This document shows, piece by piece, positions 1 through 40,865 of a DNA stretch of 40,865 nt. The notes beneath the pieces are model-generated. The model had not been told where the DNA came from. It ran no database searches and was given only the letters and a program-made list of their open reading frames with translations. This stretch comes from an uncultured Candidatus Pelagibacter sp. (GTDB taxonomy: Bacteria > Pseudomonadota > Alphaproteobacteria > Pelagibacterales > Pelagibacteraceae), in the NCBI GenBank assembly GCA_905612525.1, contig CAJQSG010000013.1, positions 1 through 40,865 of the forward strand. The letters run 5' to 3'. Numbering within the stretch: position 1 is the stretch's first letter; every line of letters begins with the position of its first letter. Position numbers and translations under genes: made by a program.

Positions 1-393
1 TGCCGATCTATCTACAAAGATTTTTTTTCCATTTTTTTTGATTACACCCTGTTTTTTTAATTTTTCTATCTTTCTTCTTACACTTTCTCTAGGAATTTGA
101 AGATCTTTTGAAATATCAATGATGTTAATTTTTGGAATTTCTAATGATTTATCTTTATAAAATGTATCATAATCAATTATTAGTCCATTTTCTCTAAAAA
201 ATATTAAATCTTTATTAATTAAATAAATTAAAATTATAAACTTATCAATACCATTATAAGCTTTGTATGCATCAATAAGCCAATTAGTAATTAGCATATA
301 ATATGACGGTGCCAATTTACTAAAATTTTTATTAATACTTTCAAAAATTTTTTCTTCATTTATTTGATTGGAGATACTTGGAATTTTTTTCAT
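1..393 (-). CDS. Partial CDS (C-terminus beyond left edge): putative winged-HTH transcriptional regulator
   Basis: Own translation of the reverse strand from ATG at 393: MKKIPSISNQINEEKIFESINKNFSKLAPSYYMLITNWLIDAYKAYNGIDKFIILIYLINKDLIFFRENGLIIDYDTFYKDKSLEIPKINIIDISKDLQIPRESVRRKIEKLKKQGVIKKNGKKIFVDRSA, open for 131 codons to the edge. DISKDLQIPRESVRRKIEKLKKQGVI looks like a recognition-helix/wing motif. Absent from the ORF track. Confidence 0.7.
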   Translation of the reverse strand, partial: MKKIPSISNQINEEKIFESINKNFSKLAPSYYMLITNWLIDAYKAYNGIDKFIILIYLINKDLIFFRENGLIIDYDTFYKDKSLEIPKINIIDISKDLQIPRESVRRKIEKLKKQGVIKKNGKKIFVDRSA

Positions 394-509
394 GATTTTA
401 ATAATTGTTTAAAATGGTAGTAAATCGATATTTCCACCCATTTTGATCACTTGTCAATGAGGCAAGAGCGAAAGCAAAAAAATTAAGTTATAGCAAGATA
501 ATTTAGTTC

Positions 510-561
510 GATTTGAGCACTAATAAGGTTGTATTTATCCCAAATTCACTAATCTGCATAC
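510..561 (+). promoter_or_regulatory. Conserved upstream element (putative promoter/5'UTR), also upstream of the 4704 gene
   Basis: gatttgagcactaataaggttgtatttatcccaaattcactaat (510-553) aligns with gttttgagcactaatgtggttagaatttatctcttattcattaat (4651-4695). Both lie about 10 nt before a GTG start. TTGAGC could be a -35 box. Confidence 0.5.
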
Positions 562-2727
562 GTGAAAAAGATTCTCAAAACATCATTTTTTGTATTTAGT
601 TTTTTAGCTTTATTTTATTCTAATACTTTTGCTTTTATAGAATTTAAACAATCAAAAGATATTTCTTTAGATACTGAGCAAGCAAGAGGAATAAACTTTA
701 AGCCAGACGGGACCATAATGTATGTAACTAACCGTAAACCTCTCGGTACCTCTGCTAATCAAGATGGGCAAGTAACTCAATACTTCCTAAGTACACCTTT
801 TGATATAAGCACAGCAACAAAAACATCCCAAACAAATTTATTAGGTGAGGGTTCTGTTCCGTTATTAAAATTTCCACATGCAATTGAATTTAAACCGGAT
901 GGAACCAAAATGTTTGTAGTCTCGGGAGACCGATATTCAGATATCTATCAATATAGATTAACTACTGCTTGGGATTCATCTACAGCAGAATTTGAAACAA
1001 TTCACGCGGTAAGTAGAGATACTCATACTAAACATTTAAGAACTCTAGCATTTAAACCTGATGGCAGTCGTATGTTTACAGGTGGAAAAAGTAATGATGT
1101 AAGTCAAAGTAAAATAAAGCAATTCACACTAGATAATCCTTGGGATCTTACATCTGGAGTATCATCAGCAGTTGTGTCAGCTGACTTAGGTGGTGCTGAA
1201 CCCAACCTTAGAAATGCTCAATTCGATCCAAATGGAAGTATATTATATATCGGTGGTAATGATAATGATAATATACACAAATATACTTTAAGTACAGCCT
1301 GGGACATCTCAACTTTATCTTCTACTTATACTACGTTTGAGTTAGTTAGTGGTTTTTCACAAATGAGAGGTTTTATATTTGTAGCAGGTTTTACAAAATT
1401 ATTTGTTGTAGATGATGCTGGAACAACAAGTACAATTTTAGAATATAGTCCAGCTTGTTCCATAATTACATGTAGCGATCCTTCTGATGATGGTGATGTT
1501 AAAGCAATCGTTGAAGCAAATGTTGAATTATCAAAACGTATAATTCAAAACATTAATCTTCCAATTTTTCATCGTATGGAGTGGCTGAGAAGACATAAAA
1601 ATAAAGACAATCTATCAAATCTTAATGCAGAAATTGATTTTACTAATAAAAAAATATCAAAATTAGTTGGTGCTCTTAAAAGCTCTAAAAAAGAAATTGA
1701 TAGAAGTTATGATAGTGACGATTGGTTTAAATGGAGCGAGGGTAGAGTTGGTTTAGGGAAAACTAAATTTAAAAATTCATCATCAAGAAACTTTAATAGT
1801 AATGGTATCTCAATTGGCGCAGACAAAATAAATAAAGAAGACAGAGATACTATGTATGGGTATGCTTTTCAGTTTGGAAGTGATGATATTAATATTGGAA
1901 ATAGAGGAACAACACTTAATACTGATACTTATAGTTTAGCATTATACACCACTAAACTTGGAGAAAATCAGGTTTTTACGGATGCATTAATTGGAGTTAG
2001 TTTATTAGATATAGATCAAAAAAGGGTTACTTCTTATAGTAACACCCTGAAAGGTTCTAGAGATGGACAGCAGATCTTTGGATCATTTAATTTTGGAAAA
2101 AGATTGGTTAATGAAGACATAAATCTCAATCCCGGCATCAAATTAGATTTAGGGTACACAAGACTAAAAGCTTTTAGTGAGAAAACAGTTTTAGGAAATA
2201 GTTTGGCAGATGTATTATTTTATGAAGCACAAAATATTAAATCAGCATTGGTAACACTTGGTATACTTTTAGATAAAACAGATACAGATAAGGAAGAGGA
2301 AGAAATTATAAATCACCATGGACGATTAGAGTATATTGCCGATCTAAGTCAATCATCAGATGCAGAATTTTATTATCTAAATGATAAAAGTACAATTTAT
2401 AATTATAAAGTAGATAATAAATCAAAACATAATTTTAGAATTGGTTACGGTTTTGATGTAACTTCAATATCAGGATGGTCATTAGTTGGAAATTTTGAAA
2501 GATTTAAAGCTAATGGAAAAGGTTATAGTAATGACATTTATCTATCTGTAGGGTATGTTCCAGTTGATAAAATGAAATTTGTATTTGATGTAAATAATTT
2601 TGAGAAAACTAGTTTATCATTAACCAATAACGTAAATGAATTTGATTTTAAAATGAGTTCCAATTATAATTTTTTAAGTGAAGTACCTGACTATGGTGCA
2701 AATATAGAAATTTCAAATAAATTTTGA
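562..2727 (+). CDS. Autotransporter-like outer-membrane protein with N-terminal beta-propeller-like repeat passenger
   Basis: Signal peptide; repeated FkPDGTkMfV...qY.LstpwDiSt blades; linker RMEWLRRHKNKDNLSNLN; C-terminal barrel (WSEGRVGLG...SRDGQQIFGS...PDYGANIEISNKF) ending in F. GTG start. Confidence 0.8.
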   Translation: MKKILKTSFFVFSFLALFYSNTFAFIEFKQSKDISLDTEQARGINFKPDGTIMYVTNRKPLGTSANQDGQVTQYFLSTPFDISTATKTSQTNLLGEGSVPLLKFPHAIEFKPDGTKMFVVSGDRYSDIYQYRLTTAWDSSTAEFETIHAVSRDTHTKHLRTLAFKPDGSRMFTGGKSNDVSQSKIKQFTLDNPWDLTSGVSSAVVSADLGGAEPNLRNAQFDPNGSILYIGGNDNDNIHKYTLSTAWDISTLSSTYTTFELVSGFSQMRGFIFVAGFTKLFVVDDAGTTSTILEYSPACSIITCSDPSDDGDVKAIVEANVELSKRIIQNINLPIFHRMEWLRRHKNKDNLSNLNAEIDFTNKKISKLVGALKSSKKEIDRSYDSDDWFKWSEGRVGLGKTKFKNSSSRNFNSNGISIGADKINKEDRDTMYGYAFQFGSDDINIGNRGTTLNTDTYSLALYTTKLGENQVFTDALIGVSLLDIDQKRVTSYSNTLKGSRDGQQIFGSFNFGKRLVNEDINLNPGIKLDLGYTRLKAFSEKTVLGNSLADVLFYEAQNIKSALVTLGILLDKTDTDKEEEEIINHHGRLEYIADLSQSSDAEFYYLNDKSTIYNYKVDNKSKHNFRIGYGFDVTSISGWSLVGNFERFKANGKGYSNDIYLSVGYVPVDKMKFVFDVNNFEKTSLSLTNNVNEFDFKMSSNYNFLSEVPDYGANIEISNKF

Positions 2728-2736
2728 TAAGTAAAA

Positions 2737-4503
2737 ATGAAAAAGATATCTTTCATTTTTCTTTTGTACTTTTGTACTTTTATTAGTTTTGTAGGACAAA
2801 GCTCTGCTGATGTGATTACCTCAAATAAAACTGTACAAATAGATCTTACAGATAGCGCATCAGGAGATGATGATCCTAATCTTACTGTTAATGATGGAAT
2901 AACTGTAATAAAGGATAATCAGCAGAACCTGATTAAAGGTTTTGCTAGTGGTAATGGAATTTCAGATTCAAGTATGATTATTGGGTCAGGAGCAAAATTA
3001 CAAGGTTTGCATAATACAATAATGATCAGAGAGGCTGATAATGTTACAATTACCAATTCTGGTTCAATTATTGCTCTAGGTTCAAAAGCAATAAATATGC
3101 GAAGCGCTCAAGACATAACAATAACCAACAATGCAGGCGCAACAATTACAGCTGTCAACAATGTTATTGCGGGTGAAGAAGTGGATGGTGATAGTGAAAA
3201 TGTTGAAGGTACAGTGGTTACTAACTCAGGAACTATGTACAGTGATGATGCAAGAGTAATATATTTATACAGTGGTGCTGATACAGCCACCATAACAAAC
3301 AACTCTTCAGGTGTAATGTATAATACAAATACAAATGAAGTCATCCATGTTGGTTCAGATTCTACAATTACCAATAGTGGAATAATACAAAATAGAAACA
3401 GTCCAGATAATAATTCTATAGTTACACAAGGTAACGATAATACAATTATTCTTAAAGACAAAAGTATTTTGGTTGGAACTATTGATGCTGGATCCACAAC
3501 AGGAAACACTTTAAAATTTCAACATGGAATGGGTCAAGGTTACTACTACAAAACTTCTGGTGATTTTACCTTACAAGATCTTGATGGAAACCAAGTAGTA
3601 AAAGGATCAGCAGGATCAGTAGGTCAAGGGGCAAGTGAAACTTTAGATGAGCTGTTAAGTTATAAATCTATAAATTTAAGAAATTTTTTTAACGAATATA
3701 ACAAATTAGATAATCAAGATGCATGGGGTGAAACATATGTATCTAATTTAAAAAGAGACGCTCATACAAACAATTTAGCTTTAGAATATGACTTAACAAA
3801 TTTTGGTGTAAATTTAATAAATAAAATTGATAACGCAAACTTTGTAATTGCATTTGAAGGTGGAAGACAAGATTTTGTTAAAGATCACAAAATAGACTAC
3901 CAAAATATTAGTGCAGGGGTTTATTTGCCACAAAAAGATAATCCTTATTTTAATTTAGATTTATTTATTATAGGGGGTATTACCTTAAAAGATGGAGAAA
4001 GAACCATTTTAACAAACACAACAACCTCTGGTAAATTAACAATAGATAGTGATTATGAAACTTATGAAATTCATACTGGAATAAAAAAGAATAATTCATC
4101 ATCAATACCTGATTTTGGGTTAACGGCTAGTTATTCAATGACCCCTGGTTATGATGAAAGTAAATATTTTTCCTGGACAGACAGACATGTTGGAAATCTT
4201 TCAGTTTTTTTTGAGGATGATTATAATTTGATTAATAACAAAGATAGTAAACTGTTTTTAGGTTGGACATTAGATATGAGAAAAATGATGGGTGATAAAA
4301 AACAAGTTTATTCAATAAATGGAACAAGTGCCACATACAAACAACATAATGATTTAACTAATGAAATATCTCTAATAGCTAATATGGGATATGAAAAAAA
4401 ATTTTCTGATAAAAGTAAAATTTTATTTTCATTAGATGCCAAAAATACAAATCGATATACAAAAAGTGTTGGTGCTAATGTTTCTTTTAAAAATAAATTT
4501 TAA
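2737..4503 (+). CDS. Autotransporter-like protein with beta-helix-like passenger
   Basis: Signal peptide; VTITNSGSI / ITITNNAGATITAVNN / ATITNNSSGVMYN repeats typical of beta-helix passengers; aromatic-rich C-terminal barrel ending SFKNKF; 9 nt after the previous gene. Confidence 0.75.
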   Translation: MKKISFIFLLYFCTFISFVGQSSADVITSNKTVQIDLTDSASGDDDPNLTVNDGITVIKDNQQNLIKGFASGNGISDSSMIIGSGAKLQGLHNTIMIREADNVTITNSGSIIALGSKAINMRSAQDITITNNAGATITAVNNVIAGEEVDGDSENVEGTVVTNSGTMYSDDARVIYLYSGADTATITNNSSGVMYNTNTNEVIHVGSDSTITNSGIIQNRNSPDNNSIVTQGNDNTIILKDKSILVGTIDAGSTTGNTLKFQHGMGQGYYYKTSGDFTLQDLDGNQVVKGSAGSVGQGASETLDELLSYKSINLRNFFNEYNKLDNQDAWGETYVSNLKRDAHTNNLALEYDLTNFGVNLINKIDNANFVIAFEGGRQDFVKDHKIDYQNISAGVYLPQKDNPYFNLDLFIIGGITLKDGERTILTNTTTSGKLTIDSDYETYEIHTGIKKNNSSSIPDFGLTASYSMTPGYDESKYFSWTDRHVGNLSVFFEDDYNLINNKDSKLFLGWTLDMRKMMGDKKQVYSINGTSATYKQHNDLTNEISLIANMGYEKKFSDKSKILFSLDAKNTNRYTKSVGANVSFKNKF

Positions 4504-4531
4504 TTTAAAATTTACTTAATAGAGATAAGTT
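4491..4531. repeat. 41-nt repeat spanning the 3' end and 3' flank of the autotransporter gene (copy A)
   Basis: aaataaattttaatttaaaatttacttaatagagataagtt is identical to 8372-8412. The acttaatagagataagttagcattatgatttt part (4514-4545) recurs at 13233-13264 with one mismatch. Confidence 0.85.
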
Positions 4532-4644
4532 AGCATTATGATTTTCTTGATTTGAAAAATTATTTTAATGATGAGTTTGGTAAATACATTTTTCTAATGA
4601 ACATTTTCTTTCACTCAATAAAATTTATATCAATATTGGCTTTT

Positions 4645-4703
4645 GTGCCCGTTTTGAGCACTAATGTGGTTAGAATTTATCTCTTATTCATTAATTTACC
4701 CTA
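4645..4703 (+). promoter_or_regulatory. Conserved upstream element with small hairpin (gtgcccgttttgagcac)
   Basis: gtgcccgttttgagcacta (4645-4663) matches gcgcccgttttgggcacta (13352-13370). The region also aligns with 510-553 upstream of the first paralogue. Confidence 0.5.
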
Positions 4704-7700
4704 GTGAAATTAATAATTAAAATAATTCCAATAATTTTTTTTTGCTTATTTAGTCTTAAGTCATTTGCTGGAGTTACCTACAGCAATGGTGATCGCCTAG
4801 ATATAAGTCGAAATAATATGCCTTTAGTTCATTCTTGGAATAATGATGGATCTAAATTATTTGTAGGTGGTATTGGTGGGAACACACATGGTTCTGATCA
4901 TGATGATGAAATTTTAGAATATAGTTGTTCAGCAGATTATGATGTTTCATCATGTTCTTTTACAAGAAGAATGATTGTAAATGACGATCACAATTCAGGC
5001 ATTGATCCATCAGCTTACGGTTTAGATATAGATATGAGACGAGTATTTGGTATGACTTTTAATAATGACGGAACAAAGATATATCTGAATAGTGGGGCAC
5101 AAGCTCCTAATGATTGTCAAGCAGGTAACGGCCCAAATTGTCGAATCTATGAAATCACTCTTGATGCAGCATTTAATATATCAAGAGGAACACGTACAAA
5201 CACAAAAAGTCTTATAATTTCATCTGGCGTCAATCAAGATGGTATACCAACTGGTATTACATTTAATAACGATGGTTCAAAATTATTTGTAGCAGGATTT
5301 GATGATGATGACATTATAGTATACCCATTAAGTGCTGCCTACAGTCTTGCATCTAGCTCTGTTGGTACACCAGCTGAATTTGATGTGTCATCTCAATCAA
5401 CTAATCCAAGGGATATTGATTTTAATAATGATGGAACTAAGATGTACATAGTTACCCCAGCTGCATCTGCCGATTATATTTCAGTATATTCTTTACCTAC
5501 AGCTTTTGATTTGTCAGATGGTTATACGCATTTAGGTAATTATTCAGTAACGTCACAAGATAACCAGCCATGGAGTATCGAATTTAATGATGATGGAACA
5601 AAGATGTTTATGATTGGGTATCAAAATGATAGAGTACATGAATATAGTTTAAACACAGCATTTGAATTAATTGCTGCTGACCCAACATTAACTTCATCAG
5701 TGCCAGCTGATAATGCAACTGGTGTTGCAATTGATGCAAATATTGTTCTTAATTTTAGTGAAAACGTTAATGTTGAAAGTGGAAATATAACAATTCATAA
5801 AACATCAGATGATTCAACGGTTGAAACCATTGATGTAGCAGGCAGCAAAGTAACAGGAGATGGATCAACTCAAATAACGATTAATCCAGGATCAGACTTT
5901 GAAGATAATACTGAGTATTATTTCAAAATAGCTAGTACTGCTTTTGATGATATTGATGGTAGATCGTACGCTGGAATAAGTTCTAAAACTGATCGAAGTT
6001 TTACGACCACTAACACAATACCCACATTAATTTCATCAGTACCAGATAATAATGCAGCAGGTGTTGCACTTAATGCAAATATTGTTCTTACTTTCAGTGA
6101 AATCGTTAATGTTGAAAGTGGAAATATAACAATTCATAAAACATCAGATGATTCAACAGTTGAAACATTTAATGTAGCAGGCAGCAAAGTAACAGGAAAT
6201 GGATCAACTGAAATAACGATTAATCCAGGATCAGACTTTGAAGATAATACTGAGTATTATTTCAAAATAGCTGGTACTGCTTTTGATGATGTTGATAGTG
6301 GCTCATATGCTGGAATAAGTTCTAAAACTGATCGAAGTTTTACGACCACTAACACAATACCCACATTAATTTCATCAGTACCAGATAATAATGCAACTGA
6401 TGTTGCGCTTGATGCAACTATTGTTCTTAATTTCAGTGAAAACGTTGATACTGAAAGTGGAAATATAACAATTAAAAAAACATCAGGTAATGCAGTGGTT
6501 GAAACTATTAACGTAACAGACACCGATATAGTAATTGGTACAGGAACATCTCAAATAACGATCATTCCATCATCAAATTTTGATAATGATACTGAGTATT
6601 ATGTCTTAATAGCTAATACAGCTTTTGATGACAGTGATAGTGGCTCATACGCTGGAATAAGTTCCACAACTGCTTTAAGTTTTACAACAATAAATTCAAT
6701 ACCAACATTAACTTCATCAGTACCAGCTGATGATGCAATTGATGTTGAAAGAGATGCAAATATAGTTTTAAATTTTAGTGAAAACGTTGATGCTGAAAGT
6801 GGAAATATAACAATTAAAAAAACATCAGATGATTCAACGGTTGAAACAATTGATGTAACAGATACTGATCGAGTATCTGGTACAGGAACATCTCAAATAA
6901 CGGTCACTCCATCATCAAATTTTGATGCAAAAACAGAGTATTATATTCTAATAGCTGCTACTGCTTTTGACAGTAGTAGTGGCGGTTCATACGCTGGAAT
7001 AAGTTCCACAACTGCTTTAAGTTTTACTATTAAAGCAATGGTGGACCCTACAACAGATAAAAATGTTACAGGAAGTATTGATGCTCAAAATATGGTGGCC
7101 AAAAATACCTTATCTGAATTTACAAGTTTGATTAATGATCGACTAAGATATTTAAGACAGAATAGAATTAATAAAGATTTTACAAAAAATAATATAAAAT
7201 TAGATTTTGGAAATGCAATGTTGACATCTCTTGCAAAATTTATTCCAACATCAAACATTCATTTAACAAATGAAATATTAACATCTCTTGCAATAGCTAT
7301 TCCAACATCAAAAACTTATTTAACAAATACAATGTTGACATCTCTTGCAAAAGTTACCCCAGTATCAAAAACTTATTTAACAGACTATATTCCTAAAAAT
7401 TGGTCATCATGGAGTGAGGGCTCTGTTAGTATGACAAAGGTAGGAGATTATAAAAGTTCTTCATCAAAAGACATAGATGTCCAAGGTCTAGCCTTAGGTT
7501 TTGATACAAAATTAAACAATAATGATCTATTAGGTTTTGCAATGCAATTTAGTCAAAGTGATGCAGAAGTTGGAAATAATGGAACAGGTATTAATAGTAA
7601 AAATTATAATTTATCAATTTATAGAACAAGACCATTAAATGATGATAATTTTGTTGAAGGATTATTTGGAGTTGTTTTAACTGAAAGTGATTTAAAAAGA

Positions 7701-8384
7701 GTTAGTGGTGCTAATACTTTAACAGGTTCTCGAGATGGAATTCAAATATTTAGTTCAATTAATTACGCTGGTAAGCCTGTTAATAAAGCAGACTTTAATT
7801 TAACTCCAATAGCTCGAGTTGATCTTGGTTACACTGAATTAGATGGTTACACTGAAACTGGTACTGATGCACTAACATATGGTAAACAAACTGTTGAAAG
7901 CGGCTTAGCTTCAATTGGTTTAGAGATTAATGATATTATTAAATTTTCTAATAGTTCTTTAGAACCATTTGGTTCATTTCAGTATGGACTAGATTTTAGT
8001 AATTCATCGGAGGCAAAAATGAATTATGTATCTGATACCTCAACGATTTATTCTTATACTCCAGGTATAAATTCTACACATTTATTAACTGCTGAAATGG
8101 GATTTAATTATGAACTACAAGATCATTTAAAATTAACAGGTATTTTTAAAGGAATTCAAGGGAGCGGAAGTCAGCAAACGAACCATATAAGATTTGGCTT
8201 TCATTATATTTCTCAGCGTGAAACAGAGTATGCTATGAGTTTAGATGGATCTGATGAACTAACGACAGGACTAAATATATCTAAAAATATAAATGGTTTT
8301 GATATCAAATTAGGATCAAACTATAGCTTGATGAGTCAAACCCCTGATTATGGTGTAAACTTGAAAATTTCAAATAAATTTTAA
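4704..8384 (+). CDS. Large autotransporter-like surface protein: propeller-like repeats, four tandem Big_5-like Ig domains, C-terminal barrel
   Basis: Five F.nDGTKm(f/y) blades; four tandem PTLxSSVPxxxAxxVxxxAxIVLxFSExVxxESGNITIxKTS... units; linker RLRYLRQNRINKDFTKNN; barrel SWSEGSVSMTK...TPDYGVNLKISNKF. GTG start. Confidence 0.85.
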   Translation: MKLIIKIIPIIFFCLFSLKSFAGVTYSNGDRLDISRNNMPLVHSWNNDGSKLFVGGIGGNTHGSDHDDEILEYSCSADYDVSSCSFTRRMIVNDDHNSGIDPSAYGLDIDMRRVFGMTFNNDGTKIYLNSGAQAPNDCQAGNGPNCRIYEITLDAAFNISRGTRTNTKSLIISSGVNQDGIPTGITFNNDGSKLFVAGFDDDDIIVYPLSAAYSLASSSVGTPAEFDVSSQSTNPRDIDFNNDGTKMYIVTPAASADYISVYSLPTAFDLSDGYTHLGNYSVTSQDNQPWSIEFNDDGTKMFMIGYQNDRVHEYSLNTAFELIAADPTLTSSVPADNATGVAIDANIVLNFSENVNVESGNITIHKTSDDSTVETIDVAGSKVTGDGSTQITINPGSDFEDNTEYYFKIASTAFDDIDGRSYAGISSKTDRSFTTTNTIPTLISSVPDNNAAGVALNANIVLTFSEIVNVESGNITIHKTSDDSTVETFNVAGSKVTGNGSTEITINPGSDFEDNTEYYFKIAGTAFDDVDSGSYAGISSKTDRSFTTTNTIPTLISSVPDNNATDVALDATIVLNFSENVDTESGNITIKKTSGNAVVETINVTDTDIVIGTGTSQITIIPSSNFDNDTEYYVLIANTAFDDSDSGSYAGISSTTALSFTTINSIPTLTSSVPADDAIDVERDANIVLNFSENVDAESGNITIKKTSDDSTVETIDVTDTDRVSGTGTSQITVTPSSNFDAKTEYYILIAATAFDSSSGGSYAGISSTTALSFTIKAMVDPTTDKNVTGSIDAQNMVAKNTLSEFTSLINDRLRYLRQNRINKDFTKNNIKLDFGNAMLTSLAKFIPTSNIHLTNEILTSLAIAIPTSKTYLTNTMLTSLAKVTPVSKTYLTDYIPKNWSSWSEGSVSMTKVGDYKSSSSKDIDVQGLALGFDTKLNNNDLLGFAMQFSQSDAEVGNNGTGINSKNYNLSIYRTRPLNDDNFVEGLFGVVLTESDLKRVSGANTLTGSRDGIQIFSSINYAGKPVNKADFNLTPIARVDLGYTELDGYTETGTDALTYGKQTVESGLASIGLEINDIIKFSNSSLEPFGSFQYGLDFSNSSEAKMNYVSDTSTIYSYTPGINSTHLLTAEMGFNYELQDHLKLTGIFKGIQGSGSQQTNHIRFGFHYISQRETEYAMSLDGSDELTTGLNISKNINGFDIKLGSNYSLMSQTPDYGVNLKISNKF
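5682..7030 (+). repeat. Four tandem ~339-342 nt repeats encoding Big_5/SbsA-like Ig domains
   Basis: Unit starts near 5682, 6021, 6360 and 6702. Units 1 and 2 are nearly identical over long stretches, e.g. gttgaaagtggaaatataacaattcataaaacatcagatgattcaac. Confidence 0.9.
7218..7388 (+). repeat. Three tandem 57-nt (19-aa) repeats between Ig domains and barrel
   Basis: MLTSLAKFIPTSNIHLTNE / ILTSLAIAIPTSKTYLTNT / MLTSLAKVTPVSKTYLTDY. Confidence 0.85.
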
Positions 8385-8412
8385 TTTAAAATTTACTTAA
8401 TAGAGATAAGTT
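8372..8412. repeat. 41-nt 3'-end repeat (copy B)
   Basis: Identical to 4491-4531, including the shared final codons NKF-stop. Confidence 0.85.
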
Positions 8413-8418
8413 TTAATA

Positions 8419-8454
8419 AGTAAAATAAAATTAGCTTCCAATTTATTTTTTACT
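8419..8454. terminator. Putative bidirectional terminator between convergent genes
   Basis: agtaaaataaaatt-agcttcc-aatttattttttact is an AT-rich inverted repeat between the convergent stops at 8384 (+) and 8469 (-), with a T-rich flank. Confidence 0.5.
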
Positions 8455-8468
8455 TTTATTTTTTATAT

Positions 8469-10991
8469 TTAAAAAATACTACTTAGGCTGACCATTACTT
8501 CATCAATAGTATTTGGTTTCAATACATCTTGATTATTTAATTTAAAATCAATTTCAAAATCATTAATATTTTTACTAATCTTATACTCAGATCCTAGATT
8601 ATCTGATCCATTTATTTTAAAAGCATAGTTGGTTTTTTTGTTTGGTAAGTATCCAATCGTAATAATGATGTTATCTGTATGTCCAGTTCCAAGAGCTTGA
8701 TTACGCTCATATATTAAAAAGACACTCAAACTATTAGGTAAAATTATATCTATACCCATTTCACCATTTACATTATGTAAAGCCCCTGAGTATAATCTTT
8801 CCTGAAAATCTAAAGTATTATCTGAAACATAAGTATATTCAAAATTAGAGGAACGACTTAAATCAGCTATATATTCTAATTTACCGTGTTTTTTTATGTA
8901 GCATGTTTTAGCTAAGTCTAAGCAAAAAGTAGATTCATTTGGTAAATCATCCACCACTCCTATCGATGTTCTTAGTTTGGTTGTTATTATGTGCTGATTT
9001 TTAACTTTAATTGCACCAATACCAGACTCTGTATATCCATCTAATATTGTGTACCCAACATCAGCTTGAAAAGAGGGGATTAAAATAAAATTATTTTTTT
9101 TGATCTCATCTTTTGACTTAACTGCCCCATACACTTGTCTACCATTTCTACTGGCTTTTATATGTTTGCCGTCTAAAACAGTTAGAACATCATACTTTAA
9201 TTTACCAAAACCAATAACGATATCCTCAGATTTTGTGTCATTTTCAATTGGGGTAGTAGAATAATAACTAAGGTTGAATGTATCAGTATCTATATTACTT
9301 CCTCCCATTCCAACATCGACATTATTGTTACCGATTCTAAATGCCAATCCTTTTATTCCATTATTATCAGTAAATTTATCAGCTCCAAGTGTAATTGCTT
9401 CAGTTCCAATCTTTTTAAATGAAGAAATATTTGTGTCTCCTACTCTTCCAATTGCAATACTTCCTTCGCTCCAAAAAAAGATATCTTTTTTTTTATCTTC
9501 TGTCTTTTTTTTAACAGATGCTTTACGTGCGGTTATTTTTTCTGGAAGTTTATCAAACCAAGAATTTACCAGTGGGTTATCTGATTTAAAGACAGTGGTA
9601 AAATTATTATGGTTGTTACTACTTTTATTTCTTTTTTTATATTCACGATCAATAGTTATAGACTGACCACCTTCTACTTTTTTATTAACTGAAAGTATTC
9701 TGTCTGGAAGTTTTTTAACCCAGTAATTTAACAATGGGTTATCAAGTTGAGTGGCAGTATTAAAATTAAAATCAATATTAAGATTTGATAAATTTTGATT
9801 ATCTTTATTTCTTCTTATCCATTCTAAACGGTTTAAGGCACTTTTAGTTGAATGATCAATAGTTCTTTTAGCAATCATTATTTGCGCTTCTACAATTCCA
9901 GTTCTAATACTATTTTCTGTAACTGGAGGACATTTTCCTTCAATAATATTAAAAGGACAAACTAGATCATATTCTAAAACATCTTCATCTTCATCGTTCA
10001 TCGTGTACATTTTTAAACCATTGGTGCTAAATGTAAGTCCACTTGGCTGTGGAGCTCCACCACTTGCACTGTTGATGAATTCAACTGTACCATCTATTGT
10101 AAATGAAGAAGTGGAGAATGCCACATCAAGAGAAACTTGAGTTATATCTCTATCATAATTGTTTCCTCCGTGATCAACAACCCAAAATCTTTTTCCATCT
10201 GGACTAAAATCAAGTCCCTTGGCATTACCTACAGGAGTGCTAACTGAACCTGGATCCTGAAGTCTTATTCCAGCATCTGTAACAATTGATATAGTGCTTA
10301 AATCATATGCAATTGATAATTCGTATTCTAATAACCTTACATAATGATTTGAACCAGAGCCACCAAAAAGTACAAATAATTTTTTTCCATCATTACTAAA
10401 GTCAAAACCTCTCAATTTATTTTTAGTTGAAGGAACAACAACAGTTCCAGCATTACTCCCATCTTGCAGATCATCATCATCAAGATTTGAAGTTGCATGT
10501 ACAGCTGAACCTACAGGAAAATTACATGTTGAAATATCGTAAGGTGAAGTTAAATCAAATCTAAATACTCTATCAGCGTTTGCATTAGCTGAGCCTGAGT
10601 TACTTCTGGCTACAAACAATATCATTCCATCATGAGAAAATTTTAAATCATGCATCCAATTTGTAGGACCATATTCACTTGATCTATTACCCTCACCATT
10701 GTTCAAAATACATCTTTCACCATCACCTGCATAAGTTTTTGTAGAGACATCAAATGGTGTGCTTAAATTATATTCACTTACATGCGAAAAAACATCATCA
10801 GCTGAATTATCTGGTGATTGAGATAATATGAACATTTTTGTTCCAGCAGGATTAAAATGAACACCACTTGGATCATTATTAGTGCCATCGGTAACTGCTG
10901 CCTTCTGTACAAAAGTGTGCATAGCTCCAAATGAATTAGAGATCGGAAATATAAATAATAAAATTAAAATAAAGTTTTTTATAAATTTCAT
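8469..10991 (-). CDS. Autotransporter-like outer-membrane protein with beta-propeller-like passenger
   Basis: ORF track start is 11030, but MKFIKNFILILLFIFPISNSFG at 10991 is a better signal-peptide start and removes the overlap with the upstream gene. Propeller repeats FSxDGkkLFV; linker RLEWIRRNKDNQNLSNLN; C-terminus VSLSSIF. Confidence 0.8.
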   Translation of the reverse strand: MKFIKNFILILLFIFPISNSFGAMHTFVQKAAVTDGTNNDPSGVHFNPAGTKMFILSQSPDNSADDVFSHVSEYNLSTPFDVSTKTYAGDGERCILNNGEGNRSSEYGPTNWMHDLKFSHDGMILFVARSNSGSANANADRVFRFDLTSPYDISTCNFPVGSAVHATSNLDDDDLQDGSNAGTVVVPSTKNKLRGFDFSNDGKKLFVLFGGSGSNHYVRLLEYELSIAYDLSTISIVTDAGIRLQDPGSVSTPVGNAKGLDFSPDGKRFWVVDHGGNNYDRDITQVSLDVAFSTSSFTIDGTVEFINSASGGAPQPSGLTFSTNGLKMYTMNDEDEDVLEYDLVCPFNIIEGKCPPVTENSIRTGIVEAQIMIAKRTIDHSTKSALNRLEWIRRNKDNQNLSNLNIDFNFNTATQLDNPLLNYWVKKLPDRILSVNKKVEGGQSITIDREYKKRNKSSNNHNNFTTVFKSDNPLVNSWFDKLPEKITARKASVKKKTEDKKKDIFFWSEGSIAIGRVGDTNISSFKKIGTEAITLGADKFTDNNGIKGLAFRIGNNNVDVGMGGSNIDTDTFNLSYYSTTPIENDTKSEDIVIGFGKLKYDVLTVLDGKHIKASRNGRQVYGAVKSKDEIKKNNFILIPSFQADVGYTILDGYTESGIGAIKVKNQHIITTKLRTSIGVVDDLPNESTFCLDLAKTCYIKKHGKLEYIADLSRSSNFEYTYVSDNTLDFQERLYSGALHNVNGEMGIDIILPNSLSVFLIYERNQALGTGHTDNIIITIGYLPNKKTNYAFKINGSDNLGSEYKISKNINDFEIDFKLNNQDVLKPNTIDEVMVSLSSIF

Positions 10992-10995
10992 ATAA

Positions 10996-13203
10996 TTAAA
11001 ATGTTGAAGATAATTCAATACCTGCACCATAGTCAGGAATTTTACTATACATCGCGTAGTTAGATTTTACTTTTAAATCAAAATTATCATGCTTTTTTAA
11101 ATAACTAATTTCAGTATTATTATTTTTTAAAGGATCATAAATTACATTAAAATTAGTATTTTCATTTTTTTGTTTTCCAAATTTAAAAAGCAAACTATCT
11201 GTGTGTGCACTATTATCTAGGCTTTGAAATCGCTCATAATTTAATGCAAATGTTTGACCACTCTTTTTAAATAATTCAAAACCAATATTTCCTTTAATAT
11301 TATTGTATGAATATCTTTTAATGGTGTTTTGAACTGTGACATTATCACTGTGATTTTTATAACGATGATCAATATCAGGAGTAAAATCAACCATATACTC
11401 TAGAAATCCATTTCTGCTTATTCTGCTTCCATCCAAATACAAAGTGTTATCAAACTTAAAGCCAGCAGATGCATTTCCTGTTTTAAAAGTTAGTCTTTCA
11501 TGGGTCTCAATATTATTTGTGGCTGTTGTTCCAAAATCCGTATATTCAGATAATTCTGTGATCCCTAATTCTGTTTTAGCATAAGGAATTAAGTCAAATT
11601 TAGTATAATTTTCCTCTTCTTCGTAACTTAAAGATGTATAAATTTGTTTTCCATTTCTTTTACCAGTAATGGTTCCAGAGATCATTTGGTCTATCCTTAA
11701 AAAGCTTACTCCTAACAAAGCATTTAAATTTGATTTAGAATTAAAAGGTAATTGGCCGTACATATTAAAAGATAATGATTTCGAATTTAATTCCTCATTA
11801 GTTAAAGATTTTATATCAACATCATCATTACCGATTCTCATCGCAAATCCAAAAATATTATTATTTTTGGTTAATTTATCTGCACCAATTGTTATTCCTG
11901 TGGTTTTAATTTCTTTTGGTTTTAATGAAAAGGTATCACCCACTCTTCCAAATGAAATATCACCGTGTGACCAACTGGACCATTTTCTTTTATTCTCTGC
12001 TGGTTTTTCTGTTTTTAATGATGCTTGATTATATTTAATATTTTTAAAAGGAGACTTAAAAGATGATTGTAGTTTATTTGTTAAAGATGCTAAAATTGGA
12101 TTATTAATATTTAATTTTAAATTATGACTATTTAAATTTGTTTTATTTTCATTTCTACGCAACCATTCAAATCTTTTAAAAATTGTTGAGGTATTTTGAT
12201 GAATAACATTTTTAGCTATTTCTATTTGAGCACTTGCAACTGATGCTGTTTCACTTTCACATAATACAATTCCATAAGGACAGCTTAAATCATATTCAAA
12301 AACTTTATTTATATTACCAGTACTGTCATTTACAAAAGATACCTGATAAAATTTCATACCATCTTTAGAAAAATGCATACCTCCTGGTCCTCCATCACCT
12401 CCTGCTGCATCAAAAAAATTTGCTATACTACCGGCAAAAGTTGCTGTTGAAGTATCAAAACCAGTACTTAACTTATAAGCATAAATTTTATCGGAAGACG
12501 GATTACCTGATTTAGATTCTATTACATACATTCTTGTGCCATCGTCATCAAAATCTATATCCTGAATTTCCCTAGAACTTTCAGTTGCAAAAAAATTACC
12601 AAATGATGCAGAACCTGGAAGGTAAGGAGTGCTTAAATCATATTCTATAACTCCTACTGTGCCAACGGCATCAACTAAAAACATTTTTGTTCCATCATTA
12701 TTAAAACGCATGCCATGTGGTCTATGACTACTATTTGAACCTCCTTCTCCACCATAATCAGTACTCCAATTTATCCCGTCATCTGCATCCTGTGTAGCAT
12801 TAGATAAATCATATGGCGTTGGTAAACTGTGAACAGTCATTTGTCCTGTAAAACCTATTGCATATACTTTTGTACCGTCTCCATTAAATGTTAAATCTTC
12901 TATTTTACGAGCCGTCATAGCATCGGTACCAGTTACATTGAGGATAACTTCTGAGCTAGAATCTATTGATGATACATTAAATGGAATACTTAAATCATAC
13001 TGGTATAAATTTGATCCACTGTTAAACTTAGCAAAGTGAATTTTAGTTCCATCTGCACTAAGTGTTACTCCAATAGGTATAGTCATATTGGTGCCAGCTG
13101 AACGTACAAAGGTTGGTTTAACTGTCTCCGCTTGTGCTTGCATCAAAATAAAAAATGATGCCACAAGTAAACCAATGGCTAATTTTCTTAATAAAAATAA
13201 CAT
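10996..13203 (-). CDS. Autotransporter-like outer-membrane protein with beta-propeller-like passenger
   Basis: Signal peptide MLFLLRKLAIGLLVASFFILMQAQA; repeats FNNDGTKMFLVDA...EYDLSTPY; linker RFEWLRRNENKTNLN; C-terminus PDYGAGIELSSTF. Confidence 0.8.
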   Translation of the reverse strand: MLFLLRKLAIGLLVASFFILMQAQAETVKPTFVRSAGTNMTIPIGVTLSADGTKIHFAKFNSGSNLYQYDLSIPFNVSSIDSSSEVILNVTGTDAMTARKIEDLTFNGDGTKVYAIGFTGQMTVHSLPTPYDLSNATQDADDGINWSTDYGGEGGSNSSHRPHGMRFNNDGTKMFLVDAVGTVGVIEYDLSTPYLPGSASFGNFFATESSREIQDIDFDDDGTRMYVIESKSGNPSSDKIYAYKLSTGFDTSTATFAGSIANFFDAAGGDGGPGGMHFSKDGMKFYQVSFVNDSTGNINKVFEYDLSCPYGIVLCESETASVASAQIEIAKNVIHQNTSTIFKRFEWLRRNENKTNLNSHNLKLNINNPILASLTNKLQSSFKSPFKNIKYNQASLKTEKPAENKRKWSSWSHGDISFGRVGDTFSLKPKEIKTTGITIGADKLTKNNNIFGFAMRIGNDDVDIKSLTNEELNSKSLSFNMYGQLPFNSKSNLNALLGVSFLRIDQMISGTITGKRNGKQIYTSLSYEEEENYTKFDLIPYAKTELGITELSEYTDFGTTATNNIETHERLTFKTGNASAGFKFDNTLYLDGSRISRNGFLEYMVDFTPDIDHRYKNHSDNVTVQNTIKRYSYNNIKGNIGFELFKKSGQTFALNYERFQSLDNSAHTDSLLFKFGKQKNENTNFNVIYDPLKNNNTEISYLKKHDNFDLKVKSNYAMYSKIPDYGAGIELSSTF

Positions 13204-13232
13204 TATATAAAATTTATTTTATTCATTAGAAT

Positions 13233-13264
13233 TACTCAATAGAGATAAGTTAGCATTATGATTT
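13233..13264. repeat. Third copy of the acttaatagagataagttagcattatgatttt element (one mismatch)
   Basis: actcaatagagataagttagcattatgatttt versus 4514-4545. Confidence 0.75.
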
Positions 13265-13419
13265 TACTTGTATATTTTTAAATCAGCTAAAAGGAACTTG
13301 AGACTTCTATTTTCGAGGAACCATTTCAAATTTAGATAAATATTATATTTTGCGCCCGTTTTGGGCACTAAGACTCATCAAAAAAATGATAAACAAAACT
13401 TTATGTAACAATTTTCAAA

Positions 13420-13776
13420 ATGGTATTTTTCTTAAGAAAACTTGCTAGATGTATTCACATCACTTTTTTTTTGATTATCTTTTTAAGTTCAAAAATAGTT
13501 TATTCAGCAAGCTTTACCTTTCCTTCATCTCTAACAACCAATACTTCAAATTTCGTTTTACTTTCTGAAACTGGAACCACTCCTTCTGTAGGTGGTTTTT
13601 CTACAGATGTACTTATTGCAATTACCGCAACAGCCGGTAATGTAAAAATAACAACAGTTACAGGCCTTGAACAAATTAATGGATTCTGTGGTTATACAGC
13701 TGATAATTCTAGCTCTGAACCAAGTAATTGCTCAGACAATAATAGATCAGAGATTGGTATCTTGCTGCCTCAATAA
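13420..13776 (+). pseudogene. Probable remnant of a secreted adhesin-like gene
   Basis: Signal peptide, then STDVLIAITATAGNVKITTVTGLEQINGFCGYTADNSSSEPSNCSDNNRSEIG, ending abruptly after 118 aa. The 5' end (MVFFLRKLA) resembles the divergent gene MLFLLRKLA. Another frame stays open past the stop to 13842. Confidence 0.4.
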
Positions 13777-13937
13777 GAAGGTTAATTAGAAATAATAAAG
13801 ATTTTGAAAATGAGTTTGTAATTAAAGCAGGTAAGCCATTTTAATTATATCTACAGTTTTAACTTTATATATCTTGAAGAGAGGTAACTTCTAATTTCTC
13901 AGTTTGAAATGATTTAAATTACTTTTAAATTCGATAA

Positions 13938-14375
13938 CTAGCAACTACTACTGGAAACTGGTTTTTTTTTTGTTTGAGTTATTTTTATTGTACAGCTTGT
14001 GTCGCTAATTTTAGTTGCAATAATAGTAAGAGTGTCGGCGACTGTTGTTTTAAAAGTGTATGCTTGTCCATCTAAATCATCTACTCCATCAAATAAATTA
14101 GTAACTATATTTAATTGAGATGTGCTAATATAATATTCTCCATTATTAGATTTATATTCTTGCTCAGCTAAATAAATAGAGTTTAGTGTAATTTCAGCTT
14201 GTTTTTTTTCTGCTGAAGTTTTGTATCCGCTATAGGATACAACTCCTACTGCTGAAAGAATGCCAATAATGGCCACAACTACTAATAGTTCAATTAATGT
14301 AAAACCTTTTGAATTTTTTTTGTTATTAAAAAGTATTTGAGTTTTGATTAATTTAATGCACATTGCTGCTGACAC
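13938..14375 (-). CDS. Type IV pilin-like protein
   Basis: Class III signal KNSKG|FTLIELLVVVAIIGILSAVGVVSYSGY; C-terminal Cys pair (SDTSC...SSSC). The annotated start overlaps the upstream protease gene; the true start is uncertain. Confidence 0.85.
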   Translation of the reverse strand: MSAAMCIKLIKTQILFNNKKNSKGFTLIELLVVVAIIGILSAVGVVSYSGYKTSAEKKQAEITLNSIYLAEQEYKSNNGEYYISTSQLNIVTNLFDGVDDLDGQAYTFKTTVADTLTIIATKISDTSCTIKITQTKKKPVSSSSC

Positions 14376-15325
14376 ATACCATCTGGGTTTCGTTCTTTAC
14401 ATTTATTATAACACATAAAGTCAAATGCTAAACGTGGTTGACCAAAAACAGTTTTAACTGTTTTCATGGCTGCTATTTTTGTTTCAGCTGTCCAGCAACC
14501 CACATAAGCAGTTGCATTTTGTATTTTTTCTCCAAGTACTTCTGTCGAAACTTTCTTTGGCTCCTCTTCAGAATTTTTTATACTATTTGCTGAAGTAAAA
14601 TTTTTAAGAATAGATGATTTAATCCCAAAATTTGTATTTTCTGGAATAACTCCATAAGACTCCATTGCATCTTTAAAATCTAGTTTGGCTACCGCAACTC
14701 CAACTACATCACCACTAGTATTAACAATCGGACCCCCACTATTACCTGGCTGAATTGCTGCATCAATTTGAACTAATGCATAATTATCTTGTGAACCAGC
14801 AAGTGCACTAACAACTCCTTTTGTAACCTTTACAGAAGAGCTTACTGCTTTGCCAAAAGGATAACCTGCAACGTAAATATCATCTAATAATTTTGGATCT
14901 CTATTTGAAATATCAAATTTGTCTTTTGGTATTATATCTGTTTCAAGAAGTGCAAGATCATTTACTCTATCGTAAGCTAATATTTTAGCGGTTACTGTCT
15001 TACCAAAATATTTGACTTTGGTAATATTACAATAATTAACTACATGATGGTTAGTAATCATATGACCTTCATCAGATATAAAGAAAGCTGTACCTGATCC
15101 AGTAAAAATTTTATCATCTAAAACTTTATCGATTCTTTTCGTATTAGATATTTTATCAATACTCACTTTTGCTTTAACTTTTTTACATAAAAAAACAACA
15201 TTGTCAGAAGTAACTACAGTTTCTGCTATTTTTTTTGATTCATTACACGATTTTAGATCAGCCTTATAAACATGCTCAATCATACTTCCGTTTAAGAATA
15301 AAAGTAAAGCTGTAACGATTTCCAT
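14348..15325 (-). CDS. S1 trypsin-like serine protease with Cys-rich C-terminal tail
   Basis: GTAFFISDEGHMITNHHVV (His), YDRVNDLALLETD (Asp), QPGNSGGPIVNTSGDVVGVAVA (Ser). Tail GCWTAETK...CYNKCKERNPDGMCQQQCALN. Confidence 0.85.
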   Translation of the reverse strand: MEIVTALLLFLNGSMIEHVYKADLKSCNESKKIAETVVTSDNVVFLCKKVKAKVSIDKISNTKRIDKVLDDKIFTGSGTAFFISDEGHMITNHHVVNYCNITKVKYFGKTVTAKILAYDRVNDLALLETDIIPKDKFDISNRDPKLLDDIYVAGYPFGKAVSSSVKVTKGVVSALAGSQDNYALVQIDAAIQPGNSGGPIVNTSGDVVGVAVAKLDFKDAMESYGVIPENTNFGIKSSILKNFTSANSIKNSEEEPKKVSTEVLGEKIQNATAYVGCWTAETKIAAMKTVKTVFGQPRLAFDFMCYNKCKERNPDGMCQQQCALN

Positions 15326-15386
15326 AATGAATTTATTATACTATAAACTACTATTATTTATTCCCAAAATACGCTCATAGTGGGCA

Positions 15387-15428
15387 TTAATTAGCAACTA
15401 CAACCAAGAGTTCTATTAAAGTAAACCC
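15387..15428 (-). pseudogene. Relic of a prepilin N-terminus (GFTLIELLVVVAN-stop)
   Basis: Reverse strand GGG TTT ACT TTA ATA GAA CTC TTG GTT GTA GTT GCT AAT TAA = G F T L I E L L V V V A N *, without a start codon, in the gap between pilin and protease. Confidence 0.75.
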
Positions 15429-15438
15429 TTGGCTGTAG
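15398..15438 (-). terminator. Strong hairpin downstream of the pilin at 15460 (attenuator, stabiliser or terminator candidate)
   Basis: Minus-strand CTACAGCCAAGGGTT-TACTTTAATAG-AACTCTTGGTTGTAG: 15-bp stem with two G-U pairs and an 11-nt loop. No following T-run. Confidence 0.7.
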
Positions 15439-15459
15439 TACCTAATTTTAAAAAATTAT

Positions 15460-15912
15460 TTATTCAATTGTTACAACTGTTGTCATTAGATTGACGGCAG
15501 AACCAGTTCCTGTGCATGGATCTTTTATACAAGTTTTTACTGTAACGGTTTTGCCTACAGCTTTAATATGAACATAACCTAAAGCATGGGTAGTTCCTGC
15601 TTTAACCGATTCATTTGTAGTATCATGTGGATTTTTATCCGTCAGCACTAAAATCGCTCCAGCTGCAATTTTAGCTGCTGTTACAGGACACGTCTGAATA
15701 CCAGCATATGCCGTTTCTCCCAAACTACATTTTTGAGACTCTGCTGACATATATTTAACTGTTTGTGCGTGAATTGTTTTTGTCGAAGCAACTTTTGCAG
15801 CTCCTGTATATCCATTATAAGCAACAACACCTACTGCTGCTAAAATTCCTATAATTGCTACAACAACTAGCAATTCAATAAGTGTAAAACCTTTATTTTT
15901 AATTTTTTTCAT
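15460..15912 (-). CDS. pilA: Type IV pilin (probable major pilin)
   Basis: MKKIKNKG|FTLIELLVVVAIIGILAAVGVVAYNGYTGAAK; directly downstream of pilC; followed by a hairpin. Confidence 0.88.
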   Translation of the reverse strand: MKKIKNKGFTLIELLVVVAIIGILAAVGVVAYNGYTGAAKVASTKTIHAQTVKYMSAESQKCSLGETAYAGIQTCPVTAAKIAAGAILVLTDKNPHDTTNESVKAGTTHALGYVHIKAVGKTVTVKTCIKDPCTGTGSAVNLMTTVVTIE

Positions 15913-16002
15913 TAAATCCTTTTTAGTGTTTTAATATTAATAATATTATGGAGATTATACTCAAAAAGGTCAATAAATTTTATCAAGCCTAATTACAAAT
16001 AA

Positions 16003-17235
16003 TCACCCAATTATCGCACCAACGTTAAATATAGGCGCATACATAGCTAACATTAGACCACCAATAGTGATCCCCATAAATACGATCATTATGGGCTCAA
16101 TTAAGCTTGCAAGGTTGGCAACAGCCACATCAAATTCTTCTTCGTAGTATATGGCAATAGAGCCAAACATTTCATCCAAGCTTCCCGTTTGTTCACCCAC
16201 TGCTATTAATTGACTAAAGGTTGTTGGGAATATTTTTTCTTTATTAAACAAATCCGTTAAACTTTCTCCTGAAAAAACTCCCTTCTTAATTCTTTCTAAT
16301 GCCTCAACAACAATTACATTGTCAGTTACTGATTTTGCAATATCTATACTCTCAATTAAATCAACCCCTGCTTGGTTAAGGTTTCCTAAAACTAAGGATA
16401 CTTTTGCTAAAATTGATTTTTGAATTAAATTTCCAAAAATAGGAAGCTTCATAATAACCCGGTGCCAATTTTTTCTCACTTCATAATTTTTTTTAATTAA
16501 AAATTTAAAACCAAATACAAAAGATATAATAAACATAAGTAAAAAAAATCCACCAGAAGAACGAACAAATTCACTCATAGACATAATAACAGCTGTTGGT
16601 GTTGGTAGATCATCTGCCATACCCATGCCTTCATACATATTTACAAAAGTTGGTACAACATTCATTAACATAAAAACAGTTACTAAAATTGCAACTGAAA
16701 ATAAAACACCTGGATAAAATAAAGCACTTTTAATTTGTGATTTAATTTTTTCTCTTTTCTCTAAATTGATTACTATTTTTTGTAAAAAAGTATCAAGTTT
16801 ACCACTAGCCTCCCCTGCTTTGATTAAATTAACAACAACTGTATCAAAAATTTTCGAGTGTTTTTCAAAACATTTTGACAATGCATTTCCGGATTCTAAA
16901 TCTTTTTTTATAGTTGAAATAACTTTTTTCATGGGAGGTCTTGATGTTTGACCTTCTAACATATCAAGAGTATTTAGAACAGGCAGTCCAGCTCTAAGCA
17001 TAGTAGCAAACTGTTTACAAAAAATTAAAATTTCTTGTGGCTTTATTCCAGTGCCAAAACTAAAAGAAGTTTTTTCTTTTTTAATAACAGCTTTCTTTTT
17101 TTTAGCTTCCTTTAATTTTGTGATAATAACTTTTTTGTCTTTAAGTTTATGAGCAGCCTCTGCATTATTTAGGGCTTCAATTTCTCCCTCAACATATTTA
17201 CCAAGAGCTATTCCTTTATATTCAAAATTTAACAT
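16003..17235 (-). CDS. pilC: Type IV pilus inner-membrane platform protein PilC/GspF/MshG-like
   Basis: FCKQFATMLRAGLPVLNTLDMLEGQ; duplicated T2SSF-type domains; C-terminal TM. Confidence 0.93.
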   Translation of the reverse strand: MLNFEYKGIALGKYVEGEIEALNNAEAAHKLKDKKVIITKLKEAKKKKAVIKKEKTSFSFGTGIKPQEILIFCKQFATMLRAGLPVLNTLDMLEGQTSRPPMKKVISTIKKDLESGNALSKCFEKHSKIFDTVVVNLIKAGEASGKLDTFLQKIVINLEKREKIKSQIKSALFYPGVLFSVAILVTVFMLMNVVPTFVNMYEGMGMADDLPTPTAVIMSMSEFVRSSGGFFLLMFIISFVFGFKFLIKKNYEVRKNWHRVIMKLPIFGNLIQKSILAKVSLVLGNLNQAGVDLIESIDIAKSVTDNVIVVEALERIKKGVFSGESLTDLFNKEKIFPTTFSQLIAVGEQTGSLDEMFGSIAIYYEEEFDVAVANLASLIEPIMIVFMGITIGGLMLAMYAPIFNVGAIIG

Positions 17236-18935
17236 TAGCTAGATTGTAAAACTCTTTCATATTCTGCAAATGAAAGATCACCACTTAACAACATTTCTTG
17301 CCCCATATCCTGCATGGTCCTAAAACCATTTTTTTTAGCTATCGCATTTAATTCATTTTGTTGAAGGTTTGATAAAATCCCTGCTTTTAATTCACTTTCA
17401 ATTTCAAGAATTTCATAAATTCCCATTCTACCCTTGTAGCCAGAACCACCACATTCATCACAACCACCACCCTTATAAATTTTAGCTCTTGCTGATTGTT
17501 CTGGTAAAAATCCAATAGAATTTAGGAGTTTAGGAGTAATATTTTCATCAATTATACGGCATTCTAAGCATGTTTTTCGAGCTAAACGTTGTGCCATAAT
17601 CAATGTTAAAGCTGCAGATATTAAATAGTTTGGGGTTCCCATATTTAATAAACGAGTAATAGAGCTTGGAGCATCATTAGTGTGAAGCGTACTAAATACT
17701 AAGTGACCAGTTAAAGCAGCTTTCAAAGCGATATCTACTGTTGCCTTATCCCTGATCTCTCCAACCAAGATCACCTCCGGATCTTGACGCAAGAAAGATC
17801 TTAGTGCCTCCTCAAAAGTGTAACCAATTGCCTCTTTAATTTGTACCTGGCCAATTCCTTCCATTTCATATTCAACAGGATCCTCTGCTGTTAAAATGTT
17901 CATACCTGGCTTATTAATATGTTTTAAAACACTATAAAGAGTTGTTGTTTTACCACTACCTGTTGGACCAGTAACAAGCACCATCCCTTGAGGTGATGAA
18001 ATAGCTTTAGTTAATTTTTCTAAATCTTTAGCTTCAAAGCCAAGGTCAGCTAAAGCTTTGTCTCCTGCATCTTTATTTAATATACGCATTACAACACGTT
18101 CTTTATTTTTTGTTGGTAAAACCGAAACCCTTAAATCAATTTCTTTTGTATCAGATTTAAATGTTGAAGCACCATCTTGAGGAACTCTTCGTTCTGCTAT
18201 ATCTAATTTGCTAATTATCTTAACTCTTGCAATAACCGCATCATAGTTTTCATGTAAAAACTTTGAATATTTATCTATCACTTTTAAAATGCCATCTACT
18301 CTAAATCTTGTTTGTGCACTATTTCTAAAAGATTCTATATGAATATCACTTGCTCCCATATTGATAGCTTCAGTAATTAGTTTATTTCCAAAAACAATTA
18401 CTTCTGAACCAACTTCAACTAACTCATCATTAGTTTTTTCAAGCTTTTCAACTTTTACATTTGCATCAGATATTTTTTTTGTTTCATTTTTTGTAAATCT
18501 TTCAATAAAAGAATTTATATTGCTTATGGATGCAGCATATAATTCTGGCTCCATCTTTGTCATTGTTTTTAAGTTTTTCATCAAACTTAATTTTGATGCA
18601 TCTGCTATTGCAATTTTTAAAACTCCACTGCCTATTTCAAATGGAACAAGTGAATTATCTTGAATATATCTGATATCAATAATTTTTTTAATCTTTGGAT
18701 CTATTACAGTTTTTTTTAAATCTATAATATCCATAGAATAGTTTGATGATAAAATTTTTACTATCTTATCTTCATCGGTAAAATTTAATTCAAAAGCAGT
18801 TTCTAGTTTTGATTTACCTATTTCTTGGCTAGTGGCATTAATCTTGGACATTTGCTCAGATGAAATGGATGAGCTCTCCATTAACATATTTAAAATATTT
18901 TGTTCACTAGTGGCATCTAATTTAGTTTTGCTCAT
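17235..18935 (-). CDS. pilB: Type IV pilus assembly ATPase PilB/GspE/MshE-like
   Basis: N-terminal MshEN-like region; Walker A GPTGSGKTTTLY; Walker B region EVILVGEIRD; CLEC...CDEC Cys motif. Confidence 0.95.
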   Translation of the reverse strand: MSKTKLDATSEQNILNMLMESSSISSEQMSKINATSQEIGKSKLETAFELNFTDEDKIVKILSSNYSMDIIDLKKTVIDPKIKKIIDIRYIQDNSLVPFEIGSGVLKIAIADASKLSLMKNLKTMTKMEPELYAASISNINSFIERFTKNETKKISDANVKVEKLEKTNDELVEVGSEVIVFGNKLITEAINMGASDIHIESFRNSAQTRFRVDGILKVIDKYSKFLHENYDAVIARVKIISKLDIAERRVPQDGASTFKSDTKEIDLRVSVLPTKNKERVVMRILNKDAGDKALADLGFEAKDLEKLTKAISSPQGMVLVTGPTGSGKTTTLYSVLKHINKPGMNILTAEDPVEYEMEGIGQVQIKEAIGYTFEEALRSFLRQDPEVILVGEIRDKATVDIALKAALTGHLVFSTLHTNDAPSSITRLLNMGTPNYLISAALTLIMAQRLARKTCLECRIIDENITPKLLNSIGFLPEQSARAKIYKGGGCDECGGSGYKGRMGIYEILEIESELKAGILSNLQQNELNAIAKKNGFRTMQDMGQEMLLSGDLSFAEYERVLQSS

Positions 18936-18936
18936 G

Positions 18937-20490
18937 TTAATCGATCACTCTAGGTGCGATAAAAATTAATAATTCGACTAATTCATCACTATTATTTTTA
19001 CTTTTAAACAAATTACCAATAACCGGTACCTCACTAACCCCTGGTGTTTTACTATTCGTATTGTTTGTGGTGTTCTTTTTAATACCACCAATTACTACAA
19101 TATCTCCATCACTTACTAAAAGTTTTGTGACAATTGAATTAGTTTTAATTCCTGGTTCGTCAGATCCAGCAACTGTTACCGGAGAGTCGTTATTGACCTT
19201 TATATCTAACAATACGTTGCCATCTCCTATTATGCTTGGGGTAACTGTTAAAGATAGTGCAGCTTCTTTGAATTCAGTAGTTGTTGTTCCATCTGCTGTT
19301 GTTTGATAGGCAATTTGTGTTCCTTGGGTAATTGTTGCTTCCTGATTATTTAATGTAAACACACTTGGTTGAGAAAGTGTTTTACTTAAACCTAAAGACT
19401 CTAATGCCTCAATTTCAACTTTAAGAGCACGTGCTCCAATTTGTCGAAGTATTCCAATTCCACTTGTTCCAGAAATTCCTTGATTTGAAATAGTTCCTGC
19501 CGCAGACCCTAAAGCTATATCTCCAGCAGTTGCTGCTGCATTTCCTCCAGATGTCATTCCTGAAATAGTAGTTGTTCCCTTAGCGCCTCTTTCACTTACA
19601 CTCATCGCTCCAACTCTAGCACCTAATGCTTTTGCAAAAGTAGAAGTTGCATCAATTATAAATGCTTCAATTAAAACTTGTTTAGTTTTTACATCAATTT
19701 CTCTTATAACTGCATCGATAGTATCGAGGTCTGGCTCGTGACCTCTAACAATTATTGATCTAGTAGTATCCTCTACTGTAATTGAAAGGTTAGACATGGT
19801 ACTAGCACCCTCTGCACCTTGTGTTGCAAATAAAGCTTCTAGTGTAGTCTTTGCTTGAGTAGGGCTAATATAATACAATCTAAATATTTCAGCTAAGATC
19901 GGCTCAACAGACTCTTCTAATTGAATTTTTTTCTTTAATACTTCCGCTCTTGCAGATTTTGCAGTTTCTTGTGCAGTTAATTTTTCAGGAGTATGAACTC
20001 TTATAATTCCATTAACAACATCAACATCAGCCACTAAAGTTTTCATATCTAACAAAGTTTGAAAAGCAACATCCCAACCTACATTGTTAATTTTAGCATT
20101 TACTGTTCCACTGACTTCATCACCAACTAAAATGTTTATGTCTGCAATATCAGCCATCAATGACATTACATATTTAAAATCTAGGCCTTGGAAATTAATA
20201 TCAACCATTTGTTTAAGGTTGGTATATTCATCTGAAATATTTACGTAGTTTTTAACATTTTCAGTTGTTATTGTTTTCCGTTTATCTTCTCTTGGAATTT
20301 GTGTGTCGTAAGGTTTAGGACCATCAATAATCTTCTTGTCCATGTCTGCTCTACCATCAACAATAATCTTAGCTGTATCGATTAAGGGTTTATCACCGTG
20401 AACTGCTTGTGGTTTTTTACCTGTTGATGCACAGGACTGCAATAAAACAATAAATGATAGCGTTGTTAAAATTTTAAAATATTTATTCAC
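18937..20490 (-). CDS. pilQ: Type IV pilus secretin, lipoprotein (PilQ/MshL-like)
   Basis: Lipobox LLQSC; VNISDEYTNLKQMVDINFQGLDFKYVMSLMADIADINILVGDEVSGTV; secretin core and C-terminal GDIVVIGGIKKNT...VPVIGNLFKSKN. Confidence 0.92.
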   Translation of the reverse strand: MNKYFKILTTLSFIVLLQSCASTGKKPQAVHGDKPLIDTAKIIVDGRADMDKKIIDGPKPYDTQIPREDKRKTITTENVKNYVNISDEYTNLKQMVDINFQGLDFKYVMSLMADIADINILVGDEVSGTVNAKINNVGWDVAFQTLLDMKTLVADVDVVNGIIRVHTPEKLTAQETAKSARAEVLKKKIQLEESVEPILAEIFRLYYISPTQAKTTLEALFATQGAEGASTMSNLSITVEDTTRSIIVRGHEPDLDTIDAVIREIDVKTKQVLIEAFIIDATSTFAKALGARVGAMSVSERGAKGTTTISGMTSGGNAAATAGDIALGSAAGTISNQGISGTSGIGILRQIGARALKVEIEALESLGLSKTLSQPSVFTLNNQEATITQGTQIAYQTTADGTTTTEFKEAALSLTVTPSIIGDGNVLLDIKVNNDSPVTVAGSDEPGIKTNSIVTKLLVSDGDIVVIGGIKKNTTNNTNSKTPGVSEVPVIGNLFKSKNNSDELVELLIFIAPRVID

Positions 20491-20493
20491 TTA

Positions 20494-20916
20494 TTACCCT
20501 TCACTCGGTCTAATTATATTATTCATATAAACTTCAAAAAGATTGTTTTCTCCATCTTCTACAATTACTAAGTCTGTGTAAATATCTCTAATTGTTGTGG
20601 AATCTGTGATGGCTTGATTTTCCTCATATTTATATGCCCCACCATCAGCCGCTGAAAATACTGCTATTTTGTTATTTTCACCAATAATTGTGCCGACCAA
20701 TCTCATATTATTTAAAAGCCCATTATTTGAGCTTACCTCCGTATCTGTTCCACTTGCTTGATTTGTAGAACCAACTCCTCCTGAAAAAGGATCAATTGCT
20801 GGCAACTCTTCATCATCTAAAGAAGAATGATCATCTGCTTTTAAATTTAACATTTGGAACTGACAAAGCATAATTGTCATTAAAAATATTAATATTTTTT
20901 TATTATTTATATTCAT
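20494..20916 (-). CDS. pilP: PilP-like pilus assembly protein
   Basis: Between pilO and pilQ; LRLVGTIIGENNKIAVFSA-type PilP domain (sequence reads MRLVGTIIGENNKIAVFSA). The start MNINNKK at 20916 is likelier than the track start 20931. Confidence 0.75.
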   Translation of the reverse strand: MNINNKKILIFLMTIMLCQFQMLNLKADDHSSLDDEELPAIDPFSGGVGSTNQASGTDTEVSSNNGLLNNMRLVGTIIGENNKIAVFSAADGGAYKYEENQAITDSTTIRDIYTDLVIVEDGENNLFEVYMNNIIRPSEG

Positions 20917-21565
20917 TTGGTAACCCCACAATTGAAACAGTACCTTTTGATAGAATTTGTCCTTGAATTTCAGCTATCGTTGTAATTTCCTCCTTATCAA
21001 AATTAATAACTTTTTGAGATTTTGATAAAGCTCTTCTAAATTTAAGATAGCTTAAAAAATTTCCTTGTATCTCATACTCAACAGGAATTTTATAATACAT
21101 CACATTTTGCCCGTCTTGATTTTCTGTTGTTTGTTCTGTGTTTTGATCTTGCCCATCTCCAGTAACAGCTTTTGGTTCACCTTTTTTAAGATTAGTTATT
21201 GACAAACCATTGATTAACGCAAATTTGCTTATATTTTGATAAAGATCTTCAACTTCTTTTTTACTATGAAAAAGTTTACTATTTTTATCATAGTCAGGTT
21301 CTAATTTTTTAACGGTTGCTGTTAAAGTGCCAATATTATTTTTAAACTCTCCAATCTTTATTTTGTTTTCATTCATCAAACTAATTTGCTCTTCTTGTTG
21401 TTTTAATATCGGTGATACAAAAGCATAATAACCTATCAAAAAAATTAATACAGCAGCAAAACCAACACCAAATTTAATTAGTGTTTTTTTATCAGCCAAA
21501 GCACCGCTTTTAAGCTTTGTAATTATATCATTTAGATCTAAATTTTTTAAACTTGCTAAATCCAT
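20903..21565 (-). CDS. pilO: PilO-like pilus assembly protein
   Basis: Single N-terminal TM, coiled coil, ferredoxin-like C-terminal region; position between pilMN and pilP. Confidence 0.8.
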   Translation of the reverse strand: MDLASLKNLDLNDIITKLKSGALADKKTLIKFGVGFAAVLIFLIGYYAFVSPILKQQEEQISLMNENKIKIGEFKNNIGTLTATVKKLEPDYDKNSKLFHSKKEVEDLYQNISKFALINGLSITNLKKGEPKAVTGDGQDQNTEQTTENQDGQNVMYYKIPVEYEIQGNFLSYLKFRRALSKSQKVINFDKEEITTIAEIQGQILSKGTVSIVGLPNEYK

Positions 21566-23850
21566 TATATCGATTTCAATTTACAATTAATTGTAAATCC
21601 TTTTTTATTATTGTTACCAGATGCTTGGTCTCCAGTTTTATTTTTCATTGCAGCTAAAGATGCTTGTTCAATTAATGATTTTGCATTTAAATTCGAAATA
21701 AAATTTAAAATATCTTGATCTGAAAAAGCAACACCCTCGATAATCAAACTATATTTACCATCAAAGGTCATTTTCGTAAATTGTACTCTTTGAGGGACAC
21801 TTCTCGTAACTTGTGCTAATGATCTATAAGATCTTGCTTGATTTGAATTAACTAATTTTCCAAGATCCAATGCAAGCTGCATTTCTTTTCTTTTTTTTGC
21901 TAATTTTGAAAATTGAATATTCATTTTATCAAATTCCATTTGCACTTGATCAAATTCTATTAATTTATCTTTATTGCTACTAATCTGAAAAAATGAAAAG
22001 ACTGTTAATATCAAATAAATACCTGCAATCGCACCTGCTGCACCTTTAAAAGCAAAACCAGATAAGAACTTTAGCTTATTTTGCTGACGGACAGCGTCTC
22101 TATTAGGTAATAAGTTTATATTTTTAACAGCAGTTACAAACTTATAATAACCAAATACATCTAATTTTCTGTAAGCTAAACCAAGTACTGATGATAATGG
22201 TGATTGATTATCACCAGATATTTTTTCACTATTATAAGAAGGTATGCTTATACTTTGCAGGGGATCAAAGTTAATAAAACTTGTTGTTGGTAAATTCTTT
22301 TTAAATACCGGAAGTATAAATGAAATGTTTTTTAGGCTAGAGACTACTTGAATAGATGTAATTTTATTTTCATATTTACTTTCATAATCGGTAATTGCTT
22401 GTTTAACTTGCATCGCATATCTTCTGATAACTGCGTCTGCCTCAGTTGAAAGTTGTTCACTTTTAATATCTAAAATATGTTCTTTTTCTTGAGGTCTTAA
22501 AAATATATCAGTAATTACAGGAATATTATTATGAATAATCATTATATAGTTTTCATCTATACCTAATTCTAAAATAGCTGAATTTCCTTTATTTGTAATA
22601 GATTTAAATTTTGTATTATCGTGTGCATTCTTTAAAGTAAAACAACGAACATCCATAATAACCGGATTAAGTCCAGCTTTTTTAGCAATAGATGAATAAG
22701 CATTTACATCAGCTAATTTTGAAGCAACAAATAAAATCTCCATTGTATTAGTTTTAGAATTTCTATTTATGATTTGATGAAAAATTGAATAATCATTTAA
22801 GTTATCTGTAAGTTGAACTAGGTTGTCCCAAAGAGAATCTGTTTCAATCGCTTTCTGCAATTCATCATCTGTCATTAGTGGGCTGGTAACTACTCTAATA
22901 ATTGCACTAGTTACTGGAATCGATAATGCAACATTTTTTGAAGTAATTTTTGCATTAGACAAAGCTAATTCAATTTCTTCAGCCAAGTAATCTTTGTGTT
23001 CTAAAAGGTTTTCACTGATCTTTTCTTGATCCAATAGACGATAAGAATATTTATCTAATATCCATTTTTCATCTTTATCTTGAGAGACTTGAGCAACTCT
23101 AATTGCTTCTCTTGTCATATCTAAACCGGCTATTTCTTCACCAGCAACACTTAATTTACTAACTTTAGATTGAAAGAAGTTTTGAAAAACTTTTTTTAAC
23201 TTATTTTCTTTTGTTTTTTGATTTTTATCTTCTCCGGCTACCTCTTCACTGGTTGCGTTATTATTTTTGGATTTAGAAAATTTAAAATTTTTTAACTTTT
23301 CCAACATACTAATTGCTACGCCTTTTGTAGGTTCTTGCATAGCCACTTTGGATACCTCTGAAATAGGAGCTGCGCTAACAACATCATTATTTTCTTTAGT
23401 TGTTGGAATAACTGCATCATTTTTGGGATTATTCTCCTGATTTTGCTCAATAAATTGTTCTTTAACTGGAATATTCTCATTTTTCTCTAATTGAAGCTCA
23501 TCAAACCACTTTTCCAATATTGGTATTGCTTCTTCAAGATTAGGCGTTCCTGATGAAGAGATCTTTTGTTTACCCTCAATATATAGTCTTCCGACCCAAT
23601 TTTTTGATTTTAACTCACCTTTATACTTATCTTGTCTTATATATATGTGTAAACGGCCATCTTTCTTGTGAATTACCTCGTGCTCACTCTTTTTATCAAC
23701 TTTAGATTGTATTTCTTCTTGATTGTCAATTATTTGTGCATCACTAGGACTATTTTCACCTTGAAGTTGATTTTCTTCAATAGTGCTTTCCTTGTCAGCA
23801 TTTTCTTGCAACTGACTATCTAAATTATTATTATCTTTTTCATCAATCAT
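21565..23850 (-). CDS. Fused PilM-PilN pilus assembly protein with N-terminal extension
   Basis: PilM-like IAGLDMTREAIRVAQVSQDKDEKWILDKY...VVTSPLMTDDELQKAIETDSLWDNL; PilN-like VKNINLLPNRDAVRQQNKLKFLSGF plus TM; N-terminal acidic region and a small domain HIYIRQDKYKG...TPNLEEAIPILEKWFDEL. Confidence 0.88.
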   Translation of the reverse strand: MIDEKDNNNLDSQLQENADKESTIEENQLQGENSPSDAQIIDNQEEIQSKVDKKSEHEVIHKKDGRLHIYIRQDKYKGELKSKNWVGRLYIEGKQKISSSGTPNLEEAIPILEKWFDELQLEKNENIPVKEQFIEQNQENNPKNDAVIPTTKENNDVVSAAPISEVSKVAMQEPTKGVAISMLEKLKNFKFSKSKNNNATSEEVAGEDKNQKTKENKLKKVFQNFFQSKVSKLSVAGEEIAGLDMTREAIRVAQVSQDKDEKWILDKYSYRLLDQEKISENLLEHKDYLAEEIELALSNAKITSKNVALSIPVTSAIIRVVTSPLMTDDELQKAIETDSLWDNLVQLTDNLNDYSIFHQIINRNSKTNTMEILFVASKLADVNAYSSIAKKAGLNPVIMDVRCFTLKNAHDNTKFKSITNKGNSAILELGIDENYIMIIHNNIPVITDIFLRPQEKEHILDIKSEQLSTEADAVIRRYAMQVKQAITDYESKYENKITSIQVVSSLKNISFILPVFKKNLPTTSFINFDPLQSISIPSYNSEKISGDNQSPLSSVLGLAYRKLDVFGYYKFVTAVKNINLLPNRDAVRQQNKLKFLSGFAFKGAAGAIAGIYLILTVFSFFQISSNKDKLIEFDQVQMEFDKMNIQFSKLAKKRKEMQLALDLGKLVNSNQARSYRSLAQVTRSVPQRVQFTKMTFDGKYSLIIEGVAFSDQDILNFISNLNAKSLIEQASLAAMKNKTGDQASGNNNKKGFTINCKLKSI

Positions 23851-23872
23851 AGTTTTAAAAAAATATACTATT

Positions 23873-24230
23873 TCTCTAACACAAAAAAACGAATCTCTAA
23901 CACAAAAAAACGAATCTCTAACACATCTCTAACACAAACTAGTATATTGTATATAACTTAATCAAAATTTAGTGATCAAAGTGGGTTATTTATTGAAAAA
24001 ATGTAAAAATAGTCAATAAAATCAATGTTTTTTATATAAAATAAATAAAAAGTAATTTCTTTAAATTATTTTAGTAAATTTTGTTTATTCTAACACAAAA
24101 TAAATATTAAAATTGTGTTAGAGTTAGATTATTTTATAATATATTTAAAAATATGAAAAATATCATATAAATCAACACTTTTAGTAATTTACAAAATTTG
24201 TGTTAGAGTAAATAATATTTGTGTTAGACT
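23873..24230. repeat. Cluster of TCTAACACAAA repeats in both orientations between pilY1 and pilMN
   Basis: + strand: tctctaacacaaaaaaacgaa twice (23873-23893, 23894-23914), tctctaacaca (23915), tctctaacacaaa (23926), tctaacacaaaa (24089). Reverse: ttgtgttagag (24113), tttgtgttagag (24197), tttgtgttaga (24218). Confidence 0.9.
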
Positions 24231-24239
24231 TTTTTAGTT

Positions 24240-27200
24240 TTAATAATTTTCTTTCCAACTTTCAAGCTGAACTGCGCCTGAAATTTCTTGTGCATTAGAT
24301 TTACCTGTAATTAGGTTATCTTTTGCTGTAAATCCATCAATATTATTTTTAGCATCTCCAGCTAGACCGATATATAGGTTATCACCCTGTTTTACAACTT
24401 TTGAGAGTACTCCTTTACCCATATTGACATTAAGTAAGGATTCACCACACTTTGTGTCATAGGCAGTGAAATAAGCATTACCTACCCCACATTTGTTATT
24501 TGTAGCACTTGGCTCGTATAACGGGAAATATACCCTATCTCTATCTACAGTTGGTTCAGCAGTTAATTTTTTTGCATTATCAAGGTCAACATACCAACCT
24601 AAATCAGTCCCAGATGGACATGTAGGTGCTGTTTTGCACATTGAAACATTGCCGGTTGGATTAACCTCTACAAAATTTGGAAAGTTCACATCTTTTATAC
24701 CATAAATTCTATTTTGTATCTGACTTGATTGTGCTTGAAGCTTTTGGGTGTTTCCAGTTCCAAAATATAACCATAAATTGTTATCACTGTTAATTGTAAC
24801 CTCTGGTCTTGTAAAAATATTCCTTCCATTTGCAGAAGTAGCTTCAGCTGTAAACAAAGTAGTTTGATGTATTTCTTTATCTGATGCATCGGAACGTATA
24901 ATTGAATTATAGGTAGAGCTATTTTGATCAGTATCCATAACAAAGTCCTCTGTTAAATCAATTTTAGTTATTTTACCCTCTAAGTCCGTTGCATAAATTA
25001 ATGCTCCATTATAATTTGCTTTATTAGTGCCATCTGCGGTAATGATACTTAAATCTGCAGGTAAAGAATTAACAATATCATTTTTGTATCTTCTAAATTT
25101 ATAATCTCCATGATCTGGCTTAGGAGGTCCACCCTCTCTTGTATTTGGCCAAGCTTGATCAAATTCTACATAGTCTATACACGAAACAGTTGTAGACCCA
25201 CTTTTGTCTCTAAAATGTAATGTGTGACCCACTGCAGGTGAAAATTCTGCAATAAAAGATTCACCTATTGAAGAGTCGAAGCATGCCTCAGCCGGCCAAT
25301 AAGTAAATTTTGTATTATCATCTGCTCCAGTAGTTTTTTTGGTTAAAGCACTATTTCTTTTAAATAATCTTCCAGTCCAAGAATAAGATTGTGCTGCTGT
25401 GTCTTCTATATCAATTACTTTTAATACTTTTCCTTCATTTTCTAAATCAATTACAAATACTGCTGAACCCACGTTAGGATTAACACCACCATTGTATCCT
25501 CCCCCAAACACTGCTACCCATCTATCCTTACTATCAACTTTAATTCTAATAATTCTTGGAGTTGACCAGGTTTCTGCTAACTTGCTATAATCATATTCTG
25601 GAGAAATATTTCCATCTATATAACCAAATTCAAATTTAGTCACATCGGCATCCCAATGCTGAACCATTTTATTAGTCTCATCATTATTAAAAGCAAATAA
25701 ATGAGTAGGACTACTTGGATCTGTAACATCAAGCGCAAACATACCTTTTCCACCTGCACCAAGCCCACTTAAAAGAATTGTTCGCCATCTTGGATTGTCT
25801 ACGCCATCATTTGGAGTATCATCAAAATAAATATCTTTAGCGACTGGAGAACCATCTATACCATAAATAGCATTTGTCGAATTAGCCTTGCTAGATGGGA
25901 TCTTTTCGAGGACACCTAAAACATTTGGTGGAATATATCCCCATAACTCTTCGCCATCTGATGCTTTAAATGCATGAAGAATACCATTATTGGCTCCAGC
26001 ATAAACAATTTCTGTTCTATTAGCGCATGGCCCCCCACAAGTTGCACCACTTTTAAAATTATTATAATTATTCTGTAATCTATAATATGAGTCTTTTTTT
26101 TGAAAATTAGATGTATTATCATCAACTGCTGATGCTTCTGGATTTGCAACTACAATTAAATCAGAATGATAAATATCTGCAAGCTTATGTGTAGACTCTG
26201 TTGTGTTATTATCTGCATCTTGATCATAAGTATCTATACCCCTAATAAAGTTTATTAAATTATCAACTTGGGTATCTGTTGGTGGTATATTAGGAAACAT
26301 TGATGATTTTAAAAGATCACTGTTAGCTGTTGTAAAATTATTTAAGCCACTACCAATTTCTGGGGTCCATATATTTCTTGATGAGGCGCTTTTGGCATTT
26401 AATTTATCTGCAGCATCCCACTGAACTGAACCAAAAGTACCATCAGTATTTAATTGATATTTTTTTAAACTTCCTTTCCATTGTTTGTCTGTTTCGTATT
26501 CAAATGTCGATTGATAGACAAAATTATTCCTACTTACATCTGACATTACTGCAGGAGTAGTAAAGGTTAGTCGACCTGAGATAGCTTGTTTAATTGCATC
26601 TGTTAATTTTGCAAGCAATTCTGCTTCATTCTCTGCATAAAGAGGATTTTTAGTTCCCCCAGCAGTTGCTAGTGCAGAATAATTACTATTAGATCCACCT
26701 AAAGCATAACCTACAGCAAAGGTTTTAACATTATGAGTTTGCCTGAGATCATTAGCAACCTGAACTACATTGGAGTTGTTTTGCCAAAATCCATCACTTA
26801 TTACTATTAGAAAATTTAAAGAACAGGTTAAATCCCAATTATCAACTATACCAATGGATTGTGTTGTTGTGTTTCCAGTTGTAAAATAATTTCTCGCTTC
26901 TCTCATAGCAAAACGTAGATTAGTTCCACCTTTTGAACGAATGCTATCTACACTTGAATAAATTAATTGAGCTCCATTATCTGAAATTCCAACTCTTATC
27001 TTTGCAAATCCTCCTGTGCCTTTACCACTCCACTCCATCAAACCAAAATTGGCTCCAGCTGTTAGATTAGTATCAGTAACTATTTTCTTAATTACTTTCT
27101 TAGCACTAGACAATCTTGTTTCTACTACTCCTCCAAATGATGCTGTTAGAGCTAAACTAGTATTAAATTTTCTAATGGAATGATTTCTATAATCTCCAAC

Positions 27201-28103
27201 ATAGATATTATCACTACTATCTATACCTATTCCATAAGGATTATTAAATGGAGAATTTCTTGAATATGATCCATATTTTGCTTGGTAAACTAGAGATGAA
27301 TTAAATTTTTGTATTCTGTGATTATTAAAATCTACAGCATATATATTTCCACTACTGTCATAAGCTGCGTCTGTAGCATTATTAAATTTTCCATTCGCTG
27401 AGGACTGACTGCCACCAGCTCCGTTTACATAGGTAAGATTATTTCCAGATACTGTATATTCTGAAATTTTACTTGTATGAAAAGATGCTATTATCAGCCT
27501 ATTTTCAGCACTATTTAAAGACATACCCGGAGCAAAAAGGACGTTACTAGCATTCATTACTTGATAGCCAGTTTGAGCTAAATTTGCTGTCGCATATTTA
27601 CTAATTACATTGTTAGTATGTCCGACAAAAATATGGTTATTACTAACAGCAATTGACGTTGGTTGAGGCCAAGAAGTGGAGTTACTGGTAATACATTGAC
27701 CGGTTAAACTAAGCTTTGAAACTGTATGGAAATTAGTGTTTACTATATAAATTTCATCGTTAAAAATTTGAAATTGCCTTGGGCCGGACATTTGATTACA
27801 GCCCCCTCCATAACCTCCAAAACTTCTAAGATATGTTCCTGCGCTATCAAAAACCTTAATTCTGTTATTTAGATACTCCAAAAAATAAATATTTCCTGAG
27901 CTATCTACTTGAACGTCTGTTACATATTGTGATGCTGTGTTAGTTTCTAATGTAGTGGTCATACTTCCAGACTTATCCAACATAATTAAAATGTTTGCTG
28001 GGATATCTGTGGTTCCAGTCCCTGGCGGAGGGCTCTTAGCTTGTACTTGAAAGCTAAATAAAAATAAGAATAAAAAGATAATTACTGTTGAGAGTCTAGC
28101 CAT
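24240..28103 (-). CDS. pilY1: PilY1-like pilus tip/adhesin protein with vWA and NHL domains
   Basis: Signal peptide; vWA MIDAS ILIMLDKSGSM; NHL-like repeats; C-terminal PilC/PilY1 propeller (IVYAGANNGILHAFKASDGEELWGYIPPNVL...IYGIDGSPVAKDI...WRTILLSGLGAGGKGMFALDVTDP). Confidence 0.95.
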   Translation of the reverse strand: MARLSTVIIFLFLFLFSFQVQAKSPPPGTGTTDIPANILIMLDKSGSMTTTLETNTASQYVTDVQVDSSGNIYFLEYLNNRIKVFDSAGTYLRSFGGYGGGCNQMSGPRQFQIFNDEIYIVNTNFHTVSKLSLTGQCITSNSTSWPQPTSIAVSNNHIFVGHTNNVISKYATANLAQTGYQVMNASNVLFAPGMSLNSAENRLIIASFHTSKISEYTVSGNNLTYVNGAGGSQSSANGKFNNATDAAYDSSGNIYAVDFNNHRIQKFNSSLVYQAKYGSYSRNSPFNNPYGIGIDSSDNIYVGDYRNHSIRKFNTSLALTASFGGVVETRLSSAKKVIKKIVTDTNLTAGANFGLMEWSGKGTGGFAKIRVGISDNGAQLIYSSVDSIRSKGGTNLRFAMREARNYFTTGNTTTQSIGIVDNWDLTCSLNFLIVISDGFWQNNSNVVQVANDLRQTHNVKTFAVGYALGGSNSNYSALATAGGTKNPLYAENEAELLAKLTDAIKQAISGRLTFTTPAVMSDVSRNNFVYQSTFEYETDKQWKGSLKKYQLNTDGTFGSVQWDAADKLNAKSASSRNIWTPEIGSGLNNFTTANSDLLKSSMFPNIPPTDTQVDNLINFIRGIDTYDQDADNNTTESTHKLADIYHSDLIVVANPEASAVDDNTSNFQKKDSYYRLQNNYNNFKSGATCGGPCANRTEIVYAGANNGILHAFKASDGEELWGYIPPNVLGVLEKIPSSKANSTNAIYGIDGSPVAKDIYFDDTPNDGVDNPRWRTILLSGLGAGGKGMFALDVTDPSSPTHLFAFNNDETNKMVQHWDADVTKFEFGYIDGNISPEYDYSKLAETWSTPRIIRIKVDSKDRWVAVFGGGYNGGVNPNVGSAVFVIDLENEGKVLKVIDIEDTAAQSYSWTGRLFKRNSALTKKTTGADDNTKFTYWPAEACFDSSIGESFIAEFSPAVGHTLHFRDKSGSTTVSCIDYVEFDQAWPNTREGGPPKPDHGDYKFRRYKNDIVNSLPADLSIITADGTNKANYNGALIYATDLEGKITKIDLTEDFVMDTDQNSSTYNSIIRSDASDKEIHQTTLFTAEATSANGRNIFTRPEVTINSDNNLWLYFGTGNTQKLQAQSSQIQNRIYGIKDVNFPNFVEVNPTGNVSMCKTAPTCPSGTDLGWYVDLDNAKKLTAEPTVDRDRVYFPLYEPSATNNKCGVGNAYFTAYDTKCGESLLNVNMGKGVLSKVVKQGDNLYIGLAGDAKNNIDGFTAKDNLITGKSNAQEISGAVQLESWKENY

Positions 28104-28606
28104 TCCCCCACCTTTGAATCATAATCTGCCATACCAACAGAGTAAAGTTTACTAACTATATATATAATTTCTGCATGACCATCATGAATATCTGTTTTAA
28201 TGTATTCAATAATATCATTTCCAGACTCCCAAACATAACTGCCTCGCCATCTTGATTTTGGAACCCCTTCAGGAAGATTGAAACTACCATATTTACCCAT
28301 GGCATAATCCATTAACTTACTATCCTCCATGTTAGCCCTATAAAGCTGAATTCTATTAAGTTTGTTTTCTATATATAAATGAATAACACTTGTTCCATAT
28401 AAACTTTTATCGTTCTTACAAAGTTCCTGCATTGGAATAATTACTTCTTCTCCTCCAAAACGGTTAGATATTGATAGGGGTATAAGTTCTCCAATTTTTA
28501 CACTTTCTTTAGGACTTCCAAAATTTGTTTTTTTAAAATTACAAGCTAATGCATTCACTTGCGCTAAGAGAAAAAATCCAAATATATAAACTATAAATTT
28601 ATTCAT
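28082..28606 (-). CDS. Secreted protein of unknown function in the pilus operon
   Basis: Signal peptide MNKFIVYIFGFFLLAQVNALA; overlaps pilY1 by 22 nt and the full-length pilX stop by 1 nt (TAATG). Confidence 0.7.
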   Translation of the reverse strand: MNKFIVYIFGFFLLAQVNALACNFKKTNFGSPKESVKIGELIPLSISNRFGGEEVIIPMQELCKNDKSLYGTSVIHLYIENKLNRIQLYRANMEDSKLMDYAMGKYGSFNLPEGVPKSRWRGSYVWESGNDIIEYIKTDIHDGHAEIIYIVSKLYSVGMADYDSKVGEWLDSQQ

Positions 28607-29176
28607 TAATTTACCAAGGTTACCACGGCCTCTAAGGGAATTATAATATTACTTTGGGCGTTACAATTATCTTTAGACTCATTGCATCCACATGAATAAA
28701 TCGTGTACAGCGTGTTATTTGTACCTGCTTTTTTTTATAAATGCTGAATTATTACCACTACCACCCGGAGTATAAGCTATAAAATATTCAAAACTATATT
28801 TACTTAATCTTGTTGCTTCAACACCTGCTGCGGTGACTACTTCATTCAATGATTTTCTTTCAGTGTGAAATCCATTATTCGAACTTATTAAATTAGGAAA
28901 AAAAGATGCTTTACAAAATTTAAGTTTAGTATCTAAATTGTTTGGTGGTGTAGATGAGAATTTATTAACATTTCCTACCATCCAATTCTTAGCAACAGAA
29001 ATTCCACTTTCAGCAGCATAAAATGCCTGCTGGTTGCTATCTTTATCGTTATTAGCGTTATGCTCATTAGATGAAATTGTAACTAAGGTAGCTCCCATTA
29101 TTGTCATAACAACCAACAATAACAATGCTAATGGAAGAGCAAATCCTTTTTCACTATGTTTAACTCTATTTCTCAT
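28606..29176 (-). pseudogene. PilX-like minor pilin with apparent frameshift at an A8 tract
   Basis: GFALPLALLLLVVMTIMGATLVTISSNEHNANNDKDSNQQAFYAAESG is PilX_N-like. The ORF track stops at 28715, but shifting one base at the T8 (28729-28736, + strand) restores KKAGTNNTLYTIYSCGCNESKDNCNAQSNIIIPLEAVVTLVN* ending at 28606. Confidence 0.75.
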
Positions 29177-30003
29177 TAGTTATAAGTTGATGATACTCCA
29201 ATACTAGTTCCTGTTTGTTCTGATATAGCAATATGTTTTGCTAAATTTCTTGTATGCACACTTACAAAAAAAGTTTCACGATAATATTTATCATTAAAGT
29301 TTAAAGTATTTCCATAAATGCTTCCTTCATGGTTAATAATTCTTGTAGCCTGGTTAGTGTTAAAAACTTCTTTAGCCGATTCAATTGTTAAATATATTTC
29401 AGCTTTATGAACCTTTTTCATATTAGCTTGCCCTAAATTATAACTACCCACCATTGTTCCTGATCCTTGGGCATTTTCTACTGGCCCACAATAAGAACAG
29501 ACAGGATAAAGTTCATTTCCTTCCTTATCTTTGAAGACAACTTGAAAATCTACAATATTAGGAACAAACTCTATGTTATCATAAATAACTGTTCCAACTG
29601 TCACTGGGTTCATTACAACTTCTCTTGCAAGATACATTTTATTACTATTTTGATATTTCATTGGACGATAATAAACTCTCATCCGATCATTTGGTGCTGT
29701 TGTATACCAAACTGCTAAGCTATCTAAATTATCTAAATATTTTTGACGAAGATTAATTAATTTTATTTCAGGACGTGAATCTCTTGTAAAATTTATGTCT
29801 ATGTAACCTGCATTTCTCAAATCTCTTGTTATAACTGTAAGGGCATCTCTTGCTGCACTATTTATTGCAGCTTTTTGAGAAACTGATTTATATGATTTGT
29901 TAAAATAATTATATGATGCAAATGCTGCAGCAATACTAATAGCACCAATTACAATTGACACCAAAAGTTCTGCTAAAGTAAATCCAGAGTTTCTAGTTTT
30001 CAT
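29176..30003 (-). CDS. pilW: PilW-like minor pilin
   Basis: KTRNSG|FTLAELLVSIVIGAISIAAAFASYNYF; AARDALTVITRDLRNAGY is typical of PilW. Confidence 0.8.
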   Translation of the reverse strand: MKTRNSGFTLAELLVSIVIGAISIAAAFASYNYFNKSYKSVSQKAAINSAARDALTVITRDLRNAGYIDINFTRDSRPEIKLINLRQKYLDNLDSLAVWYTTAPNDRMRVYYRPMKYQNSNKMYLAREVVMNPVTVGTVIYDNIEFVPNIVDFQVVFKDKEGNELYPVCSYCGPVENAQGSGTMVGSYNLGQANMKKVHKAEIYLTIESAKEVFNTNQATRIINHEGSIYGNTLNFNDKYYRETFFVSVHTRNLAKHIAISEQTGTSIGVSSTYN

Positions 30004-30461
30004 TTAACTACAACTCCTAAATATTTTTTTTGTTTACCTTTTCTAGTAAAAAAATTAACTTTTCCTGATGTATTGGTTCCAGAATTAACAAATATCTTTT
30101 TGGTATCAGAATTATCACATGGCATCTTTTTATCTTTATTGTTTATTCTAATTTGATTTTTTTCTTCAAGTCTATTTCTCCATTTGTCTTGCATTTTTTG
30201 ATAAAGATTTGAACCATTATTAAGACTATGAGAACACGTCTTTATAAAACCTCCATAACTAGTAACATTATCAGGATCACCGATCATATCCTCCATCACC
30301 ATTTCAGATAAATAATTAAGTTTATTTTTTTCAGTTGCTCGATCCATAGAATTAATTGAAAAAGCTGCAAGCTGCATTATAGCAATAAACCCAATCCCAA
30401 TTACCACCATACAAACCATAGACTCTATTATTGAAATACCTCTGTTTGATTTAACCATCAA
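30000..30461 (-). CDS. pilV: PilV-like minor pilin
   Basis: NRG|ISIIESMVCMVVIGIGFIAIMQL; position between fimT-like and pilW-like genes. Confidence 0.75.
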   Translation of the reverse strand: MMVKSNRGISIIESMVCMVVIGIGFIAIMQLAAFSINSMDRATEKNKLNYLSEMVMEDMIGDPDNVTSYGGFIKTCSHSLNNGSNLYQKMQDKWRNRLEEKNQIRINNKDKKMPCDNSDTKKIFVNSGTNTSGKVNFFTRKGKQKKYLGVVVK

Positions 30462-31134
30462 TTTTCATCCAGCTGTTTTTTTTCTTATTATATTTATATA
30501 ATTTAGTATTAACAAATCTATCCCAAGTAATTTTATATATATAATCTAATTGAGCTCCTGCTTTACAGGTTTGCATTGTTGAATTAGATTTCGAACACAA
30601 AAGAAAATAATCCACCTTCTTTCCTGTTGCTGGATCTGTTTCATTTACATTTATTGGTGTATTATTGTCATATCTAATGCTTCCATCTTTAGTGATACAA
30701 ATCACAGAAGCATTTCTAGGACTAGGGTGAGATGCGCTGGGATATACATTAACATTGCTATCAGGATTTCCAGATCCTAATTCAAAATTAAGGCTCGCAT
30801 CATTTGTAAAACTATTGGGTTTTTGATGTCCACATGTTCTATTACTTTTATAGGAGCTGTTTGTGCTGATATCTTTATATTCTTTGAAAAAATCTTCATT
30901 AGTCATTTTATATGTATGAATTCTCCAATTCATAACTACTTGCACCATGCCATATTTTCCTGATTGAACGTCATTTTTTCTTTCTTTTAAATATGTGATG
31001 ACTTCATAAGCCTCCTTTTTGACGTTTCTTTCTGCAATCCAATTAGAGATATTTGGATAGGCAATTGCTGTAAATACTCCCATTACAGCAAGGACAACTA
31101 AAAGTTCTAATATGGTAAATGCATTTTTTTTCAT
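30451..31134 (-). CDS. FimT/GspH-like minor pilin
   Basis: MKKNA|FTILELLVVLAVMGVFTAIAYPNISNWIAERNVKKEAYEVITYLKERKNDVQSGKYG. Confidence 0.75.
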   Translation of the reverse strand: MKKNAFTILELLVVLAVMGVFTAIAYPNISNWIAERNVKKEAYEVITYLKERKNDVQSGKYGMVQVVMNWRIHTYKMTNEDFFKEYKDISTNSSYKSNRTCGHQKPNSFTNDASLNFELGSGNPDSNVNVYPSASHPSPRNASVICITKDGSIRYDNNTPINVNETDPATGKKVDYFLLCSKSNSTMQTCKAGAQLDYIYKITWDRFVNTKLYKYNKKKNSWMKIDG

Positions 31135-31139
31135 TTTAA

Positions 31140-31706
31140 TTACCAGGTTTTTCCTACACAGTTAAAATGATAAATTTCATCAGGAAGCATAGATCCAATT
31201 ATAATCCAAGCACTATAACCTTTACTGCTACAAGCATTTTGACTAAAACTTCTTGAGCCTATACTTTCATAGCTAATACAATGATTTCCTGGTTTCATTG
31301 ATTGATCTGCGCTAGCACGATTAGGACAACTTCCACCCATCCCTACAACAGTTTGTCCTTGAATTACATTTCTAAAATCAGATTTTCCAGCAAAATATAA
31401 TTGAAAAGGTCTATACATACTACCAACTGTATGCCAATCACTACTCTTGTTACAAACTGCTGTCGCAGTTTTATTTTGGCTACCATATTTTAATGAAACG
31501 CTATCTGAATAATTTATACATGTAGTAAGTATTGTTGTTTTTATAAAATCATGCATTTCCTTATTTTGTGCTTTGATTGCTGCAATTTGAGCTATCTTTG
31601 TATATTTTGAATAACCAACAACACCTATTGTTGAAATAATTCCTATGATAGCAACAACAACTAGCAGTTCGATAAGAGTGAAACCTTTAACTATTTTTTT
31701 CGGCAT
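31140..31706 (-). CDS. Type IV pilin-like protein
   Basis: MPKKIVKG|FTLIELLVVVAIIGIISTIGVVGYSKYTKIAQ. MPKK start at 31706 is likelier than the track start 31727; it still overlaps the pilT stop. Confidence 0.85.
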   Translation of the reverse strand: MPKKIVKGFTLIELLVVVAIIGIISTIGVVGYSKYTKIAQIAAIKAQNKEMHDFIKTTILTTCINYSDSVSLKYGSQNKTATAVCNKSSDWHTVGSMYRPFQLYFAGKSDFRNVIQGQTVVGMGGSCPNRASADQSMKPGNHCISYESIGSRSFSQNACSSKGYSAWIIIGSMLPDEIYHFNCVGKTW

Positions 31707-32697
31707 TTGAAATAACTCCTGTGCCAATTAATTCTTCAATTGATTTTTCCATCGTAATCATTCCTTCACGCTGACCCGTTTGCATAACACTTGGAATTTG
31801 ATGAATTTTTGCTTCACGAATTAAATTTTTAATGGGTGGATTACAAATCATAATTTCAAAAGCCCCGACTCTGCCTGAACCATCTTTCTTTTTGAATAAC
31901 TTTTGAGTGACAACCATCTTTAAAGACTCTGCAAGTTGCGCTCTTATTTGACCCTGTTGTTCAGGTGGAAAAACATCAATAATTCTATTCACAGTATTAG
32001 GTGCACCACTTGTATGCAATGTTCCAAAAACTAAGTGACCTGTTTCTGCTGCAGTTAATGCCATACCTATAGTTTCAAGATCTCTAAGTTCACCAACAAG
32101 AATTACATCTGGATCTTCCCTTAAAGCTGCTTTTAATGCATGAGAAAAACTCTCTGTTTGTTTTCCAACTTCCCTTTGTGAAACTATACTTTTTTTATCT
32201 TTGTGAATAAATTCTACAGGATCTTCAATTGTAATTATATTGGCAGGTCTCGACTCGTTTATCTGATTAATAATTGCTGCTAAAGTTGTCGATTTTCCAG
32301 ATCCTGTTGGACCTGTAACTAAAACCAAACCTTTATGAGCATCAAGTAAACTGAACAATACTTGAGGAAGGTTTAAATCTTCCATTAGAGGAATTTTTGT
32401 CTCCACTCTTCTCAAAACAGCAGCTAAACCATTTAAAGTTTTAAAAAAATTTGCTCTAAATCTTAGCTCACCTAACATAATGGCAGTATCTAATTCGTTT
32501 TTTAACTCAAATTTTTTAACTTCAGCTTCTGAACAATTATTCTTTAATAATTCTTGTAAATCTTTATCTTCAACATGGCTGTTAGGTTCTATGACAATGT
32601 CTCCTAAAACTCTATAGGAAATATCTGAACCAGACCTTAAATGAAAATCAGAAATTTTTTTATTAGTTTTTGCAAGCTCTGAAATTTTATTTAACAT
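31687..32697 (-). CDS. pilT: Type IV pilus retraction ATPase PilT-like
   Basis: GPTGSGKSTTLAAIINQIN; EDPDVILVGELRD; LHTSGAPNTVNRIIDVFPPEQQGQIRAQLAESLK; NPPIKNLIREAKIHQIPSVMQTG. Confidence 0.95.
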   Translation of the reverse strand: MLNKISELAKTNKKISDFHLRSGSDISYRVLGDIVIEPNSHVEDKDLQELLKNNCSEAEVKKFELKNELDTAIMLGELRFRANFFKTLNGLAAVLRRVETKIPLMEDLNLPQVLFSLLDAHKGLVLVTGPTGSGKSTTLAAIINQINESRPANIITIEDPVEFIHKDKKSIVSQREVGKQTESFSHALKAALREDPDVILVGELRDLETIGMALTAAETGHLVFGTLHTSGAPNTVNRIIDVFPPEQQGQIRAQLAESLKMVVTQKLFKKKDGSGRVGAFEIMICNPPIKNLIREAKIHQIPSVMQTGQREGMITMEKSIEELIGTGVISNAEKNS

Positions 32698-32727
32698 AAT
32701 ACTAATAGTACTATCTAATAATAAAAA

Positions 32728-33504
32728 TTAAACCAATATTAGACTATATAATAGATCACCTTGGGCAAAATAAATTAGGCTGGCCACTATAATAAAGGGT
32801 CCAAAAGGAATTTCAGTTCTCATGGTTTTTTCTTTTTTTATTAATGATGGGACAACAAAAATTAAACCCAAAATAGATGAAACAAAAAGAACAAAAGGTA
32901 TAGATTGCCAACCAAATAATAAGCCAATACCAGCCATTAATTTTGCATCTCCTAATCCCATGCCATCAATTTTTTTTATTACTTTGTATAAATAAATAAT
33001 CAACCATATGCTTAGATACCCAACCATCCCACCAATGATAGATTGATTAATTTCATGAATTAAACTTGTATTAAAATTTGGTAAAAAGTTTTTAAATAAA
33101 GCTATAGCCATAACACTAAAGTTTAAACTGTCAGGAATAATAAAATTTTCAAGATCTATAAAAAATATTATTATATAGATTAAACTTAAAACTGATAAAA
33201 AAATAATTGTTGAGAGGTCATTATAATTTAAATAAATCAATAAAAAAATAATCCCAGTAGCAATCTCAACAATAAAATATCTTAAAGAAATAACTTTCTT
33301 ACATTTTCTACATTTTCCATTTAAAATTAAAAAAGAAATTAAAGGAAGATTATCAAACCAATTTATTTTTTTTTTACATCTTGGGCAAAAAGATCGGCCA
33401 CTTACAATCTGTTTATTTTTGGGTAAACGATATATGCAGACATTTGAAAAGCTCCCTAAACATGCTCCTAAAATAAAAATTAAGAATGAATTTAAAAAAA
33501 TCAA
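32728..33504 (-). CDS. pilD: Prepilin peptidase / N-methyltransferase
   Basis: LGSFSNVCIYRLP; CPRCKKKINWFDNLPLISFL...CRKCKKVISLRYF; GMGLGDAKLMAGIG active-site region. Confidence 0.95.
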   Translation of the reverse strand: MIFLNSFLIFILGACLGSFSNVCIYRLPKNKQIVSGRSFCPRCKKKINWFDNLPLISFLILNGKCRKCKKVISLRYFIVEIATGIIFLLIYLNYNDLSTIIFLSVLSLIYIIIFFIDLENFIIPDSLNFSVMAIALFKNFLPNFNTSLIHEINQSIIGGMVGYLSIWLIIYLYKVIKKIDGMGLGDAKLMAGIGLLFGWQSIPFVLFVSSILGLIFVVPSLIKKEKTMRTEIPFGPFIIVASLIYFAQGDLLYSLILV

Positions 33505-33621
33505 ATGATTAAATGTTTATATAAGCTGCTAAACTTATAATGCTTTGGTAGCAATAATTCATAAAAATAATACTATTCTCATACACTAAATTTAAATTGG
33601 GTGTATAAAGTTCTATCTTCA

Positions 33622-33846
33622 TTAACTATCCTTATCAGTTCTTTTAAGGATATTTTTAATTACTTCAGGTTTCCAAATATAATAAAAAATGTATGGTGCT
33701 AATGCTGGAACTAACCCAAACCATATCCATTCATCCCATCTAAAATTTTTGCTACCTCTTGCAAGTAAACCATTAGCCCAAACGAGATAGCCTACTAAAA
33801 TTATCCATATAAATGACAAGGTTAAAAAAACTTTTAATTTTTTCAT
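33622..33846 (-). CDS. Small protein with two predicted TM segments, unknown function
   Basis: 74 aa: MKKLKVFLTLSFIWIILVGYLVWANG...WIWFGLVPALAPYIFYYIWKPEVIKN. Confidence 0.5.
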   Translation of the reverse strand: MKKLKVFLTLSFIWIILVGYLVWANGLLARGSKNFRWDEWIWFGLVPALAPYIFYYIWKPEVIKNILKRTDKDS

Positions 33847-33898
33847 TTACTAAGACTAACAAATCCTGAACCATGAGTCTAACTGCTAGAAGTAATAC

Positions 33899-34120
33899 AA
33901 AACAACAATACAGTCATTGAACAAGAAAAGAACAAGGGCATTTTCAGTTTTGAACCAAGAAAAGAACAAGAATTAAAAAAATAATGTTTTAATAAATGTG
34001 GAATACCAACGATTACAAAATTTAAATAGTTTTCTAATAATTGATTATTATTATTGGTACTAAAGGGTATTAGGATTTTATAGGATAATATGGGAGTTCC
34101 TAAGAGTGTATTGTTCTTTT
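33899..34120. repeat. MITE-like element, copy 1 (with terminal inverted repeats)
   Basis: 33983-34120 is a near-identical direct repeat of 35532-35668. Left end aaaacaacaatacagtc (33899-33915) is inverted relative to right end gagtgtattgttctttt (34104-34120). Confidence 0.75.
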
Positions 34121-34323
34121 TTGAACCGCTCTAATTCTATTGATAAACATAACTTCTAAACGCACTGTTTGCTTTCTACTTTCCGCACCATGAATAAACC
34201 ATTAAACCAAATTTAATTCAAAAGTTTAATTTGTAATTCCAATACATTTACAAATCTATTTCAATTCTTTTTTATGGTCAATTTATAAATTAAAATTATT
34301 CAGTACTATGTGAGATTTTTTTA

Positions 34324-35097
34324 TTAGTAAGCCCAGAAAACTCTAAGCCCAGTTTCAGAAGTGGTGTTTCTTGGTTCCATAAAATTACCAGTTGTATCTA
34401 GTTTTGAATCAGCAATGTCCCAGTAGTCCATGTATATTTCATATCCAAAATTTTTATCAGAATAATATTTTGCTGTAAACTTCATTCCTGATCCATCTTC
34501 TTGATCATTTGTAAAATCTCCATAATTAGAACTTACTTGGCTAAGATAACTTGTTTGTTGGCCATATAAAAAGTATAAATACTCGCCTCTAAATTCCCAT
34601 GCACCCTTCTCATAGTTAACACCGATTGGTAAATATACATACCTAGACTCTCTATCATAACCAGAATGACCAGTTGATGATAATTTTAAACCACTAGCAT
34701 TTAACAAATACCTACCCCCTATACCTGAAAAAAATGTTGTTCTAGAGTTTGTTCCCTCCATGGGCATACCTAAATATAAAGTACTTTCTAATTGATAATC
34801 AGGAATACCTGTCATTGTACCAGTTCCTGCAGAAGTATAATTTACCTCTCCAGCAGCAAGTCTATTCTTCCATCCAAAATAACTTCCATCGCTATAATCT
34901 TCTGAATTGGTATTTATTCCTATCATCCAGCCATCTTGTGACATGAAAAAGCTATTGTCTACAGGGTGTCTTTCTTCATAAATTTTTGTGCCAAAATAAA
35001 CACCAAATTCGCTTTTTTTATCTTCAAAGCTATTTGCATGAAAAATTGATATATTTAAAAAAAGTATTGCTAATAATACTGAAGAAATTTTTTTCAT
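34324..35097 (-). CDS. Putative outer-membrane beta-barrel protein
   Basis: Signal peptide MKKISSVLLAILFLNISIFHANS; alternating aromatic/hydrophobic strands; ends TTSETGLRVFWAY. Confidence 0.65.
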   Translation of the reverse strand: MKKISSVLLAILFLNISIFHANSFEDKKSEFGVYFGTKIYEERHPVDNSFFMSQDGWMIGINTNSEDYSDGSYFGWKNRLAAGEVNYTSAGTGTMTGIPDYQLESTLYLGMPMEGTNSRTTFFSGIGGRYLLNASGLKLSSTGHSGYDRESRYVYLPIGVNYEKGAWEFRGEYLYFLYGQQTSYLSQVSSNYGDFTNDQEDGSGMKFTAKYYSDKNFGYEIYMDYWDIADSKLDTTGNFMEPRNTTSETGLRVFWAY

Positions 35098-35123
35098 TTC
35101 ATTTATCCTTAATTTTATTTAGC

Positions 35124-35351
35124 TTACGTTCTGCAACCCAACCAAGTAGCACCATATGGTATACTGTATCTTTTTGCTTCACATGCATATTTATTTTGAA
35201 ATGGGCCAATGCATTTCTGCAAACTTCCACCTTTTTCAATATAACAGGCATAATAAGGCGCGTGATAACCAGCTTCTGACTTATTGGATGTTAGTAGTTG
35301 CACACCAAAAATAATAGTAAATGCAATTACTGTAAGCGTTATTTTTTTCAT
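35124..35351 (-). CDS. Small secreted Cys-containing protein, unknown function
   Basis: MKKITLTVIAFTIIFGVQLLTSNKSEAGYHAPYYACYIEKGGSLQKCIGPFQNKYACEAKRYSIPYGATWLGCRT: signal peptide and four Cys. Confidence 0.5.
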   Translation of the reverse strand: MKKITLTVIAFTIIFGVQLLTSNKSEAGYHAPYYACYIEKGGSLQKCIGPFQNKYACEAKRYSIPYGATWLGCRT

Positions 35352-35447
35352 AAATAACCTTACGCTTCTGCTTATTTAACTCCATGTAATTAAGGTTCAT
35401 TTGACGCTAACTGAGAATAAATATTCAACCTAAGATTGCTTTTAGCT

Positions 35448-35668
35448 AAAACAACAATACACTCAAAGACCATGAATCGACCATAGAGTTTTTTAGATAT
35501 CGCCCATAAATTCACCATTAAATCCAAAGTAAATGTTTTAATAAATGTGGAATACCAACGATTACAAAAATTTAAATAGTTTCTAATAATTGATTATTAT
35601 CGTTGGTACTAAAAGATAATTTAAAAATCTTATAGGATAATATGGGACTAAGAGTGTATTGCTCTTTT
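35448..35668. repeat. MITE-like element, copy 2, overlapping the 3' end of lpd
   Basis: Left aaaacaacaatacactcaaagacc (35448) versus reverse complement of the right end aaaagagcaatacactcttagtcc: about 18/24 match. Internal perfect inverted repeats taccaacgat/atcgttggta and taataat-tg-attatta. Confidence 0.8.
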
Positions 35669-37048
35669 ATCTACTGATAAAGCTGCTTCTTTTACAGCTT
35701 CTGAGAATGTTGGGTGTGCATGACACGTTCTTGCAATATCTTCAGCACTTGCACCAAATTCCATTGCAACTCCAATTTCCCCAATTAATTCACCAGCGTG
35801 AGGTCCAATAATATGTGCTCCTAAAACTTTATCTGTTTTTTCATCAGCTAAAATTTTAACAAAACCTTCTGCTTCATCAATTGCTTTGGCTCTTGAGTTT
35901 GCCATAAACGAAAATTTACCAATTTTATATTTTATATTTGCTTCTTTTAATTGCTCTTCAGTTTTTCCAATTGAAGCAACTTCTGGAGTTGTATAAACAA
36001 CACCTGGAATAATATCATAATTTACATGTCCTGATTGTCCTGCTATATTTTCTGCAACTGCAATACCTTCATCTTCAGCTTTGTGCGCTAACATTGGTCC
36101 ATCTATTACATCACCAATTGCATAAACATTACTTACATTTGTTTGAAAGCTTTTATTTGTTATAATTCTTTTCTTTTCATCCAATTCAACACCAATTGCT
36201 TCTAAATTTAAATTGTTAGTGTTAGGTTTTCTGCCAACAGATATAAGAACAACATCACAATCAAAATTGATTTTTTTTCCATCTTTATCAGATGTTGAAA
36301 CACTTGCTCCATTAGTGTTTTTAGTAATTCCCTCTACTTTAGTTTGCATGTGGAAGTTAATTCCTTGTTTCTTTAAAATTTTCATAAATTCTGAAGATAT
36401 TTCTCTATCCATTCCTGGCGTAATATGATCAAGAAATTCTACTACATGAACTTCAGCACCTAACCTAGACCAAACAGATCCCATCTCTAATCCTATATAG
36501 CCTCCACCAACTACAACCATTTTTTTTGGAACCGATTGCAGGGTTAATGCACCTGTTGAAGATACAATTATTTTTTCATCAAATTCCATTCCTGGCAATT
36601 CTACTGGTACTGATCCTGTGCTAATTACCGTTTTATCTGTTTCAATAATGGTTTCTTTTTTTTGATCATCTATTATTGAGATTTTATTTGCAAATTTAAA
36701 ACTTCCAGTGCCTTTAAAATAAGTGACTTTATTTTTCTTAAATAAAAACTCTACACCCTTAGTCAAAATTGTTACTGCTTTATCCTTATTTTGCATCATT
36801 TTTTGAAGATTAAGTTTTACCTCACCCACTTCTATGCCAAGTTTAGAAAAATTTTGTGCCTTATAATAATTTTCAGAAATATTTAATAAATTTTTAGAAG
36901 GTATACACCCAACATTTAAACAAGTTCCACCTAAAGAGCCTCTTGATTCTATGCATGCTGTTTTAAGTCCTAATTGTGCTAACCTTATTGCACACACATA
37001 ACCGCCTGGACCACCACCTATTACGACTGCTTGAAATTTATCTGACAT
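35648..37048 (-). CDS. lpd: Dihydrolipoyl dehydrogenase
   Basis: GGGPGGYVCAIRLAQLGLKTACIE; GGTCLNVGCIPSK redox motif; C-terminal HAHPTFSEAVKEAA. Confidence 0.97.
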   Translation of the reverse strand: MSDKFQAVVIGGGPGGYVCAIRLAQLGLKTACIESRGSLGGTCLNVGCIPSKNLLNISENYYKAQNFSKLGIEVGEVKLNLQKMMQNKDKAVTILTKGVEFLFKKNKVTYFKGTGSFKFANKISIIDDQKKETIIETDKTVISTGSVPVELPGMEFDEKIIVSSTGALTLQSVPKKMVVVGGGYIGLEMGSVWSRLGAEVHVVEFLDHITPGMDREISSEFMKILKKQGINFHMQTKVEGITKNTNGASVSTSDKDGKKINFDCDVVLISVGRKPNTNNLNLEAIGVELDEKKRIITNKSFQTNVSNVYAIGDVIDGPMLAHKAEDEGIAVAENIAGQSGHVNYDIIPGVVYTTPEVASIGKTEEQLKEANIKYKIGKFSFMANSRAKAIDEAEGFVKILADEKTDKVLGAHIIGPHAGELIGEIGVAMEFGASAEDIARTCHAHPTFSEAVKEAALSVDKRAIHS

Positions 37049-38326
37049 TTAAATATTTAAAAATAACCTTCTTGGATCCTCTAAGTTTTCTTTAACCATT
37101 TTTAAGAATGATACTGACTCTTTTCCGTCTATAATTCTGTGATCATAAGATAAAGCAAGATACATAATAGGTCTAATTTTAATTTCACCGTCAACCACCG
37201 TTGGTCTTTCGACTATATTATGCATTCCTAGCACACCCGATTGAGGTAAATTTAATATTGGAGTAGATAGCATTGAGCCATAAACTCCACCGTTACTAAT
37301 CGTGAAGGTTCCACCTTGAAGATCTTCTATAGTTATTTTTCCATCTCTTGCTTTTTCGGAAATAGCTTTAATATTTTTTTCAATATCAGCAAATGATAAT
37401 TGATCAGTATCTCTTAATACTGGCACTACTAAACCTTTTTCAGTTCCTACTGCAAAACTCATATTATAATAATTTTTATAAATAATTTCATCTCCATCAA
37501 TTTCAGCATTAACTGATGGATACATTTTTAGTGCAGCAACACATGCTTTTACAAAAAATGACATAAACCCTAGTTTAATTCCATACCTGCTTTGGAAATC
37601 TTCTTGGTTCTCTTTCCTCATTTCCATTATGCCAGTCATATCAACTTCATTAAAGGTTGTTAACAATGCTGCATTTTCTTGTGCTTGTTTTAATCTTTTT
37701 GCAATTGTCTGTCTAAGCCTAGACATTTTAATTCTCTCTTCTTGACCATATTTAATTTTTCTTTCTGATGGTTGTGGGTTTTCTCCCATCATACCAATTA
37801 GATCACCTTTGAGAATTCTACCCTCTTTACCTGAACCACTAACTTTTTTTAAATCAATTTTATTTTCAACCACAATTTTTCTTACTGATGGTGAAAGTAT
37901 TTCATTATTTTTATTTGAATAATCAGTTTTGTCTTTTTTAACTTCATTAGCTAGTATTAACGGTTCTTCCTCTTCTGGTTCTTCGAAAACTTTAGGATTT
38001 TCTTTTTTAATTTCTAAATTGACAATGTTATTTTCTATGTTTTTAGGTTCAATTTTTGTAATCACTTTTTTTTCAGATGCCTGAGTTCCCTTTTGACTTA
38101 TTATACCAAGTAGAGTTCCAACTTCTACAGTTGCGCCATTTTTTGAATTTATTTTAGATAATACTCCATCTATTGGGGATGGAACTTCTAAATTAACTTT
38201 GTCAGTTTCTAATTCTACAATGGCCTCGTCTGCTTCAACAGTATCACCTTCTTCTTTGAGCCACTTAGCAACCGTTGCTTCTGTTATACTCTCACCCAAA
38301 ACTGGAACTAAAATATTTTCACTCAT
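37049..38326 (-). CDS. sucB: 2-oxoglutarate dehydrogenase E2 (dihydrolipoyl succinyltransferase)
   Basis: Lipoyl domain [16 protein letters not shown]3-binding domain; catalytic [16 protein letters not shown]. Confidence 0.97.
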
Positions 38327-38328
38327 TT

Positions 38329-40865
38329 TTATTCAAAAACCTTGTTAATAATTTCTTGCTGTTGTGAAATATGCCTTTTTGCATATCCTGTTGCAGGGGA
38401 TGCGTCTGGACTTCTTCCTATATAAGAAATTTCTCTATTATTAGCGTTAATAGTTTCTAATGTCCATTGTATATAGTCCCTTACAGAAAACCATGCGCCC
38501 ATATTCTTAGGCTCTTCCTGGCACCAATAAAATTTAGCATTTTCTGCATATTTTTTGATTTCTTTAACTAAACTTTTAACCGGGAAAGGGTAAAGTTGTT
38601 CAACTCTGTACAATACTACGTCGTCTTTCTTTAATTTTTCTCTAGCATCCAATAGATCAAAGTAGACTTTTCCTGAACATAAAATCACTTTTTTAATTTT
38701 TGAACTTTCTTTTAATTTTATAAATCCATTTTCTTCATCTAGTGCATGATCCCATAAAATTCTGTGGAAAAATGTATCTTTATCAAAGTCTTCTATATTT
38801 GAAACACAATGTTTGTTTCTTAATAGTGATTTTGGAGTCATTACTATTAATGGCTTTCTGAATTCTCTATGCATTTGACGTCTTAAAGCATGAAAGTAGT
38901 TTGCGGGTGTCGTGCAGTTTACTACTTGCATGTTATCATTAGCACATAATTGTAAAAATCTTTCTAATCTTGCTGAGGAATGTTCTGGTCCCTGACCTTC
39001 GTATCCGTGTGGTAAAAGCATTACCAATCCTGATGCTCTTGTCCACTTTCTCTCTCCTGATGCAATAAATTGATCAATAACTACTTGCGCACCATTTGCA
39101 AAATCGCCAAATTGTGCTTCCCAGATAGTTAAGGTGTTTGGTTGAACTAAACTATAACCATATTCAAAACCTAAAACTGCTAATTCTGATAAAAAGCTAT
39201 CTACTATTTCATATCGCTTTTGCTCTTTTGAAATATTATTTAGTGGTACGTATCTAGAGTTATTCTCTTGATTTCTTAAAACTGAATGTCTTTGACTGAA
39301 TGTTCCTCTTCCTGAATCTTGTCCTACCAATCTTACTGGATAACCTTCTTCCAATAACGAACCAAATGCCAAAGCTTCCGCTGTTGACCAGTCTATGCCT
39401 TTTCCATCTGATACTGATATTTTTCTAGCTTTTAAAATTTTAATTATAGTTTTATGTAAATTTAATTTTTGTGGAGTTGAATTAATTTTTTCAGAAATGT
39501 CTAAAAGTTTATGCTGAATAACACCACTCGTGCCTCTTTTATCTTTTCCTTTTTCTGGTCTATATCTTGACCAGCTCCCTTCATACCATTCAATTTTTGG
39601 TTTATAATCTTTTGCATTTTTATATTGATCATCTAATAAGTTTTTAAAGTCAGTTTTAAACTTTTTAAGTTCATCTTCTGAAAGTGTATTTTCATTTACT
39701 AATTTTTGTCCATACACTTCAACTGGCGTAGGATGAGATCTAATTTTTTTATACATTAATGGCTGAGTAAAAGAAGGCTCATCTCCCTCATTATGTCCAA
39801 ACCTTCTGTAACAAATTAAATCAACCACAACATCTCTATTAAATTTTAGTCTAAATTCTGTCGCAATTCTTGTTGCATAAACAACTGCTTCTGGATTATC
39901 TCCGTTAACATGAAATATTGGAGCATCTACCATTTTAGCAACATCTGATGGATATGGTGATGATCTTGCAAACCTTGGGCTTGTTGTAAATCCTATTTGA
40001 TTATTAACTATAAAATGAATTGTTCCACCGGTATTATGACCTGGTAAACCTGACATAGCAAAACATTCTGCAACAACACCTTGGCCAGCAAATGCTGCAT
40101 CACCATGTATTAAAATAGGTAAAACTTTATTTCTATTTTTGTCTTGGTGAAAAAATTGTTTACCTCTAGTTTGCCCTAGTACAACTGGATTAACTGCCTC
40201 TAGGTGTGAAGGGTTATCTGTAAGGCCGACATGCACAGAGTTACCGTCAAACTCTCTATCCGATGATGCTCCTAGGTGATACTTTACATCTCCCGCTCCT
40301 TCCTCTCCTGTTGTTTGAATATCTCCAGCAAATTCATTGAATATTCTTTTGTAAGATTTTTGCAAAACATTTGCTAGCACATTGAGTCTGCCTCTGTGAG
40401 ACATTCCAATTTTAACTTCTTTGGCTCTGGATTGACCAGCAATTTTAATAATTTGTTCTAATGCAGGAATTAAACTTTCCCCACCATCTAAACCAAATCT
40501 TTTTGTACCAACATATTTGGTGTGTAAAAATTTTTCAAACCCTTCAGCTTGAATTAATTTGTATAAAATTGCTTTTTTTCCATTTTGAGTAAAATTAATA
40601 TCACCTTCATCTTTTTCCACTCTATTTCTCAACCACTTTCTTTCAGTGGGGTTTGAAATATGCATATATTCATAACCAATTGGTCCACAATAAGTTTTAT
40701 TTAAAAAACTTAATATTTCTTTTACAGTTGAGTGTTCTTTATTGGTAACACCATCTAAATAAATTTTTTCATTATAATTTTCTTTTTTAAAACCATAGTA
40801 GTCAGGATGTAATTCATCCAGGTATTCTGTTTTCATCATGCCAAGTGGGTCAAGTTTTGCCAATA
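38329..40865 (-). CDS. sucA: 2-oxoglutarate dehydrogenase E1, 5' end beyond right edge
   Basis: [70 protein letters not shown]. The first codon in the track (TTG at 40863) is likely internal. Confidence 0.96.

Follow-up and report, generated by a model that had tools for sequence, protein, structure and literature searches.

A conserved mRNA hairpin at the second pilin gene of SAR11 type IV pilus operons is retained in genomes that keep only a relic of the gene

SAR11 bacteria are among the most abundant marine cells, and we know of no role for their type IV pili. Silent pilin cassettes, such as pilS of Neisseria, carry partial pilin sequences beside the expressed ones. At the RNA level, hairpins without a terminator shield upstream cistrons from 3′-5′ decay in operons of Escherichia coli (PMC5927463), and in the cip-cel operon stem-loops set the subunit stoichiometry of the cellulosome through selective RNA processing and stabilisation (PMC4423207). 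The 2009 RNA screen in Candidatus Pelagibacter ubique was run on intergenic regions, conserved coding sequence being left out (PMC2704228), and its text nowhere mentions pili or pilins. A SAR11 study of 2025 mentions genes of the type IV pilus in the neighbourhood of adhesins and hypervariable regions, and the word pilin is absent from it (PMC12636525). A literature search of incomplete coverage returned no report of the pilin-2 hairpin element described here.

The window, i.e., the whole stretch of 40,865 nucleotides analysed, comes from an uncultured Candidatus Pelagibacter sp. whose close relatives include the SAR11 genomes Candidatus Pelagibacter sp. RIS_SAG_55, Pelagibacterales SAG-MED01 and AI_MB285. 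The features of its pilin locus are collected in Table 1. The original prediction, made from the window alone, had singled out a prepilin motif without a start codon on the reverse strand of a 134-bp gap between a pilin gene and a protease gene, and this was borne out. The gap spans positions 15326-15459, the relic, pilin 1 and the protease all lie on the minus strand, and the relic reads ..RYYSQ/GFTLIELLVVVAN-stop (the slash marks the cleavage site), with the motif starting at 15428 and the stop codon at 15389-15387. Pilin 1 and the present pilin 2 both have the N terminus of type IV pilins (PF07963, N_methyl). The relic does not qualify as such an N terminus: the motif is there, but a leader start and an intact open reading frame are missing, its open frame comprising 22 codons (13 of them after the cleavage site) with no ATG, GTG or TTG start.

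Table 1. Coordinates of the pilin locus, the relic and the hairpin in the window
Feature	Position	Strand	Description
PilC (T2SSF)	16003..17235	-	Upstream of the pilin array; Pfam
Pilin 1	15460..15912	-	150 aa; N_methyl motif, Pfam PF07963; upstream gene of the junction
Pilin-2 relic	15387..15446	-	Former codons MRRYSQ/GFTLIELLVVVA
Outer 6-bp extension, 5′ half AATTAG	15442..15447	-	Full-gap fold; pairs with 15389-15394; kept in G177
Hairpin 5′ arm	15423..15439	-	From the leader codons of the former pilin 2 (YSQ) and the codons that open the motif
Hairpin loop	15414..15422	-	RNA folding
Hairpin 3′ arm	15397..15413	-	Former ELLVVV codons
GTAGTTGCTA at the relic break	15392..15401	-	Proposed junction of a deletion; the 10-mer recurs at 13939-13948, at the 3′ end of the pilin 2 now present
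Outer extension, 3′ half CTAATT	15389..15394	-	Full-gap fold
Trypsin-like serine protease	14348..15325	-	Pfam Trypsin_2; between the relic and the pilin-2 body; probably acquired horizontally
Present pilin 2	13938..14363	-	Old body of pilin 2 behind a leader of donor type (..NNKKNSK/) and a recoded prepilin motif, as a fusion

Within its genome the relic DNA matched only its own site. DNA searches for the hairpin region, which covered about 400 genomes of the genus, recovered it at ~90% nucleotide identity in 11 relatives, each time directly behind pilin 1. Nine of these 11 are intact at the site (G130, G404, G346, G147, G116, G117, G284, G305 and G301), and these close SAR11 relatives encode there an orthologous 128-aa pilin that begins MRRYSQ/GFTLIELLVVVA(I/L)IGILSA... 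The relic state was found in four genomes, namely the window, RIS_SAG_55 (G177), SAG-MED01 (G226) and AI_MB285. In all four ATT replaces the former ATG start (15446-15444 in the window, where the frame ends with AAT TAA at 15392-15387), and just past VVVA the resemblance to the intact gene is lost. The match to the pilin motif had been judged far beyond chance, and it is indeed not a chance one, because the same DNA occupies the same place in 11 relatives and a fourth relic was found separately. The relic shares with the intact gene its leader, its motif DNA and its place behind PilC and pilin 1; what the site in the window holds is the 5′ end, left stranded, of a pilin-2 ortholog in a SAR11 type IV pilus operon, i.e., a decayed pilin copy as had been proposed. 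The further suggestion of a silent pilin cassette is not supported, since the relic has kept no pilin body.

Several other features of these loci were recorded. Two large autotransporter beta-domain proteins adjoin the pilin operon in the window (8469-13203), and in G175, G236 and G405 homologs travel together with the protease. A 118-aa open reading frame (13420-13776, plus strand) with no Pfam match faces the autotransporter gene at 10996-13203, and their N termini are alike (MVFFLRKLA.. and MLFLLRKLA..), so that it is perhaps an inverted fragment. Behind pilC, tandem arrays of ~4-11 pilin genes were seen at eight loci (L135-L140, L142 and L143), in which the N-terminal 30 residues are near-identical and the bodies are very different, which makes this a hypervariable SAR11 pilin locus. 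One pilin array, in G196, ends with an independent orphan prepilin motif, GFTLIELLVVVAK-stop (L144:9124, minus strand). It and the relic of the window break off at one and the same residue, but it forms no hairpin and was set aside as a separate scar.

The DNA of the relic had also been said to fold into a hairpin with a 15-bp stem containing two G-U pairs. The hairpin was confirmed and its size was not: RNA folding gave a continuous stem of 17 bp with three wobble pairs. The 49-nt hairpin has a predicted energy of -23.5 kcal/mol (z -6.8), and 0 of 200 shuffles were equally stable; the fold of the full 134-bp gap reached -37.9 (z -4.8). No Rfam family was matched at gathering score in the window. 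The arrangement of an intrinsic terminator, a GC-rich stem followed by a U-tract, was not found: there were no terminator-like sites on either strand at the hairpin, the U-tract is absent in the window, and in relatives the 9 nt past the stem contain a median of 3 T. As predicted, the structure has the form of a protective intercistronic mRNA hairpin, namely a stable, terminator-less stem placed where the upstream cistron ends. A second stem, between the relic and the protease, is weaker (-7.6 to -9.6 kcal/mol) and as variable in sequence as four-fold sites. A trans-acting antisense role, with the 5′ arm pairing to the motif of the pilin-1 mRNA, was rejected, as the duplex had no specificity (-10.1 kcal/mol in its own genome, -9.8 with the pilin 1 of other genomes).

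The hairpin is not a product of the decay of the gene, as it is already present, with similar energy, in intact pilin-2 genes and, in re-registered form, across most of the genus. Minimum free energies of relics and intact genes together ranged from -20.5 to -23.5 (z -4.8 to -6.8). In the intact genes the leader codons of pilin 2 form the 5′ arm and pair with the ELLVVV codons in the 3′ arm. When 100-nt windows were folded around every prepilin motif behind PilC in the genus, the median z was -3.79 at pilin 2 (n=70), against +0.19 at pilin 1 (n=79) and +0.59 at pilin 3 (n=18), and values below -2.5 were reached by 74% of the pilin-2 sites and by none (0%) of those at pilins 1 and 3. The duplex between leader and ELLVVV codons had a median energy of -23.2 at pilin 2, versus -6.6 and -7.4 at pilins 1 and 3. 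Furthermore, in a synonymous shuffle that kept the protein fixed and redrew the codons (200 draws per gene), p ≤ 0.01 was obtained for 50 of 68 pilin-2 genes, 47 of which beat all draws, compared with 2/76 for pilin 1 and 1/16 for pilin 3. The stem starts a median of 14 nt past the pilin-1 stop codon, and in 42 of 58 genomes the start codon of pilin 2 lies within it. Hence, the hairpin predates the decay of the gene and is a conserved mRNA element at the start of pilin 2 in most relatives.

A covariance model was tried on 33 further genomes, ~10 of which belonged to its training set; 26 of the 33 gave a strong match, in each case a single one that lay downstream of PilC. In a broader scan strong matches again came one per genome, except for two in G132 on different contigs of a fragmented assembly, and the weaker matches (~34-42 bits) included other pilin starts. 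The hairpin was absent at pilins 1 and 3, in the outgroup family f2, in the sub-clade of G175, G236, G405, AG-461-E04, AG-903-M21 and AG-895-E15, in G067, G105 and G205, and in G174, G010 and G206; it is therefore not essential. Two variants were noted. A different GC-rich hairpin occupies the same pilin-2 leader in G143 (L179) and G026 (L193; AAAAGCCCGGG...CCCGGGCTTTT in G026), which suggests that one stem was replaced by another. In the sub-clade of G066, G064, G029, G135 and G080 (L065, L174, L178, L180 and L182) there is no leader stem, and the start of the motif can pair with the IIGA/IIGT codons (GAGGGTT..AGCCCTC).

For the analysis of covariation, 42 genes with a leader ending in KSS or a similar peptide were used; they were picked by peptide and not by pairing. 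In this KSS-leader alignment a single register was 95% paired, while all other registers reached 21-52%. Over the 42 genes, 94.1% of the cells were paired, and 68 changes affected both sides of a pair, compared with a mean of 19.8 in shuffled alignments (0 of 500 as many) and 2-13 in slid registers. The covariation score was 0.335, as opposed to 0.177 for shuffled and 0.05-0.13 for slid alignments. Compensatory changes thus exceeded both controls, as expected of a conserved structured RNA in the KSS-leader clade. At a silent position (columns 9-48) the pairs AU, CG, UA, UG, GC and GU were all seen. On the sense strand, G-U cells outnumbered A-C cells by 16:1 at silent positions, by 40:1 when position 30 was included and by 94:4 overall, and therefore the selected molecule is the sense mRNA and not the DNA. 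The clade of the window keeps the structure with the same 3′ arm and a different 5′ arm, the leader being paired in a shifted register; it has too few changes for a test of its own.

The four relic genomes allow the fate of the stem to be followed after the loss of the gene. From the pilin-1 stop codon to the end of the stem, 5 of 63 sites were variable, compared with 24% of the four-fold sites (65 of 270, taken from pilC and the protease gene; p 0.003), and just past the stem 28% of the sites were variable. For the stem alone the difference was mildly significant (3/34 versus 20/71 in the DNA after the stem, p 0.026), both comparisons resting on four genomes and few sites. Stem energies remained between -21.5 and -23.5, the value of -21.5 kcal/mol belonging to the G177 and G226 relics, which have one mispair. 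In AI_MB285 the I-E of the motif is gone (ATAGAA to AAAAAA) and the stem is still fully paired. Lack of conservation in relatives had been named as an outcome that would speak against the original prediction; in the gap as compared here, both the motif and the stem are retained. As the hairpin has outlasted the gutted gene, these data suggest that the RNA structure itself matters.

The proposal that the site is a scar of pilin recombination was upheld. The old pilin-2 body now lies behind the protease, where it is 77-80% identical to that of G404, G130 and G346, and it is preceded by another leader and by recoded motif DNA. Within the clade with at least 80% PilC identity, the protease is present at the locus in the four relic genomes only. 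In SAG-MED28 the protease is 86% identical to that of the window while PilC is 71% identical, and the gene order is pilin 2, protease and then a pilin with the homologous leader NKKSSK/. On these grounds, a protease-leader segment of this type would have entered the ancestor of the relic clade, and the arrangement is probably traceable to a SAG-MED28-like lineage. The ancestor would have gained the protease and the leader of another pilin by recombination, with one crossover in the conserved prepilin motif. A simple insertion of the protease inside pilin 2 had been considered; this was revised, since the break of the relic matches the 3′ end of pilin 2. The break reads GTAGTTGCTA, followed by GTTA in AI_MB285, and matches the 3′ end and stop codon of pilin 2 (AGTAGTTGCTAG TTA) over 10-11 nt. 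A deletion between short repeats, the two copies of GTAGTTGCTA, probably removed the interior of the original pilin 2, as judged from this match of 10-11 nt.

The region is still subject to exchange. The window and G177 (L147) are 99-100% identical over most of pilC; in the interval 15100-15850 of the window, the pilin-1 body is 56-70% identical, and the relic gap and the 5′ end of the protease gene differ by ~10%, after which the sequences match again. By sequence comparison, this is the pattern of a recent swap of pilin-1 alleles, one edge of which falls at the prepilin motif. In AG-901-J13 (L155:77-1117, near a contig end) a prepilin N terminus, MITNEGFTLIELLVVVAIIGILAAVG, is in frame with a trypsin-like protease; this fusion may be genuine or may have arisen as a chimera during single-cell amplification.

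The explanation that best joins these observations, and to which we give about an even chance, is that the terminator-less intercistronic hairpin sets the ratio of pilin 1 to the downstream products by protecting or processing the pilin-1 mRNA. This role is proposed because a terminator-less stem ~14 nt past the stop codon resembles the hairpins of E. coli and of the cellulosome. The hairpin would block 3′-5′ exonucleases and/or serve, within the polycistronic mRNA, as a boundary for processing; the pilin-1 message would thereby outlive the downstream part. In intact genes it would also cover the start of pilin 2 and may lower its translation, and both roles may act. The idea of a dead copy turned into a 3′ attenuator or stabiliser thus survives in its second half, as the leading interpretation; its first half fails, as the hairpin was already there in intact genes. 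A true intrinsic terminator or attenuator after pilin 1 would be in keeping with a stable stem directly past a stop codon, but the missing U-tract in the window, the scarcity of T past the stem in relatives and a co-directional pilin that follows at once make it very improbable. The stem might also act on translation, by burying the start and early codons of pilin 2, which would be made weakly or only once the stem is opened by ribosomes that finish pilin 1; on this account the hairpin of the relic genomes would be a leftover. The position of the pilin-2 start codon, so often inside a stem placed just past the pilin-1 stop, fits this account, as does the absence of the hairpin in a sub-clade where pilins 1 and 2 overlap or nearly touch. 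Against it, the four relics keep the block better than neutral sites with neither start nor open frame, and AI_MB285 has lost the motif and kept the pairing. The retention of the stem after the loss of start and open frame favours an RNA role in the pilin-1 transcript over control of pilin-2 translation alone, which we regard as possible, though not as what we would expect.

Protection or processing of the pilin-1 message must also be weighed against the absence of any function in the lineage of the window, where the fragment and its old hairpin would simply be decaying, irrespective of any role in intact relatives. The lost start, the broken frame, the decayed motif of AI_MB285 and the mispair of G177 and G226 would be expected of such a neutral relic; the low variability of the block relative to four-fold sites and to the DNA just downstream, and the stem energies, which hold, are at odds with it, and we consider it unlikely. 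A DNA-level element, a cruciform or DNA hairpin used in pilin gene recombination or cassette exchange, could be invoked from the hypervariability of the pilin arrays and from the recent exchange of the pilin-1 body and the relic among genomes that are nearly identical, an exchange that has one edge at the prepilin motif. Such an element would give equal numbers of G-U and A-C cells at silent sites, where the former prevail 16 to 1, and the hairpin is specific to pilin 2, whereas exchange and arrays involve other pilins; we give this explanation hardly any credence. Overall, the original observation is confirmed and its interpretation is partly supported. A bolder reading, which we put forward as speculation and hold to be distinctly unlikely, is a conserved SAR11 cis-regulatory RNA in which the prepilin leader codons are selected to be complementary to the invariant signal codons. 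If this were true, a protein-targeting sequence would double as a structured RNA, and it would act as a tunable switch between pilin 1 and pilin 2, e.g., a ribosome-coupled or condition-responsive one, which would run gene-less in the relics. In a streamlined genome, a hairpin that covaries in silent sites and is kept after gene loss points to a control of pilin stoichiometry that is under selection.

With regard to known systems, Neisseria pilS likewise places a partial copy next to expressed pilins, with recombination at conserved N-terminal coding DNA, but the SAR11 relic has no variable body to donate, and there is no evidence of gene conversion from it. The papBA/papA system of E. coli P pili is also a pilus operon in which RNA hairpins set the product ratio (PMC5927463). 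There, however, papA is shielded, once RNase E has cleaved, by an intercistronic hairpin on its 5′ side and by a 3′ terminator (PMC5927463), the P pilus belongs to the chaperone-usher and not to the type IV class, and its hairpins have no sequence relation to that of SAR11. The cip-cel stem-loops are similarly located downstream of a cistron in a multi-subunit operon, mostly without U runs, but they are intergenic, come from Clostridium and are experimentally based, whereas the SAR11 hairpin is embedded in coding sequence and computed (PMC4423207). Similar in form are the protective intercistronic hairpins of malEFG, menBCE and puf, which are stable, lie just past the upstream cistron within an operon, lack a U-tract and are conserved (PMC5927463); in SAR11, unlike in these, the two arms fall within the coding part of the downstream gene, in its prepilin leader and signal, and the effect on decay is a prediction. 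The candidate structured RNAs of Ca. Pelagibacter ubique are, like the present element, conserved covarying hairpins from SAR11 comparative genomics (PMC2704228), and RNA screens limited to intergenic DNA miss coding-embedded elements in streamlined genomes. Intercistronic regulatory hairpins are already known, and it is the coding-embedded pairing of leader with signal in SAR11, together with its survival as a gene-less relic, that appear to be new.
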